A stretch of DNA of 64,000 bases, from positions 124,001 to 188,000 of the forward strand of contig JAIORD010000005.1 in the NCBI GenBank assembly GCA_021108275.1. The letters run 5' to 3'. Of the stretch, positions 1 to 64,000 are shown piece by piece. The notes under the pieces were generated by a model that made no database searches, was not told where the DNA came from, and was given only the letters and a program-made list of their open reading frames with translations. Numbering within the stretch: the first letter of the stretch is position 1; each line of letters opens with the position of its first letter. The DNA comes from Methanococcoides sp. (GTDB lineage Archaea; Halobacteriota; Methanosarcinia; Methanosarcinales; Methanosarcinaceae). A program made the translations under genes and the position numbers.

Positions 1-2
1 TC

Positions 3-98
3 ATTGAAGGAAAGGCCCTTGAAGGTTCTACCATAGACGTGGATGCTGATGACCGGGGTATCGTGGTCAGTGTGAGAACAGCGACAGCAGAGCAATGA
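3..98 (+). CDS. C-terminal end of an AAA+ chaperone, possibly ClpB (partial)
   Basis: The window opens inside a reading frame that runs without a stop from base 3 to a TGA at 96-98. Its last 31 residues read IEGKALEGSTIDVDADD followed by RGIVVSVRTATAEQ. A short acidic beta-strand tail with a GxxxEGxTxxVD pattern is typical of the C-terminus of ClpB/Hsp104 disaggregases. The tail is too short to be certain. It could belong to another AAA+ ATPase, and the body of the gene lies outside the window. Confidence 0.45.
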   Translation: MEGKALEGSTIDVDADDRGIVVSVRTATAEQ

Positions 99-137
99 AG
101 GGACAACTCCCTTCACTTTTTCTATTCATATCATTGT

Positions 138-821
138 TCATTCATCATAATACTGCCGTGGAATCTTCATTATAGGGGATTCGAGATAGAGAAGCAATAA
201 TAAGAACATTAATGTGGCAAAGATGGAAAGATATTCCGGCAGGACGAAATAGGACAATATTGGAAGTATGAAGATAATTGCCATAATGGCCATTGCTTTG
301 GGATGCCGAAGTTTGGGATAAGGATGTTCACTTATCATAAGATACGATAGCAGAAGCATTATCGTAACGATCCCATACAATATTATGTATTTATCCCCCA
401 TTAATAGGTAAGAGGCAAGAACAGCAGCTGCAGCAGTTATTGGAAGCCCTTCAAAATCAGGGATAGCCTTGTTCTTTGTGTTGAATCTCGCAAGTCTGAG
501 AACACCACAGAGAACATAGATACAGGCAACAGCCCCCACAAGATAAGGCTGTAGATGCCCATATATCAAAAAGATGACAACTGCCGGTGCAGTACCAAAA
601 GAGATAGCATCTGCAAGAGAATCAAGATTTTCACCTATGGCACTTGACCCCATTCTGCGGGCCAGAAAGCCATCCGCACCATCGGCAATGGCTGCCAAGA
701 GAATAAAGATGAAAGCGATATCAGCTTTTCCGGAAAATGCACTGAAAATTGAAAGCATACCGAACATGGCATTGCCAAGGGTCACAACATCCGGGACCTT
801 AAGTATTTTTATAAAAGTCAT
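138..821 (-). CDS. pssA: Archaetidylserine synthase (CDP-alcohol phosphatidyltransferase)
   Basis: This 227-residue integral membrane enzyme probably joins CDP-archaeol to L-serine to make archaetidylserine. The CDP-alcohol phosphotransferase signature is complete: D47xxDG, A54-R55, G63, D67 and D71, lying between the first two hydrophobic segments. The C-terminal half is a run of membrane helices. Its start overlaps the end of the upstream decarboxylase gene by 4 bases, so the two are translationally coupled, and the archaeosortase gene heads the same operon. The serine specificity is inferred from the adjacent decarboxylase; the motif alone fits any CDP-alcohol transferase. Confidence 0.9.
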   Translation of the reverse strand: MTFIKILKVPDVVTLGNAMFGMLSIFSAFSGKADIAFIFILLAAIADGADGFLARRMGSSAIGENLDSLADAISFGTAPAVVIFLIYGHLQPYLVGAVACIYVLCGVLRLARFNTKNKAIPDFEGLPITAAAAVLASYLLMGDKYIILYGIVTIMLLLSYLMISEHPYPKLRHPKAMAIMAIIFILPILSYFVLPEYLSIFATLMFLLLLLYLESPIMKIPRQYYDE

Positions 822-1444
822 TTCCGTACCTTAAAGCCCTTTTCTTTTGCGATTACCGTTTCGCCTGCATACACACGGCCTCCAACCTTACAGGTAATAT
901 CAAAATCTTCCGGAATGGTCACATCGACACGGGAGCCAAAACGGATCATCCCTATCTTCTCACCATTGACAAGCTCATCCCCTACATCGACGTAGGAAAC
1001 TATCCTGCGAACCATTACACCGGCTATCTGAGTAACATTCACATCACCATGGCTACTCTTTATCACTGTGACAGTGCGTTCGTTCCGCTCAGAATCCTTA
1101 TGAAAAGCAGGCAAATAGCCACCTTTTTTGTGAGTTATGCTCTTTACGACACCAGAGATAGGTGCACGGTTCACATGCACATTATGGACATTCATGAATA
1201 CGCATACTCTTTGCCCACTGACATCAATAACTCTGCCATCGGCTGCTGAGAACATACAATGGTCACAGATCTTGGTAGTCCTGTCAGGGTCCCGGAAGAA
1301 CCAGGTGACAAAGACAGTGAGGAAGAGAAAGAGATAGAACAGATACCATATAAGATCAATTCCCGTCAAGAACGCTGCAGTCAGGAAAATACCTGCTAGG
1401 ATAACTACAGTAACTACCCATGAAAGAGAATCTTTAGCTAACAT
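818..1444 (-). CDS. asd: Archaetidylserine decarboxylase (PSD-like proenzyme)
   Basis: A 208-residue short-form phosphatidylserine-decarboxylase homologue that should convert archaetidylserine to archaetidylethanolamine. Two hydrophobic segments near residues 10-30 and 32-50 anchor it. The family pattern VHxVHVNRAP is at about 86-95. The Gly170-Ser171 pair in IRFGSRVDV is the expected self-cleavage site, where the serine becomes the pyruvoyl cofactor of the small subunit. It sits between artA (12 bp upstream) and pssA (4-bp overlap). Homologous genes in Haloferax are needed for archaeosortase-dependent protein lipidation, which gives the operon a common purpose. Confidence 0.9.
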   Translation of the reverse strand: MLAKDSLSWVVTVVILAGIFLTAAFLTGIDLIWYLFYLFLFLTVFVTWFFRDPDRTTKICDHCMFSAADGRVIDVSGQRVCVFMNVHNVHVNRAPISGVVKSITHKKGGYLPAFHKDSERNERTVTVIKSSHGDVNVTQIAGVMVRRIVSYVDVGDELVNGEKIGMIRFGSRVDVTIPEDFDITCKVGGRVYAGETVIAKEKGFKVRK

Positions 1445-1455
1445 TTCCGATTCCC

Positions 1456-2268
1456 TTAGATCTTACGTACAAACGACCTTAACTGTTCTGTAGTCATTTC
1501 CCACAGACCATCGATCAGGTCAAGCAGTTCAGGCAATATTCGCATTACCACATAGGCTATGACAAAAAGTGCGATCCCTGATCCGAACTTAGCAATAATA
1601 TGATGAGCAACTTCAAAACTTTCAGGGCCGAACCACTGTTCACCATATGCGACTATCACAAAGGTATTTCTGACAAGGTTCAATGTGTAGATCACTGGAA
1701 CCGATACCATGAAAGCCTGGAAGAGCTTCTTTTTCGGAGCGTTTATAGAGATTATAAGACCCGTGAACAAAGCAATGCTCTCAATAGCAGTACAGGCAAG
1801 TATGATATTAACAGCATATCCGTTATAGACCACACCATTACCACTTGCTACCACATCATGCCCCAGCATCTGGAGCATCCATACCGTATTGCCAGTAACT
1901 GTGGAGATTATCCACTCATTGAGCGAAGGTATGTTCGCAAAAGGGAAATAGAAAAGAGAACCAAGAGCAGTTGCACTTGTAGCCATTAGCACAATATTGA
2001 GATGGCCCTTTTCTTCAGAAACTGAGGAACTACTGTAACCACGTACCATGTTCTGTGCCATGAACAGGCAGAAAAGAGCAATGGCTATAGTAAGTATTAC
2101 ATTGAAATAATCGTTTATCGCGATATAATGCAATGGCTGATAAGCCCAGTGCAGTGAAAAGAACACCCACCCTGAACCGCCAAGCAGGAACTTTATCCTT
2201 TTTGTTGAAGGCAGGATAGCAGATGCCACCATTAATGCGACGGCGATCCAAAGTACGTTTTCCATCAT
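1456..2268 (-). CDS. artA: Archaeosortase A (PGF-CTERM processing transpeptidase)
   Basis: A 270-residue polytopic membrane protein of the exosortase/archaeosortase family, which cleaves PGF-CTERM tails of secreted proteins and transfers them to a lipid anchor. The catalytic Cys159 lies in NIILACTAIES and the catalytic Arg200 in LNLVRNTFV, at the 41-residue spacing typical of ArtA. A third conserved basic residue (Arg243, or His222/223) lies in the C-terminal part. About seven hydrophobic segments are visible. It is the first gene of an operon with asd and pssA. No PGF-CTERM substrate was found in this window, so the substrates are elsewhere. Confidence 0.88.
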   Translation of the reverse strand: MMENVLWIAVALMVASAILPSTKRIKFLLGGSGWVFFSLHWAYQPLHYIAINDYFNVILTIAIALFCLFMAQNMVRGYSSSSVSEEKGHLNIVLMATSATALGSLFYFPFANIPSLNEWIISTVTGNTVWMLQMLGHDVVASGNGVVYNGYAVNIILACTAIESIALFTGLIISINAPKKKLFQAFMVSVPVIYTLNLVRNTFVIVAYGEQWFGPESFEVAHHIIAKFGSGIALFVIAYVVMRILPELLDLIDGLWEMTTEQLRSFVRKI

Positions 2269-2334
2269 AATAATGCATCTTTATAACAGGTATCATATAT
2301 AGTATCTTGCTAAATGTATAAGGTTATGTAAAAA

Positions 2335-2754
2335 ATGCCAGTCCCAAAAACACCCCTATTGACTGTTGATGCCGTAATCATCTTAAATGGTAAGATTGTA
2401 CTCGTAAAAAGGAGCAATTATCCGTTCAAAAACGAATTTGCACTACCTGGTGGCTTTGTAGAGGTAGGCGAGACAACTGAAGCTGCGGCAATCAGGGAAT
2501 CTTTTGAAGAAACCGGATTATCTATCGATCTTGTTAAATTGATCGGAGTATATTCAGACCCTTCACGCGATCCTCGTGGGCACACTGTGTCCGTATGCTA
2601 TCTCGCGACAGGTCATGGAAAGCCGGAAGCGAACACTGATGCAGCAGATGTAGCTTTGTTCGATCCCGAAAAACTGCCAGAACTGGCTTTCGACCACCGA
2701 AAAATGATAGACGATGCAGGAGATGATATTAATGGAATTCTGTCCAAAATGTAA
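2335..2754 (+). CDS. Nudix hydrolase (ADP-ribose pyrophosphatase-like)
   Basis: A 139-residue protein that hydrolyses a nucleoside diphosphate linked to another group, using Mg2+. The Nudix box is complete: Gly40, Glu46, Arg54-Glu55 and Glu58-Glu59-x-Gly61. The core before it (VDAVIILNGKIVLVKR) and the Pro-Gly-Gly turn match ADP-ribose pyrophosphatase-like and NUDT1-like archaeal proteins. The exact substrate cannot be read from sequence. It is divergent from artA with a TATA-like CATATATAG near 2292. Its 3' end overlaps the transcription factor S gene, so the two are probably cotranscribed. Confidence 0.88.
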   Translation: MPVPKTPLLTVDAVIILNGKIVLVKRSNYPFKNEFALPGGFVEVGETTEAAAIRESFEETGLSIDLVKLIGVYSDPSRDPRGHTVSVCYLATGHGKPEANTDAADVALFDPEKLPELAFDHRKMIDDAGDDINGILSKM

Positions 2755-3043
2755 AAGTATGATGCACCCGATCGAAGGGACGCTTAAATGTCGAAAATGT
2801 GGATATGAGAAAACGAAGGATGTCGCTCCAGAACTTATGAGTACATCATCAAGAGAGGAAAGAGAGGTTACTGTCCTTGAAGGTGATACTGATATAGGAC
2901 TGCCTACAACAACCGCAAGATGCGAAGAATGTGGAAACAATACTGCATACTGGTGGCTAAGACAGTTAAGGTCTGCCGATGAATCTGAAACACGATTTTT
3001 CAAATGTATCAAATGTGGCTTCACATGGCGTGAGTACGACTAA
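2732..3043 (+). CDS. tfs: Transcription factor S (TFS/TFIIS-like cleavage factor)
   Basis: Stimulates transcript cleavage by stalled archaeal RNA polymerase. The 103-residue protein has an N-terminal zinc ribbon (MEFCPKCKSMMHP then CRKCGY) and a C-terminal TFIIS-type ribbon (CEECGNNTAYWWLRQLRSAD then FFKCIKCGFTWREYD). The Ala-Asp-Glu region that reaches the polymerase active site is represented by SADESE. I start it at ATG 2732: a GGAG at 2719-2722 is correctly spaced, and the protein then begins directly with the zinc ribbon. The start lies inside the end of the Nudix gene, so translation is coupled. Confidence 0.95.
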   Translation: MEFCPKCKSMMHPIEGTLKCRKCGYEKTKDVAPELMSTSSREEREVTVLEGDTDIGLPTTTARCEECGNNTAYWWLRQLRSADESETRFFKCIKCGFTWREYD

Positions 3044-3073
3044 ATATATGTGTACTAAAAAAGGCAGTGAAAA

Positions 3074-3083
3074 CATATATATG
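3074..3083 (+). promoter_or_regulatory. TATA-like box upstream of the PCNA gene
   Basis: The stretch CATATATATG lies about 55 bases upstream of the PCNA start, in the gap after tfs. An archaeal transcript would begin about 25 bases further on, leaving a short leader. This suggests that PCNA has its own promoter besides any read-through from the Nudix-tfs pair. The assignment rests on composition and position only. Confidence 0.45.
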
Positions 3084-3133
3084 GGAAATGATATAAGCAA
3101 GTTGAAATTGAGATTATTCGGTGGAGAAACAAC

Positions 3134-3871
3134 ATGTTTAAGGCGACAATTGATGCATATCTTCTAAAGGATTCGATCGAAACGCTTTCTGTGCTCGTGG
3201 ACGAAGCAAGGTTCAGGATTTCACCAGAAGGAGTTATTGTAAGGGCGGTCGACCCTGCAAACGTTGCGATGGTAAGTTTTGACCTTACCCCAGAGGCATT
3301 CGATGACTTTGAAGCAGACGACTGTGAGTTGGGATTGGACCTTTCGAGGATCAATGATATACTGGGAGTTGCAGACAGGGACGATAAGGTCCAGATGGAA
3401 CTCGATGAGGAATCAAAGAAACTGAAGATCCAGATAGGCGGTTTTTCATACACAGTTTCACTGCTAGACCCATCCACCATACGTGCAGAACCAAGAATTC
3501 CACAGCTTGAACTGCCAGCAGAGATAGTACTTAACGGAAAGGACCTGCAAAAAGCTGTTAAAGCCGCTGAGAAGATAAGTGACCATATGTTACTTGGTGT
3601 TGAGGGAGAATCATTCTTCATGGAAGCAGAAGGTGACACTGACCGTGTAAAGCTCACCATGACAAGGGACCAGCTTATTGACATCAAGCCGTCTGAAGTG
3701 CGTTCACTGTTCTCACTTGACTATCTGTCAGACATAATTAAACCCGCTTCAAAATCCAACGAGATCTCCCTTCATTTAGGCAAGGATTTCCCAATAAAGA
3801 TCAATTTCGCCATTGCCAACGGAAACGGCACCATTGGATATCTGCTGGCACCAAGAATTGAATCAGACTAA
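3134..3871 (+). CDS. pcn: DNA polymerase sliding clamp (PCNA)
   Basis: A 245-residue clamp of normal archaeal length. It should form the homotrimeric ring that tethers PolB/PolD, ligase, Fen1 and DinB to DNA. The start MFKATIDAYLLKDSIETLSVL, the centre DLSRINDILGVADRDDKV and the C-terminus YLLAPRIESD are typical of PCNA. The primase large-subunit gene starts one base after its stop, so the two replication genes form one unit. A client is present in this window: DinB at 28.9 kb ends in a PCNA-binding peptide. Confidence 0.97.
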   Translation: MFKATIDAYLLKDSIETLSVLVDEARFRISPEGVIVRAVDPANVAMVSFDLTPEAFDDFEADDCELGLDLSRINDILGVADRDDKVQMELDEESKKLKIQIGGFSYTVSLLDPSTIRAEPRIPQLELPAEIVLNGKDLQKAVKAAEKISDHMLLGVEGESFFMEAEGDTDRVKLTMTRDQLIDIKPSEVRSLFSLDYLSDIIKPASKSNEISLHLGKDFPIKINFAIANGNGTIGYLLAPRIESD

Positions 3872-3872
3872 A

Positions 3873-4967
3873 ATGGATAATAGACATCTCGCCTTATACC
3901 CCTTTGTTACCGAGGCATCCGAATATGTCGGTAGCCTCGGATTTTCACCGGACAGGCTACTATCCTCGCGTGCACTGGAAGCAGCGCGCACAAGAGGAAA
4001 GGAACGTGTGATACAAGCACTTGAAGGTGAGATCGAAAAACCATCCCCCTCCAGTTCAGAAGAAGGAAAAATACTTACTGAACTGTTGTCCTACCCTTTT
4101 TCAAGGATACTCGTCTCCTGCATAGATGACCCTTTTTTGACCCGTAAATATGCACTTGCCGAAGCCAAGGCTGCATACCATTTATTGAAAACACAGCAAC
4201 CGGAATTCCTACAGGACCTTGCAACTGATTTCAAGATCAATGCGGATATCTACGAGAGCCCGGAGACCCATGACATATTTTTCGACCTGCATTTTACGGA
4301 TTATATCAAACTAGCAAGTCCTTTGAAGGACCTTAACTGGAAACTGGTAAACCGGAAAATGAAGAAGGGTTACGTGAAGATAAGCAAGGAAGAACTTGCC
4401 CGTCTGCTCCAGGAGGCCATACGCCTGCGGATACAGAACTCCCTTCCAGTAACCGTTCCGAAAGAGATATGTGAGGCCTGCATCCCGCACACTGACATCA
4501 TCAGTGAAGAACTGGAAAAGAAGAAGACCGAATTCGGAGTAGGAGAGTTCCAGAAGGTCGAAAGCGATCTGTTCCCACCATGCATCACGCAAGCCATCGC
4601 AAATGTACGTGCCGGAGTGAACCTTGCCCATTCGATGAGATTTGCAATGACCTCGTTCTTAATAAACATCGGGATGTCCGTTGACGAAGTGGTGGCAATG
4701 TTCAACATCTCCCCGGACTTTGATGAGGAAAAAACACGCTACCAGATAGAACACATCGCTGGAACTTCATCGGGAACAACATATAAACCACCATCCTGCA
4801 ACACGATGAGAACCTACGGCAACTGTTATGCTCCGGATGAGATATGCAAAGGAGTAAAACATCCCCTGGGATATTATAGCAGGAGGACGTGGTTCAAGAA
4901 CAGAATGCAAAAAGATAACGAAAAAGGGAATGAAGAGAAAAAGGAAGGGGAAGCTTCCCCCCAGTAA
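3873..4967 (+). CDS. priL: DNA primase large subunit PriL
   Basis: The regulatory subunit of archaeal/eukaryotic primase, partner of PriS, carrying a 4Fe-4S cluster in its C-terminal domain. Candidate cluster cysteines are in EICEACIPH, PPSCNTM, YGNCYAPDEIC and the following KHPLGYY, the standard pattern. I start at ATG 3873, one base after the PCNA stop, giving 364 residues; the open frame extends upstream into PCNA but that part is a shadow. The lysine/glutamate-rich tail after about residue 345 is probably disordered. Confidence 0.93.
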   Translation: MDNRHLALYPFVTEASEYVGSLGFSPDRLLSSRALEAARTRGKERVIQALEGEIEKPSPSSSEEGKILTELLSYPFSRILVSCIDDPFLTRKYALAEAKAAYHLLKTQQPEFLQDLATDFKINADIYESPETHDIFFDLHFTDYIKLASPLKDLNWKLVNRKMKKGYVKISKEELARLLQEAIRLRIQNSLPVTVPKEICEACIPHTDIISEELEKKKTEFGVGEFQKVESDLFPPCITQAIANVRAGVNLAHSMRFAMTSFLINIGMSVDEVVAMFNISPDFDEEKTRYQIEHIAGTSSGTTYKPPSCNTMRTYGNCYAPDEICKGVKHPLGYYSRRTWFKNRMQKDNEKGNEEKKEGEASPQ

Positions 4968-4971
4968 GCAT

Positions 4972-6291
4972 TTATCTCTTTTTGTACTGGCGACATTGTT
5001 CCACAAAGCTGTCCACAGGAAACGAGCCAGGGTGCGCATGCATATAACTTGCAAGGGAATTATGCTCCGTGATACCATCCTTTCCGTTCATGATACCTTT
5101 ACCACGGGACATCTCGTAAGCAAGCCGTGAATCACTATCGCATTCCGTCAGAGAATAATGGAATTCATGACCTCTGACAGGTCCTTTTATGAACTTGCCT
5201 TTTGCAATACCCTCTGTATAGCCAAGTGCCTGAAGCCTCTTTGTCTGCACGGTCTCTGCAGGGAAAAGGTCTGCCATCTTGTACACGACATCCTCTATCT
5301 CATAGGAACTGCACAGATACTGCAACCCGCCACATTCACCATAGATAGGCATACCGTCTGCAGAAAGGTCATTGAGCTTCTTTGTCGTACTCGACCGCTC
5401 AAGTTCTGCGATATGGAGTTCCGGATAACCTCCACCGAAATACAGGCCATCCACTTCAGGAAGTTCACCATCCAGAGGACTGAAGAACTCAATGTTCGCA
5501 CCACATTTGCAGAACATATCGAACATTTCCTCATAATAGAAGCAGAACGCACTGTCCCTGGCAACACCTATGCTGACCTCGGACATGTTTTCGATGCACC
5601 TTTCATCTTCAAACTCAGGCTTAGTGGGTTCACGGGCAAGTGATAGGATTGTGTCGATATCGACATTTTCCTCAATGAAGCTGGCAAGCAGATCCACATC
5701 ATAATCTTGCTCAGATGCCATATGAAGACCAAGATGCCTTGAAGGGACCTTCACATCATTGTTCCTCGGAACAGTACCGAGGACCGGAATATCCGGAAGA
5801 GCATCCTTGATAAGCTTTGCATGGCGTGGACTTCCCACCCTGTTAAGGATAACACCCGCAATTTCAACGTCCTTGTCGAATTCGGTAAAACCTTTCACAA
5901 TAGCAGCGGCACTTCTGGACATACCATGTACGTTCACTACCAGTATGACAGGTATACCAAGTGACTTTGCAACATGTGCCGAGCTGGCGATCTCAGTTGA
6001 ATCCATACCATCATAAAGCCCCATAACCCCTTCTATGACAGAGACATCAGCATCCTTGTAACTGTTATCCACAGTTCTGCGGACACCATCCACACCCATC
6101 ATAAAAGTGTCAAGGTTCCTTGAGGACACCCCGCAGATAGCTGTATGATGAGTGGGGTCAATATAATCCGGACCAACCTTGTAAGGCTGTACTTTCAGGT
6201 TCCTTTTGGTAAGAGCCGCCATAATTCCCATAGCAACAGTCGTTTTACCGACACCGCTATGCGTTCCTGCAATTAGGACCGATCGTTTCAT
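4972..6291 (-). CDS. cfbB: Ni-sirohydrochlorin/cobyrinate a,c-diamide synthase (CfbB/CbiA)
   Basis: Glutamine- and ATP-dependent amidation of two tetrapyrrole side chains. In methanogens this enzyme acts in coenzyme F430 synthesis and/or in cobamide synthesis. The 439-residue protein has an N-terminal dethiobiotin-synthetase-like domain with P-loop GTHSGVGKTT (9-18) and the YKVGPDYIDP motif. The C-terminal class I glutamine amidotransferase domain has nucleophile Cys320 in YGECGGLQY and a downstream HEFHYS histidine. I chose MKRSVLIAG at 6291 over an upstream in-frame Met because the protein then starts at the family's first strand. It is divergent from moaA and shares the TATA region. Confidence 0.92.
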   Translation of the reverse strand: MKRSVLIAGTHSGVGKTTVAMGIMAALTKRNLKVQPYKVGPDYIDPTHHTAICGVSSRNLDTFMMGVDGVRRTVDNSYKDADVSVIEGVMGLYDGMDSTEIASSAHVAKSLGIPVILVVNVHGMSRSAAAIVKGFTEFDKDVEIAGVILNRVGSPRHAKLIKDALPDIPVLGTVPRNNDVKVPSRHLGLHMASEQDYDVDLLASFIEENVDIDTILSLAREPTKPEFEDERCIENMSEVSIGVARDSAFCFYYEEMFDMFCKCGANIEFFSPLDGELPEVDGLYFGGGYPELHIAELERSSTTKKLNDLSADGMPIYGECGGLQYLCSSYEIEDVVYKMADLFPAETVQTKRLQALGYTEGIAKGKFIKGPVRGHEFHYSLTECDSDSRLAYEMSRGKGIMNGKDGITEHNSLASYMHAHPGSFPVDSFVEQCRQYKKR

Positions 6292-6307
6292 GGCACTAAT
6301 TGAGTTG

Positions 6308-6321
6308 GTTTTATATATATC
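6308..6321. promoter_or_regulatory. Shared TATA element between divergent cfbB and moaA
   Basis: A run of TTTTATATATAT sits 17 bases upstream of the cfbB start and about 50 bases upstream of moaA. It reads as a TATA box on both strands, so it could serve both genes, but its distance fits the moaA direction better. A transcript in the cfbB direction would then be nearly leaderless. Confidence 0.45.
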
Positions 6322-6368
6322 GATTACCATCTGTTTCACAACTTAAGAATCATTTTGTGTACACGACC

Positions 6369-7319
6369 ATGAATCCATCCAGCAATAGTTTGACAGACAG
6401 GTTCGGACGTACTGTTACAAGTCTTCGGATCTCAATTACGAATCGCTGCAACCTTGATTGCATCTATTGCCACAGCGAAGGTGATGAAGGAAGCAGGAAA
6501 GAAATGTCCGCAAAGACAATTTCTACCATTGTCAGCACTGCGGCAAAGTTCGGTGTCAACAAGGTCAAGTTCTCCGGAGGGGAACCCCTTGTCAGGAAGG
6601 ATTTCGAGGACATACTTCGAGAACTTCCAAAACTAAAGGATGTTTCAGTTACAACGAACGGCGTATATCTCAAAGAGCGCGCATTCGGTCTGAAAGAGGC
6701 CGGACTGGACCGTGTCAATGTCAGTCTTGATACCCTCGATCCTGAAAAGTATGCATACATCACTCACGGAAGCCCCGAAACCCTGCAGAAGGTCCTTGAA
6801 GGGATAGATGCTGCCATAAGTGCCGGACTTACACCGGTCAAACTGAACATGGTACTTCTCAAAGGCATCAATGAAGATGAGATAGAGGACATGCTGAAAC
6901 TTGTCCGAAGTAAAAAAGACGACCTGATATTACAGATAATCCAGGTGATGGATTTCAGGGATGGGGCACAGTACGATCTTGATGCGGACAAAATAGAGAA
7001 AAAACTTGAACAGCATGCAAACAATATTACCATGCGTAACATGCACCACCGTAAGAAATACGTCATCGATGGTGCCGAGGTAGAGTTCGTAAGACCGATC
7101 GAGAATACGGAGTTCTGCGCCAACTGCAACAGGCTCAGGATAACCGCAGACGGAAAGCTCAAACCTTGCCTGCTGGTCAACAACAACCTTATCGACGTCT
7201 CAGAAGCAGAACCTGATGAACTGCCAGAACTACTACGCAGATCCATCGATCGCAGAGTTCCGTTCTACAGAGACATGAAAGATAAAACAATAATAGGAGA
7301 AAAGAAAAATGGAAGTTGA
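6369..7319 (+). CDS. moaA: GTP 3',8-cyclase MoaA (molybdopterin/tungstopterin synthesis)
   Basis: A radical-SAM enzyme making the first pterin intermediate of the Mo/W cofactor used by formylmethanofuran dehydrogenase and other enzymes. The N-terminal 4Fe-4S ligands are C27-x3-C31-x2-C34 (TNRCNLDCIYC). The second cluster is in the C-terminal FCANCNRLR and the later KPCL. The SGGEPL and VTTNG segments are typical of radical SAM proteins. With the ATG at 6369 it has 316 residues; the open frame reaches 6300, but that extra part is not conserved-looking. A 49-codon gene overlaps its end. Confidence 0.93.
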   Translation: MNPSSNSLTDRFGRTVTSLRISITNRCNLDCIYCHSEGDEGSRKEMSAKTISTIVSTAAKFGVNKVKFSGGEPLVRKDFEDILRELPKLKDVSVTTNGVYLKERAFGLKEAGLDRVNVSLDTLDPEKYAYITHGSPETLQKVLEGIDAAISAGLTPVKLNMVLLKGINEDEIEDMLKLVRSKKDDLILQIIQVMDFRDGAQYDLDADKIEKKLEQHANNITMRNMHHRKKYVIDGAEVEFVRPIENTEFCANCNRLRITADGKLKPCLLVNNNLIDVSEAEPDELPELLRRSIDRRVPFYRDMKDKTIIGEKKNGS

Positions 7320-7458
7320 ACTTAAAGTTGATGGGAAGAACATAGAGATCAATCATTTCGTTACAGAGATACTCGCAGCCATGACCGGCTCTTCTGTGGA
7401 GACATTGCATGGTGTGGAAGAGGACTGGAAAGAAATGACAATCAAACTTAAGAGATAA
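7309..7458 (+). CDS. Small 49-residue protein overlapping moaA
   Basis: A 49-codon frame begins at ATG 7309, inside the last codons of moaA, and ends TAA at 7456-7458. It starts MEVELKVDGKNIEINHFV and ends EDWKEMTIKLKR. The TAATAGGAGA just before it gives a good ribosome-binding site (AGGAG, about 9 bases upstream). The composition (alternating hydrophobic/charged, one beta-hairpin then helix) looks like a real small domain. I do not recognise a named family. Tight coupling to moaA suggests a related role, but this is inference. Confidence 0.7.
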   Translation: MEVELKVDGKNIEINHFVTEILAAMTGSSVETLHGVEEDWKEMTIKLKR

Positions 7459-7867
7459 GATACGGCTATAGAGCGAACTTGAACAAATAGGGGAAGTGCC
7501 GGTCCATTCATTTATTCAACATATTTTCATTTATTCACTTATTCACCTAACCAATCAAGACCATTCACATATTAACTCAAATTATTACACTGCTTTTGAT
7601 ACTTTTAGCATAGCATTGAGTAGAACAAATATTTTATTCTGACCTTAGCTTAATTTTTCCATAACCAAGGATAAGAATGCTCCTCAATTATGACATAGAG
7701 GATTTCCCAAAATATAGTCACACGTTTATCTTATTCGTCAATGGTTAGGATAAATCCAAAAACTATTTACTGGAGTACCCTGTTTACGGTATCATTCAGA
7801 CATATCATCTGAAAATTATATATTTACAGATAAATATACTGAACTAAAATACCACAGACTTGATCCA
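7459..7867. other. 409-bp AT-rich intergenic region upstream of the SulP gene
   Basis: No reading frame or RNA gene is apparent. Between about 7510 and 7550 the heptamer TTATTCA recurs three times in a TTTATTCA-rich tract. Close to the SulP gene, AAATTATATATTTACAG (around 7814-7830) is a good TATA candidate, leaving a leader of about 20 bases before ATG 7868. The rest is low-complexity AT-rich sequence. Confidence 0.6.
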
Positions 7868-9523
7868 ATGAGAACAGAACAGAAAGTTAAGACATATTTT
7901 GAAGAATCATTTTCGAGCGACCTGAAAGCAGGTCTTATCACTGCAGTTGTGGCACTTCCACTTGCTATCGCTTTTGCAATCGCTTCCGGAGTTGAGCCGG
8001 TAATGGGGCTTTACACTGCCATTATTGCAGGAATGCTTATATCCACTTTTGGTGGTTCCCGTTATTCAGTATCCGGACCAACCGGTGCCATGACCGTTAT
8101 TGTATTATCAACCGTCAATGGCCATGGTGTTGAAGGATTATTGCTAGCAGGGTTCTTGGCAGGTATTTTCCAGATACTATTCGGCATATTTAGATTGGGT
8201 AAAGTTGTAAAATACATCCCATTGCCGGTCATATCCGGATTTACAAGCGGTATCGGTATAATAATATTGATCGGACAGCTATCCAATGTGTTCGGACTGG
8301 TATTGCCTGCACGTGAACATGTGTGGGAAACCATTTATGATGTTTTCACAGGCATTGACATGATGAATATTTTGGCGTTGAGCATGTTTGCAGGCACCAT
8401 AATACTCATGCTGCTGCTGCCAAAGGTCTTGTCCAACATAAAATACCTGAAGAACATTCCTGCCTCTATTATAACTTTGGTACTTTCAGTGATCCTCACA
8501 TATCGTTTCGATCTTGAGATACCCATAGTTGGAGAGATCCCAAGTACGATCCCCCAGATCCAAATGCTGGACATGAACATAGGACTCATGTATGCAGTCC
8601 TTCCGGCAGCATTTACGATAGCTCTTCTCGGAACCATAGAATCCCTTCTTTGTGCTGTGGTCTGTGATGCGATGACGAACACCAAGCATAACAGCAACAA
8701 GGAACTGATAGGGCAGGGAATTGCAAACGTCATCCTTCCGTTCTTTGCAGGCATTCCCGCAACAGCAGCGATCGCAAGAAGTGCAGTCAATATAAGAGAA
8801 GGCGCTAAGACCCGAATGTCAGGGGTCATTCATGCATTGGTGCTCTTTGGAATATTGATATTCTTCGGACCCATAGCACAGTACATTCCAAAAGCATATC
8901 TTGCAGGTATACTAGTACTTGTCTCGATCAAAATGGTCAATGTAGATGAGATCAGGACCACGATGAATATCAGCAAGATGGATACGTTCGTCCTATTGAC
9001 GACATTTGCATTGACGGTGCTAACTGACCTTGTATTTGCCATTCAGGCAGGCATGTTCCTTTCAATAATACTGCTGTTCATACGCCTGACCAACATAATC
9101 GAGGTCCAGTCAATGGAGAGCTACGACCCTTCCGAAGGAATAAATGCCACGATACTTGCAGACCCTTACCTAAAGGACAATGTAGCGGTCTATACGATAA
9201 ATGGTCCATTCTTCTTTGGTGCAATGGCAGTATTTGAGAACAAGGTCGATGAACACATCCATATGAGCAAGCCTCATATGATCCTAAGAATGCGTTATGT
9301 ACCTTTTATCGATACCACAGGCATAGAAAGGTTGAAAAGCTTCATATTAACTCGAAAAGGAACAGGTCACAAGGTATATTTGACAACCGTACAGCCGGAG
9401 GTCATGCGGTCGATCAGCTCTGACACGGCCCTGAACAAGTTGATACAGGACAAGGATGTCACGATCTTCAAAAGCACACAGGAAGCCCTTGGATATTTAC
9501 AGGAAAGGGATGAAAATAGATGA
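7868..9523 (+). CDS. SulP family anion transporter with C-terminal STAS domain
   Basis: A 551-residue inner-membrane transporter of the SLC26/SulP family, which moves sulfate, bicarbonate or similar anions. The N-terminal DLKAGLITAVVALPLAIAFA stretch is the family entry motif. About 11-14 membrane segments run to residue 420. The cytoplasmic STAS domain covers about 430-545, with the typical DTTGIERLK loop. It stands alone with its own promoter. The substrate cannot be deduced; bicarbonate, sulfate and molybdate are all possible. It is convergent with surE. Confidence 0.9.
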   Translation: MRTEQKVKTYFEESFSSDLKAGLITAVVALPLAIAFAIASGVEPVMGLYTAIIAGMLISTFGGSRYSVSGPTGAMTVIVLSTVNGHGVEGLLLAGFLAGIFQILFGIFRLGKVVKYIPLPVISGFTSGIGIIILIGQLSNVFGLVLPAREHVWETIYDVFTGIDMMNILALSMFAGTIILMLLLPKVLSNIKYLKNIPASIITLVLSVILTYRFDLEIPIVGEIPSTIPQIQMLDMNIGLMYAVLPAAFTIALLGTIESLLCAVVCDAMTNTKHNSNKELIGQGIANVILPFFAGIPATAAIARSAVNIREGAKTRMSGVIHALVLFGILIFFGPIAQYIPKAYLAGILVLVSIKMVNVDEIRTTMNISKMDTFVLLTTFALTVLTDLVFAIQAGMFLSIILLFIRLTNIIEVQSMESYDPSEGINATILADPYLKDNVAVYTINGPFFFGAMAVFENKVDEHIHMSKPHMILRMRYVPFIDTTGIERLKSFILTRKGTGHKVYLTTVQPEVMRSISSDTALNKLIQDKDVTIFKSTQEALGYLQERDENR

Positions 9524-9608
9524 AACCACCCCATCCCTGCATTTAATATAGAGATCAATGGATCAGAGAAAGCATCTCTGTTGAATTGAGTATTCAGACG
9601 TATAGATT

Positions 9609-9641
9609 GAACATCTGACCGTAAGGTCACATCAGATGTTC
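9609..9641. terminator. Hairpin between convergent SulP and surE genes
   Basis: GAACATCTGA at 9609-9618 and TCAGATGTTC at 9632-9641 form a perfect 10-bp stem; an inner TGACC/GGTCA pairing is also possible. The hairpin straddles the surE stop codon at 9627. No clear T-tract follows, so it may end transcripts from either side or only protect 3' ends. Confidence 0.4.
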
Positions 9642-10412
9642 GATTTCTGAAAAGTTGATGGGAGACGTTGCATCCAGTGATATAGGTGTCACTGAGATGT
9701 GACCTTTTTCTATGGCGTGAACATCAGTGCCTTCTTCGGCTGTGTGTATAAGGTCACCTGCTATCCAGTAATATGGCCTTCCCCTTGGATCGCGACGTTC
9801 CTCCACATCCGTCCGGAAGAACTTGCGAGCAAGCCTTGTTATTTCAACTTCAGAGTCCTCTTCCACAAAATGGGGGATGTTTATGTTCAAAAGGTCGACA
9901 TGCTCAGGCAGACCATTTTTAAGGACATTTTTTGCAACACCGTTCACGAATTTTACACCGACATCGAAGTCATGCTGGAAATCCCGGAGATCATCGAATT
10001 TCAATCCCTCTTCGGTCACCTGCAAAGATGCGGCAATGGCAGGGACACCATAACTTGCACCCTCCAGTGCGGCTCCGATGGTCCCTGAGGTAGTAATAGT
10101 ATCCGTGCTGATGTTCTCACCGATATTGAAACCGGAAAGGATAAGGTCGGGCATTTCTTTCATGATCGTAAAGATCCCGAGAATAACAGAATCAGTAGGA
10201 GTACCACCAATCGCATGTACCTCAATACCGTCAATGGTAGTACGGGTTATACGCAGTGGTTCGAATATGGATATGGAGCGACCCACACCACTTTGCTGCT
10301 GAGCTGGTGCTGAGACAGTGACATCACCGAGGTCGGACACACTACGATAAGCTGCCCTTATACCGGCAGCATATACGCCATCATCATTGGTAAGAAGGAT
10401 TCGTTTTGACAT
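9627..10412 (-). CDS. surE: 5'/3'-nucleotidase SurE
   Basis: A metal-dependent phosphatase acting on nucleoside monophosphates. The start MSKRILLTNDDGVYAAGIRA carries the Asp10-Asp11 metal ligands. The motifs SAPAQQQSGVGRSIS and SGFNIGENIS supply the conserved serine and asparagine ligands. At 261 residues it is the usual length. No operon partner: it converges with the SulP gene and has its own upstream gap of about 115 bp. Confidence 0.93.
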   Translation of the reverse strand: MSKRILLTNDDGVYAAGIRAAYRSVSDLGDVTVSAPAQQQSGVGRSISIFEPLRITRTTIDGIEVHAIGGTPTDSVILGIFTIMKEMPDLILSGFNIGENISTDTITTSGTIGAALEGASYGVPAIAASLQVTEEGLKFDDLRDFQHDFDVGVKFVNGVAKNVLKNGLPEHVDLLNINIPHFVEEDSEVEITRLARKFFRTDVEERRDPRGRPYYWIAGDLIHTAEEGTDVHAIEKGHISVTPISLDATSPINFSEIEHLM

Positions 10413-10528
10413 TGTACATTCTTTGTTCTTTGGAGTATTATAGTTAATGGAACAAGAATAGAAAAGAGAAGGAGTCTGAATTTAAAAATAATAGGGAAAG
10501 AATTGTTGCAAGCAAATGCACATTATGC

Positions 10529-10798
10529 TCAACGTGGCATATTCATTTCCGGCCTTATCCTATTGTAATTTGTATTGAAAGGATTATCAAGGGAGCCAAC
10601 GAACTGCCCACCATTAATCTCCAGTTCATTTTCAGAGATACCCTCAGGTACCTCAGGATCATCGATTATAGGGTCACAGATATAGACCTGAAGATCACCG
10701 GCAGCATCCATAAAGACAGATGGACGGACACCAGTATTGTTGTATTCTTCCACTACGCCTCTGAAAACCAATGACATGTATTTTACTGCTTGCATCAT
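10529..10798 (-). CDS. Conserved-looking small protein of unknown function
   Basis: An 89-residue acidic protein with no family I can name. It begins MMQAVKYMSLVFRGVVEEYN and has an Asp/Glu/Pro-rich middle (CDPIIDDPEVPEGISE) and a basic, Asn-rich end. No signal peptide or membrane segment is visible. I start at ATG 10798 because a GGGATG-type ribosome-binding site lies about 10 bases upstream; an in-frame GTG at 10804 is too close to it. It is a single gene between surE and alaS. Confidence 0.55.
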   Translation of the reverse strand: MMQAVKYMSLVFRGVVEEYNNTGVRPSVFMDAAGDLQVYICDPIIDDPEVPEGISENELEINGGQFVGSLDNPFNTNYNRIRPEMNMPR

Positions 10799-11097
10799 GA
10801 ACACATCCCTTCATACCTGATTTACAATCCCCATGAACATGTATATAATAGGCATGTCCATAGAATTGAAGATATTCCAGATAAGTATGTACACATGTGG
10901 ACACATAAATGAAGGGCAATACCAAATATCACCATCGTGCGCCATCGATAAGAAATATACATATGTAAAGTTTTGAATATAAACTGCTAAAATGAGAAAT
11001 GTATTTAAACCATTGAAGGATACGGATAGAACACGTTTCACTAATTATTTAATTTACACATTATGATCATGGAATAACGACTACAGTTGGAATCATT

Positions 11098-13869
11098 ATG
11101 CTTGAAGATGAATATCAAATCGATTTTTTCTCTGATAACGGTTTTGTTAGAAAACAGTGCCCCAAGTGTGGTAGTTTCTTTTGGACACGAGACATGGAAA
11201 GATCTACCTGTGGAGATGCACCATGCGACCCTTATTCATTTATCGGAAACCCCGTGTTCAAAAAAGAGTTAGAGCTCCCAGATATGCGGGAATTCTACCT
11301 GAACTTTTTTGAAGAGCAGGGCCATACCCGGATAGAAAGATACCCAGTCATCGCCAGATGGAGAGATGATATATACCTGACAATTGCGTCAATTGCTGAT
11401 TTCCAGCCATTCGTCACATCAGGCCAGGTCCCCCCACCAGCAAATCCGCTGACGATATCCCAACCATGCATAAGGCTTTCAGACCTTGATGCTGTGGGAA
11501 GGAGTGGAAGACATCTCACCACTTTCGAGATGATGGCACACCATGCATTCAACACGAAGAACGAGGAAATATACTGGAAAGAGCATACCCTTGAACTGTG
11601 TGACGGACTTCTCAATGCCCTTGGCGCGGACCCGCTGGCAGTCACCTATAAAGAGGAACCATGGGCAGGCGGTGGAAATGCAGGAGCATGTGTTGAAGTG
11701 CTCATTGGAGGACTTGAGGTCGCAACCCTTGTGTTCATGAATCTCAAGAAGGACAAAAATGGAGATATCGACATCAAAGGTGACATGTATTCCAAGATGG
11801 ACAATTACATAGTGGACACCGGATACGGACTGGAAAGGTTGGTATGGGCTTCAAAGGGTTCACCTACCATCTATGATGCGATTTTTCCCAGTATTGTGAA
11901 CGAACTGATGGGACTTGCAGGTATCGAACACAAGCTGGAGGACAATGAATATTCACTTATCCTTTCACAGAATGCACGCCTTGCAGGACTTATGGACGTA
12001 AGTGAGAAGGCAAACCTATTGGAATTGAGAAAACAGGTAGCAACCAGCATTGGCATCACTGCGGACAAGCTCATCTCCATCATGGAGCCTGTGGAGAACG
12101 CCTATGCCATAACTGACCACACAAGATGCCTGACTTTCATGCTTGGAGATGGCATCATACCATCCAATGTGAAAGCTGGATATCTGGCAAGACTTGTCAT
12201 ACGCAGAACCCTCAGGATGATGAAGGACCTTGGCATAAATATCCCCATTTCTGAGATAGTACAGATGCACATCAACAACCTGCCGGAATATCCGGAATTC
12301 AAGGAAAGATTCGATGTGATCAAGGACATCCTGGAACATGAGGAACGTAAGTTTGCAGAAACTCTCGAACGTGGAAGAAGAATGATGGAGAAATCCGCCA
12401 GACACTACAAAGAGAGCGGTGAGAAAATGCCACTGGAAACAATCATCGACATGTATGACAGTCACGGCATACCACCAGAGATCTCAAAAGCGGTGGCATC
12501 GGATGCAGGTGTCGAGGTTGACCTGCCAGACAATTTCTATTCCCTTGTTGCAGACAAACATAGCCAGTCCGAAGAAAAGGAAGAGAAGGTAGTTCCTTTC
12601 GCTGACAGGCTCTCAAGGTTGCCCAAGACAAAGAGACTGTTCTACGATGAGCCTAACAGAATGGATTTCGATGCAGTGGTCCTTGATGTGTTCGATGGCC
12701 ACATAGTGCTTGACAACACCCTGATGTACCCTGAAGGCGGAGGACAGCCAGCAGACCACGGAAGCCTTACGGTCGAAGATGTTGTACTGAAAGTTGTTGA
12801 CACCCAGATGTATGATGGCGTAGTTGTGCACACCATAGACGAGATAGAGGACGAGCTGCACATACGAAAAGGCGATATGGTGGTCGGCAGAGTTAATGAA
12901 AAGCGCCGTATGGCGCATGCAAGACATCACACTGCAACCCATATAATCAATGATGCTGCGAGAGAAGTTCTTGGCAGCCACATCTGGCAGACAGGCGCAC
13001 AGAAGTTCGCAGACCGTGCACGTCTTGATATTTCACACTACAAACGTATAACCCAGGAAGAGGCCAACCAGATAGAGCTTATTGCAAACCGCACGGTCAT
13101 GAAGAACAAGCGTGTCATAAGCGACTGGATGGACAGGACAGAGGCCGAGCAGAAATACGGGTTCCGTCTGTACCAGGGAGGAGTACCCCCAGGAAAGATG
13201 ATACGTGTGCTTCAGGTCGGAAACGACATAGAGGCATGCGCAGGTACGCACTGTACGAACACCGGCCTGGTAGGACCGATAAAGATACTGAAGACAGAAC
13301 GCATACAGGATGGCGTAGAACGTCTGGAATACGCAGCCGGTGAAGCAGCAGTTGTTGCCATGCAGGATCTTGAATCCCTTGTACGCGATTCATCTGAAAC
13401 GTTGCGAGTATCAGCAGAACAGCTTCCTTCGACAATCGAGAGATTCTTTGATGAATGGAAGGAACTTAAGAAAGAGAACAACAAGCTCAAGGAAGAACTT
13501 GCACACTCAAGGGTCAGCCAGCTTGTCAACGATGCTGAAGATGTGAACGGAATTCGCATCATCACAAAGGCAATACCTCATGCTGACAGCGAAGATCTCA
13601 CTAAGACAGCCGGAGAGCTTACTCAGGAAAATGATGTTGTTGCAATCCTTATCAGTGAGATGGATGGCGTGAAGATCGTTGCAGCTGCTGGAAATGATGC
13701 TGTGAAAAAGGGTGTTAACGTTGGTGCCATAGTCAAGGAGATGTCAACGATGGTCGGCGGAGGCGGCGGAGGCCGTCCTAACATGGCACGCGGCGGAGGA
13801 ACAGATCCATCAGGCATGGACAATGCATTGGCACGCAGTGTCGAGCTTTTGAAAGAACAGCTCAATTAA
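11098..13869 (+). CDS. alaS: Alanyl-tRNA synthetase, archaeal type
   Basis: Charges tRNA-Ala and clears mischarged Ser/Gly. The 923-residue protein has an archaeal N-terminal zinc-ribbon extension (KQCPKCGSFFWTRD) before the class II catalytic core. The editing domain has HARHHTATH near residue 605 and CAGTHCTN near 716. The C-terminal part (from about 760) is a coiled-coil region followed by a DHHA1-like domain with a glycine-rich GGGGGGRPNMARGGG segment. Both ends match archaeal AlaS in length and order. Confidence 0.96.
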   Translation: MLEDEYQIDFFSDNGFVRKQCPKCGSFFWTRDMERSTCGDAPCDPYSFIGNPVFKKELELPDMREFYLNFFEEQGHTRIERYPVIARWRDDIYLTIASIADFQPFVTSGQVPPPANPLTISQPCIRLSDLDAVGRSGRHLTTFEMMAHHAFNTKNEEIYWKEHTLELCDGLLNALGADPLAVTYKEEPWAGGGNAGACVEVLIGGLEVATLVFMNLKKDKNGDIDIKGDMYSKMDNYIVDTGYGLERLVWASKGSPTIYDAIFPSIVNELMGLAGIEHKLEDNEYSLILSQNARLAGLMDVSEKANLLELRKQVATSIGITADKLISIMEPVENAYAITDHTRCLTFMLGDGIIPSNVKAGYLARLVIRRTLRMMKDLGINIPISEIVQMHINNLPEYPEFKERFDVIKDILEHEERKFAETLERGRRMMEKSARHYKESGEKMPLETIIDMYDSHGIPPEISKAVASDAGVEVDLPDNFYSLVADKHSQSEEKEEKVVPFADRLSRLPKTKRLFYDEPNRMDFDAVVLDVFDGHIVLDNTLMYPEGGGQPADHGSLTVEDVVLKVVDTQMYDGVVVHTIDEIEDELHIRKGDMVVGRVNEKRRMAHARHHTATHIINDAAREVLGSHIWQTGAQKFADRARLDISHYKRITQEEANQIELIANRTVMKNKRVISDWMDRTEAEQKYGFRLYQGGVPPGKMIRVLQVGNDIEACAGTHCTNTGLVGPIKILKTERIQDGVERLEYAAGEAAVVAMQDLESLVRDSSETLRVSAEQLPSTIERFFDEWKELKKENNKLKEELAHSRVSQLVNDAEDVNGIRIITKAIPHADSEDLTKTAGELTQENDVVAILISEMDGVKIVAAAGNDAVKKGVNVGAIVKEMSTMVGGGGGGRPNMARGGGTDPSGMDNALARSVELLKEQLN

Positions 13870-13923
13870 GAACATTGATAAGATACATAGGTGTCTTTTT
13901 TGGCACTTGAAGCCAAACGCCCA

Positions 13924-13957
13924 CAGGTCAGTGTTCCTGACCTGAAGGCATCTTTTT
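13924..13957 (+). terminator. Hairpin plus T-tract downstream of alaS
   Basis: CAGGTCAG (13924-13931) pairs perfectly with CTGACCTG (13937-13944) around a 5-base loop, and six T residues follow at 13952-13957. It lies 55 bases after the alaS stop. A second short T-tract near 13891 may end some transcripts earlier. No other feature is seen in 13870-14164. Confidence 0.6.
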
Positions 13958-14164
13958 TACTATTATATCGTTGTAATTCAAATACATTCTTTTTTCTTTG
14001 AGCCATGTGCCACAAATATATCATTCACAAATATCTTATCGATATAATGGAACATTTGTTGTCGATCTGAAAGTGTATATTCACATCTGAAAAGATAGGT
14101 TTTTTTGAAAAGGTTAATATTACAAAAAAAACAATAATGACCTAAGTAAGTGGATGAGGGTAAG

Positions 14165-15235
14165 ATGTCTGAGGAAGAAACAACTAAGATCATAGAAACA
14201 CTTTGTGAAGAACTGGCATCGAAGAACACACTGATGCTGGCACCTTTGAATGTGTTTAGCGAGAGAATGATCTATTTCTACACATATTCTGCACTTAAAT
14301 GCAATCCTGAAAAGAACATTGTGTGGTTATGCCTGAAGACCTCAAGGAAACATGTGCTCGAGAAGTTCGAGGAGTACGGGTTCAAGATCAATGATAACCT
14401 CGAGAGAATGTGGTTCATTGATATCGAAGGACCAGGCAAGAACGACCCGAATACCTTCTATTGTGGTTCTGCAACCGATTACATCAAGATAGGGTCACAC
14501 GCATCGAGGATATTCGATGATAAGCCGGGTTCCATCATGGTCCTTGATGACCTTACAGTACTCTCAAAGGATAACCTCCAGGTAGTTGAGAATTTCATCA
14601 AGTTCCTTGAGAGAAAAGTTCGTGATACTCAGGGAAGTATTATTTCAATGCTTGGCAAAGGCATACTTCCGCCAGAGACAGAAGGACTCATGCGCTCTTT
14701 CTTCGATATTATAATAGACATTACGGAGAAAGGGAACTTTCACACTGATATTGGAATGAAGAGCCTTGATGTTCATTACACCATCGTGGACGGGAAGATC
14801 GATCTCGAATACACTCAGAAGAAGATAGATAAGGAAAGGCTCAAGATACTTGTAGTGGATGATGAGCCGGACATCCCGGAACTTATCAGGCTTTCACTTG
14901 CAACCGAACCTTACGATTTCATTGTGGCATACAATGGAGAGGATGCGGTCAAGAAATCCATTGAGGAGCTTCCAGACCTTATACTATTGGACATCATGAT
15001 GCCGGACATGGACGGATATGAAGTTGTCGAAAGGTTGAAAGAAGACCCATATGCAAGGGATATTGCAGTCATAATGGTATCTGCAAAGACCGAGATAGAG
15101 GACAAGCTTAAGGGAATGGAGCTTGGAATTGATGATTATATCTCAAAACCATTTGATAAGAGAGAGATCAACGCTCGTATCAAGATGGTCATGAAAAGAT
15201 TTGGATGGGAACCGGAACTGGCCGAACAGAATTAA
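14165..15235 (+). CDS. Response regulator with N-terminal KaiC-like sensory domain
   Basis: A 356-residue two-domain protein. Residues 1-215 resemble the RecA/KaiC-like domains fused to archaeal signalling proteins (LASKNTLMLAPLNVFSERM, then GSIMVLDDLTVLS), but no Walker A lysine loop is seen, so this half may bind a ligand or protein without ATPase activity. Residues about 225-345 are a CheY receiver with the acidic pair in LVVDDEPD, the phospho-acceptor Asp in LILLDIMMPDMDG and the Lys in YISKPFD. There is no DNA-binding output domain. ATG 14165 is preceded by GAGGG; the in-frame GTG at 14150 is less likely. No kinase is adjacent. Confidence 0.85.
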   Translation: MSEEETTKIIETLCEELASKNTLMLAPLNVFSERMIYFYTYSALKCNPEKNIVWLCLKTSRKHVLEKFEEYGFKINDNLERMWFIDIEGPGKNDPNTFYCGSATDYIKIGSHASRIFDDKPGSIMVLDDLTVLSKDNLQVVENFIKFLERKVRDTQGSIISMLGKGILPPETEGLMRSFFDIIIDITEKGNFHTDIGMKSLDVHYTIVDGKIDLEYTQKKIDKERLKILVVDDEPDIPELIRLSLATEPYDFIVAYNGEDAVKKSIEELPDLILLDIMMPDMDGYEVVERLKEDPYARDIAVIMVSAKTEIEDKLKGMELGIDDYISKPFDKREINARIKMVMKRFGWEPELAEQN

Positions 15236-15370
15236 TTTTCTTATTTACTTTTTTGAAATGCGCAATATATAGTGCAAAATTTGAGTTCCAACCAGATATT
15301 TTAAATAATCTAAAGCCTCTCAATCTATCAAAATACATAGATACTTTTCAATAATAATTGGAGTGTTTTA

Positions 15371-17968
15371 ATGACAATTCCTAAAGAATACGATTCTCAC
15401 GAAATAGAAGAAAAATGGCAAAACGACTGGGATATGTCAATGTATCATTTTGACTGGAAAGACGAAAGTCGCCCCCAGTATATCATTGATACCCCACCCC
15501 CATACCCTACTGGAAATTTCCACATAGGGAACTCCCTTAACTGGTGTTATATCGATTTTGTTGCCCGATACAAGAGGATGCAGGGCTTTAATGTGATGTT
15601 CCCGCAGGGCTGGGACTGCCATGGCCTCCCTACCGAAGTAAAGGTAGAGGAAACCCACGGCATTACAAAGAATCAGGTACCACGTACAGAATTCAGGCAA
15701 ATGTGTGAAGAACTGACCGTAGGTAACATCGACAAGATGAGAAAGACAATGCACCGCCTCGGTTTCTCAACTGACTGGAGCAATGAGTTCGTCACAATGG
15801 AACCTGAGTACTATGTCAAGACACAGACATCTTTTGTCAAGATGAAGGAAATGGACCGCGTGTACCAGTCAGAGCACCCTGTGAACTGGTGCCCAAGATG
15901 TGAAACAGCTATTGCGTTTGCAGAGGTCGAATACGATTCAAGGGATACTAAACTGAACTTCCTCCACTTCGACAAGCTGGAGATAGCCACGACAAGACCG
16001 GAACTGCTTGCGGCATGTGTTGCCATTGTCATCAATCCAGAAGATGAGCGTTATAAGCAATACATCGGACAGACAATGAAAGTACCACTGTTCGGTCATG
16101 ATGTAGAGGTTATAGCTGACAAGGAAGTTGATCCAACATTCGGTACAGGCGCGGTCATGATCTGTACCTTTGGAGATAAACAGGATGTCAGATGGTGGCT
16201 AGAACACAACCTCCCGTTAAGGAAGGGAATTGACAAGAGCGGTATCATCACCGAAATAGCTGGAAAATACGCAGGAATGACAATACCTGAATGTAAAGCG
16301 GCTATTATCGAAGACCTCAAGAGCGAAGGATATCTCTACGAGCAGAATACGCTTGAGCAGAATGTAGGAATGTGCTGGAGATGCAAGACACCTATAGAGA
16401 TACTGTCCGAGAAGCAATGGTTCGTCAAGATCGATAATGATGAGATACTCAGGACAGCAGATGAGATCGAATGGCTCCCTGAATATATGAAGGTAAGGCT
16501 TCAGAACTGGACCAATACCATGGAATGGGATTGGTGTATCTCACGCCAGAGGATCTTCGCAACTCCAATACCTGTCTGGTATTGTAAGAAGTGTGGCGAG
16601 GTCATGGTAGCTGAAGAGGAATGGCTCCCTATCGACCCTACACAGCAGCAGCCACCTGTGGCATGTAAGTGCGGCAGTGAGGATTTCGAACCGGAAGAGG
16701 ATGTCCTGGATACGTGGATGGATTCATCCATCACTGCGTTACATGTTGCAGGATGGCTCAGCGATAAGGAAATGAGGAACCCAACACAGTTGCGTCCACA
16801 GGGACACGACATCATTCGTACATGGTCTTTCTACAGCATACTCCGTTCAATGGCACTTACTGGCGAGAAGCCATGGGATTCCATACTCGTCAATGGGATG
16901 GTTCTCGGGGAGGACGGACATAAGATGAGCAAATCCCTCGGAAATGTTATCTCACCTGAAGAGGTCATCAAGGACCATAGTGCGGATGCATTCAGACAGT
17001 GGGCAGCAGTAGGTGGTTCCACAGGCTCCGATGTAATGTTCAGATGGAAAGACGTAGTTTCAGCATCTCGTTTCTTCATTAAGATGTGGAGTATCTACAG
17101 GTTCTCCATGTCCCATATTGAAGACGAGCTTGCAGAGATCACATCCGTCAGACCGGAGAAACTCAATGTCATCGACAGATGGCTTTTGAGCAATCTTAAC
17201 AGGCTCATCAGTTCGGTCACCGCAAGCCTTGATGCATACCAGTTCGACGAAGCATACAAATCTATAAGAGGATTCGCATGGGAGACCCTTGCAGACAACT
17301 ATATAGAGCTTGTGAAGTCCAGGCTGTATGGTGAGGACAAGGAAGCACGCAGGGCAGCACAGTACACACTGTATGTTGCCATTGACGGACTTTCACGCAT
17401 GCTTGCACCATTTGCTCCGTTCTTTGCAGAGGAAATGTACTCAAGGATAGGAGAGGGAAGCATACACGTTCAAGAATGGCCAGCTGTTGATGAGACACTC
17501 ATCGATGAGGCTATCGAGAAGGACGGAGAGCTTATCAAGGATCTTGCAGGCAGTATCAGGAGATTCAAATCCGAATCCGGCATGGCGCTCAATGCACCCC
17601 TTGGAAAGATCGAGGTCTATGCCACCCTTGGAGATGCTTCAGACCTGACAGGTGTCACGAACTCGACCGTAGAGGTAATTAGCGGGGAGCCGGACTTTGA
17701 ACATGTGCCTGTGAACGTTAAGCCGAACATGGCCATCATAGGCCCGAAGTTCAGGAAACAGGCAGGAGCCATAATCAAGACCCTGACATCCATGGACCCT
17801 GTGGAAGTTGCAGAGATCATCTCAAAAGGGAACATCAACATCAATATAGATGGTGAGGATATCGAGCTTGAACCGGAAAGTGTGACCATTGAGAAAGAGG
17901 TCATCTCTGAAGGAAGGGCTGTTGATGTCCTTGATGTCAACGGTACTGTCGTAGTGATAGTTCGCTAA
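15371..17968 (+). CDS. valS: Valyl-tRNA synthetase
   Basis: A class I synthetase of 865 residues that charges and edits tRNA-Val. The HIGH-type motif is PTGNFHIGN near residue 49 and the KMSKS loop is [10 protein letters not shown] near 515. The CP1 editing insertion carries the [14 protein letters not shown] motif. Zinc-ligand pairs are seen at CPRCE, CWRCK and CKKCG/CKCG. It has its own promoter, with a TTTTAAATAA element about 70 bases upstream, and is followed closely by a stress-protein gene. Confidence 0.96.
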
Positions 17969-17989
17969 CCAAAACAGTTATTTTCTGCC

Positions 17990-18018
17990 CCGCGATAGTT
18001 TTCTATAACTATTCGCGG
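17990..18018 (+). promoter_or_regulatory. Hairpin covering the ribosome-binding site of the stress-protein gene
   Basis: CCGCGA-TAGTT (17990-18000) pairs with AACTA-T-TCGCGG (18007-18018), giving 11 base pairs with one bulge and a 6-base loop. The 3' arm contains the first two bases of the strong ribosome-binding site GGAGGT (18017-18022). It lies 21 bases after the valS stop and lacks a T-tract. It could therefore gate translation of the stress gene, for example by melting with temperature, rather than end the valS transcript. Confidence 0.5.
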
Positions 18019-18028
18019 AGGTATTTTT

Positions 18029-18559
18029 ACGAATTGTAAAGAATATAAAACTATTTTGATAGCTACCGACGGGTCTGTAAATGCAGAGAAGGCCGTAATG
18101 TCAGGATTGAAGATCGCATCCTCATGTGGCGCCAGTGTTCTTGCGCTGTACGTTATGGAGATGGATTCCGTCGGGATAACTCCCGAAACAGTGCACAGAG
18201 ACTATCTCGCTTCAATGGAAGTCGCTGCCACTGAACACATGACAAGTGAACAGTGGAGGGAATTTGCCCGTATCGCAGATGAGAAATGGAAAACTGAAAG
18301 GCACAAACATCTTATGGAGAAGGGAGAGAGAATCACCGCCTATGTAAAGGACCTGGGAAAGCCCCTCAACATAGATGTAAGGACAATTATCGAAGAAGGA
18401 CATCCGGCAGCTACGATCCTGAACACAGTCAAGAAAGAGAATGTGGACATGGTGGTGATCGGTACGCTTGGAATGACCGCAGACGGCACGTTCAAACTTG
18501 GTAGTGTCGCTGATAAAGTTATCAGGAACTCAACAGTGGAAGTACTGGCAGTCAGATAA
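18029..18559 (+). CDS. Universal stress protein (UspA family), apparent ACG start
   Basis: A cytoplasmic UspA-fold protein that probably binds ATP and responds to stress. The core is YKTILIATDGS at the N-terminus and VIGTLGMT...GSVADKVIRNSTVEVLAVR at the end, matching the GxxGx9GS(V/T) nucleotide loop. An insertion of about 35 residues follows the first strand. The first canonical codon in frame (TTG 18056) would delete the start of beta-strand 1. The GGAGGT at 18017-18022 is ideally placed for ACG at 18029, giving 176 residues. No ATG, GTG or TTG exists between the TAG at 17996 and 18056. Confidence 0.85.
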   Translation, partial: TNCKEYKTILIATDGSVNAEKAVMSGLKIASSCGASVLALYVMEMDSVGITPETVHRDYLASMEVAATEHMTSEQWREFARIADEKWKTERHKHLMEKGERITAYVKDLGKPLNIDVRTIIEEGHPAATILNTVKKENVDMVVIGTLGMTADGTFKLGSVADKVIRNSTVEVLAVR

Positions 18560-18580
18560 AAAGAGAAAAAAAATTATAAA

Positions 18581-18612
18581 GCAGGCATTTTAAAAAATCA
18601 TGCCTGCTCTTT
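18581..18612. terminator. Bidirectional terminator-like hairpin between usp and thiDN
   Basis: GCAGGCAT (18581-18588) pairs with ATGCCTGC (18600-18607). TCTTTT follows on the plus strand, and a long T-rich run follows on the minus strand (AAAAAAAATTATAAA read backwards). The genes are convergent, and the thiDN stop lies inside the structure. Confidence 0.55.
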
Positions 18613-19947
18613 TGTAAGACGTGCTGCGATCTCCAGAGCGATTCCTGCCACTTCCACTGCATCCCTTCCGAGTACACGGACCATTGGTTCCTTGCCCACA
18701 CCGCCTTCATCATAAATGATGACAGGCACACGACCATACGAGTCGATGGCATAGGTCACGCCCCAATCCATGGTGTGTGTGTCCTCAGGCTCTTCCTGAC
18801 GACTGAAAGATGATATGGTAAGCCCCATGTCCTCACAGATGGCAAGCACGTTCTTAGAATAGGAGATATTCACTGATGCACGCATACTGGGATCGAACTC
18901 CATCGCAGCCAATACTATACGTGCCACATGGCTGCTTGCCCCCATGCTGACACATCCTACGACCTTGGGTTTGCCCTGAAGCTTCACGATCCTTCCGTTC
19001 ACTGCAGCTACGTCCTTCACTTCCCGGGCATGAGGTATTGCCATGGCGATATTACAACCGACCTCTGCAACAAGGCTGGCGAAGTTAACATCATCTTCCA
19101 GCATCCTGACAGCTTCCTCAGTGTTCCTCAACACGCTTTCTTTTGCTGCCATTGTATGGAGATATCCCATCTGGTTCACAGGACCCACGCCTTTGCCTAT
19201 GTTCTTGCTCAGAAGGATTCCGTATTCTACGAACTCCTTGGCACCAATTGCGGCATCCTGAAGGGAATAGCCCCTTGCAAGATAGGCTGTTAGCGCTGAT
19301 GAATAAGTGCAGCCTGAACCATGGGTGCCACCTTCGATCAATTTGCCAGATACCTCTGTGAACTCATCAGTAACTGAATCGTAGACAATGTCCACCCCAT
19401 CGGAATGACCGCCAGTGATGATAACTGCCTTCAACCCGAGGGAAGCTATGGCTTTTGCAGCTTCCATGGCATCCTCACGGGTAGTGATGGACATACCTGA
19501 AAGGGTCTCTGCTTCGCTGATGTTAGGAGTTACAGCATAGCTTATGGGCAAGAGTTCATCTTTAAGGATAGATACAGCATCCTGTTCGAGAAGATCTCCA
19601 CCTGCCTCTGCGGCCATCACAGGATCAACGACAACTTTAAGGTCATACTTTTTCACACGATCTGCAACTGCCCTGACAATATCGGCAGATGAAAGCATAC
19701 CGGTCTTTGCCCACCTGACGTCCATATCAGTGCATACTGCATCCATCTGGTCAGATACCACGGTTGGAGGTAGCTCATAAGCACTCTGAACGCCTGTGGT
19801 GTTCTGTGAGGTCACTGAGGTGATGGCACATGCTCCATGCACATACAGGGAAGAAAGGGTCTTGATATCAGCTTCAATGCCTGCACCACCGCCAGAGTCA
19901 GAACCGGCGATGGTCAATACAACGGGAATGATCTCCATCTCATCCAT
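18598..19947 (-). CDS. thiDN: Bifunctional HMP/HMP-P kinase and thiamine-phosphate synthase (ThiD-ThiN)
   Basis: A 449-residue fusion. The N-terminal ribokinase-fold ThiD domain (to about 255) phosphorylates hydroxymethylpyrimidine twice, with the AGSDSGGGAGIEADIKT start and the GGTHGSGCTYSSALTA anion hole. The C-terminal ThiN domain (about 275-445) is the archaeal replacement for ThiE and couples HMP-PP to the thiazole phosphate. Start chosen at MDEMEIIPVVLT (19947), where GAAGG lies 7 bases upstream; an in-frame Met at 19968 is possible. ThiL, the next enzyme of the pathway, is encoded at 61.4-62.4 kb. Confidence 0.93.
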   Translation of the reverse strand: MDEMEIIPVVLTIAGSDSGGGAGIEADIKTLSSLYVHGACAITSVTSQNTTGVQSAYELPPTVVSDQMDAVCTDMDVRWAKTGMLSSADIVRAVADRVKKYDLKVVVDPVMAAEAGGDLLEQDAVSILKDELLPISYAVTPNISEAETLSGMSITTREDAMEAAKAIASLGLKAVIITGGHSDGVDIVYDSVTDEFTEVSGKLIEGGTHGSGCTYSSALTAYLARGYSLQDAAIGAKEFVEYGILLSKNIGKGVGPVNQMGYLHTMAAKESVLRNTEEAVRMLEDDVNFASLVAEVGCNIAMAIPHAREVKDVAAVNGRIVKLQGKPKVVGCVSMGASSHVARIVLAAMEFDPSMRASVNISYSKNVLAICEDMGLTISSFSRQEEPEDTHTMDWGVTYAIDSYGRVPVIIYDEGGVGKEPMVRVLGRDAVEVAGIALEIAARLTKEQA

Positions 19948-20174
19948 ATTTAAGCCTTCTCTTATCATAAGGTATAGGATTGAACTTTTTGGATAAAAAA
20001 CAAGTGGTTATTTAGAAGTGTAATTAGCAACTCGATGAGGAGGAATGATATATGACCTCAACTATAATAGGTTTGAAATGATATTGCATATTTCGATAGG
20101 TTTATATATTGTATTTACAACATTGGAGCTTCAAGTTAAGAACTAAACGCTTATCAAGTTCAAATACAACATAA

Positions 20175-20438
<264 letters not shown>

Positions 20439-20554
20439 CCTATATGAACAATAGATGCGTCAGGAGAAATCCACGGATATAACGATTACAATTTACCAGC
20501 AGTAGAGATAGGCTGCAAAATACATATTATATAATACAAAAGGGTGATTAAAAG

Positions 20555-20725
20555 ATGTCAAAAGGTACTCCATCAATGGGTAAGAGGCAGAAACGCACAC
20601 ATGCAAAATGCAGACGCTGTGGAAGCGTTTCACTCAACATCCATACAAAACAGTGTACGTCATGCGGATTCGGAAAAACATCACGCATGCGAAGCTACCA
20701 GTGGCAAAGAAAGTGCAAATTCTAA
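20555..20725 (+). CDS. rpl37e: Ribosomal protein eL37 (L37e)
   Basis: A 56-residue zinc-binding large-subunit protein. It starts [19 protein letters not shown] and has the four zinc cysteines as CRRCG and CTSCGFG, ending [10 protein letters not shown]. The upstream AAGGGTGA is the ribosome-binding site. A longer frame overlaps it in another phase and is a shadow. It sits between lsm and purF, the usual archaeal arrangement. Confidence 0.96.
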
Positions 20726-20750
20726 TTGAATTTACTCATTTGGAGCACAA

Positions 20751-22139
20751 ATGAAAGAAGAATGTGGTGTTGTCGGCGTATTGATGCACACAGCTCATGC
20801 GAAGGCAAAACCCGCTTCACTCCAAATATATTATGCACTCTATGCTTTGCAGCATAGGGGACAGGAATCCACAGGAATTACGGTAAAGAACGGTGATAAA
20901 CTCAAGTCCATCAAGGGCATGGGTCTTGTCCCGGAAGTATATTCCAAGGATGAACTGTTGAAACTCGAAGGTAGGCTCGGTGTCGGACATGTTCGATATT
21001 CGACCACCGGAGATTCTAACATAGTCAACTGCCAGCCTTTAATGGTGAACTACAAGAATGGAAATCTTGCAATTGCGCATAATGGAAATCTTGTGAACGG
21101 ACAGGAACTTCGGGATGAGCTGGAATCCGAAGGACGCATTTTTATAACTAGTTCTGACACAGAGGTCATAGCTCACCTTCTTGTCAAAGCATTGCTAATA
21201 CACGACCCCCTTGAATCCATCAAGGAAGTTATGTCAATGCTCAAAGGTTCATATTCACTCGCCATTATGATCGATGATCGACTTTTCGCTGTGAGGGACC
21301 CACTGGGATTCAAACCACTATGCGTAGGAGAGATCGACGGCGGATATGTAGTTGCATCGGAAAGTGTTGCCATCGACACACTCAACGGTAAATTGACAAG
21401 GGATGTCAAAGCCGGAGAGGTCGTTGAGATAACGAAAAATGGTTTTGAAGGCCATCAGATGTTAACTGAAAAGAACTGTGCTCACTGTGTTTTTGAGTAC
21501 ATCTATTTTGCAAGGCCGGATTCCATCATTGATGGTCAGCTTGTTTACAAGGTTCGCGAGCAGATAGGCAGAGAACTTGCAAAAGAGCACCCGGTGGATG
21601 CGGATATTGTATCCCCCGTACCAGACTCCGGGATCACCTCTGCAATAGGTTATTCTGATGAGTCAGGCATCAATTATCGGGAAGGATTGATGAAGAACCG
21701 TTACATAGGACGCACTTTCATCCTCCCGGGACAGGAGATGAGGGAAACAGCGGTTCGTCTTAAGATGAACACAATAGCTGAGAACCTCAGGAATAGAAAG
21801 GTCATCATCCTCGATGACAGCATTGTTCGCGGTACAACATCCAGACGCATAATCGAGATGGTACGTAACGCAGGTGCAAAAGAGGTACATGCAAGGATAG
21901 GAAGCCCTGCCATTATCGCACCATGCTACATGGGCATCGATATGGCTTCAAGGGAAGAGCTCATTGCCGCTAAAAAACCTCTCATTGATGTGAAAAATGC
22001 CATCACAGCAGATTCACTCGGATACCTCAGCATAGAAGGCCTTATCAAATCAATAGGTATTCACAGGGACGAACTTTGTCTGGGATGCCTTACAGAACGA
22101 TATCCTATAAAGATAGTTGGCGAAGAGTGTTCTCGCTAA
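20751..22139 (+). CDS. purF: Amidophosphoribosyltransferase (PurF)
   Basis: Catalyses the first committed step of purine synthesis, from PRPP and glutamine to phosphoribosylamine. A four-residue propeptide (MKEE) precedes Cys5, the N-terminal nucleophile after processing. The glutaminase domain runs to about 230 (HRGQESTGI, GHVRYSTTG). The phosphoribosyltransferase domain has the PRPP motif VIILDDSIVRGTTSR. Two further cysteines near the C-terminus (LCLGC) and one near ENCAHC could bind a 4Fe-4S cluster as in Bacillus-type PurF. It follows rpl37e by 25 bases. Confidence 0.95.
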   Translation: MKEECGVVGVLMHTAHAKAKPASLQIYYALYALQHRGQESTGITVKNGDKLKSIKGMGLVPEVYSKDELLKLEGRLGVGHVRYSTTGDSNIVNCQPLMVNYKNGNLAIAHNGNLVNGQELRDELESEGRIFITSSDTEVIAHLLVKALLIHDPLESIKEVMSMLKGSYSLAIMIDDRLFAVRDPLGFKPLCVGEIDGGYVVASESVAIDTLNGKLTRDVKAGEVVEITKNGFEGHQMLTEKNCAHCVFEYIYFARPDSIIDGQLVYKVREQIGRELAKEHPVDADIVSPVPDSGITSAIGYSDESGINYREGLMKNRYIGRTFILPGQEMRETAVRLKMNTIAENLRNRKVIILDDSIVRGTTSRRIIEMVRNAGAKEVHARIGSPAIIAPCYMGIDMASREELIAAKKPLIDVKNAITADSLGYLSIEGLIKSIGIHRDELCLGCLTERYPIKIVGEECSR

Positions 22140-22179
22140 CAGCTCAGGTCTGAAATATCAGAGAGCAACATCAATTAAT

Positions 22180-22680
22180 TCACATACTCTTTTTTTGGAA
22201 ATAGCTCTCAATCTGTAACCACAAATAGCCTATAATTATACCGAGCACAGCTCCTGCCATCACGTCAGAAGGGTAATGCACACCTGCAAACACACGACTT
22301 AAAGCCATTGCAATTGCACCTGACCAAATAAGAATACCATATTTTTTTGCTACCGGATGCAAGAACATAGCTGTTGCAAAGGCAGCTGTCGAATGTGCAC
22401 TTGGCATGGAATAGCCCGAGGCTTCCACAACAAATCGAACATCTTCCGGACGGGGTACCATTAACTGTGATTTTATCAATGCGACCACTCCAACCAGGAA
22501 AAACATCATCGAACAATAATAGAGAGCTTTCTCCTTTGAGATCGATATGAACAAAATAGCAGCTATCAATAGCCACAATATATCAGCCCCTGCCACTGAC
22601 AAAAATACCACAATGGGATCAAAACTGGCATACGAGTTCAGGATATGCAGTATCTGAGCATCCAGGGATGAGAACAACAT
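22180..22680 (-). CDS. PAP2-family membrane phosphatase
   Basis: A 166-residue integral membrane phosphatase of the PAP2/BcrC family, probably acting on an isoprenyl pyrophosphate or phospholipid phosphate. All three motifs are present: KSQLMVPRP, the PSAHST motif with its histidine, and [13 protein letters not shown] with the second histidine. Five hydrophobic segments are visible. I start at ATG 22680 because the open frame upstream runs into the divergent hyuA gene. A weak TATA-like TTTATCTATACA lies just upstream. Undecaprenyl/dolichyl pyrophosphate recycling is a possible role. Confidence 0.85.
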
Positions 22681-22735
22681 AAATAATTGTAGGGGCTGTA
22701 TAGATAAACATTTTTGCAAGATACCGAGGTTGAAC

Positions 22736-24817
22736 ATGTCCGTAAAAAACAGATGGCAATTCTGGATAGATAGGGGAGGAACATTTACAGACGTTATTGG
22801 CAGATCTCCCGAGGGAGAGACCATCACCCATAAACTACTCTCGGAAAACCCGGAACATTATGAAGATGCAGCAATTGAAGGGATACGCCAGATGCTTGAC
22901 CTCGGAGCAGATGAGCAATTGCCAACAAAGGACATTGAATGCATAAAGATGGGAACAACGGTAGGTACAAATGCACTTCTTGAAAGAAAAGGCGAGAACT
23001 TTGCCCTTGTAGTAACCAAAGGGTTCAGAGATGCCCTAAGAATAGGATACCAGAATCGCCCGGAAATATTTGCACTTGATATCAAGCTCCCCGAAGTTCT
23101 ATATGAAAGCGTTATAGAAGCTGAAGAGCGCTACAACTCCAGGGGTGAAGAGCTGGCACCCCTTAATGAGGACAGATTAAGGAGAGACCTTAAAGAACTT
23201 CATGATTCTGGAATATATTCTATTGCAGTAACTCTTATGCACTCTTATCGCTACCCGGAGCATGAACTTGCTGTTGAAAGGATTGCAAAGGAGATAGGAT
23301 TCACACATATTTCCCTGTCCCACAAGATCAGCCCCCTTATAAAAATAATAGGACGCGGGGAAACGACCATGGTGGACGGGTACCTTTCACCCGTATTAAA
23401 GCGCTATGTTGACAGGATACATTCAGTATTGCGATCCAATGGAGATGAAACCAGCCTTTTGTTCATGCAATCCAACGGAGGGCTGACACAGGCGACCTCT
23501 TTCAGAGGCAAGGACAGCATCCTGTCAGGTCCTGCCGGAGGTATCGTGGGGGCGGCAACCGTATCAGAGGTTGCCGGATTCAAGGAGATCATAAGTTTCG
23601 ATATGGGCGGGACTTCCACGGACGTAGCACACTATAACGGGGAATATGAACGCTCATTTGAGAATGAGATCGATGGAATACACCTCTATTCCCCGATGAT
23701 GCACATCCACACGGTCGCCGCAGGTGGCGGGTCTATACTGCACTATGAAAATGGAAGATTCCAGGTCGGACCAGATTCTGCAGGATCAGAACCCGGACCT
23801 GCATGCTACAGGAAAGGCGGACCTCTGACAGTCACTGATTGTAATGTGATGCTCTCAAAAGTAATCCCAGAATATTTCCCACAGGTTTTCGGGGATTCAG
23901 GCACATTGCCCCTCGATACAGGAACTGTTCACTCAAGGTTTGAGGAAATGGCATCGGAGGTCTCGGAAGGATCAGGCAAGAGCAGATCCCCTGAAGAAGT
24001 GGCAGAGGGATTTTTGACAGTCGCTGTCGAGAACATGGGAAATGCCATCAAGAAAATATCAACACAGAGAGGATACGATCTTAAAAGTTATACACTCTGT
24101 TGTTTCGGAGGAGCTGGTGCACAACATGCCTGCCTTGTCGCGGATTCACTGGGAATGAGCACGATCTTCATCCACCCATATGCAGGGGTCCTTTCAGCAT
24201 ATGGCATGGGACTGGCAGACCAGAGAATGATACTTGAAAGGTCCGCGGAAAAAGACCTGAATACCGACACCATAGAGCAAATGCGAGAACTGTTCACTGA
24301 AATGGAAACTGAAGGATATCAGTCAATGCGGGAGCAGGGTGTCTCATCTGACAGGCTCATCGCTAAAAAGAAAGTGCATGTGAGATACAGCGGCACGGAC
24401 ACTCCGCTGGAGATAGAGTTCGGAAGTACGAAGGACATAACAACAAGATTCTTTGAGGCCCACAGGAAGCGTTTTGGTTTTGTAATGGAAAAGGAACTTG
24501 TGGTTTCCGCAGCATCCGTGGAGATGATCGGAGCAAATGAGGTCCATGTGGAAAGCAAGGAGATGGAAACTTCCGAGAATGACTCAGGACCATGCGGAAC
24601 GGTACAGATGTACACCGATGGAAGATACCAGACTGCAAATGTCTACGAACGCTACTGTTTAAATACAGAACATTCTGTAACAGGCCCAGCTCTTATCATT
24701 GAAGATAATACTACGATAATTGTGGAACCACTGTGGAAAGCGGACATAGATGCTCAAGGCCATATCATCCTCACGCGCACAGCACCTCCAAAGGAGCATG
24801 TTGCCCTCGGCACATAG
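22736..24817 (+). CDS. hyuA: N-methylhydantoinase A/5-oxoprolinase subunit A (HyuA), ends in TAG
   Basis: The ATP-binding half of the hydantoinase/5-oxoprolinase family, which hydrolyses cyclic amides with ATP. The 693-residue protein opens with [13 protein letters not shown], has [16 protein letters not shown] near 76 and the actin-fold phosphate loop [13 protein letters not shown] near 290. ATG 22736 follows a GAGGT ribosome-binding site; an in-frame TTG at 22730 is too close. The frame ends in TAG at 24815-24817, one of only two TAG ends in the window. It continues open through IDPI into hyuB, so a pyrrolysine-containing fusion is possible (see findings). Confidence 0.9.
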
Positions 24818-24829
24818 ATCGATCCCATC

Positions 24830-26347
24830 ATGCTTGAAGTGTTCAACAACCGGTTCATGTCAATTGCGCAGCAGATGGGATATAGCCTTCAAAATACCGC
24901 ATATTCGGTCAATATAAAAGAGAGGCTTGATTTTTCCTGTGCTATCTTCGACCAGAAAGGAAATCTCATCGCCAACGCTCCCCACATACCGGTACACCTC
25001 GGATCGATGGAAGAATCCATCAAAGCGGTGATAGGGAACAGAAAGGGGAGAATGAATGAAAAGGATGCATATATGCTGAACTCTCCGTATGCCGGCGGCA
25101 CACACCTTCCCGATATCACTGTAGTATCCCCGGTATTCTGCGGCTGCGATGAAGTGCAGTTCTATGTTGCATCAAGAGGTCACCATGCCGATATCGGAGG
25201 GATAAGCCCGGGTTCGATGCCACCCAAGAGCAGGTCCATCTTTGAGGAGGGGATATTGATAGATGATATCAAACTCATGGACAGGGGACATTTCAGGGAG
25301 AGTGAAGTTACCGAACTCCTGACCAGTGGTGAGCATCCAGTACGCAATCACCACCAGAATATCGCTGACCTCAGGGCACAGGTAGCTGCGAATGAAAAAG
25401 GCATACAGCAACTCGAACAGATGGTGGAGAAATATTCGCTGCCAACGGTAATGGCATATATGCAACATGTGCAGGATAACGCCGAAGAAGCTGTAAGGAA
25501 GGTCATCGAGGTCCTGCATGATGGAGAATTCACTTACAAACTTGATGATGACAGCCAGATCCACGCAAGTATCAGGATAGATAAGAACGAACGGTCAGCA
25601 ACTATTGACCTTACAGGAACGTCACCGCAGCAGGATAATAATTTCAATGCACCTGCATCAGTATGTAAGGCTGCCGTACTCTACGTGTTTCGCACTCTTG
25701 TAAAGGACAATATCCCATTAAATGCAGGATGTCTGAAACCTCTCAATATAATAATACCACAAGGATGTTTACTGAACCCGTCCCACCCCGCAGCAGTTGC
25801 AGCAGGAAATGTGGAAACCTCACAGTATATAGTGGATACCCTCTATGGCGCACTGGGAATCATGGCAGCATCCCAGGGAACCATGAACAATTTTACCTTT
25901 GGGAACCAGGAATTCCAGTATTATGAGACCATCTGCGGCGGTTCAGGCGCAGGAGACGGATTCAATGGTACAGATGCCGTACAGACCCATATGACAAATT
26001 CCAGAATGACCGATCCCGAAGTCCTTGAATTGCGTTTTCCGGTACTCCTTGAAGAATACTCTATAAGGAAAGGAAGCGGAGGGAAAGGAGAATACTGCGG
26101 AGGAAATGGCGTTTTCCGTAAAGTGCGATTCCTTGAGGAAATGAAAGCAGCAATAATATCCTCGCACCGGAAATATCCACCCTTTGGTTCGAACGGCGGC
26201 TCAGAAGCGGAATGTGGTAAGAATATGGTGGTCAGGAAGGACGGAAGGGTACAGGAGCTGGAACCAACCGCTGAAGTGGATATGGAAGAGGGGGACGTGT
26301 TCGTGATAGAAACTCCGGGTGGCGGCGGTTTTGGTAAAAGGGAATGA
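24830..26347 (+). CDS. hyuB: N-methylhydantoinase B/5-oxoprolinase subunit B (HyuB)
   Basis: The second half of the hydantoinase/5-oxoprolinase pair, 505 residues. Family markers are the start MLEVFNNRFMSIAQQMG, the segment SPYAGGTHLPDITV, RGHHADIGGISPGSMP and the glycine-rich end TPGGGGFGKRE. It is in the same frame as hyuA, five codons after the hyuA TAG. No ribosome-binding site is visible before ATG 24830, so translation must depend on hyuA, by coupling or by UAG readthrough. A decayed copy of its 3' end lies at 28021-28065. Confidence 0.9.
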   Translation: MLEVFNNRFMSIAQQMGYSLQNTAYSVNIKERLDFSCAIFDQKGNLIANAPHIPVHLGSMEESIKAVIGNRKGRMNEKDAYMLNSPYAGGTHLPDITVVSPVFCGCDEVQFYVASRGHHADIGGISPGSMPPKSRSIFEEGILIDDIKLMDRGHFRESEVTELLTSGEHPVRNHHQNIADLRAQVAANEKGIQQLEQMVEKYSLPTVMAYMQHVQDNAEEAVRKVIEVLHDGEFTYKLDDDSQIHASIRIDKNERSATIDLTGTSPQQDNNFNAPASVCKAAVLYVFRTLVKDNIPLNAGCLKPLNIIIPQGCLLNPSHPAAVAAGNVETSQYIVDTLYGALGIMAASQGTMNNFTFGNQEFQYYETICGGSGAGDGFNGTDAVQTHMTNSRMTDPEVLELRFPVLLEEYSIRKGSGGKGEYCGGNGVFRKVRFLEEMKAAIISSHRKYPPFGSNGGSEAECGKNMVVRKDGRVQELEPTAEVDMEEGDVFVIETPGGGGFGKRE

Positions 26348-26469
26348 AGCAGAATGCTAAAGGTGATGAGCCGTTTACTCTTAATGCTCGTGTCAGGGAG
26401 AGGATGGAGGGCTGAGATGAGAGTTTAAATATGAAGGATATGAGAAAAGTTATAAATTAGAGTATGGAA

Positions 26470-27588
26470 TTAATCAAAATTGTCTATACTATAGGCATTT
26501 GGGTTTTTAATCACCCAATTTTCTAAAAGCTCATGACCGAAATACATTTTTTTGTAGGGATCAGTACTTATCTCCCAGAATCCAAAAACATTATCTTTAC
26601 CTTTCATTTTTTTTAAGTCGAGTGTCCAATTTTTTTCAGCCATTTTTGCTGAAAGCATATTTTTATGGCCCTCGATATGAAGAACAAGTAATGGAAGGAA
26701 TTCATAAGTAAAATTTGCCCCTCCTATTTCAGAACTGTGACTTTTGAATCTTTCTCTGAGATTGCTAGTAAATCCAACGTAATAATTTGATTCTTCACAT
26801 CCTAGCACATAAACCCAATATTTTATTTCTGGACCATTTGGGGTGTTTTCAAAAAGTTCTTCTTTTGCCGTTGGAATTATATCTTCCCAAACAACTCGTA
26901 TATCAGGTTTGGAATTAATAAATTCTGTATAAGTTTTTATATAGGAACCATATTTTACCCTAATATCGTCCAAAAGTTCGATTTGCCCCATTTTTGCATC
27001 CATTTCGTTATCATAATACATTTCAAATTCAAGTTTTTTCGGTTTGTAACCTTTAGTAAAACTTCCCATATTTCCATTTTTGTGATCAGAATAAGTTTTT
27101 GCTAAATTTGTTGTCATTCCAATATATCGGGCATTTTTATTACAAAGTAAACTGTAAACTATAAATTTCCCATTTGAGTTAAGACTTAATTCTCTTTTAG
27201 ATGAATCTATATTTGAATTGGAGTCTAATTCTTTTTTAGATTGATTTAATAATGAAGATGTAAATTTATTCTCAGTTGAAAGCAGGCATTTTATATTGTT
27301 TTCCATCTCAAAATTAGAAACTTTTTTATAGCGTTTAGAATCCATTTTAACGTTGCATGGACCCATCACTTTAGATAATATATCATAAGCTATTACATTT
27401 AGAATCTCTGCTTTTTCAACTGAATTACTTTCACAAATTAGAACAATATCCAATGGAGCATATTCTTTAGTAAATGAAGGCCCTTTCCCATTTACCATTC
27501 TTTGTAAATAAACATCTAATTCCCTCTGTGTAAATCCAACCCAATACTTTTCAGACTCGCACTTAACAACATACACACTGTATTTCAT
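26470..27588 (-). CDS. Protein with three GIY-YIG nuclease-like domains
   Basis: A 372-residue protein built from three GIY-YIG-like units, by position about 3-75, 143-215 and 257-330. Each starts VYxxxC and continues to YxxG(F/M)T: VYVVKCESEKYWVGFT, VYSLLCNKNARYIGMT and VYVLGCEESNYYVGFT. Each keeps the later SFTK/NFTY and a downstream Glu (about E61, E203, E318). Unit 3 has the full Arg-rich helix (NLRERFKSH); unit 2 lacks the Arg and may be inactive. Units 1 and 2 are joined by a Ser/Asn-rich linker. The gene is much more AT-rich than its neighbours, suggesting recent transfer. Cellular role unknown. Confidence 0.82.
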   Translation of the reverse strand: MKYSVYVVKCESEKYWVGFTQRELDVYLQRMVNGKGPSFTKEYAPLDIVLICESNSVEKAEILNVIAYDILSKVMGPCNVKMDSKRYKKVSNFEMENNIKCLLSTENKFTSSLLNQSKKELDSNSNIDSSKRELSLNSNGKFIVYSLLCNKNARYIGMTTNLAKTYSDHKNGNMGSFTKGYKPKKLEFEMYYDNEMDAKMGQIELLDDIRVKYGSYIKTYTEFINSKPDIRVVWEDIIPTAKEELFENTPNGPEIKYWVYVLGCEESNYYVGFTSNLRERFKSHSSEIGGANFTYEFLPLLVLHIEGHKNMLSAKMAEKNWTLDLKKMKGKDNVFGFWEISTDPYKKMYFGHELLENWVIKNPNAYSIDNFD

Positions 27589-27597
27589 TAATTCCAC

Positions 27598-27965
27598 TCA
27601 ATTGCCCCCCAATTTAAACAAATCAATGAAATGTATATTTTAATTTTTTTGATAATATTAGCTATATTGCCAAATTCAATAAAAATATATATAGTTAAAG
27701 TTTAAAAAAGTTTTTATATAATGGCAGTAAGATATTATTTCAAACCGTTAAGCAGGACAATTATGCAGTATGCAGATCATCTTGAGCATAAGTTTGCTGG
27801 TGAGGTTGGAGTTCTGGAGAAAAAGCATGTTCGTGCTGTTTCTGTTATTATTAGATGGTTGAATTATGGTTGTTTGAATAATATACACATGCGCACAAAA
27901 AAATCGACTTCCCCATATCCCCAAGTTGCCATGCAAGAGAAGTAATCGAATCTTTGTATCTAATG
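27598..27965. other. AT-rich gap between the GIY-YIG gene and the dinB remnant
   Basis: The first 120 bases are extremely AT-rich and hold TATA-like runs on both strands (AAAAATATATATAG near 27685 and TTTTTATATAATG near 27711). These could drive the GIY-YIG gene leftward and something rightward. Apart from the doubtful 74-codon frame at 27721 nothing coding is seen. Confidence 0.5.
27721..27945 (+). CDS. Doubtful 74-residue frame in the accessory block
   Basis: A frame from ATG 27721 reads MAVRYYFKPLSRTIMQYADH and continues through a plausible amphipathic stretch to about residue 55. It then degrades into a low-complexity tail (RTKKSTSPYPQVAMQEK). No ribosome-binding site is present at the first ATG. 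It may be the broken 5' end of a longer mobile-element or restriction-type gene. I recognise no family, and it may not be expressed. Confidence 0.25.
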   Translation: MAVRYYFKPLSRTIMQYADHLEHKFAGEVGVLEKKHVRAVSVIIRWLNYGCLNNIHMRTKKSTSPYPQVAMQEK

Positions 27966-28024
27966 TCAAAAGGACTCAGCCAGCATTTTCTGACTTTTTT
28001 ATCCTACAAATTCCCCACATGCAC
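27966..28024 (-). pseudogene. Decayed copy of the 3' end of dinB
   Basis: Read on the minus strand this segment gives VHVGNL, then a TAG, a short frameshifted part, and SQKMLAESF with a TGA stop. The intact DinB ends VRVGNLHENKGQKTLAEFF. At DNA level, 27975-27993 matches 28891-28909 of dinB with one mismatch in 19 bases, and TTCCCCACA is also shared. It ends at about 28024, where similarity to the hyuB end begins. It is too short to encode anything functional. Confidence 0.75.
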
Positions 28025-28065
28025 TAGAAACTCCCAGTAGCTGTGGCTTCGGGAAAAAGGAATGA
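28021..28065 (+). pseudogene. Decayed copy of the 3' end of hyuB
   Basis: These 45 bases translate as ALETPSSCGFGKKE and a TGA stop, against VIETPGGGGFGKRE-stop for the last codons of intact hyuB (26303-26347). By direct comparison 33 of 45 bases agree, and the sequence after the stop (ATGAAGCCATTTATTCT) also resembles that after hyuB (ATGAGCCGTTTACTCT). It abuts the dinB remnant back to back. Confidence 0.75.
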
Positions 28066-28090
28066 AGTGAAAGGATGAAGCCATTTATTC

Positions 28091-28819
28091 TCAAATATCT
28101 CTGAACAATTCCCTAAAATACCTTTCTGGTGCATTAAGGAAATCCTTTGTTATATTGTAGTGGTCGGTGTCCTCATATTCTACCTCTGCAATCTCATCCC
28201 CATCAAAATCAAGTATTTGTGAATTGGGATAAGCCATGAGTATAGGAGAATGTGTGGCAATTATGAACTGTGCCTTGCCGCTCGATTCCATGTCATGTAT
28301 GATCTTCAGCAGGGACAACTGACGCAACGGTGAAAGAGCAGCTTCCGGTTCATCCAGAAAATATAATCCCTTGTGGAAACGATTGTTGAAAAGAGCGAGG
28401 AAAGACTCGCCATGAGAACTTTCATGAAGGGATCTGCCACCGTATGCATCATATGCCCTCCCATCGATTTTCTGAAGCTCATCGATATGGGAGGCAAAAT
28501 TGTAGAACGTTTCCGACCTCAGGAAAAAACCTTCGTTGACCTTTAGCATCCATGAGAATTGCAGGTATTCACCGAAAACGGATGAGGATTTTTCAACCTC
28601 ATAAAAGTTATTACGACTCCCACCGGCAGTATTGAAACCAGCTTGATCGGCTATCGCTTCCAGAAGTGTTGATTTGCCGGAGCCATTCTCACCCACGAAG
28701 AAGGTGACGTTGCTTCTTAGTTCGACCTCAGAGAAATTCCTTATGACCGGAATTGTGAAGGGGTAAGTAGCATCATCAATTTCTTTAGAATCCCTTAGTG
28801 AAATTGTCCTTAAGAACAT
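28091..28819 (-). CDS. Stand-alone AAA/ABC-type ATPase
   Basis: A 242-residue single-domain ATPase of the SMC/ABC-like AAA_21/AAA_23 group (COG3910-like). Walker A is GENGSGKST at 43-51, an ABC-like signature is SSHGES near 135, Walker B is LYFLDEPEAAL near 155, and a switch histidine occurs in ATHSP. No coiled coil or nuclease domain is attached, so it is shorter than OLD or RecF proteins. Such ATPases often occur in defence or accessory loci. Here it lies between the duplication scar and dinB. Function unknown. Confidence 0.85.
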   Translation of the reverse strand: MFLRTISLRDSKEIDDATYPFTIPVIRNFSEVELRSNVTFFVGENGSGKSTLLEAIADQAGFNTAGGSRNNFYEVEKSSSVFGEYLQFSWMLKVNEGFFLRSETFYNFASHIDELQKIDGRAYDAYGGRSLHESSHGESFLALFNNRFHKGLYFLDEPEAALSPLRQLSLLKIIHDMESSGKAQFIIATHSPILMAYPNSQILDFDGDEIAEVEYEDTDHYNITKDFLNAPERYFRELFRDI

Positions 28820-28881
28820 TGACCATCATTCCTTTTCATAATAAGCAAATATCAGTCTTCCGCCATGACCAAAAATAATCG

Positions 28882-29976
28882 TCAGAAAAACTCAGCCAGC
28901 GTTTTCTGACCCTTGTTCTCATGCAGGTTCCCCACACGTACACCAATGCGGCGGATATTGACAGTGCTACTATCCAGCAATTCACCCATTATCTGATAGG
29001 AAACTTCCCGAAGCAATGCCTTTTCAGCCATGGGATGATTGAGCGTATGGCTTTTAGTGACGGTCTTGAAATTGGAATATATGACGGTTACAGTGATCGA
29101 TCTGAAAGAAACACTCCTTGCAGTGACCTTACTGAACACATCATCCAGAAGCTCATCCAACAGGGAGAGTACCAGATCACTTTTGCGAGTATCATGTGTA
29201 AGGGAGGCCATCCTGCCTATCTGGTCAGAACTGGTCTTCTCTTTGACAGGATCGTCATCGATACCTGATGCAGCCATCTTGAGCCACGTACCCCGAATCT
29301 TCCCGAAAACGGAGATAAGTTCCTGAACATCACGCCCGGCAAGGTCTTCCACAATATCGATACCCATGCCGGCAAGTTTTTCCTCTGTGACCTTTCCGAT
29401 ACCCCATAATTTTGCCACAGGCATCTTCCTGAGGAAACCATCCACCTCATCCTCCCTTATAACAGTGATACCGTCCGGCTTCTGACGGGATGATGCCATC
29501 TTGGCGATTATCTTGTTAGGACCTATACCCACCGAACACGTAAGCCCTTCCAACTCCTTCACATCATCCTTGATGCTCTGTGCGATCTGCTGTGCCTTAT
29601 CAAGATCTCCCCCTGAGGTGGTCGTCACTTCAAGGAAAGCTTCATCGATGCCTAACTTCTCAAAAAGTTCCCCGTCATTGTCAGCATAGGATCTGATGAT
29701 TTCCATTATCATGTCCGAAACTTCAGAATAGAACGGTTTTCTCACCGGCAAGAAGACAGCATCCGGTTTGACAGCCTTTGCAAGACGACAGGGCATAGCA
29801 GAGTGAATACCTGCATCCCTTGCAGCATAGTTGCAGGTACTGACAGCACCCCCTTCCTCGCCACGATTGGAATACATACAGACCACAACCGCTTTTCCCT
29901 TAAGGGAAGGGTCCTCATGCTCTTCGATGGCAGCGTAGAAATAATCCATATCAACATGAAGGATAATGCGGGACAT
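28882..29976 (-). CDS. dinB: DNA polymerase IV (Y-family, DinB)
   Basis: A translesion DNA polymerase of 364 residues. The start MSRIILHVDMDYFYAAIEE holds the first catalytic Asp, and GIDEAFLEVT holds the later Asp-Glu pair. The IGPNKIIAKMASS and LWGIGKVTEEKL segments are the fingers and helix-hairpin-helix. The C-terminus QKTLAEFF is a textbook PCNA-interacting peptide (Q, aliphatic, two aromatics), matching the clamp at 3.1 kb. The open frame runs 32 codons upstream, but the protein start at 29976 aligns with the family. Confidence 0.95.
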   Translation of the reverse strand: MSRIILHVDMDYFYAAIEEHEDPSLKGKAVVVCMYSNRGEEGGAVSTCNYAARDAGIHSAMPCRLAKAVKPDAVFLPVRKPFYSEVSDMIMEIIRSYADNDGELFEKLGIDEAFLEVTTTSGGDLDKAQQIAQSIKDDVKELEGLTCSVGIGPNKIIAKMASSRQKPDGITVIREDEVDGFLRKMPVAKLWGIGKVTEEKLAGMGIDIVEDLAGRDVQELISVFGKIRGTWLKMAASGIDDDPVKEKTSSDQIGRMASLTHDTRKSDLVLSLLDELLDDVFSKVTARSVSFRSITVTVIYSNFKTVTKSHTLNHPMAEKALLREVSYQIMGELLDSSTVNIRRIGVRVGNLHENKGQKTLAEFF

Positions 29977-30109
29977 TGTAAGAACTAGTATGTATAAATT
30001 CGGTTTAAAGGATTTGGTATGCGGAGTTAAAGTGAAAGGAACTGCCCCTCCACAAAAAGAGAGGAAGGACAAGCATGAACAAAAGAATGCTCATTTAAGT
30101 TCCCGGTGA

Positions 30110-30853
30110 TCACTCTGTTACTACCACACTTGCATCCTTATCGAACGGATTGGTCCTCATTGCAAGGGAGAACAAATAGGGATAATTGACTTTCTGATAT
30201 TCCATATAGGTCAGCCATTCGCGGGCAAGCAGGCTGTATACCCTTTTGACATCCCCTGAAAGATGAGCCCTGTCCGAATTAGGAAGTTCTGAAAGGTCAC
30301 CACGATATTCCAGCTCTTCAGTCAGATGGAAAACGGCCCGGAGAAGTTCAGTAAAGGATTCATGCTCGAACATCACAGGATTCTGGAGCATGGATACCAG
30401 GAAATTTCTTTCGCTGATAATAGATGAAGCAAAGGGGACCAGATCGATCTTGTTCATGTCAACTTTATAGATATATCCTTTAAGGAATATCTCAAGATCA
30501 TCAAACTCCTTTTCTGACCATGCATCTTTTATTACGAATTTATGCCTCACATGGTCAAGATGGGGATCAGCATCAGATATGACTGCCAGGAGATCATTAC
30601 CTATCTCACTGAAAAAACTTCCAATTATCATATTGAGCTTTTCCATCTTATGCTTGTTCTCGATACTTTCAAGAAAATGATGAATTATCAAAGAAGCCAG
30701 CAGCACTTCTATGGGAACAAAGGCTATCCTTCCTACAAGATATATGGAAATGTGATGCATATCATGGAAGATCAGATAATGGATCAGGTGGAGGACAGCC
30801 GCCACTAACACAAGAGCAGAACCAAACATCACATATTTTGAACGCATATTCAT
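30110..30853 (-). CDS. Two-helix membrane protein of unknown function
   Basis: A 247-residue protein with two predicted membrane helices near the N-terminus (about 9-28 and 36-58) and a soluble C-terminal domain of about 180 residues. The soluble part is rich in His/Asp/Glu and probably all helical (ENKHKMEKLNMIIGSFFSEIG, then SYLLAREWLTYMEY-like helices). I recognise no characterised family. ATG 30853 has GGGGT about 8 bases upstream. Its promoter region contains an 11-bp tandem repeat. Confidence 0.7.
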   Translation of the reverse strand: MNMRSKYVMFGSALVLVAAVLHLIHYLIFHDMHHISIYLVGRIAFVPIEVLLASLIIHHFLESIENKHKMEKLNMIIGSFFSEIGNDLLAVISDADPHLDHVRHKFVIKDAWSEKEFDDLEIFLKGYIYKVDMNKIDLVPFASSIISERNFLVSMLQNPVMFEHESFTELLRAVFHLTEELEYRGDLSELPNSDRAHLSGDVKRVYSLLAREWLTYMEYQKVNYPYLFSLAMRTNPFDKDASVVVTE

Positions 30854-30878
30854 TTTATTACCCCATGTTATTTTCAAC

Positions 30879-30909
30879 TTACAGATAATTTACAGATAAT
30901 TTACAGATG
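30879..30909. repeat. Short tandem repeat upstream of the membrane-protein gene
   Basis: The unit TTACAGATAAT occurs just under three times head to tail, with the last copy changing to TTACAGATGAAA. It lies between the nth stop and the start of the next gene on the same strand. It could be a protein-binding repeat or a slippage product. Confidence 0.6.
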
Positions 30910-30921
30910 AAACATCTTTAT

Positions 30922-31602
30922 TCAAACCAGACTCGAAGGGCATAGCTTCGAAAGCAGACAAACGATACACTGAGGTTTTTTTGCATCACATACCCTGCGT
31001 CCATGAAGTATAAGTGTCATTGACATATCTTCCCAGTCCTTTTGTTCTGCAAGCTTCATAAGGTCCTGTTCTATCTTCTTCGGATCAGTGTTCTCAGTAA
31101 GCCCCAGCTTGCCGGAAACCCTTTTCACATGCGTGTCCACTGCAATGCCTTCCACCTTGCCGAATCCCCTTGCAAGAACGATATTGGCTGTCTTTCGGGC
31201 AACTCCCGGAAGGATCGTAAGTTCTTCCATGGTGTCCGGCACCTTGCCATTGAAATCAGAAATTATCAGTTGGGATGTCCTTTTGATGTTCTTCGATTTG
31301 GCACGGTAAAAACCGGTGGAATATATCTCTTTTTCAAGTACATCCAAATCAGCCGATGCAAGAGCTTCCACATTTGTATATTTCCTGAACAGCTCATTTG
31401 TCACTTTATTGACCTGCGCATCGGTACACTGTGCCGAAAGGATAGTAGCTATCAAAAGCTCGAACTCATTGCTGTAATCCAGCTCAGGTTGAGGGTCAGG
31501 ATATTCTTTTTTCAGGATAGACCATATACGGTCAAAGTTTGCAGTATTGTCCATCGCTATCGCCAGAGAATCTTTGTTCACACCATACAAAACGTTTTGC
31601 AT
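30922..31602 (-). CDS. nth: Endonuclease III (DNA glycosylase/AP lyase)
   Basis: Removes oxidised pyrimidines in base-excision repair. The helix-hairpin-helix is LPGVARKTANIV, followed by the catalytic Asp in AVDTHVKRVS. The catalytic Lys lies in LSAQCTDAQVNKVT. The C-terminal cluster has the spacing C-x6-C-x2-C-x5-C (CDAKKPQCIVCLLSKLC). The 226-residue form starts at ATG 31602, just downstream of a TATA box (CTATAAATATG near 31620), so it would be leaderless. An in-frame Met at 31554 would give the more usual length of 210. Confidence 0.92.
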   Translation of the reverse strand: MQNVLYGVNKDSLAIAMDNTANFDRIWSILKKEYPDPQPELDYSNEFELLIATILSAQCTDAQVNKVTNELFRKYTNVEALASADLDVLEKEIYSTGFYRAKSKNIKRTSQLIISDFNGKVPDTMEELTILPGVARKTANIVLARGFGKVEGIAVDTHVKRVSGKLGLTENTDPKKIEQDLMKLAEQKDWEDMSMTLILHGRRVCDAKKPQCIVCLLSKLCPSSLV

Positions 31603-31671
31603 GCTATGCCTGAGACATATTTATAGGATACAAGAAAGATACGTACAGGAGAACAGGGGGATGTTGGCTTA

Positions 31672-33069
31672 GTGATAGAATATTTATTGGACCTGGTGGA
31701 TAGCGCCCCGGATAGACTTGCTCTTCTGAAAAGCATTGACGATAACGTATGGGGAATTCCCCTTCTCTCACTACTTGTTGGGACCGGGATATATCTTACA
31801 TTGAGACTTGGTTTTATTCAGGTATTCAAATTACCATTGGCATTGCGTTATGTCATCAGGCCGGACAGATCGGACAAGAGCTACGCAGGAGACATTAGCA
31901 GCTTTGCAGCCCTTACCACCGCCCTTGCCGCGACCATAGGCACAGGGAACATCGTAGGAGTTGCCACAGCCATCAAAGTTGGAGGACCAGGAGCACTGTT
32001 CTGGATGTGGCTGGCAGCTTTTTTCGGCATGGCCACCAAATATGCCGAATCCATGCTGGCTGTCAAGTACAGAAAGATCGATGAGAACGGACAGATGTCC
32101 GGCGGTCCGATGTACTACATCACAAAAGGGCTTGCTGGCAAGTTCTATGCACGCCCTCTTGCGGCTTTCTTTGCATTCAGTGGAATAGGGGTTGCATTCT
32201 TTGGGATAGGTATTTTCCCACAGGTAAATGCCATTGCGGATTCAGCTGCCATCACATTCAACGTTCCTCCAATATACACAGCTGTTGTTATCACGGTCCT
32301 CGTGGCATTGGTCACCATCGGAGGAATAAAGAGCATTGCCAGGGTTGCACAGGTAGTTGTTCCATTCATGGCCATCGCTTATGTCATTGGTTGTCTGCTC
32401 ATCATTTTTAGCAATCTGGAGCTGCTTCCCGATACCATAAGACTGATAATAATATCTGCGTTCACTCCAACGGCAGCCACAGGAGGCTTTTTAGGAGCTT
32501 CGATGTTACTTGCGGTACAGCTGGGGATTGCAAGAGGGGTTTTCTCCAATGAATCAGGTCTTGGAAGTGCGCCCATAGCAGCCGCAGCAGCAAAGGTGAA
32601 AGAACCTGCAAGACAGGGGCTTATTTCCATGACAGGAACATTCTTTGACACCATCATCGTCTGTACGATGACAGGAATAGTGCTTGTGATGACAGGCTCC
32701 TGGACAAGTGAATATGAAGGTGCCTACATGACCTCATATGCATTTTCAACAGGGCTTGAGAACGTTGGAGCCTACATTGTAGGCATAGGGCTGATCTTCT
32801 TTGCATTTACCACCATACTTGGATGGAACTATTACGGGGAAAGGTGTGTGGAGTTCCTTGTTGGTGTCAAGGGCATACTCCCTTACAAGATAGTTTACAT
32901 ATTGCTAGTTGGAGGTGGGGTCTACCTTACCCTTGAGACCATCTGGATACTGGCAGATATCGTGAACGCATTGATGGTGATACCAAACCTCATAGCTCTT
33001 CTTGCTTTGCGGAAGGTGATCGTCAGTGAGACCAGGAAATATTTTGAAAATATAGAGAAAGAGAGCTAA
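31672..33069 (+). CDS. Sodium:alanine/glycine symporter (AGCS family)
   Basis: A 465-residue transporter with about eleven membrane helices that imports alanine or glycine with Na+ or H+. The family markers LAATIGTGNIVGVATAIKVGGPGA and MSGGPMYYI are present in order, and the NESGLGSAPIAAAAA stretch follows. The start is GTG 31672, preceded by a G-rich GGGGG; the nearby ATG 31661 is out of frame. It lies divergently beside nth with no obvious partner. Confidence 0.93.
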   Translation: MIEYLLDLVDSAPDRLALLKSIDDNVWGIPLLSLLVGTGIYLTLRLGFIQVFKLPLALRYVIRPDRSDKSYAGDISSFAALTTALAATIGTGNIVGVATAIKVGGPGALFWMWLAAFFGMATKYAESMLAVKYRKIDENGQMSGGPMYYITKGLAGKFYARPLAAFFAFSGIGVAFFGIGIFPQVNAIADSAAITFNVPPIYTAVVITVLVALVTIGGIKSIARVAQVVVPFMAIAYVIGCLLIIFSNLELLPDTIRLIIISAFTPTAATGGFLGASMLLAVQLGIARGVFSNESGLGSAPIAAAAAKVKEPARQGLISMTGTFFDTIIVCTMTGIVLVMTGSWTSEYEGAYMTSYAFSTGLENVGAYIVGIGLIFFAFTTILGWNYYGERCVEFLVGVKGILPYKIVYILLVGGGVYLTLETIWILADIVNALMVIPNLIALLALRKVIVSETRKYFENIEKES

Positions 33070-33151
33070 GGCTGCTGGAAATCATTGAGAATTGATAGAA
33101 CTGAAGGTCCGACAGGAAAAATAAGAAAATAAAAAGAGAAGAGGAACGGGT

Positions 33152-34027
33152 TTACTGTAACCCGAACTTCTCGATATTAGCATCAGCGAGTGCCTGTATC
33201 TTCTTGATCATCTCGTCTCCACCTTCCATTGTGAAAAGGTGCTTGAAACGGCGCTGCATCTTAAGATAGTCCTCGACCGGTTTTGGGTTCTTGATCTTCT
33301 TAGCCTTGGTGAGCTCACCATCTTCCATCTCATAGAGTGGCCAGAGGCATGTTTCGACTGCCAGCTTTGCGATCTCTATGGTCTTGGAGGTATCGAATCC
33401 CCATCCGGTAGTACATGGTGAATGTGCGTGCACGTAGGTAGGACCTTCGACATCGACAGCTTTCTTGACCTTCCTTATCATGTCCTTTGGATATCCGATG
33501 GATGTTGTTGTAACGTATGGAGAACCATGTGCTACCATGATAGCTGGCATGTTCTTCTTTGGACGAATGTTACCAAAGGATACCTTACCTGCCGGACTGG
33601 TTGTGGTCGAAGCTGCAAATGGCGTTGCACCACTTCTCTGTACACCAGTGTTCATGTATGCCTCATTGTCGATACAGACGTATGTGAAGTCGTGTCCACG
33701 CTCGAATGCACCGGATATGGAACGCATACCGATATCTAGGGTTGCACCGTCACCGCCCATTGCGATGATCTTGGTCTTGCCAAACTCGCCCTTTGCTTTG
33801 AGAGCTGCCTCAACGCCTGAAGCGACTGCTGCGTTGTTCTCAAAAAGGGAGTGTATAAATGGGACATTCCAGGAAGATTCTGGATATGGAGTGGTCATGA
33901 CCTCAAGACATCCGGTAGGACTTACAACGATACAGTCCTCGCCTGCTGCCATGAGAGTGAACTTTGCAGCTATTGCGTCACAACAACCTGCGCATCCCCT
34001 ATGTCCTGCTTGTAAGAGTGGTTTCAT
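33152..34027 (-). CDS. porB: Pyruvate:ferredoxin oxidoreductase, beta subunit
   Basis: The thiamine-pyrophosphate-binding subunit of Por, which interconverts acetyl-CoA plus CO2 and pyruvate with ferredoxin. The 291-residue protein has the [12 protein letters not shown] start with 4Fe-4S cysteines, [10 protein letters not shown], the TPP motif [10 protein letters not shown] and the later conserved [13 protein letters not shown]. It is the last gene of a porC-porD-porA-porB operon and overlaps porA by 4 bases. Confidence 0.96.
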
Positions 34028-35238
34028 AACAATTCCTCCTTCAGGTCGGTGAACTGACTTTCGACAGTTATACCTGAATCAATTACTTTCTTTGCTTCGT
34101 CAACGATGGCCTCCATGGTGCTCATTGGGATATCACGACCCCCATGACCTATCATGAAACCGATTATAGGAATATTGACGTTTGTGTTGTACAAACTTCC
34201 CTTTGTCTCGGTGAACAGTGCACCCTCATTGAGACCAAGGGAGATGTTCTTGTCCAGTGCAACAACTACTTTAGCGCCCTTGATAGCGTTCTTAATAGCT
34301 TCTGCAGGGAAAGGACGGAAAGACCGTACCTTTAAGAGGCCTACTTTGACACCCTGTGCCCTGAGCTTGTCAACTACATCCTTGATGGTACCAACAATAG
34401 AGCCCATTGCCATGAGAATGATATCAGCATCTTCTGTCTGGTATGTGTCGATAAGACCACCATAGTGTCTGCCAAAGAGATCATAGAACTCATCTGCAGC
34501 ATCTTCTATTGTCTTCAATGCCTTGTTCATTGCCTGCTGCTGCAGGTATCTGAACTCAGTGTAGGAATGAGGATCAGCGAAAGCACCGAAGGTCTTAGGG
34601 TTCTTCGGGTCGAGCTTGAACTTTGGCTCAAATGGTGGCAGATATTCTGCTACGAGGTCTTCATCAAGGAGGATCACAGGTTCATAGACATGTGACAGGA
34701 TAAAACCATCCATACATGCCAGTACCGGAAGCATTACATCCGGATCTTCAGCTATCTTGAATGCCTGTGCGGTCATGTCAGCTGCTTCCTGAGTATCCTC
34801 TGCGTGAAGCTGTATCCATCCGGTATCCCTCTGGGAAATGGAATCCTGTTGGTCGTTCCAGATGTTAATAGGAGCACTTACAGCCCTGTTCACAACGGTC
34901 ATTACAACAGGTAATCTCATACCTGCGACGTTGAACAGAACCTCGTGCATAAGTTCAAGACCCTGGGAAGTGGTCGCAGAGTAACTCCTTGCACCTGCTG
35001 CGGAAGAACCGACAAGTGCGGAAATTGCGGAGAACTCGGATTCCACATTGAGGTACTCACAGTTTGGTATCTCGCCGTCAGCAATGAACTGGGAGAGATC
35101 CTCTACAATATGGGTCTGTGGTGTAATAGGATATGCGGAAATGACATTTGGCCTGCATACTTTTACAGCATCTGCAACAGCATACGATCCTTCAACAACG
35201 ACCATTTTCTCCTTGTCATCCTCAAAATTTCGTTTCAT
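34024..35238 (-). CDS. porA: Pyruvate:ferredoxin oxidoreductase, alpha subunit
   Basis: A 404-residue subunit holding the pyrimidine-binding and transketolase C-terminal folds. [31 protein letters not shown] is the start of the pyrimidine domain, and [18 protein letters not shown] is the conserved core. The C-terminal [18 protein letters not shown] segment is typical of PorA. It directly abuts porD (no spacing) and overlaps porB by 4 bases. Confidence 0.96.
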
Positions 35239-35499
35239 TTATTTCTCCTCCAGAACCATCTCAATAGCGTCCGTTGGACATTCGTTCGCACAAATACCGC
35301 ATCCTTTGCAGAAATCGTAGTTGAACTCAAAGAAACCGTCATCTCTTGCATCGACTGACATGTCCGGACAAAGGAGCTCACAGAGTTTGCATTTGATGCA
35401 TTTGTCATAATCGAAAACTGGTCTGAATGTTCTCCAGCCACCGGTCTTGTTGACAAGAGTGGAGCCTGGTTCACAAACGCCTCCTAGTGTAATTGTCAT
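35239..35499 (-). CDS. porD: Pyruvate:ferredoxin oxidoreductase, delta (ferredoxin) subunit
   Basis: An 86-residue two-cluster ferredoxin subunit that carries electrons from the TPP site. The cluster motifs are CIKCKLCELLCPD and CKGCGICANECP, each a CxxCxxCxxxC with the fourth cysteine swapping clusters. Its stop is immediately before the porA start. It follows porC by only three bases. Confidence 0.96.
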   Translation of the reverse strand: MTITLGGVCEPGSTLVNKTGGWRTFRPVFDYDKCIKCKLCELLCPDMSVDARDDGFFEFNYDFCKGCGICANECPTDAIEMVLEEK

Positions 35500-35502
35500 A
35501 AT

Positions 35503-36045
35503 TTAAGCCTCCGTCATCATATCGTAAGCTTTCTGGATAGCCTCTGCGTTCTTTTCACCGACTTTACCCGGGAAACGCTCCTTAACAGCATCCTTGATAG
35601 ATTCCGGATCGATAAGACCGGAAGCACCGGCGAAAGCACCTAAAAGAACAGTGTTAACAATAGGTCTGCCGATGATGTCAAGAGCGATCTTCGTAGCGTT
35701 GACGGTCATGATCTTTGCATTTGTGTTAAGATCGAAATGTTCCGGCTCAAAGTCACTGTTAATAAGAATAACGCCATCATCTTTTGCACCGCTCTCTACA
35801 CTGACCACTTCAAGAAGGGTCGGGTCCTGAACGATAACATAGTCTGGCTCGTATACTTGTGCCCTTAGCCTGATTGGGTCGTCATTGATCCTGGTGAATG
35901 CCTGAACAGGTGCACCACGGCGCTCGACACCGAATGCTGGAAAAGCCTGGCTGAACTTCCCATCAGCGAAAGCTGCAACCGCAAGCAATTCAGCAGCAGT
36001 AACGGAGCCCTGTCCACCCCTACCGTGTATTCGTATTTCTTTCAT
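35503..36045 (-). CDS. porC: Pyruvate:ferredoxin oxidoreductase, gamma subunit
   Basis: A 180-residue subunit and first gene of the por operon. The start [22 protein letters not shown] is the invariant opening of the gamma domain, followed by [24 protein letters not shown] ribosome-binding site lies 8 bases upstream of ATG 36045. The upstream region holds two inverted repeats, one enclosing a TATA-like sequence. Confidence 0.96.
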
Positions 36046-36158
36046 GTATTATTCTCCTATGACAGTGCGTGTATAATTGTACGATAATAGCAGTCAAAGT
36101 GTTTTTCAGATAGTAACGGATCGATAGCCAAGAGGGATCGGCAAAAAGGTTACCATCG

Positions 36159-36178
36159 TGGAGGTGACTGTTCCTCCA
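36159..36178 (-). promoter_or_regulatory. Inverted repeat in the por leader or start region
   Basis: TGGAGG (36159-36164) and CCTCCA (36173-36178) are perfectly complementary around an 8-base spacer. The element lies about 20-40 bases downstream of the presumed TATA box, close to the expected transcript start, so it could be an operator or a leader hairpin. It lies too far from porC (over 110 bases) to cover its ribosome-binding site. Confidence 0.4.
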
Positions 36179-36187
36179 CATACATCA

Positions 36188-36211
36188 ACTGCCAAAAATA
36201 TAGATGGCAGT
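36188..36211 (-). promoter_or_regulatory. Palindromic operator enclosing a TATA-like sequence of the por operon
   Basis: ACTGCCA (36188-36194) and TGGCAGT (36205-36211) form a perfect 7-bp inverted repeat with a 10-base spacer. On the minus strand the spacer reads TCTATATTTT, the best TATA candidate upstream of porC. A dimeric regulator bound to both arms would block or recruit TBP directly. Promoter use is inferred. Confidence 0.5.
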
Positions 36212-36383
36212 CTAAATGCAATGTTTAATTGTGTACAATCCTAATCTTATTTAGTCTTTTGGTGAATTGATCGAACTAATTTCTCAAAAAAATCACTCAT
36301 ATTTGCTCAAAAAAACAATGCAAAGACCATGTTAGACAATAACATGCATATACACGGGAATAATATAAAAATAAACCATAATA

Positions 36384-37340
36384 TCACACAAAATCTTTTT
36401 CACACATAATCTTAACAAATTCTACAATAGAGTCTCGTGAATCCGCATATCCGATCTCGGAACGCATCCTTCGACTTCCCTTCAACCCTCTCGTGAACCA
36501 CTGTACATGTGATTTCAGATTAATATGCGAGGATAGGTCGAACTTTTCCAGAAGATCCAGATATTCCAGAAGATCATCTCTTTTCTGCTCACATCCACAC
36601 TCGAGAACCTCACCATCGTCCAAATATCTGGATATACGATAGAACACGTGAGGGTCTCCCATTGCAGCCCTGCCTATCATCAATCCATCACATCCTGTAT
36701 ATTCCAGCACCCTTTCAGCGGACACACCATCCCTTATATCGCCATTGGCTATCACCGGAATGGAAAGCTCTTCTTTGATAAGCTTTGCATAACTATGGTC
36801 AGCAGTCCCGCTATAACCCTGTTCGCGGGTCCTCCCGTGGACAGTGATACCACAAACCCCTGCATCCTCAAGCCTGTGTGCGATATCAAGAGTGGCTGCA
36901 GGGCTTTCCAGCACACGTATCTTTGCGGTTACAGGAGTATCCACCCCTTCACAAAGAGTTGAGAGCATATCGCTAACACGTTCAGGAGAATCAAGCAATG
37001 CAGAACCACACCCTGCATTGGTGATCACCGGAGCCGGACATCCAAGATTGATATCTATTATAGACGGATGGAACAGATCTTCGAGAACAACTGCAGCTTC
37101 CGTGACCACGACCGGAGAATTGCCGAACAACTGCACAGCGAAAGGACGCTCTTCATCACATGTCATCCCACGCAGAACGGAACTGTCATTTCCATGCACA
37201 ACAGCTTCCGAACTTATCATTTCGGTAAAACAAAGGGATGCACCATATTTCTTACACATGAGACGAAATGCAAGATTAGTCACCTCAGCCAATGGTGCGA
37301 GCAAAAGGTCTCCGGGAAGGTCAACTCTGCCAAGTCTCAT
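36384..37340 (-). CDS. dus: tRNA-dihydrouridine synthase (Dus family)
   Basis: A 318-residue flavoenzyme that reduces uridine in tRNA D-loops. It begins MRLGRVDLPGDLLLAPLAEVTN, with INLGCPAPV and the catalytic cysteine in NAGCGSALL. The FMN phosphate-site segment is VIANGDI followed by GCDGLMIGRAAMG, and GITVHGRTREQGYSG is also typical. I start at ATG 37340: a TATA box (TTTTATATATC, 37365-37375) ends about 25 bases upstream, so the transcript would be leaderless here. Two upstream in-frame starts would lie before or at the promoter. Confidence 0.92.
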   Translation of the reverse strand: MRLGRVDLPGDLLLAPLAEVTNLAFRLMCKKYGASLCFTEMISSEAVVHGNDSSVLRGMTCDEERPFAVQLFGNSPVVVTEAAVVLEDLFHPSIIDINLGCPAPVITNAGCGSALLDSPERVSDMLSTLCEGVDTPVTAKIRVLESPAATLDIAHRLEDAGVCGITVHGRTREQGYSGTADHSYAKLIKEELSIPVIANGDIRDGVSAERVLEYTGCDGLMIGRAAMGDPHVFYRISRYLDDGEVLECGCEQKRDDLLEYLDLLEKFDLSSHINLKSHVQWFTRGLKGSRRMRSEIGYADSRDSIVEFVKIMCEKDFV

Positions 37341-37475
37341 ATTCAGTTCACACAAAGACATACTGATATATAAAATCAAATACTTGACAGTTCCATTCAC
37401 CCTAATATACTATAATCCATACAAATGTAGTATAATAAGAGAACTACAAGTATAACCATTGCAGGAAGTGCTAAA

Positions 37476-38015
37476 ATAAAGATCATAGCTTTTGTAGGAA
37501 TGCCAGCATCAGGAAAATCCGTAGCATCCGAAGTAATAGTCGATTCAAATGTCGATGTTGTTAACATGGGCAATGTCATACGCGAAGAAGTAAAAAAGAG
37601 AGGACTTGAACCGACCGATAGTAATACAGGCGGTGTTGCGAACGACCTTAGAGCAAAGGAAGGAATGGATGCAGTTGCCAAACGCTGCGTTCCAATGATA
37701 GAGGCCCTGGGCAAAGAACTTGTTGTGGTTGACGGAGTAAGAGGCATTGCAGAAGTGGCTTTCTTCAAGGAACACTTCGGAGAGGACTTTACCCTTGTTT
37801 TCATCGATGCACCCCTGGAATTGCGGTTTGAAAGGGTTACAAGTCGTGGAAGAAGCGATGACATGACCGATATCGAAGCCCTGAAGCAAAGGGATGAGCG
37901 CGAGCTTGGATGGGGACTTGCAGAAGCTATCAAAGTAGCCAATGTCACAGTTGATAACATAGGCACCATCGAAGAGTTCAAAGAGAAGATAAATACGATA
38001 CTGGAGCAAGCATGA
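37476..38015 (+). CDS. UPF0200 nucleotide kinase-like protein, apparent ATA start
   Basis: A 179-residue P-loop protein related to dephospho-CoA and adenylate kinases. It reads KIIAFVGMPASGKS with Walker A GMPASGKS, then a DGVRGIAEV strand and a lid-like RFERVTSRGRSDD. The first ATG (37500) lies inside the P-loop and would remove its first Gly, so it cannot be the start. The family begins MKIIAFVGMP, which places initiation at ATA 37476, and GGAAG lies 7 bases upstream at 37464-37468. No ATG, GTG or TTG is in frame nearby. It overlaps the UPF0201 gene by 4 bases. Confidence 0.85.
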   Translation: MKIIAFVGMPASGKSVASEVIVDSNVDVVNMGNVIREEVKKRGLEPTDSNTGGVANDLRAKEGMDAVAKRCVPMIEALGKELVVVDGVRGIAEVAFFKEHFGEDFTLVFIDAPLELRFERVTSRGRSDDMTDIEALKQRDERELGWGLAEAIKVANVTVDNIGTIEEFKEKINTILEQA

Positions 38016-38452
38016 TAAACGTCAGGGTAAGTGTTATTGTCAATCCTACAGAAGATTAGGACAAAGTAGCCGGAGCTACAAGGAACATGTTCCCGGAAAT
38101 AGAGCTCGAGATGCATGAGAGGAAATATGGCAATTTCCTTGAAGGAGAAGGAGATATCAATTCACTGAAGAACATCCACGATCTTTTCAGAACAGAGAGG
38201 ATCATTGACACCGCTCGTACCCAATTACAGAAGAACAGATGGGGAGAACCTGAAAAGACATTCTTTATGATCAACAAGCAAGTTGCTACCATCGGAAGAC
38301 TGAACTTTCCGCCAAAGGAAGAACCCCTCGGCTCCATGCAGATCGAGATAAATGCCGATAATGAAGAAGCAATGGACATTCTCATGGAGTGGTTGACACC
38401 ACCGACCGAAGATGGAGTTCCCCTCTTTGAGCCGGATATGCCGGAGCTATAA
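38012..38452 (+). CDS. UPF0201 RNA-binding-like protein with in-frame TAG (probable pyrrolysine)
   Basis: The reading frame starts at ATG 38012 in a 4-base overlap with the UPF0200 stop. It codes INVRVSVIVNPTED, meets TAG at 38057-38059 (codon 16), and continues DKVAGATRNMFPEIELE to a TAA at 38450-38452: 146 residues including the TAG position. Both sides match UPF0201: the N-terminal PTEDxxKV is before and around the TAG, and ERIIDTAR and FFMINKQVATIG lie later. The TAG replaces a variable residue between PTED and (D/E)KV. Insertion of pyrrolysine is the simplest reading. A pseudogene or a downstream start at Met26 are alternatives. Confidence 0.85.
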
Positions 38453-38461
38453 GGTGCTAAC

Positions 38462-39235
38462 ATGAAGATCGACAAACTGAGCTTTTCATCCAATTCAGTC
38501 CTCAGCGATCCTTTAGAGTGGGTCTATGAGCTGGAAGATATCGGATATACCGGATGGGAGATGGTTCAGGAAGGAAGCCAGTGCATCACCAGTGAGAACC
38601 GGCATAGGATAGAGGAAGTCCTCGAGACGACCAACCTGTACCTCACAATGCATATGCCGTTCTCTGACATGAACATAGCAGGGCTTAATCCCGGCATACA
38701 TGCCGAGGTGCTCAGGCAGATGAAAAATTACCTGGCCCTTGCCTCTGACCTTGTTGAGATCGCAGTAGTTCACCCCGGATATATGTCCCCCTATGGTGGA
38801 AAGATACCTGAGAAGGCGTGGGAGATGAACATAAGATCTATAAAGGAACTATGTGATACTGCTGATGAATATGGGATATCCATGGCTGTTGAGAACATGC
38901 CAGACTTCCCCAAGATATTCGGCAAGGAACCCGAAGAGATGCTCAGGATGCTTTCAGATATCGACAGGGAAAATGTAGGAATGACACTGGATGTCGGGCA
39001 TGCCAACACCACTGCAATGCTCGAAGGATTCCTGGATAAATGTATCAATAAGATAATTCATGTTCATATCCATGACAACATGGGAAAAAGGGACGAACAT
39101 CTGCCCACAGGCAGTGGAACTGTCAACTGGGAATATGTGAAAAAGGGATTGGAAAAATATAAGGGAAGAATGGTTACCGAACTGAGCGATCTCGAGGAAG
39201 GAAGAAAGAGCATTGAGTTTCTCAAACAGCTCTGA
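38462..39235 (+). CDS. Xylose-isomerase-like TIM-barrel protein (AP endonuclease family 2)
   Basis: A 257-residue TIM-barrel protein. Probable metal ligands include His in MHMPFSD and VVHPGY, Glu in AVENMPD, Asp-x-x-His in LDVGHANTT, His in HVHIHDN and Glu in VTELSD. This set is shared by endonuclease IV and sugar-phosphate isomerases. Its close spacing (9 bp) to the UPF0200-UPF0201 pair suggests one transcript. Whether it acts on DNA or on a small sugar cannot be told from sequence; the shorter loops favour an isomerase/epimerase. Confidence 0.85.
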   Translation: MKIDKLSFSSNSVLSDPLEWVYELEDIGYTGWEMVQEGSQCITSENRHRIEEVLETTNLYLTMHMPFSDMNIAGLNPGIHAEVLRQMKNYLALASDLVEIAVVHPGYMSPYGGKIPEKAWEMNIRSIKELCDTADEYGISMAVENMPDFPKIFGKEPEEMLRMLSDIDRENVGMTLDVGHANTTAMLEGFLDKCINKIIHVHIHDNMGKRDEHLPTGSGTVNWEYVKKGLEKYKGRMVTELSDLEEGRKSIEFLKQL

Positions 39236-39300
39236 AAATGCTTTGATCAATGACCTTGGGTCCCGAGCACAGATATCAATAACTGTTCTGATCCGCGGCT

Positions 39301-39471
39301 TCAATCATCCATTCTGCCGTGACGCCTGTCGATATCATCCATCATATCCAGCATCTTCCTGATAGCTGTACGGATGGCATCGGACTGGTTCACGAACTTT
39401 TTATCATCGCCAACGTGCTTGTTAAGATCAGCAAGCAGCTCCTGGGGGATGTCAACACTTACTTTTGGCAT
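39301..39471 (-). CDS. Ribbon-helix-helix (CopG-like) DNA-binding protein
   Basis: A 56-residue protein starting MPKVSVDIPQELLADLNKHV, with the beta-strand then two helices (SDAIRTAIRKMLDMMDDIDRR) of the MetJ/Arc/CopG fold. Such dimers bind palindromic operators. It is a lone gene convergent with the TIM-barrel gene; there is no toxin partner beside it, so a free-standing regulator is more likely than an antitoxin. Confidence 0.85.
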   Translation of the reverse strand: MPKVSVDIPQELLADLNKHVGDDKKFVNQSDAIRTAIRKMLDMMDDIDRRHGRMDD

Positions 39472-39636
39472 TGTTCTCACCTTGGTTCAAAAGAATTTCG
39501 TTCTATCATAAACAACGATATATTATAACAATATGCCATGACGGAGTGTAACAACTACCGTATTGGCAATTGTGATATGAAAAATGATGGACTATAACTT
39601 TATGGAACAAAGATAAAAGAACCCACATGAATTAAG

Positions 39637-39710
39637 CGGGCCGGAAGGGATTTGAACCCTCGGCCGATGGATTAAGAGTCCATCGCTCTGCCTGACTAAG
39701 CTACCGGCCC
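39637..39710 (-). tRNA. tRNA-Lys (anticodon CTT)
   Basis: On the minus strand a full cloverleaf is seen. The acceptor stem GGGCCGG (39710-39704) pairs with CCGGCCC (39644-39638), with discriminator G at 39637. The anticodon stem is ATGGA/TCCAT and its 7-base loop CTCTTAA gives anticodon CTT (Lys). The T-arm is GAGGG-TTCAAAT-CCCTT. No CCA is encoded and there is no intron. Confidence 0.95.
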
Positions 39711-39782
39711 ACAGTATGTGTGAGTAGCTCCCCCTACGTATTACCTGTATATATATATATCGGAGTTGAGGAGAAAATCCCC

Positions 39783-41600
39783 TCAAACGTGCTTCACAAC
39801 ACAACTTGAAAGGCCAATTATCTCCACAATATCACTGTTATCCGGACTCTGTATGATCATTTGTCCTTTTTTGAGGTAAGGGATACGCGCCTCATATTCT
39901 TTCTTAACTTTCATGGCACTTATCGCAGCATCATTTGAAAGATTCAGTATAACCCTGGAATTGATCTGCTTGAACACGGTATCATCGATATCCTGAGGGT
40001 CCTGTGTGATAAGGAACAGCCCTAATCCCTCTTTACGCCCCTGACGAGCAGCATCTGCGAACTTGGATATTATGCGCTTCGAATGTTCCCCCGAACCTCT
40101 TGCAAGATAACGATGAGCTTCATCCAGCACAAGTATCAGAGGAGTTTCCTTTACCACCGTATCACCCGAGGTGTTCAATTTGTTATCCACAGCTACGGTC
40201 ATAAGGGTCAAGGTGATGAGATCACGTATTCTCGTACTGGAGATATATTCCGTAGGGAAGACACATACCTGCCCTTCTTTGAAGATATCAGCAAGCATTT
40301 CGGTTATAGGAGTTGCTGGCTGGTCGAACACCCTTTTGAACGAATTGTTCTTTACCTTCCTGACAAGACCGTCATAGGAGGCTTCATGCACCTTACCATG
40401 ATCAACATAACTGCCCCGGACCCCCTCATCACTTACATGGTCAATAAAACCGCCATATGTATGGGCACCCGGCCTTTTGAAGAAATCCTCAAGTAAAAGT
40501 TCCAGTCCGATGTTCTGTAGCTCTGTGAGTCCGGCAGCGGCAATGAGCCAGGAATTGTTCCTCACCATCTCGAAAGGAATGGTGAATTCCACTTGCTGTG
40601 CACGGGACCTGCCATTGTATGAATGCCCATCCACCTTAGCTACGAAGGTCTTTGTAGAGGGAACGCCACCAAACTCCACGTCCTCGGAGTGCATGTTGTG
40701 CTCATCCGAAGAGGTTATTTCAGGATTGTCCTCAAGGAACTGTGAATATTCGTCCTGCGGATCCATTATCACCACACATGGACGCAGCTTCTTCTTGCTG
40801 CCGTCACCGGTATCGCGGACATTATATCGGTTATCCTCGCTCATGAACTGACGCAGGATGTTCTTTGTGAGGAATGTCTTTCCGGTACCTGTACTGCCAC
40901 AAACGAGCATATGCCTGAATATCAATGGGTCGCCCATTGAGTAATCGTTCCGGAGATAATAAGGCACAGTAGGAGGGGAAGCGAGGGTTCGCACGACCTC
41001 ACCACCGACACTCAGGTGCCCGAGGAATATACCTTCCCTTGGAATGTTCAGACCGGTCTGTATCTTCAGTTTTTCCGTCACAGGCAGAATCGGTGTGTTC
41101 GGACGCGGGATACGGTCTGCCATGCGGCGCGTCAATGAATCTTCATTTCCCGGAGACTGTTCGTATAGTATGCAGATGGGTTCAAGATAAGCAAGGAACT
41201 TGTAGTCCAGTTCTGCCGTAGTATTGCTTTTGAGCATACGGCGTGAATGTATCTCGGTCGCATCATCCACTTCGAACTGCTGCTGATACTGAAGCTTCCA
41301 TATCCTTGCAAAAAGATTCTCATCCCCATAGGGAACGATCACGTATGTCCCCAGACGCACCACATTTCTGTGGGAAGTGGTGATATAGCCGGCGATCTTT
41401 GAGCCCGATTCGGTGACTTCGAGAGGTTCGAACCCTGTGGTCACGATACCGAAAGCAGCATCTACATCACTTGTATCATGCGTTACTTCAACACTATATT
41501 CCTCAAAGTCGAAATTACCGGTCTGTTCCGGTGCATCCTGTACATCCGTTCCAATGCTACTGTTCTTCGCATAGGCCAGCAGGTCTGAATTATCATTCAT
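39783..41600 (-). CDS. herA: HerA-type DNA helicase/translocase ATPase
   Basis: A hexameric bidirectional translocase of 605 residues that works with NurA, Mre11 and Rad50 to resect DNA ends. The N-terminal HAS-barrel domain runs to about 210. Walker A is CGSTGTGKTFLTKN, the Walker B region is LILVLDEAHRYLARG and the sensor region is LFLITQDPQDI. The last residues (VVKHV) lack any added domain. Its start overlaps the nurA stop by 8 bases, so the two are one operon. Confidence 0.93.
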   Translation of the reverse strand: MNDNSDLLAYAKNSSIGTDVQDAPEQTGNFDFEEYSVEVTHDTSDVDAAFGIVTTGFEPLEVTESGSKIAGYITTSHRNVVRLGTYVIVPYGDENLFARIWKLQYQQQFEVDDATEIHSRRMLKSNTTAELDYKFLAYLEPICILYEQSPGNEDSLTRRMADRIPRPNTPILPVTEKLKIQTGLNIPREGIFLGHLSVGGEVVRTLASPPTVPYYLRNDYSMGDPLIFRHMLVCGSTGTGKTFLTKNILRQFMSEDNRYNVRDTGDGSKKKLRPCVVIMDPQDEYSQFLEDNPEITSSDEHNMHSEDVEFGGVPSTKTFVAKVDGHSYNGRSRAQQVEFTIPFEMVRNNSWLIAAAGLTELQNIGLELLLEDFFKRPGAHTYGGFIDHVSDEGVRGSYVDHGKVHEASYDGLVRKVKNNSFKRVFDQPATPITEMLADIFKEGQVCVFPTEYISSTRIRDLITLTLMTVAVDNKLNTSGDTVVKETPLILVLDEAHRYLARGSGEHSKRIISKFADAARQGRKEGLGLFLITQDPQDIDDTVFKQINSRVILNLSNDAAISAMKVKKEYEARIPYLKKGQMIIQSPDNSDIVEIIGLSSCVVKHV

Positions 41601-42855
41601 CTGTCATGTCACCCCATCTCTCTATATTATAAGTATTGTCGAACCGTTGCCCTTTGAACATACCCTTCACCAACTCCTTTTCCGACCGCCCGATCTTAGC
41701 AAGGGAATCTACTTTCGAGAGAGTTGTTGGAATGCCATTGACCGAAATATCAAAGAGAACTTTACGGGTTATAAGGTCCCGTACAGACTCATCTTTCGTG
41801 AAACCGTAGGGAGCCTCTACTTTGAAAAGGACATCAAGCATTGGAACATATATCACAAAGAAAGTTATAGCATAATCCTCCGGGTCGTGATCATGGCGAA
41901 GGTCGATGTCCAACATCGGAGATGTGCTTTTTATCATGCCCTCATAGAATTGATTAGGTTGCAGGAACCAGTTGGTGTAGGTAATCCAACGACCATTTCG
42001 TCCATTATCGCTTTTTCCGAGGGACAGAACATTCTTAAAGAACTGAGAATCCCTGAGCCAGGGAAGGTGTTTCATTCCTTTTTTGTCCCTGAGGGTTATC
42101 ATTATCTGCATGTCCTCGGGATTTTTTACAAACCCGATAAGAGGCATGCCCTTTTTCATGTGATGGTCCATGATATCAATGTAGTTCTGGAGGATCTTCT
42201 TTGCGACAGGGTCCTCTTTTATCCTCACTTCTTTAGATCCCACCACCATCCAGTACATTAACTGTTTAGGATATATCGGACCATCCATTATGAAGAAGCC
42301 CTTGCTGTCAAAACCATCCATCATCCAGAGAATATGCTCCGATTCACAGAGATACAGTGCAACGTTGTGTACCATACGATCCACCCTTGTTTTGAGCAGG
42401 TCTGCCCCTATTCGGACTATCTTTGAACGTCCCTGCCCCTCATCAAAAGTATCCCATCCGGAAGTCGTGTCGATGGTCACGAGAGGGCTTGGCGAATATG
42501 TTGCCGCTACGATGGTCCGTTTAGAATGCAATTCAAGGTCAGAAGGAGTCGATGCAATTCCACCATGGCAGATGTCCACATAGAGTCCGCTTCTAAATGC
42601 CATGGGGTTCGTGCTGCCACTATCACAAGAATAGGTTATATCGAACGGGTCATTTGTAAGGGACATGTTGTCAATGTTCACTTTTGAACGGAACGTTTTC
42701 CCAAGTGATCTAAGTATCAACTTCCCATCATGTTCCAGTTCATTGAGCATATTTAAAAGATCGGGAAGCTCTTCAGTGCTATCATCTTCTGCGGACATCC
42801 CTATACGATCTGCCATTTCCGACATGATCTTTATGTGAACCGGTTCAAGGGTCAT
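41593..42855 (-). CDS. nurA: NurA-type 5'-3' nuclease
   Basis: The 420-residue nuclease partner of HerA in double-strand-break end processing. A NurA/RNase H-like core is seen around DICHGGIASTPSDL and VTIDTTSGWDTFDEG, followed by WMMDGFDSKGFFIMDGPIYPKQLMYW, which supplies conserved acidic residues. I start at ATG 42855; a TATA-like AAATATATC (about 42880-42889 on the other strand) is 25-30 bases upstream, so translation is probably leaderless. The open frame extends 25 codons further but across this promoter. Confidence 0.88.
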   Translation of the reverse strand: MTLEPVHIKIMSEMADRIGMSAEDDSTEELPDLLNMLNELEHDGKLILRSLGKTFRSKVNIDNMSLTNDPFDITYSCDSGSTNPMAFRSGLYVDICHGGIASTPSDLELHSKRTIVAATYSPSPLVTIDTTSGWDTFDEGQGRSKIVRIGADLLKTRVDRMVHNVALYLCESEHILWMMDGFDSKGFFIMDGPIYPKQLMYWMVVGSKEVRIKEDPVAKKILQNYIDIMDHHMKKGMPLIGFVKNPEDMQIMITLRDKKGMKHLPWLRDSQFFKNVLSLGKSDNGRNGRWITYTNWFLQPNQFYEGMIKSTSPMLDIDLRHDHDPEDYAITFFVIYVPMLDVLFKVEAPYGFTKDESVRDLITRKVLFDISVNGIPTTLSKVDSLAKIGRSEKELVKGMFKGQRFDNTYNIERWGDMTDE

Positions 42856-43121
42856 GGAATGTAGATGAACAGGAACATAGATATATTTGCTTATTCTGTT
42901 ATAGAATACAAATATATGGCAATATGACACTAATTGATGTCAGAACACAATACAAAAGTCCCGTAAAGTTTAACTATAAACATTACATCTAAAGGGAACC
43001 TATAGCATTGAGTTTACCGGTCACATTTGTATATTTGTGACCATTAATACAATAATGGACATCGAGAGGCACCGAGTGCCTCAAACATATATTAATAATA
43101 AAATCATAATGAGGAATGATA

Positions 43122-43295
43122 ATGGGTAAAACAGGTAGCATAAATTGGGTTAAGGTAAAAGGAAGGAAAGGAAAAATAATCAAAGTGCAGAGAGCTTTCG
43201 GAGCAAAGGCACACCCAGGGCCAGCACAGAGATTCACCACCAGCGGAGCTAAGAGAAGGTTCCTTAAGAGATCACCAAAATCAATTGTAAACTGA
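43122..43295 (+). CDS. DUF5350-like small basic protein
   Basis: A 57-residue, strongly basic protein, [20 protein letters not shown] at the start and [20 protein letters not shown] at the end. It resembles the small archaeal DUF5350 family. The lysine/arginine content suggests RNA or ribosome binding, but no function is known to me. A GAGGA ribosome-binding site lies about 7 bases upstream. It has a TATA-like ATATATTAAT upstream and a hairpin after its stop. Confidence 0.75.
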
Positions 43296-43309
43296 TCTTA
43301 CTATTTTAG

Positions 43310-43331
43310 AGGGCTGCATTGCAGTCCTTTA
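43310..43331 (+). terminator. Hairpin after the DUF5350 gene
   Basis: AGGGCTGC (43310-43317) pairs with GCAGTCCT (43321-43328) with one G-T pair and a 3-base loop, 15 bases after the stop. Only three Ts follow directly. The rest of 43296-43594 holds only the thermosome promoter. Confidence 0.5.
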
Positions 43332-43508
43332 CAATATAGTTCCCTAAATGGGGCTAAACTTTTTTTTACCGGAAAGATTCCGATTATTGCATTTCCATTA
43401 GCAGCTGCTTTGCACCATTAGCAGTAGTTAGACCACAGATAGAGAACACTCTGGCAATATATCCGAAGGAAGTTTCTTAAAGTTATCATAAATCACAGAT
43501 TCAGTAAG

Positions 43509-43518
43509 CTTTATATAG
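43509..43518 (+). promoter_or_regulatory. TATA box of the thermosome gene
   Basis: CTTTATATAG, a near-consensus archaeal TATA box, lies 77-86 bases upstream of ATG 43595. The leader ends with a strong AGGAGGT ribosome-binding site about 10 bases before the start, as expected for a highly expressed chaperonin. Confidence 0.6.
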
Positions 43519-43594
43519 AACTACAAACATGTAAAAACGACCTGGATTCCAGGGAATTATATTGATCTATGTTTAATATAGGAGGTTAAAACAC

Positions 43595-45223
43595 ATGGCA
43601 GGACAGATGTCAGGACAGCCTATCTTCATTTTAAGAGAAGGTAACCAGAGAACAAGAGGCAGAGATGCCCAGAGCAACAACATCATGGCTGCAAAGGCAG
43701 TCGCTGAGGCAGTAAGAACAACACTTGGTCCAAAAGGTATGGACAAGATGCTTGTCGACTCCCTTGGAGATGTAGTTATCACAAACGATGGCGCAACTAT
43801 CCTTAAGGAAATGGATATCGAGCACCCAGCAGCAAAGATGATCGTAGAGGTCGCTAAAACACAGGACGATGAAGTCGGAGACGGAACAACTTCCGCCGCT
43901 GTCATTACCGGTGAGCTCCTCAAGAAAGCAGAAGAGATGATCGAGCAGGACGTACACCCAACAATCATCGCAGCTGGTTACAGAATGGCTTCAGTAAAGG
44001 CAGGAGAGATCCTCAAGAGCCTTGCAACGAAGGTAACCATCGACAACAAGGACATCCTCACCAGCATTTCCGACACAGCAATGACCGGAAAGGGCGCAGA
44101 GGCAACAAAGGACGTACTCTCAAAGATCGCTGTTGACGCAATCGTAAGCATCGTTGACAGAGACAATGGAAACACTGTCGAGATCGAGAATGTCAAGGTC
44201 GAGAAGAAGGTCGGCGGACGTATCGATGACTCCGAGCTTATCGAAGGTATGATCCTTGACAAAGAAAGAGTACACGCTAACATGCCAAAGAAGGTAGAAG
44301 GCGCAAAGATCGCACTCCTCAACAGTGCTATCGAGCTCAAGGAAACAGAGGTTGACGCTGAGATCTCTATCACATCTCCTGAACAGCTTCAGTCATTCCT
44401 CGACCAGGAAGAATCAATGCTCAAGAGCCTTGTTACCAGTATTACAAAGACCGGTGCAAACGTTGTATTCTGCCAGAAAGGTATCGATGATATGGCACAG
44501 CACTACCTTGCAAAGGAAGGTATCTTTGCAGTAAGGCGTGTTAAGAAGAGCGACATGGAGAAACTCGTACGCTCCACCAGCGCTAAACTCGTAACCAACA
44601 TCGAAGAGATGACAGCAGAAGACCTTGGTGCAGCAGAACTTGTCGAAGAGAAGAAGATCGGCGGCGACAGCATGACCTTCATCACAGGCTGTGTCAATCC
44701 AAAGTCAGTATCCATCCTCCTCCGTGGCGGTACAGAGCACGTTATCGACAACATCGAGAGAGCACTCACCGATGCACTTCGTGTAGTCGCTGTAGCTATC
44801 GAAGATGAAAAGCTTGTTGCTGGCGGCGGAGCACCTGAAGTAGAGGTTGCGCTCAGACTCAACGAGTATGCATCAACCCTTAGCGGAAGAGAGCAGCTTG
44901 CAGTCAAAGCATTCGCAGAAGCACTTGAGGTCATTCCAAGAACCCTTGCAGAGAATGCAGGTCTCGACCCCATAGACATGCTTGTAGAACTTCGTGCACA
45001 CCACGAGAAAGGCACAAAGACCGCTGGTCTTAACGTCTACACCGGCACTGTCATTGACATGTGGGAAGCAGGCGTTGTTGAGCCACTCAGGGTAAAGACC
45101 CAGGCTATCAACTCCGGCACAGAAGCAGCAGTAATGATCCTCAGGATCGACGACATAATTGCATCATCCAGAGCACCACCAATGCCAGACGGCGGCATGG
45201 GTGGAATGCCTCCAATGATGTAA
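43595..45223 (+). CDS. thsA: Thermosome (group II chaperonin) subunit
   Basis: A 542-residue subunit of the double-ring archaeal chaperonin that folds cytosolic proteins with ATP. Typical segments are [31 protein letters not shown], the ATP-site DGTTSAAV and the C-terminal [12 protein letters not shown]. The protein ends with a Gly/Met-rich [10 protein letters not shown] tail. Codon choice is visibly biased (many AAG, ATC, CTC), consistent with high expression. It is monocistronic with a strong terminator after it. Confidence 0.97.
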
Positions 45224-45246
45224 GTTCAATAGAACAATAACATATC

Positions 45247-45279
45247 AGGGCGTATCTTACGCCCTAACCTACTTTTTTT
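45247..45279 (+). terminator. Terminator of the thermosome gene
   Basis: AGGGCGTA (45247-45254) pairs perfectly with TACGCCCT (45258-45265) around a TCT loop, and seven Ts follow at 45273-45279. It lies 24 bases after the stop. Confidence 0.7.
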
Positions 45280-45375
45280 ATTAATACAAAGCTGACCGAG
45301 TAGCTGTAGCTTTATATTTCCAATAAAGTAAAGAAAAACAGATAAAAAACGTAAATTGGAAACAGTTTATGGAAT

Positions 45376-46152
45376 TTATCCAGTCTCCAACTCGATCCCA
45401 ATAGGACAGTGGTCCGAACCCATCACATCAGACAGAATATAAGCAGACCTTATCCTGTCCTTCAGGCCTCCGCTGGCAAAGAAATAATCGATCCTCCAAC
45501 CAACATTCCTATCCCTTGCCCGGGTCTTCATGTCCCACCAGGTATAATTTCCAGGGCCCTGCTCGAACATACGTAAGGTATCAAGATAACCATGACCCAG
45601 GAATTTATCGATCCACTCCCTCTCCTGCGGAAGAAAACCCGATGACCTCTCGTTCTGCTTTGGGCGTGCGAGATCGAACTCCTTGTGAGCAGTGTTCACA
45701 TCACCACAAACGATTACGTTCTTACCGGCATCTTTCATCGAATCGGCAACTTCCATGAACGCATTATAGAAATCCATCTTATATTCCAATCGTTCATCTG
45801 AAGCCTTTCCATTTGGAAAATAAATATTGAACAAAACAAAATCCTCAAACTCTGCAATGAGGGTCCTTCCCTCCTTATCGAACCGTGGAACTCCAAGGCC
45901 GTACTTTACCTCGACCGGCGGAATCTTAGTATAGATCCCAACACCACTGTAACCCTTCCTTTCAGCAGAGAAAAAATAAGGTACATAGCCATGAATATGC
46001 CTCAGCTCTTTTGGCAATTGTGTTTCTGTAGCCTTCGTCTCCTGAAGACAGAGAATATCCGGCTGTGTGGCTTCCATCCATTCGACAAAGCCTTTCTTTA
46101 ACATTGACCTCAGGCCATTCACATTCCATGAAAGAATATCTATAGAAGCCAT
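45376..46152 (-). CDS. xthA: Exodeoxyribonuclease III (AP endonuclease, ExoIII family)
   Basis: A 258-residue endonuclease/exonuclease/phosphatase-fold enzyme that cuts DNA at abasic sites. The metal ligands appear in [34 protein letters not shown] and the C-terminal [25 protein letters not shown] is also conserved. It follows the ModE-like gene directly with no gap. With Nth and Dus-independent repair genes in the window it supplies the base-excision pathway. Confidence 0.95.
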
Positions 46153-46725
46153 TTACTCATCCCCATCCACCGTTCCACTTTTCATTCCAGCCTTGCCATC
46201 CGCTTTTGCCAGAACTACTTCCGTGGACTTTATAATTGCAAATACCTCATCGCCTTCCTGAACATCGAGTCTATCCAGCATATCGGAAGTGATGATAGAT
46301 GTCAGAACTTCAGGATCTATCTCGATCTTCACTTTAGAAACGAGATCCCCTTTCTCGACCTCGACAACCCGTCCGGACAACTTGTTGTGTTCAGACAATT
46401 TGAAAGAGATGTTTTCCAGAGAAGTTTCATCCCCAAAGGTCATATCAAGAAAGGACCTGCTTTCCTCATAGTCACTAATGAGCTGTTTCCCGTAATCGGT
46501 CAGAAAGGTTCCCTGCCCTTTTCCACCCCTTACAGTGGTCACCACTTCATGCCCAACGCGCTCGTTCATTTTTTTCAAAATAAGCCATGCATGTTTGTAG
46601 GATATGCCAAGTATTGAGCATGCCTTCCTTAATGAACGCTCTTCATCGATGGCCTTTAGGAGTTTTACCTTCCCGGCACCAATGATAGGTTTTCCATCCT
46701 CGGTCAGCCAGACCTTAGTTCTCAT
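46153..46725 (-). CDS. ModE-type molybdate-responsive regulator
   Basis: A 190-residue regulator. The N-terminal winged helix (residues about 1-110) matches ModE: EERSLRKACSILGISYKHAWLILKKMNE, then RGGKGQGTFLTDYG. The C-terminal part (about 120-185) is a single Mop/TOBE molybdate-binding unit (HNKLSGRVVEVEKGDLVSKV and the following IIKSTEVVLAKA). I chose MRTKVWLTEDG (46725), where the family begins; an in-frame ATG at 46740 adds five residues. It may govern Mo/W transport and enzymes and is probably cotranscribed with orc1 and xthA. Confidence 0.87.
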   Translation of the reverse strand: MRTKVWLTEDGKPIIGAGKVKLLKAIDEERSLRKACSILGISYKHAWLILKKMNERVGHEVVTTVRGGKGQGTFLTDYGKQLISDYEESRSFLDMTFGDETSLENISFKLSEHNKLSGRVVEVEKGDLVSKVKIEIDPEVLTSIITSDMLDRLDVQEGDEVFAIIKSTEVVLAKADGKAGMKSGTVDGDE

Positions 46726-46746
46726 TTCCAGAAACAACATCCCCTT

Positions 46747-47859
46747 TTACTCAAGGCATTTAAGGATGTCTTCCGGTTGATATCTTGGTTTTATAATACG
46801 AGTCCTGCCACGCATACCCTTTCCGGAAAAATCAGCATCCACATACCTTGCTTCACTAAGCTTGTTGACCATATCATAAAAACGTGTGTACCCAAGATCG
46901 GTCTTTTCGTGGAAAAGTTTGTAAAGGTCACCTGTCTGCACATCCCTGTTCTCTGCTATCAGGCAGAGCAATGTCCTCTCATCCGGCGTGAGGGACTGGA
47001 CACTTCTGCGAAGATGCAGCAATCTGGAGGTATCATAGGCCTTTTCCACATCTTCGACCAGGATGGTCTTGCTTGCACGCCTCTCGGCATTCAGGGCAGC
47101 ACGCTTCAAAAGATCGATTCCCACACGCAGATCCCCTGTAAGATCGACATATTCAACTATCGCATCCCTCACATCATCCAGCATCACATTGGGATAGAAT
47201 GCAAGATCGATCCTGCCCCCGATAATATCCTGAAGTTCACTGTAATTGTACCGGGGGAAAGCTACCTCTTCAGGAAGAAAAACGGAATTGACCTTAGGGT
47301 CGAACTGATAGAGCTTTCCCGTATCACTCACAATTGCAATGACACCTACTTTTGCTCCCGGATATTGTTCATGTGCCCTGAGAAGGGAATACATTACCTC
47401 ATCCGCGTGCCCTTCATGATAGAGATAATTGATATCATCAAGACAAAGCACAAGCGTCTTTTCCTTCTCGATAAGATAGTTCATCACCTTTTCGAACAGT
47501 TTAATGAAAGCAACGCCAGAAGACGGAGGGGACACGTTAAAGAGACCTTGGTATACCCTCGTGATCACAGCAAATTTCGTAGAATCCATCTGGCAGTTCA
47601 CTTTGATGAATACAATATCATCCGAATGCTTTTTCATCTCTTTAAAGACCTTCAGCACAGTTGTGGTCTTTCCAGTACCAGGAGGACCACTTATCAAACT
47701 GTTTATCGGACGCATGCCACGAAGGGCCGGACGCAGACTGTACATCAGGGACTGCATCTGCGACTCACGGTGTGAAAAATGGTCGGGAAGGTAATCAAGT
47801 TCAAGCACATTCCCATCCTTGAACAAAGTCTCATCCCACATCAGCATATCCTTACCCAT
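46747..47859 (-). CDS. orc1: Orc1/Cdc6-type origin-recognition ATPase
   Basis: A 370-residue initiator that binds replication origins and loads MCM. The AAA+ core has Walker A SGPPGTGKTTTVLK, Walker B LVLCLDDINYL and a sensor region near RVGIDLLKRAALNAE. The C-terminal winged helix covers about 290-365 (TDLGYTRFYDMVNKLSEARYV). An AGGAGAT lies 9 bases upstream of ATG 47859. Archaeal origins usually lie beside this gene; the 179-bp gap upstream is AT-rich but I saw no clear origin-box repeat. Confidence 0.93.
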   Translation of the reverse strand: MGKDMLMWDETLFKDGNVLELDYLPDHFSHRESQMQSLMYSLRPALRGMRPINSLISGPPGTGKTTTVLKVFKEMKKHSDDIVFIKVNCQMDSTKFAVITRVYQGLFNVSPPSSGVAFIKLFEKVMNYLIEKEKTLVLCLDDINYLYHEGHADEVMYSLLRAHEQYPGAKVGVIAIVSDTGKLYQFDPKVNSVFLPEEVAFPRYNYSELQDIIGGRIDLAFYPNVMLDDVRDAIVEYVDLTGDLRVGIDLLKRAALNAERRASKTILVEDVEKAYDTSRLLHLRRSVQSLTPDERTLLCLIAENRDVQTGDLYKLFHEKTDLGYTRFYDMVNKLSEARYVDADFSGKGMRGRTRIIKPRYQPEDILKCLE

Positions 47860-48038
47860 GTACAGTATCTCCTAAAATTAAAGTTCTAATATATTAACTG
47901 TGAAAATACATAATAGCCTTTTCCTCTGAGATAAAAACGTTCATTCAAACTCTGAAAATTGACCAAATATCAATGTTTTTAAACGTATGTGAATAAATAT
48001 AAAAAGCTTTTGGGAATTTCTTATATATAAGTTAGAAG

Positions 48039-48380
48039 ATGGGAATACAAGATGTTATGACATGCAGAGGAAGACCAAAAAACCCCAGAAGAGTGGAATG
48101 TAACCCCGATATACTCTATTTCAAACCAAGAGGAGTAAAACTTATTGAACTGGAAGTAGTTTCTCTTGCATTAGAAGAGCTGGAAGCCCTGAGGCTGGTA
48201 GATCTTGAAGACTTGCAACAGCAGGAAGCAGCAACAAAAATGGGGATCTCAAGACGTGCATTCTGGGAAGACCTGAAAAATGCAAGGAAAAAGATCGCAC
48301 TGGCATTGACCACAGGTAAAGCTATTGAGATAAAGGGCGGAAACTATGTCAACATCAATGACCAGAAACGGTCAGAATAA
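48039..48380 (+). CDS. DUF134 (UPF0251) DNA-binding-like protein
   Basis: A 113-residue protein of the UPF0251/DUF134 family. [15 protein letters not shown] is the family start, and a sigma-70-region-4-like helix-turn-helix follows ([35 protein letters not shown]). Initiation could also be at Met7 (48057): a palindromic TATA (CTTATATATAAG) at 48019-48030 would start transcripts close to it. The Mrp-family gene follows 38 bases after, a common pairing that suggests a shared Fe-S or regulatory role. Confidence 0.87.
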
Positions 48381-48418
48381 CCTATAACAGGAACAACATT
48401 ATCACAAGGAGAATGAAG

Positions 48419-49255
48419 ATGTCATCCAATATCCAATCATCAGAAAGCCTACTAAATACCAAGCCTGAAGAACCAAAGCTCTTTACCAACCTCAGAGGGA
48501 TCAAGAATAAGATAATGGTAATGAGCGGAAAGGGAGGCGTTGGTAAAAGCACTGTTTCCGCCAACCTTGCTGCAGCCCTTGCAGAACGCGGATATTCAGT
48601 GGGACTCCTTGACAGTGACATTCACGGACCGACCATTCCAAAGATGTTCGGTGTGGAGAATGAAAAACCCATGGTCAATGAAAAAGGTATTGTTCCCGTA
48701 AAAGTTAATGATAATCTGAAAATAATGTCAATAGGACTTCTCCTTGACAGCAACGATTCTCCAGTCGTCTGGAGAGGACCTGCAAAGATGAGTGCTATCA
48801 AGCAATTCCTTGAAGAAGTGGACTGGGGAGTACTCGACTATCTTATCATTGACCTTCCGCCTGGAACAGGGGACGAACCATTGAGCATATCACAACTTAT
48901 CGGCAACCTGACCGGTGCTATTGTGGTCACGACCCCTCAGGCTGTCGCCCTTACAAGTGTCAGAAAATCACTCAATTTTGCCAAAATGATCGAAGTACCG
49001 GTAATTGGGATGGTCGAGAACATGAGCGGAATCGTCTGCCCACACTGTGATGAGAAGATACATGTGTTCGGCTCAGGCGGAGTTGCAAAAGCAGCCGAGG
49101 ACTTTGGCGTGAAAGTACTGGGCACATTACCTATCGAGACAGAAGTTGCAGCTGCCGGAGACAGCGGACACGTACACATTGATATCAAGAGCGATTCAGA
49201 ATGGTACATCCACTTTAACAAGGTCGTAGACGCTGTGGAAGAGTTTGTTAAATGA
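48419..49255 (+). CDS. Mrp/NBP35-family Fe-S cluster carrier ATPase
   Basis: A cytosolic P-loop ATPase that binds and transfers 4Fe-4S clusters, common in methanogens. The 278-residue protein has the deviant Walker A KGGVGKSTVSA near residue 39, the DSDIHGPTIPKMFG motif and the bridging CPHC pair (IVCPHCDEKIHVFGSGG). I start at ATG 48419 because AAGGAG is 7 bases upstream; ATG 48413 would be only one base from it. A hairpin follows its stop. Confidence 0.93.
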   Translation: MSSNIQSSESLLNTKPEEPKLFTNLRGIKNKIMVMSGKGGVGKSTVSANLAAALAERGYSVGLLDSDIHGPTIPKMFGVENEKPMVNEKGIVPVKVNDNLKIMSIGLLLDSNDSPVVWRGPAKMSAIKQFLEEVDWGVLDYLIIDLPPGTGDEPLSISQLIGNLTGAIVVTTPQAVALTSVRKSLNFAKMIEVPVIGMVENMSGIVCPHCDEKIHVFGSGGVAKAAEDFGVKVLGTLPIETEVAAAGDSGHVHIDIKSDSEWYIHFNKVVDAVEEFVK

Positions 49256-49264
49256 TATTAAAAG

Positions 49265-49323
49265 GACATGCCACTTCGTAAAATAAGTGCATGTCACCAA
49301 TCCTTTTCTTTCTTTCTTTTTTT
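49265..49323 (+). terminator. Hairpin plus T-rich tract after the Mrp gene
   Basis: GACATGCCACTT (from 49265) pairs with AAGTGCATGTC (ending about 49295) with one bulged C and an 8-base loop. A TTTTCTTTCTTTCTTTTTTTC tract of low complexity follows. It lies ten bases after the stop. Confidence 0.6.
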
Positions 49324-49417
49324 CAACCATTCTTTGACCACGACCACCAAAATATATATCACAACATAAACTTCCAGAGTAAAAACACTAAATAACGATG
49401 CAGACATCTTTTAGCGC

Positions 49418-50122
49418 ATGGAAGAGATGATACAAAATGCATTTGGGTGGATAAAAAAACAGGAGCTCACCACTGCAAAGGAATTATCACGCCTCATCAC
49501 TGCATACGAACTATGGGGTGTGGAAAATGACCTTCCTACAAAGCTCATCCACCTTAAAAGTGAAAATAACTGGGACAATTCAATAAGAGAGACTGCAAGA
49601 GCCTGTTCCAGCCTTGTATCTTCCAACTTAGACCTTGAAGAATGTGGGCAATGGTTGCTTTCTAAAAGGGAGAACAACGGTTCATGGCAGAACGATGTTT
49701 ACGACACAACCTATGCATTAATAGCCCTTGCCGAGATGGGCATCCATGAAATGAAAGGTTGCAATTGGCTTGTTGAGAACTATGGTGAAAAATGGGAACA
49801 TGTGGGCACTACATCCCTTATCATCACCACTCTTGTAAAGCAGGAAGATCTGACAAATGAGAAGCATTTCACTGACTTTATAGAAGAACGTGTCAAATGG
49901 ATCTTGTCGGAGAGAGATGAAGACGGTGGTTGGAAATTCATCTCGACCAGCAATCTGGTAATACAGGCATTGGCTATTGTCTGTTTGAAACAAGAACTTG
50001 ATACATCTTTCAAATGGCTAATGTCCAGACAGAACAGCAATGGTTCATGGGGAAAGAATGAAGGAGATATTACTGCAACCGCACTTTCACTTATCACTTT
50101 GGGATACGCACATAGACTGTAG
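49418..50122 (+). CDS. Alpha/alpha-toroid (prenyltransferase/squalene-cyclase repeat) protein
   Basis: A 234-residue protein made of helical-hairpin repeats of the terpenoid-cyclase/prenyltransferase toroid type. QW-like motifs occur three times: WLLSKRENNGSW, WILSERDEDGGW and WLMSRQNSNGSW, each followed by a T/S-rich helix such as TATALSLITLG. It is far shorter than squalene cyclases and lacks their catalytic DxDD, so a binding or scaffold role is more likely. It ends in TAG (50120-50122); readthrough would add a pyrrolysine and 20 residues. Its last 29 bases overlap the convergent kinase gene. Confidence 0.75.
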   Translation: MEEMIQNAFGWIKKQELTTAKELSRLITAYELWGVENDLPTKLIHLKSENNWDNSIRETARACSSLVSSNLDLEECGQWLLSKRENNGSWQNDVYDTTYALIALAEMGIHEMKGCNWLVENYGEKWEHVGTTSLIITTLVKQEDLTNEKHFTDFIEERVKWILSERDEDGGWKFISTSNLVIQALAIVCLKQELDTSFKWLMSRQNSNGSWGKNEGDITATALSLITLGYAHRL

Positions 50123-52646
50123 TCCCAACCGATTCCTTGCTTTCCACATACACATCCCCACCATGCATATCAGCAAACTGCTTGACAAGTGAAAGACCAA
50201 GACCAGCTCCACCATACTGGCGTGAAGAAGAAGCATCCGCCTGATAGAATTGATCGAACAGATGGCTCATCTTGTCTTCAACGATGCCAACCCCATTATC
50301 CTGAACACATAGTTCCAGCATATCATCGATTATCTGGGTGTGGATCTTCACATAACCATTTTTGGTTGAAAATTTCAATGAGTTATTCAGGAGGTTGTAA
50401 AGTATCTGCTTGAACTTTGTCCTGTCAGCAGTGATCATGTCAACTCCATTATTGTGAACCGTGACAGAGATCTGTTTGCTCTTAGCAAAGTCCGACATCG
50501 ACAACACAACTTCATTGATAGTGGGCGGGACAGAGAATTTCTCATAGGTAAGCCCAAGTTTACCAGCCTCTATTTTGGAGATATCAAGGATGTCCTGGAT
50601 CAGATTGAGCAGATGAGTTCCACTGGAAGAAATATTCTTCAAATACTTGGTCTGTTTATCGTTCAACTGACCAAAGCTCTCAGTTAAAAGCACATCCGAA
50701 AACCCTATGACAGAATTAAGAGGTGTTCTTAGTTCATGGCTCATGTTAGCAAGAAATTCACTTTTAGTTCGGTTTGCATTTTCGGCCACTTCCATTGCCT
50801 GATGAATGACAAGCTCGGACCTTTTACGTTCAGTTATGTCGATCACGGTGTTCGAGATATATACCGGTTTATTGTTATCATCCGTGATCACAAAACAATT
50901 CATGAGGGCCGGGAATTCACTGCCATCTTTTCGAACCCTGAGAACTTCATTCATATCATAACCTTTTGAAGCTTTTCGAGACCCACCTTCACAGACCGCA
51001 TCATCATTCCGAGCTAAAGAAATGTTTGAGCCCACAAGCTCATCAACATCAAAGCCATGCATCTGTGCAAAACTTTCATTCACATAGAGGACCTTACCGC
51101 TGACATCTTTAATGGAAACACCATATCGAGCCCCATCGACGATGGTCTTGAAAAGCCGAACTTTCTGGTCCATCTCTTTCTGATCACTTATATCAAAGAT
51201 GATACCATCAAAGAACATCAACTTCCCATCCTCAAAGATCCCCCTGCCTCTTTCGTACACATGGTGAACATTGCCCTGAGAATCAAGAACTCGATACAGA
51301 ATCGTAAAATAAGGACGGTCTTCTGTAAGGGATCTATCTATGGCATTAGCCACCATTTCAACATCATCCGGATGGATAAGACTGGCATAAGTGCGGACTG
51401 AACTCCAAATGAGGTCCGATGCAGAATAACCTGTCATCGCAGTTATTTCTTTACTAATATACTCCATGATATAATCCGGATCATGCTTGCAACGATATGT
51501 TGCACCCGGAATGTTCACAACCAATGTCTCAAAACGATTTTCATTTTCCTGAAGCTCTTTTTCTGCATTTTTTCGCTCAGTGATATCGCGTACAATTCCC
51601 TGCATGATCTTTGTATCTTCATCGATAACTGAAACGCTTACCTCGACATCGATAATGCTACCATCAGCTTTCTTGAAACGAGATTCAAATCTGGACGAAC
51701 CGTTTTCAATAACATCATCCAGATGTTCTTTTGCCTCATATTCAAGACCACTAGGAAGTAGAACCCGAAGATCTTTGGTTTTGAAGACATCCTTTGAATA
51801 ACCAATGAGTTCACATGCTTTGTTGTTCACATCGAGAATAGTACCATCAAAGGTGTGAATGAAGATCGCATCGTTCGAGTTCTCGAACAAGGACCTGAAC
51901 CGATTATTCCTATCAAGCAAAGCATTCCTTGCTTCAACATATGCACTTATGTCCCTTGTTCTACCCTGAATACAGATAGGAAGCTGGTTTTCATTAAGAA
52001 CTATCTTGCCAGTAATATCAATTGAAAGCAAAGTACCATCTTTGCGGATAAGATATGTTTCAAAAGAAAGAATTTCGCCTTTTTTACACTTTTCATTATT
52101 GATAAGGCTAATAACTCTGCCAAATTCTTCCGGTGTAAAAAGCATCGAAAGTTTAGAGCCTATCACTTCATCTACTGAATATCCTGTAACATCGAGCACT
52201 GAACGATTGACATAAGTAAAACACAAAGACATGTCCAGTTGCCATATGACATCGAGAGTATTGTCAGCAAGGAGACGATACTTTTTTTCACTTTCAACGA
52301 GTTTATTAAGAGTTGTCAGTTGTTCTGTTACATCCTTTATGATCACTATAAGACGGTCTTTGCTTTCAAGAACGAATGTAGCTTCAAGATCATGCAATTC
52401 TCTCCCTAACTGAAGTTGATATTGCATATCGCGCATATCGCCTGTGATCATAACGTCTTTGATGCAGCTTTTTGCTTTCTCGGAAACGTCTGAAGGTAAA
52501 ATATCACTTATGTTCTTGCCCATGAAATGTTCAGGCTCTACGAGTAATTGTACGCCTTCAGAAGAGTTGTAGCTTAATATGATCCCATCTGCACTTATAT
52601 GGAATACTATAAGGTTTCTTGTCACCAATGATCCATCCAATGTCAA
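50094..52646 (-). CDS. Five-PAS-domain sensor histidine kinase
   Basis: A cytoplasmic sensor kinase of 850 residues without membrane segments. Five PAS units are seen at about 8-112, 118-238, 246-362, 368-486 and 494-615, several ending in DIT(E/S)-type PAC motifs. The HisKA domain has the phospho-acceptor in SHELRTPLNSVIG, and the HATPase domain has NLLNNSLKFS, DNGVGI and GGAGLGLSLVK boxes. No receiver is attached and no response regulator is adjacent, so the partner is elsewhere. The ligands are unknown; none of the PAS units shows an obvious haem or flavin signature. Confidence 0.93.
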   Translation of the reverse strand: MTLDGSLVTRNLIVFHISADGIILSYNSSEGVQLLVEPEHFMGKNISDILPSDVSEKAKSCIKDVMITGDMRDMQYQLQLGRELHDLEATFVLESKDRLIVIIKDVTEQLTTLNKLVESEKKYRLLADNTLDVIWQLDMSLCFTYVNRSVLDVTGYSVDEVIGSKLSMLFTPEEFGRVISLINNEKCKKGEILSFETYLIRKDGTLLSIDITGKIVLNENQLPICIQGRTRDISAYVEARNALLDRNNRFRSLFENSNDAIFIHTFDGTILDVNNKACELIGYSKDVFKTKDLRVLLPSGLEYEAKEHLDDVIENGSSRFESRFKKADGSIIDVEVSVSVIDEDTKIMQGIVRDITERKNAEKELQENENRFETLVVNIPGATYRCKHDPDYIMEYISKEITAMTGYSASDLIWSSVRTYASLIHPDDVEMVANAIDRSLTEDRPYFTILYRVLDSQGNVHHVYERGRGIFEDGKLMFFDGIIFDISDQKEMDQKVRLFKTIVDGARYGVSIKDVSGKVLYVNESFAQMHGFDVDELVGSNISLARNDDAVCEGGSRKASKGYDMNEVLRVRKDGSEFPALMNCFVITDDNNKPVYISNTVIDITERKRSELVIHQAMEVAENANRTKSEFLANMSHELRTPLNSVIGFSDVLLTESFGQLNDKQTKYLKNISSSGTHLLNLIQDILDISKIEAGKLGLTYEKFSVPPTINEVVLSMSDFAKSKQISVTVHNNGVDMITADRTKFKQILYNLLNNSLKFSTKNGYVKIHTQIIDDMLELCVQDNGVGIVEDKMSHLFDQFYQADASSSRQYGGAGLGLSLVKQFADMHGGDVYVESKESVGTTVYVRIPK

Positions 52647-52890
52647 TTATTGTTTGATAAATAGTTAACCACATATAATATCAAAATTAAAACCTATATT
52701 AATGGAAGATCAAAATTTAGATTACTGTATGTGATATTATTCACATAATATATTAGGACATAGGATAACAATCCAAAATACCTCAAGCGACCTAAAAATA
52801 GACTTTTAAAGTCTATAGTAAATGTATCTATTGTTTTGACTAATAGCACTATTCAGATCACTTGACCAAATGACAATATGAGGTGAACAA

Positions 52891-53466
52891 ATGCTAAGTG
52901 AACTTGTTCTCAGGACCAGATGTTATAGAAGATTTAAACAGACTGAGGTTATATCAAAAGAAATATTAACAGAACTTGTCAATATTGCAAGAGTCTCAGC
53001 TTCAGCTACCAACAGCCAGCCACTGAAATATATCATTTCATCCGATCTGAAAATGAACAATATCATATTCGAACAGCTTGGATGGGCAGGTTATCTTCAC
53101 GAATGGAAAGGGCCTGCTGAAGGAGAAAGACCAGCCGCTTACATCATTATACTCGATGATACGAGGATAAGACCCGATGCAAGATATGATGCAGGAATTG
53201 CTTTACAGAACATTCGCCTTGCTGCCATGGAGAAAGGTATTGGAAGCTGTGTCATTGGTTCTGTTAACAGAGAAGTGCTGAGAGAAGAACTTGATGTGCC
53301 TCCCGAATTCGAGATGATGCTGGTTTTAGCAATGGGCATCCCGGCAGAAGAGATAGTTCTCGAGGAAACCGGAGAGGAACATGATATTAGATACTGGCGT
53401 GATGAGAACGGATGCCATCATGTTCCAAAGAGAGAACTGGAGGAAGTTCTGTTTAAAGCATACTGA
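52891..53466 (+). CDS. Nitroreductase-family flavoprotein
   Basis: A 191-residue FMN-dependent oxidoreductase of the nitroreductase fold. The N-terminal RTRCYRRFKQTEVISKE carries the FMN-binding Arg pair. ASATNSQPLKYIIS and AALQNIRLAAMEKGIGSCVIG (with Ile for Ala at the first position) are the conserved core. The natural substrate is unknown. It stands alone after a 244-bp AT-rich gap and is divergent from the PAS kinase. Confidence 0.9.
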   Translation: MLSELVLRTRCYRRFKQTEVISKEILTELVNIARVSASATNSQPLKYIISSDLKMNNIIFEQLGWAGYLHEWKGPAEGERPAAYIIILDDTRIRPDARYDAGIALQNIRLAAMEKGIGSCVIGSVNREVLREELDVPPEFEMMLVLAMGIPAEEIVLEETGEEHDIRYWRDENGCHHVPKRELEEVLFKAY

Positions 53467-53584
53467 AATCGATGCTGATAGAAAACAATAGAATATATAA
53501 AGAAAAAGACAGTAACTAAGCACTGATAGAACATATATATGAGATAGAGCTATCACCCTTTCAAGATCACGGATGTGGATAGAG

Positions 53585-54019
53585 ATGGATGAGAAATTTA
53601 TCAGATACCATGCAGATACAAATACTTACATTATCCGTAGGAAAGCCTTCTTTGAAAATAGCATCAAGATAGATGGTAACATGATCGTAGGGCCTGGTGC
53701 GAACTTCTGGAAAGATCTGGAAGTTAGTGGATCACTACAGCTTGGAAAAGAATCATTGGTTAAAGGTAATATCAAAGCAAATGATGCCCTCATAAGCACA
53801 CGTTGTGAGATAAGCGGGAACATTGAGATTGCAAATGATCTTACAATGCTTGACAACGTAAAGGTTGGAGGATCGGCAATATGTGGAAATGAAATGTCCA
53901 TCAGACCAGGTTGTCAGGTAAAGTTCGTTAAAGCTGCTACTGCTTTAGAGCTTATAGGAAAGGTCGCTATAAAAGAAATAGAATCCGGAACAAAGCTTAT
54001 TGTTCGTTCCGAGATGTAA
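53585..54019 (+). CDS. Bactofilin-like beta-helix protein
   Basis: A 144-residue protein with periodic short beta-strands and glycines, resembling bactofilin/polymer-forming cytoskeletal or DUF342-type right-handed beta-helices. Repeating elements such as GNMIVGPGANFWKDLEVSGS, VKGNIKANDALIS, ISGNIEIANDLTM and VGGSAICGNEMSI are seen. No signal peptide is present, so it is probably cytosolic or membrane-associated. ATG 53585 is used; an in-frame GTG/ATG-type start a few codons earlier is possible. Confidence 0.7.
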   Translation: MDEKFIRYHADTNTYIIRRKAFFENSIKIDGNMIVGPGANFWKDLEVSGSLQLGKESLVKGNIKANDALISTRCEISGNIEIANDLTMLDNVKVGGSAICGNEMSIRPGCQVKFVKAATALELIGKVAIKEIESGTKLIVRSEM

Positions 54020-54033
54020 TACATTTGTTAAAG

Positions 54034-54792
54034 TTAGTTACGCCGCTCTTCTGCCAGCATTTTCAAAAGCTGGTTACGTAACTCATTTGCCTCGGAACTT
54101 GTCCTTTCACGAGGTCTTGGAAGATCAACGTTTATGACTTTCTTTATCCTACCAGGTCTTGCACTCATCACAACGATCTTGTCCGCAAGGAAAACCGCTT
54201 CGTCCACACTATGGGTCACGAAAACGATTGTTATCTGGTACTTTGCCCAAACCTGAAGCAGTTCTTTTTGCAATGTGTTCCTTGTCTGTGCATCCAGAGC
54301 CCCGAAAGGTTCGTCCATAAGAAGGACCTTGGGTTCGTTCGCAAGAGCTCGAGCAATGGCCACCCTCTGTCGCATACCACCGGAAAGTTCATAGGGATAA
54401 CTGTTCCGGAACTGTTCAAGCCCTACGAGCTTTAAGTATTTTTCAGCTACTTCGAGTACCTTGTTCTTGGGGATACCCTTCATTTGAGGGCCAAAGGTAA
54501 TGTTCTGGATGACAGTCCTCCAGGGGAAAAGAGAATACTCCTGAAATACCATCCCTCTTGTCGAATCCGGAATGGTAATGTCCTCACCATCGAGGGTTAT
54601 CTGCCCCTTATCCGGTCTTTCAAGCCCGGCGATGGTCCTGAGAAGTGTTGTTTTTCCACATCCAGAAGGACCTATGAAACAGACAAATTCCTTGTCCTTT
54701 ATTTCAAGGTCAACATTATCAAGTGCAAGGGTGGACTCACCGTTCTCTTTCTCAAACGCCACCGAGATACCGGAGACTTTTACCTCACCCAT
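54034..54792 (-). CDS. ABC transporter ATPase (sulfonate/nitrate/taurine type)
   Basis: A 252-residue nucleotide-binding subunit. Walker A is GPSGCGKTTLL, the Q-loop is VFQEYSLFPW, the signature is LSGGMRQRVAIARAL and Walker B is VLLMDEPFGALD with the His switch VTHSVDEA. The start ATG overlaps the permease stop (TAATG, 54794-54790), so expression is coupled. The family (SsuB/TauB/ThiZ-like) imports sulfonates, nitrate, taurine or pyrimidine precursors; the substrate is not fixed by sequence. Confidence 0.93.
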   Translation of the reverse strand: MGEVKVSGISVAFEKENGESTLALDNVDLEIKDKEFVCFIGPSGCGKTTLLRTIAGLERPDKGQITLDGEDITIPDSTRGMVFQEYSLFPWRTVIQNITFGPQMKGIPKNKVLEVAEKYLKLVGLEQFRNSYPYELSGGMRQRVAIARALANEPKVLLMDEPFGALDAQTRNTLQKELLQVWAKYQITIVFVTHSVDEAVFLADKIVVMSARPGRIKKVINVDLPRPRERTSSEANELRNQLLKMLAEERRN

Positions 54793-55580
54793 TATACCAC
54801 AACTCCTGCACGCCATTCAAGAAGATGTCCATCGACATACCACCTGAACACCCTGTCAATGAAAAGACCCAGGAAGCCAAGTATCAGCATATAAACAAGA
54901 ACAAAATCCATCTGGTGCAGATAGTAGTGCCACCAGATCTTGTAACCAAGCCCGTTCGTACTTACACCGAACATCTCCGCTGCAACCAGACACATCCAAC
55001 CCACACCCATGGAAATGCGGATACCTGAAGCAATGGAAGGCAGGGCAGACGGTAATGCAACGTGGCGTATAAGCGACCCACTGCTCATGCAACCCAAGAC
55101 TTTGGCAGCTTCCACATAGACCTTTGGAACGCTTTTGAAGCCATCGAATGTGTTGATGATAACAGGGAATACCGCACCAATAAAGACCACGAACCCTGCG
55201 GAAGTGTGGGTCAGACCGAACCAGACTATGGCAAAGGGGATCCATGCAAGTGGTGGAATGGGACGAATTATCTCTATCAGAGGGTCCAATGCACGATTCA
55301 CGTTCTTGAACCAGCCCATGACTACCCCTATGGGAATCCCTATTAAAAGTGCAGAAAGAATTCCAATTCCAAAATGAAGCATACTTATTGCAAGATCAGT
55401 GAAGAGGATACCTCCTTCGATGATCTTGATAAAAGCGAACAGAACATCAGTAAAGCTTGGCAGGATAAACTTATTGTTTACCACGAGGTCTGCTATCAGT
55501 TGCCATATGATAATGGCTACAGTAACGGATAATATTTCAATTCCTATTTCCCGTGGCCCTTTTGTACCGGCTTTACTCAT
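54792..55580 (-). CDS. ABC transporter permease (sulfonate/nitrate/taurine type)
   Basis: A 262-residue permease with about six membrane helices. The EAA coupling loop is EAAKVLGCMSSGSLIRHVALPSALPSIASGIRISM. The IPPLAWIPFAIVWFGLT segment is typical of the SsuC/TauC family. It lies between the binding-protein gene and the ATPase gene of the same operon. A GGAGG site precedes its start. Confidence 0.92.
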   Translation of the reverse strand: MSKAGTKGPREIGIEILSVTVAIIIWQLIADLVVNNKFILPSFTDVLFAFIKIIEGGILFTDLAISMLHFGIGILSALLIGIPIGVVMGWFKNVNRALDPLIEIIRPIPPLAWIPFAIVWFGLTHTSAGFVVFIGAVFPVIINTFDGFKSVPKVYVEAAKVLGCMSSGSLIRHVALPSALPSIASGIRISMGVGWMCLVAAEMFGVSTNGLGYKIWWHYYLHQMDFVLVYMLILGFLGLFIDRVFRWYVDGHLLEWRAGVVV

Positions 55581-55659
55581 GATACCTCCTTCGATGATCG
55601 AGGGACATAACCCTCAATTCCGGCGGTTAAATGTTCTGTTCATTAATGTATGTTGCTAT

Positions 55660-56655
55660 TTACTCTTCAGAGACCTTCTCGTAGAAGCTCACGTCAAAGA
55701 TATCCTCTTCTGTAAGCTGGCTGTCGATATAACCAAGTTCATACTGGAAGTTTGCGTATTCCACTGTAGAATTCACAAGCGGACGTGGGTCAGCTGACCA
55801 GACACCATCCCAGTTTTCAAGGGACTGAAGGACAGTTGCATTGTCAACACCCTGCTTGTTAGCAAATGTGTTCGCTGCATCTTCGATGTTGATATTATCA
55901 TACTCGATAGCCTTGATGTGAGTCTTTACGATCTGTTCGACCAGTTCAGGGTTATTCCTGATAAGGTCACCACTGACCACAAGCACACAACATGCATGGT
56001 CTGCAAGTATTTCCCCGGATGCAACAACTGAACGACCGGAACCTTCCGCTTCAATGAACGTTGGTGCAGGGTGTGGCAGGAATACACCGTCTACCTGACC
56101 TGCTGCAAGAGCAGCGGTTGCGGGTCCCGGACCCATTGGGACAACTTCGACATCTGTACCAGGTTCAAGACCGTTCTCTATCAACCAGTCCTTGAAAATG
56201 GTATCCTGTATGGTTCCCGGTGGGAAAGTTGCTATCTTTAAACCTTTAAGGTCTGCAGGGCCATCATACTTGAACTCGTTTCTGAGTACAAGATCAGATC
56301 CCTGTGTGTTCACTGCTGCGACGATCTTTGCATCAAGTCCGGTACTGAGTGCGGAAATAACAGGTGCTGCACCAACGTATGCAACATCAATTTTTCCTGC
56401 GATCATTGAATGCATTTCAGGAGTGCCGGTAGGGAACTCAAACTCCTTTATGCTCGTGATACCAAATGGTGCGAGGTCCTCAGCCCACCAGCCGTTCTCA
56501 AAGGCCGTCATGTATGATATCTGGTGAGTGCTTGGCTGATAGCCAATGTTTATTTCGGTCAAATTTCCATCATCTGGTGCGGAAGTACATCCTGACAGGA
56601 ATACTGCTGCAACCAGCATGACAGATATGAATGTAATTGCTGTGATTTTTTTCAG
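55660..56655 (-). CDS. ABC transporter substrate-binding lipoprotein, apparent CTG start
   Basis: A 331-residue binding protein of the SsuA/NMT1-like type and first gene of the transporter operon. The lipobox is LSGC, with Cys23 when initiation is at CTG 56655, giving LKKITAITFISVMLVAAVFLSGC, an ordinary lipoprotein signal with two lysines. The only ATG (56619) would remove the basic region and most of the signal. GGAGGG lies 6 bases upstream of the CTG. No ATG, GTG or TTG is in frame between. The substrate pocket (IGYQPSTHQISYMTAFENG) does not identify the ligand. Confidence 0.88.
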   Translation of the reverse strand: MKKITAITFISVMLVAAVFLSGCTSAPDDGNLTEINIGYQPSTHQISYMTAFENGWWAEDLAPFGITSIKEFEFPTGTPEMHSMIAGKIDVAYVGAAPVISALSTGLDAKIVAAVNTQGSDLVLRNEFKYDGPADLKGLKIATFPPGTIQDTIFKDWLIENGLEPGTDVEVVPMGPGPATAALAAGQVDGVFLPHPAPTFIEAEGSGRSVVASGEILADHACCVLVVSGDLIRNNPELVEQIVKTHIKAIEYDNINIEDAANTFANKQGVDNATVLQSLENWDGVWSADPRPLVNSTVEYANFQYELGYIDSQLTEEDIFDVSFYEKVSEE

Positions 56656-56743
56656 ATCGATCCCTCCATTAATAAATATGTTACTATCATGCTATTTCAT
56701 CAGAAGGCCCTATTTATAGATTGTCGTATCAACCGAGATTATT

Positions 56744-56791
56744 TCCTAAAAGTAGTAATACAAAGCTTAATATATCCTAAAAGAGTTAATA
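56744..56791. promoter_or_regulatory. Direct repeat in the ABC transporter/regulator intergenic region
   Basis: TCCTAAAAGTAGTAATA (56744-56760) recurs as TCCTAAAAGAGTTAATA (56775-56791), 14 of 17 bases identical and 31 bases apart, i.e. three helical turns. The pair lies between the divergent transporter operon and the HTH gene, with TATA-like TTAATATATTTTA overlapping the second copy. This is a plausible operator for the adjacent regulator. Confidence 0.5.
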
Positions 56792-56806
56792 TATTTTATT
56801 GGAGGA

Positions 56807-57334
56807 GTGAGTATAAGCGTTGCAAATAAAGTGATAGATGCGGCTTTTGAGTCGGATGAAGCATTCCAGCACACATTGTTAAAAGTTATCAAGGAAGACC
56901 TTGAACTTACAGCCATTGAGTTCTCGGAGTATGCGAACATTCCACCAAGTACACTTTATAAGCTCATGTCAGGAAACAGGGAACCGAACATGAGAACACT
57001 CCGTCAGATAGTTAAAACCATCAGGACCATCGAGGGTTCCGACAAGGGTGATTTCATTGCAGTCATCGCTGCACGTCCTGTGCTGGATAATATCAGTGAG
57101 AGCAAGAGGAAAATAGGAGGAACACTCTGTACCATCAGAGAATATTCCGCCACCACAATGGAAGAGGCCATAATCGCCGCTGTCCGTGCTGAAAGGGAAG
57201 GAGCCAAAGCCCTTGTATGTGCACCGATAGTCAGCCCCACAATAGAAAAGATCATCCGCATCCCTGTTGCGACAATAATGCCGAAGAACAGTGTTATCGA
57301 GGCCATAGAAGCTGTTGCACGCAAGATAGAGTGA
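56807..57334 (+). CDS. HTH transcriptional regulator with sensory C-terminal domain
   Basis: A 175-residue regulator divergent from the ABC transporter, whose expression it probably controls. The N-terminal XRE-type helix-turn-helix is LTAIEFSEYANIPPSTLYKLMSGNREPNM. The C-terminal domain (about 85-170) ends with a PrpR_N/sensory-like pattern, GAKALVCAPIVSPTIEKI then IPVATIMPKNS. The GTG at 56807 is only one base from the GGAGG ribosome-binding site. ATA 56813 (seven bases away) would be better spaced, giving MSVANKV, so the start is uncertain. Confidence 0.85.
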   Translation: MSISVANKVIDAAFESDEAFQHTLLKVIKEDLELTAIEFSEYANIPPSTLYKLMSGNREPNMRTLRQIVKTIRTIEGSDKGDFIAVIAARPVLDNISESKRKIGGTLCTIREYSATTMEEAIIAAVRAEREGAKALVCAPIVSPTIEKIIRIPVATIMPKNSVIEAIEAVARKIE

Positions 57335-57469
57335 ACTGCTCCCAGCTTACGCAAGGAACCTTCTCGTCGCAGAGTGGGTAAAGAACCTTAAATTTCTACT
57401 TTTTTTAATAGATTGAAATTATGCGATCAGCTTTGCTTATCGCTAAATGAAAACAGATAGGATCAGAAA

Positions 57470-57504
57470 TAAAAAAAGAGATTATGCCGACACCTTTGCC
57501 GGCA
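57470..57504 (-). terminator. Terminator of the S-layer gene
   Basis: On the minus strand TGCCGG (57504-57499) pairs with TCGGCA (57490-57485) across an 8-base loop, followed by TAATCTCTTTTTTT. It lies 18 bases after the S-layer stop at 57522. Confidence 0.6.
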
Positions 57505-57521
57505 ACATCATATATGTATCC

Positions 57522-60500
57522 TTACTTACCCTTTGAAAGCAGACTGGATAGCTTCTCAGAAAGTACTGCTGCTGCTTCACCTGCTTTTGCACCTGCTGTT
57601 GATACGGTCCAGCCGCCTGCGGTAAACAGATAGGCTACACCACCAAGAGCTGCAATTGCTGCACCACCAAGCAGATAGGTAACTGTGCTTGTACCCTTGA
57701 CCACTTCAACTGTTGCGGTCATGCCACCCACTTTCACAAGATAGGTTCCCGGTTCACCAGCAGTGTACTCGAACTCCACCGGAGCGGATTCGCCAACACC
57801 GAGTGAGATCTCCTGTGTAGCTGTAGTATTGTCATTGACAAGGAGCTCCACTGTGTAAGAGCCTGCTGCTTTACCGTTGTTGACAGCATCCAACTTGACA
57901 TTCACATCTTTCCCGGTCTTGACCTCAAGGGGAGTGACCACAAGGTTGCTGAACTCGAACTTTGCTTCAAGCTCTTTGACCTCGATATTTTCTTCTGCTT
58001 TAAGGAAGCCTGCCTTCTCGGCAGTTATCTTGTGCATACCGATCTCCCTCAGGACATCGGTCACAACACCGTCACTGTCAGTCTCACCAATGGATTTTCC
58101 ATCTATGGTAACATCCACATCTTCAAGGGCATCTCCACCAATGGATTTGACAACTGTGAAAGTTACCAGATTACCTTCATAGATCACTTCAGGTGAAAAT
58201 TCAATGCTCATCTTCCTCGACTCATCATCCGGAGAGATCACTTCAAGGACTGCTTCACCGTTAGTGTAACCATCCTTTTCAGCAGTGATGGTATAATCCC
58301 CATCTGCATTGAAAGTATAGTCGACCTCACCTTCATCGTCAGTTGTGCCAAGTACAATGCTTCCCGACTTCACAGTCGCACCGTTGACAAGGGAACCGCG
58401 TGATGTAACGGTCACAGTGATCTTGTCACCTTCACTGACAACTTCAGGGTCGACCTCCACATCAAGGGAATCGGCAGGTTCTGTGCTTATCTCAACGAAT
58501 GGATAATAGCGCACATCACCAGAATCTGCGACCTTGAACTTGATCTTGCCCATGATCTCGATCTCGTCTCCCTTTGAGAGAGAGATGGAACCATCGTTCT
58601 CCATTTCAATAGTTTTAGTACCGATGGTTGAAACTTCCATTTCCCCGTATGTGTCGCCCTGTTCGATCATTTCATAGTCATCGGATATCTGGAAGATACC
58701 TTCTACGAAAACAGCAGTCGATTCCTGCCCACTGAATATTTCTTTGAAATTTACTGCAATAATAGGCACATCTTCAACATCCCCAAGATCGGTCTCGTAG
58801 ATGTATGGATTACCTGAAGATATGACATCCATATCCCCAACATCATCGCCATCTTTATAAAGTTGGACCAATACCGCATCCCCATCCAGGTTCACTTCAA
58901 CAATATCCAGTGAATAACCTTCCTCAAGGATTAGTGAGGAGCCACCGAAAACAGATTTTTTGTCATCATCATCGATCAGCACCTTTGAAAGCTGGCCTTG
59001 AGACATAAGGTTTGCAGCATCATTGTTGCCACTACCAAATGCATCTTTGGGATAACCTGCAAAGTACTTCTCTGCCATGAAACCTACAACATCATACTCA
59101 ACCCAGCCGGAATATTCAAAGCTTACCGGCTTGGAAGTGGTACTATAAACAAGATCACCTTTATCGATTGTCCTGCCAGTATAAGTTAGATTAAGTTCTT
59201 CAGTACCGATACCCTCATCGATGTTGTAATAGAAACCTTCGAAATTGAGAGGAGTCCAAGTAAGACCTTCATTTTCAGCAATTGTACCCCTGAGTTCATA
59301 TGTTCCCGGCTCGGACATGTCAACAAATGGTGCAAATCTAAGATCTTTGTTATCTGCAACAACGAACTTGAGCTTGCCCATGATGTCTACAATATCTCCC
59401 CTACCCAAAGATATTTTACCATCATTTGACATCCTTATTTCGCTACTACCAATAGAATCGACTTCCATCGACCCATATTCGTCACCGGATTGAATGTCCT
59501 CGTATTCATCAGATATCTGGAAGATACCTTCAATGAAAACAGCACTCGTCTCAGTTCCACTGAATATCTCAGCGAAGTTCACTGCTATTGTAGGCACATC
59601 ATCAACGTCACCGAGATCTTTTTCGTAGACATAGGTATTACCTGAGGAAACTACCATTTCATCCACTTCATCCCCATCCTTGGAGAGTGAAACGAAAACT
59701 CGGTCACCATTCAGATCGAGCTCTACAATGTTAAGCACATAGCCTTCTTCAAGTACAAGACCTGCACCGCCAAAGACAGACTCCTTATCATCGCTATCGA
59801 TGAGCACCTTTGTCAAATGACCTTGGGACATCAGGCTTATTGTATCGTCTGAAACAGCAGAAGAAGTATTGGAGATATATCCTGCAAAGTACTTCTCTGC
59901 CATGAAACCAATGACCTCATATGATCCCCATGCACCATACTCGAAGTCAGTTTCGACAGGCTTGGTCTCATATTCAAGATCTCCACTGCTGACACTCCTG
60001 TCAGTCTTGCTACCAAGCTTGATGGTCATCGTTTCTGAACCAAGACCGGATTCAAGGTCATAGAAGAAGCCTGAATAACTTAGAGCATTCCAGGTGTACG
60101 TAGTAGATTGACCGGCATTTTCATCCCAGATACGGTCACCTGAGAAATAGGTCAAGATCTTTGTGGTTTTAGTCTCCTTTACTTCAGCACCTTCATTTCC
60201 AGACAAGTCAACCGTTTTTATTGAGATTTCATAATCATTGTCTGCTGCCAATCCTGTTGCATTGTACGAATCTGTGGAATTATCCAAAATTACAAAAGAA
60301 CCTCCATTAATGGTTATCTTGGTATGATTAAAATCCGTATCTGATGGATTATTCCAAGACCATTCGATCCATGTTGGACCGATATCGGATGACAAAGAAG
60401 TAATTGGACCCGGTGCAGTAGTATCTGAACTTGTAGTTGCAGAATCTGAAACTGCTGTTGGATTCTTGTTATTAGAAGTATCAACGGTATAGGCATCAAT

Positions 60501-61340
60501 GCTATGTGATGTACCAGAACTAAGGCTGGTAGCATTAAAGGTCTGAGTACCTTTAGTGACGTTCATAGCAAAACTACCATCGATCCAAATCTCAACATGA
60601 TCAAGATCTGAATCAACAGGATCAGTCCAACCCCAGAAGACCCAGTGATCCCCAACTGAAGTTTCATCAAGACCAGTAACACCCGCAGGAGGAGTTGTAT
60701 CCGCTGGAGTTGATGTTGTTGCAGTGTCGGAAACTGCTGTTGGATTCTTGTTATTAGAAGTATCAACTGTATAGGTATCGATACTATGTGATGCACCAGA
60801 ACTAAGGCCAGTAGCATTAAAGACCTGAGTACCTTTAGTGACATTTGTAGCAAAACTACCATCGATCCAAATCTCAACATGATCAAGATCTGAATCAACA
60901 GGATCAGTCCAACCCCAGAGAACCCAAGTATCTCCAACTGAAGTTTCATCAAGACCGGTAACAACGGCAGGAGGAGTTGTATCCGCTGGAGTTGATGTTG
61001 TTGCAGTGTCAGATTCACTCACATTGTTCCTGTTTCCGAAAGTATCAACAGTGTAAGTATCGATGTTATAGGAAGTAGCGGAACTAAGACCGGTAGCATT
61101 GTAAGATTGAATACCTATACTTACATTTGTAGCAAAACTACTATCTATCCAGATCTCAACATGGGAAAAATCTGAATCAATAGGATCGGTCCAACCCCAT
61201 AGAACCCAAGTATCTCCAACTGATGTTTCATCGAGACCGGTAACACCGGCCGGTGCGGTGACGTTATCGGCCATCGCCACCCCACAACTCATTCCAAGAA
61301 TGAGCAAGCTTATTAGCATAAATTTAAAATGTTTATTCAT
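57522..61340 (-). CDS. Large S-layer-type surface protein with fibronectin-like repeats
   Basis: A 1272-residue secreted cell-surface protein. A signal peptide (to about residue 24, ending AMA) is followed by four ~94-residue fibronectin-III-like modules (about 25-400; three near-identical, each with GLDETSVGDTWVLWGWTDP). Two tandem Methanosarcina-type S-layer duplication domains follow (about 400-665 and 665-945, each with the MAEKYFAGY motif). Then come Ig/CARDB-like modules to about 1205 and a C-terminal hydrophobic helix (VTYLLGGAAIAALGGVAYLF) with a lysine tail, which anchors it. It has no PGF-CTERM tail. GGAG nine bases upstream supports ATG 61340. Confidence 0.88.
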   Translation of the reverse strand: MNKHFKFMLISLLILGMSCGVAMADNVTAPAGVTGLDETSVGDTWVLWGWTDPIDSDFSHVEIWIDSSFATNVSIGIQSYNATGLSSATSYNIDTYTVDTFGNRNNVSESDTATTSTPADTTPPAVVTGLDETSVGDTWVLWGWTDPVDSDLDHVEIWIDGSFATNVTKGTQVFNATGLSSGASHSIDTYTVDTSNNKNPTAVSDTATTSTPADTTPPAGVTGLDETSVGDHWVFWGWTDPVDSDLDHVEIWIDGSFAMNVTKGTQTFNATSLSSGTSHSIDAYTVDTSNNKNPTAVSDSATTSSDTTAPGPITSLSSDIGPTWIEWSWNNPSDTDFNHTKITINGGSFVILDNSTDSYNATGLAADNDYEISIKTVDLSGNEGAEVKETKTTKILTYFSGDRIWDENAGQSTTYTWNALSYSGFFYDLESGLGSETMTIKLGSKTDRSVSSGDLEYETKPVETDFEYGAWGSYEVIGFMAEKYFAGYISNTSSAVSDDTISLMSQGHLTKVLIDSDDKESVFGGAGLVLEEGYVLNIVELDLNGDRVFVSLSKDGDEVDEMVVSSGNTYVYEKDLGDVDDVPTIAVNFAEIFSGTETSAVFIEGIFQISDEYEDIQSGDEYGSMEVDSIGSSEIRMSNDGKISLGRGDIVDIMGKLKFVVADNKDLRFAPFVDMSEPGTYELRGTIAENEGLTWTPLNFEGFYYNIDEGIGTEELNLTYTGRTIDKGDLVYSTTSKPVSFEYSGWVEYDVVGFMAEKYFAGYPKDAFGSGNNDAANLMSQGQLSKVLIDDDDKKSVFGGSSLILEEGYSLDIVEVNLDGDAVLVQLYKDGDDVGDMDVISSGNPYIYETDLGDVEDVPIIAVNFKEIFSGQESTAVFVEGIFQISDDYEMIEQGDTYGEMEVSTIGTKTIEMENDGSISLSKGDEIEIMGKIKFKVADSGDVRYYPFVEISTEPADSLDVEVDPEVVSEGDKITVTVTSRGSLVNGATVKSGSIVLGTTDDEGEVDYTFNADGDYTITAEKDGYTNGEAVLEVISPDDESRKMSIEFSPEVIYEGNLVTFTVVKSIGGDALEDVDVTIDGKSIGETDSDGVVTDVLREIGMHKITAEKAGFLKAEENIEVKELEAKFEFSNLVVTPLEVKTGKDVNVKLDAVNNGKAAGSYTVELLVNDNTTATQEISLGVGESAPVEFEYTAGEPGTYLVKVGGMTATVEVVKGTSTVTYLLGGAAIAALGGVAYLFTAGGWTVSTAGAKAGEAAAVLSEKLSSLLSKGK
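60433..61278. repeat. Tandem 282-bp repeats encoding fibronectin-like modules
   Basis: Corresponding points recur every 282 bases: GTTGCAG at 60436, 60718 and 61000, and ACTGCTGTTG at 60451 and 60733. The copies at about 60433-60714 and 60715-60996 are near-identical, and the outermost (60997-61278) is more diverged. The module number can change by recombination, so strains may differ in surface-protein length. Confidence 0.8.
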
Positions 61341-61366
61341 AGATAATTTCTCCAAATATTATATGA

Positions 61367-62362
61367 TTATAAGTTATCAAATCTACCCATATGTACATAA
61401 CCTTTTCGATTTATCGAAACCTCGAGCCCATCGCTCTTCATTATAGATATTAAAGTGTCGTCAGTAACTTCGCCTACAACATTTAAATAACAAACGGATT
61501 TGGCCCTGTCCAGCATTGATTGGGAAACAGTGAACAACAGCTCAAAATCTCCGCCGGTGTAGAGCCCGAGTTCAAGGGCATCATCATGACCGACAAGGGC
61601 TATAACCTCATCGTCAATAGGAAGAGCCTCCGCCATTATTTTAAAACCGACACCATTAGCCTCTGCCAGATCATATAATGACATGGCCAGACCATCGCTG
61701 GTATCCATCATGGAGGTAACACCGCCGGTACTGGCAAGGGCCTGTCCTTCTTTTATGCGTGGTACAGGTTCCAGTAGAGTATTCAGCAAATTATCGGTTA
61801 CATCAAGTCCTTGCTGTAAGGCCAGCAGTGCAGCACCGGCTGAACCGACATTTCCGGTAACACAGACAAAGTCACCGGGTCTTGCACCACTTCTTCTCAA
61901 AAGATGTTCCTTTTTCACCCTACCAAGAGCAGTACCTGTGATGGTAAGTTCATCATGAAGGTCGATATCACCACCTATCACAGAAGTATCACAAAAGCTT
62001 GCACAGGCATCCATACCGCGTGCGATGTCCTCAGCAAATCCAAGTTCCATATCATCCGTGATACCAAGGGCGGAAAGGAAACCCACAGGAGTTGCACCCA
62101 TGGAAGCCACATCACTCAAGTTCACAGCAGCAGCCATCCAGCCTATCTGCCAGGCACTCATGACCTCAGGAAAATCGGTTTTGCGATGCAACATATCGGT
62201 CGTAATCACCAGACAGTCCTCATCAGAGATATCTATAACAGCGCAATCATCTGAACCTGCACCCTCCATGATGCCAGAACTTTTCCCCGTAGAAAAAACA
62301 GAACACAGATGACCTATGAGCTCACGTTCGTTTATCCCTGATATCAGGTCGGACCTTTCCAT
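61367..62362 (-). CDS. thiL: Thiamine-monophosphate kinase (ThiL)
   Basis: Phosphorylates thiamine monophosphate to the active pyrophosphate cofactor, needed by Por. The 331-residue protein of the PurM-like fold has DDCAVIDISDEDCLVITTDML, the ligand loop ATPVGFLSALG, VIGGDIDLHDELTITGTALG and the DTSDGLAMSLYDLAEANGVG segment. It lies upstream of the S-layer gene on the same strand with its own gap. ThiDN at 18.6 kb precedes it in the pathway. Confidence 0.93.
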   Translation of the reverse strand: MERSDLISGINERELIGHLCSVFSTGKSSGIMEGAGSDDCAVIDISDEDCLVITTDMLHRKTDFPEVMSAWQIGWMAAAVNLSDVASMGATPVGFLSALGITDDMELGFAEDIARGMDACASFCDTSVIGGDIDLHDELTITGTALGRVKKEHLLRRSGARPGDFVCVTGNVGSAGAALLALQQGLDVTDNLLNTLLEPVPRIKEGQALASTGGVTSMMDTSDGLAMSLYDLAEANGVGFKIMAEALPIDDEVIALVGHDDALELGLYTGGDFELLFTVSQSMLDRAKSVCYLNVVGEVTDDTLISIMKSDGLEVSINRKGYVHMGRFDNL

Positions 62363-62411
62363 AAGCTTATCCTATATTCTTAATATTTAGTAGTAATGTC
62401 TAAAAAGAGGA

Positions 62412-63266
62412 TCATCTCCAGACCCTCCTCTTAACTAAAATAAGCATTACTCCCACAATACTTACAAATATCACGATTGGGATAGCAACTCCGATGAACA
62501 CGATGATACCATTGACACTGCCTATGAAACCACGTACTGAATCGGACAAGGCATCACGCAGTCCCCATGAATGAGTAATATTACGAGGCTCACTCACATC
62601 GACATTGATGGTCGCAAGATCGATCCTGTCATTAAGATAATTGAGCCTGCCAGTCAGACTTTCTATCTCACCACGCACACGTCCGAGTTCCTTCTCAACT
62701 GAAAGGACCTCTTCCACGGTCGTGGACATCTCAAGGATCTCACCAAGACGAGTCTCCTGCATCTCCAGATTGGAAAGGCGTGCACTCACATCGATATATT
62801 CCTCAGTAACATCAGAAGCAGTTGTGCTTTCGGAGGTAACTTTACCAAGGTCACCTATAGTATCCAGCACCTTGTCAAGTTCAGACGAAGGAACGCGTAT
62901 AGTGATATAACCATACATACCCTCATCATCCCCGTATCGGGTATAAACAGAAGAGGAAGACACATATCCATCTAACTCATCCGCGATATCGCTTATATCA
63001 TCCAGCGCTTCAGGAGTGTCCTTTACCTCAATGGAAACAGAAGATGTAGTAATTACCTTACGTGTAATACTGCTTTGAGATGCTGCACCGTTGTCAGCCA
63101 CCTTAAAAGATGAGCCATCATCAAAAGATGTTTCTTCAAGATCATACGACAACATATCAATTTCAGGAGAGAAAGCTTGTTGGTTGGAACTCTCATAGCC
63201 CGTACAACCTGCTGCTATGACCGAAAGAGATAGTAGAATAAAAAGGAATAGATGTGTTCGTTTCAT
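62412..63266 (-). CDS. DUF4349 lipoprotein with coiled coil and C-terminal membrane helix
   Basis: A 284-residue surface lipoprotein. The signal ends with lipobox IAAGC (Cys21). A DUF4349 domain covers about 65-230 with VSIEVKDTPEALDDI and the YGYITIRVPSSELDKVLDTI signature. A helical coiled-coil segment (EMQETRLGEILEMSTTVEEVLSVEKELGRVRGEIESLTG) follows, and a membrane helix lies at about 250-275 before a basic end. It probably sits between the membrane and the S-layer; function unknown. Confidence 0.85.
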   Translation of the reverse strand: MKRTHLFLFILLSLSVIAAGCTGYESSNQQAFSPEIDMLSYDLEETSFDDGSSFKVADNGAASQSSITRKVITTSSVSIEVKDTPEALDDISDIADELDGYVSSSSVYTRYGDDEGMYGYITIRVPSSELDKVLDTIGDLGKVTSESTTASDVTEEYIDVSARLSNLEMQETRLGEILEMSTTVEEVLSVEKELGRVRGEIESLTGRLNYLNDRIDLATINVDVSEPRNITHSWGLRDALSDSVRGFIGSVNGIIVFIGVAIPIVIFVSIVGVMLILVKRRVWR

Positions 63267-63332
63267 GGATACATTCCCCCTGACTTCATAAACAAAGAGA
63301 TATCCCGAACATATAAAGTTTTTACTTAAACT

Positions 63333-64000
63333 TCAGTTTGATTCGAAGTTAACCTTCTCATTACCCTTCTCTTTTGTACGTATCCACACATTATCGACAA
63401 ATTCATGAGCACGCCCTGCAAGTTCCATCATCTCATCGCGTGAAAAAGGTACAATATCCCTCATTTTCTCATCCATTGCGTTTGCAGGTATTCCCTGCTG
63501 AATCACATAGGTAGCACCAGAAATGGACAGATATGGGGCTATCGAACTTGCGATCTTTGCAATATCATCCGGCTCACCTATGAAACCGCGTATCGCTGTG
63601 GTGCGAAGTTCATATTCCATACCTTTTTCAGTAATTATAGAGAGGCTTCTCCTGACCTTTCCCACAACATCGGCAGGATTAGGAACAACAGAATATTCAC
63701 CATATCCGATAGCCTTTCCGTACATATCCTGATCGTCAAGGGGAGCTTTCACATCAATGAAGAACTTGTCCACAAAACCTAGATCCATCAATTCTTCCAC
63801 GACATCAGGATAATAGCCATTCGTATGGATACCCACGAACAGCTTTTTTTTCTTTGCATAGGAAGCAAGATGCATGATTGCCTGCTTTTGAGCCAGTGGC
63901 TCCCCACCGGAAAAGACAACACTGCTTACAAAAATAAGAGAATTATCTATCTTTTTCTCAAGCTCCTTTACATCGACCATATCGGGAACTGTCAATATCT
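63333..64000 (-). CDS. Radical-SAM activating enzyme, probably for anaerobic ribonucleotide reductase (partial)
   Basis: The C-terminal 220 or so residues of a radical-SAM protein; the cluster cysteines lie beyond the window. VVFSGGEPLAQKQ is the SAM-binding GGEP motif, followed by GIHTNGYYPDVV and KFFIDVKAPLDD. This order fits archaeal NrdG/pyruvate-formate-lyase-activase-type proteins, which generate a glycyl radical. The reductase itself is not in view, so the partner is inferred. Confidence 0.75.
   Translation of the reverse strand, partial: ILTVPDMVDVKELEKKIDNSLIFVSSVVFSGGEPLAQKQAIMHLASYAKKKKLFVGIHTNGYYPDVVEELMDLGFVDKFFIDVKAPLDDQDMYGKAIGYGEYSVVPNPADVVGKVRRSLSIITEKGMEYELRTTAIRGFIGEPDDIAKIASSIAPYLSISGATYVIQQGIPANAMDEKMRDIVPFSRDEMMELAGRAHEFVDNVWIRTKEKGNEKVNFESN

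Follow-up and report, generated by a model that had tools for sequence, protein, structure and literature searches.

The hyu locus

The window, a stretch of 64,000 nucleotides covering C1:124001-188000 of a 2.67-Mb archaeal genome assembled in 60 contigs (genome G000), contains two apparent genes of the hydantoinase/oxoprolinase family, hyuA and hyuB, lying in the same frame (Table 1). A TAG codon closes HyuA and is followed by ATC GAT CCC ATC and then by the ATG at 24830, and the frame past this TAG is free of stops through HyuB up to the TGA at 26345-26347. Re-reading of the frame thus confirmed the first-pass annotation, which had described a HyuA ending in TAG, followed by IDPI, Met 24830 and an open frame. 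Translation through the TAG from the ATG at 22736 gives a product of 1203 residues, the length that had been predicted for a fusion, in which the TAG is codon 694 and the HyuB ATG codon 699; these 1203 codons contain neither a second internal stop nor a frameshift. When the TAG is read as a residue, the Pfam domains Hydant_A_N, Hydantoinase_A, Hydant_A_C and Hydantoinase_B are all found in one frame, and no NCBIfam model for the enzyme matched at its curated cut-off. Just downstream of hyu, on the opposite strand, lies a gene for a GIY-YIG domain protein (26470-27597, minus strand), possibly a mobile-element or nuclease gene.

Table 1. Features of the hyu locus (positions are those of the window)
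Feature	Position	Strand	Remarks
Fused hydantoinase/oxoprolinase-family gene (HyuA-HyuB)	22736..26347	+	1203 codons + TGA, with the internal TAG read through
Shine-Dalgarno-like GAGGTTGA of hyuA	22726..22733	+	Upstream of ATG 22736; duplex energy -7.5 kcal/mol
HyuA part: Hydant_A_N, Hydantoinase_A, Hydant_A_C	22736..24814	+	Pfam
In-frame TAG, codon 694, proposed pyrrolysine, in the HyuA-HyuB linker	24815..24817	+	Sense codon in relatives
HyuB part: Hydantoinase_B	24818..26344	+	Pfam; dN/dS 0.06-0.12 vs four same-genus genomes
ATG codon 699, possible separate HyuB start	24830..24832	+	Matches an internal Met of fused enzymes; no Shine-Dalgarno sequence

An initiation signal of its own was not found for hyuB, since no Shine-Dalgarno (SD) sequence precedes the ATG at 24830, whose pairing with the anti-SD amounts to -0.5 kcal/mol against -7.5 kcal/mol for the HyuA ATG, in agreement with the earlier remark that HyuB has no visible ribosome-binding site. 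A pairing at least as good is displayed by 82% of the 1370 plus-strand ATGs tested in the window, and the next in-frame starts, at 24839 and 24857, also lack an SD (-0.5 and -2.6, respectively). Of 33 further starts chosen by hand in the window, seven pair no better than ATG 24830, so that the absence of an SD by itself decides nothing.

Pyrrolysine machinery and other TAG codons in the genome

The pyl genes, together with a tRNA-Pyl with anticodon CTA (at 785-856 of L001), are located about 33 kb beyond the end of the window. The pylS gene is full-length (434 bits), and the pylS, pylB, pylC and pylD proteins all score above the NCBIfam cut-offs; pylT and pylS, whose absence the first-pass annotation would have taken as evidence against its proposal, are therefore both present. 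pylS was also found in 99 of the 111 genomes of the family, including all 11 of the genus that were examined. One TAG each lies inside two of the four MtmB-family matches and inside the single MttB-family match of this genome, and the frame of an mtbB-like ORF on the same contig continues past a TAG at codon 359.

Few ORFs end in TAG: of the 175 that reach 120 aa on the contig holding the window, six do. Two of these six are inside the window, hyuA and a 234-aa ORF at 49418-50122, matching the initial count of only two apparent TAG stops. The 234-aa protein (plus strand) shows weak squalene-hopene-cyclase-like matches and ends in TAG in G000 and in two same-genus genomes, G016 and G017; a similar 20-codon extension follows the TAG in G000 and G017, so that even this terminal TAG might be read through. 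pylB (C1:221990-223051, plus strand, outside the window) ends in TAG here and in G016, and the same end has been reported for M. burtonii, M. mazei and M. acetivorans (excerpts of PMC2933860). With both pylB and the 234-aa protein ending in TAG in G000 and G016, UAG looks like a stop too in these genomes, which counts against reading the hyu codon as pyrrolysine.

Outside the window, a PAS histidine kinase (C1:50946-52616, plus strand; L055) carries a TAG at codon 557, inside the HATPase_c domain, with the frame running on for 88 codons, and a kinase of G017 has a TAG at the same place of the motif; a histidine-kinase TAG candidate is mentioned for three other archaea (excerpts of PMC3639795). 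A SLFN_AlbA_2 domain protein with a GmrSD_N match below cut-off (C1:38393-40279, minus strand, also outside the window; L054/L055) has a TAG at codon 629, in the AlbA_2 domain, and this is likely another sense TAG.

UAG is decoded in pyrrolysine-using archaea without a required cis signal (excerpts of PMC2933860 and PMC8211752), and the PYLIS element is not essential (excerpts of PMC2933860). No PYLIS-like element was seen after the hyu TAG, where the fold z-score is ordinary (-1.44); an Rfam scan of this region at E-values up to 10 returned a sub-threshold snoRNA as its lone match, Rfam 15 being a release that may lack a PYLIS model.

The fused gene and codon 694 in relatives

A match to the gene is present in 77 of the 111 genomes of the family. 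In 50 of these 77 it aligns near full length in one piece, and, by our own tally of the rows of the family search, 47 of the 50 are stop-free, three have one TAG and none has TAA or TGA. The TAG-bearing genomes are G000, G016 and G031. One of the 50, G048, has a second, short match that holds a TAA, and the remaining 27 matching genomes show broken or partial matches, with TAA or TGA in G076, G088, G089 and G090. All 80 named loci opened, the best 80 of 592 and nearly all bacterial, continue in one frame without a stop across the junction; these were chosen as the closest by similarity and are therefore not an even sample. The best solved relative, the N-methylhydantoinase 7HK5, is likewise a single chain and aligns over 10-1200. 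As judged from these alignments, the gene is ancestrally fused, an old single gene which gained a TAG in its linker. The proposal of a readthrough fusion made in the first-pass annotation thus holds as regards the readthrough, which is the best-supported reading given the pyl genes, the fused relatives with sense codons and the recurring TAGs, and not as regards two genes newly joined. In the fused gene of G017 (L007) the last approximately 30 residues are out of frame relative to its relatives, so that its C-terminus differs.

Position 694 is occupied by a sense codon in 49 of 50 family loci opened, a set different from the 50 near-full-length genomes and with codons shown for 48: E in 31, D in eight, K in four, N in two, Q, S, T and G in one each, and TAG in one. 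This comparison among related genomes, which the first-pass annotation had suggested, therefore places a TAG in G000 and a sense codon in its relatives, within one fused ORF. None of the relatives opened among the family loci has a TAG at 694, and that this TAG is a singleton of one genome counts against the pyrrolysine reading. The same-genus relatives read GAG, AAG, GAT or AAT, and the nearest of them carry GAG (G017, G022 and G023) or AAG (G016), making the one-change path from GAG to TAG the simplest. The residue is equally free among the named loci (again the best 80 of 592), where E, K, D, T, Q, S, R, A, N, C and G occur, and by this measure residue 694 sits in a variable linker. An AlphaFold model of residues 5-1203 (mean pLDDT 68.7) would place it between the final strand of HyuA and the first helix of HyuB, in a junction (model residues 683-730) where pLDDT is below 50 and the model unreliable. 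CapB of the two-chain caprolactamase 6YRA aligns from residue 694 onwards, so that the TAG falls on a natural border between two chains, where termination would be least harmful; this also argues against the pyrrolysine reading.

Independent TAG codons and selection

The two other TAGs of the family are found elsewhere in the gene. G016 has AAG at 694 and its TAG at 740; this codon belongs to the conserved core of HyuB (DFSCAIFD-TAG-EGNLIANA) and is CAG, CAT or AAT in relatives. In G031, which belongs to another genus, the TAG is codon 8 of the gene (alignment position 7), and TGG stands there in the five genus relatives opened; the motif DRGGTFTD comes right after this TAG, and the next in-frame start, a GTG, is found 14 codons later, past this motif. 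As aligned here, neither of these places allows an explanation by separate subunits. pylS is present in all three TAG-bearing genomes; G016 is a 76%-complete assembly, which counts against the pyrrolysine reading. Since the share of TAG among the possible one-step stops in the gene is 0.369, three TAGs out of three would be expected by chance at about 0.05, which is suggestive, not strong. Across 228-240 kb of synteny shared by G000, G016 and G017, each ordered pair has 0-1 TAG and 0-2 TGA as internal stops, with no TAG bias, numbers that are too few in three species for this comparison to discriminate.

Both halves of the gene are under purifying selection. In pairwise comparisons of G000 with G016, G022, G023 and G017, the HyuA part has a dN/dS of 0.16-0.18 and the HyuB part one of 0.06-0.12; among the stop-free pairs (G022, G023 and G017) the HyuB part gives 0.07-0.19, the values that involve G017 being raised by its out-of-frame last residues. 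The purifying selection on the HyuB part indicates that HyuB is conserved and presumably made.

Split genes in distant archaea

Among 392 genomes of the phylum searched, 134 have a match. In five distant cousins (30-36% identity) hyuA and hyuB share one frame with a stop at the junction, which is TAG in G229, TAA in G340 and G128, and TGA in G190 and G135; four of the five have no pylS match, and G128 has two. The hyuB ATG of G229, G340 and G128 directly follows the stop, their linker lacks 7-10 residues, and the end of hyuA contains an SD (-14.2, -7.4 and -6.5 kcal/mol, respectively). The TAG of G229 (L162), one of the genomes devoid of a pylS match, looks like a true stop at the homologous border, being placed immediately before the hyuB ATG and accompanied by a strong SD. 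G190 and G135 are alike at the junction, with an ATG one codon past the stop and the linker kept on the HyuB side, and no SD precedes hyuB in G190, for which it was computed (-0.7). The window, with its fused-type linker, its lack of an SD and its ATG 12 nt away, is unlike the three cousins closest in sequence (G229, G340 and G128). Judging by the five cousins, a genuine stop can occur at this border, which speaks against the pyrrolysine reading, as does G271, whose HyuB contains a TAG at position 852 and whose genome has no pylS match. Outside the family, the remaining matches are mostly to HyuB alone at the E-value used; in the two that were opened, G275 and G243, hyuA is a separate match adjoining hyuB.

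Interpretation and alternatives

The locus probably encodes a fused, 1203-residue ATP-dependent enzyme of the hydantoinase/oxoprolinase family in which UAG 694 is decoded as pyrrolysine following a recent single substitution. Fused relatives with sense codons at 694, purifying selection on HyuB and a HyuB without an SD make pyrrolysine the most likely reading of this UAG, and the apparent two genes are probably one enzyme. The amber codon in the variable HyuA-HyuB linker would have arisen in this species through one base change, probably from GAG to TAG, and tRNA-Pyl(CTA), charged by PylRS, would read this codon as pyrrolysine in competition with the release factor. The product would be the full enzyme, carrying a non-catalytic and probably surface-exposed pyrrolysine in a linker that tolerates it. 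Termination at the UAG by part of the ribosomes may leave HyuA alone; a reporter in M. acetivorans gave 20-30% of full-length product (excerpts of PMC2933860), so that some HyuA alone may be made here as well. By analogy with the Thg1 gene of M. acetivorans, we infer that the TAG is a recent neutral gain.

Reinitiation at ATG 24830 remains the chief rival of pyrrolysine decoding. According to it, the gene underwent a recent fission, UAG ends HyuA, HyuB is made by termination-reinitiation at an ATG only 12 nt past the TAG, and the chains assemble as in two-subunit relatives, of which CapA/CapB (6YRA) is an example. The position of the TAG on the natural subunit border, the border stops of the five distant cousins (two of which have an ATG one codon on, with no SD where computed), the TAG-ended genes of this genome and the commonness of SD-less starts in the window all favour such a fission, which we nevertheless consider unlikely: the three weak starts at 24830, 24839 and 24857 (-0.5, -0.5 and -2.6) stand against the SDs of three split cousins, the linker of the fused type has been kept, and the TAGs at 740 in G016 and at 7 in G031 cannot represent fission at a domain border. 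A compromise is unlikely too; here the TAG would occupy the one position at which either outcome yields usable enzyme, the fused form by readthrough and the two-chain form by termination with reinitiation, so that pyrrolysine buffers a fission intermediate and the supply of Pyl-tRNA sets the ratio.

It is very unlikely that the TAG results from a sequencing error, or that the gene is decaying through a nonsense mutation and its HyuB is not made. The TAG is a singleton in a draft genome of 60 contigs, the assembly of G016, with its own TAG, is only 76% complete, and broken copies with TAA or TGA exist among the partial matches (G076, G088, G089 and G090); against this stand 1203 codons with no other stop or frameshift, a complete pyrrolysine system in the genome and a dN/dS of the HyuB part (0.06-0.12) within the range of stop-free pairs (0.07-0.19). 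A regulated dual output, in which the HyuA-to-fusion ratio tracks the supply of Pyl-tRNA and growth on methylamines controls the amount of active enzyme, has a precedent in the bacterium Acetohalobium, where the meaning of UAG depends on the substrate (excerpts of PMC8211752), and would fit the partial readthrough of the M. acetivorans reporter (PMC2933860). It is nonetheless extremely improbable, as no relative opened has a TAG at 694 and selection for a switch is therefore not visible.

On the preferred reading, pyrrolysine decoding of a fused enzyme, the locus adds to the probable pyrrolysine proteins one that is not part of methylamine metabolism, from a gene family that has acquired TAG three times independently. 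This favours the idea that, where pyrrolysine can be decoded, amber codons drift into ordinary genes. The locus also points to an annotation hazard, because standard pipelines would break the enzyme up into two genes. Together, the three orthologues with a TAG and the stop-free sister genes form a natural set with which to gauge how often UAG means sense and how often stop. Some archaea, including Methanococcoides, reportedly read all TAG codons as pyrrolysine, and the 2025 Science paper said to describe this may already list such genes.

Among the titles listed by a literature search, none concerned a pyrrolysine hydantoinase or oxoprolinase. Neither enzyme is mentioned in main-text excerpts of PMC3639795, whose ranked list sits in the supplement, or in excerpts of PMC1914089. 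Excerpts of PMC9768040 place a hydantoinase-like protein in a gene cluster for glycine betaine and do not present it as containing pyrrolysine.

Comparison with known systems

The architecture of the hyu product is that of the fused 5-oxoprolinases/N-methylhydantoinases (7HK5 and relatives), two parts in one chain aligned over 10-1200, which differ in having no internal stop in any named locus opened (the best 80 of 592). Caprolactamase CapA/CapB (6YRA) and the split archaeal HyuA/HyuB are built from the same two parts, which meet at codon 694; in contrast, these are separate chains, and hyuB of three of the five split cousins begins immediately behind the stop with an SD of its own.

With the methyltransferases MtmB, MtbB and MttB, hyu shares the in-frame TAG and the same pyl genes, TAG-bearing MtmB and MttB being encoded in this very genome. 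Their TAG is conserved and located in the active site (excerpts of PMC8211752 and PMC2933860), whereas that of hyu is not conserved and occupies a variable place. The closest parallel is Thg1, the tRNA-His guanylyltransferase of Methanosarcina acetivorans, another amber codon in a non-methyltransferase gene of one species of the pyrrolysine-decoding family, with relatives that lack it. Pyrrolysine has been observed in the Thg1 protein (excerpts of PMC2933860), whereas the hyu gene is known here from its sequence alone, and the hyu TAG, unlike that of Thg1, is placed in an inter-domain linker at a natural subunit border. The hyu gene is thus a probable new case, of the Thg1 kind, of pyrrolysine drifting into an ordinary gene.
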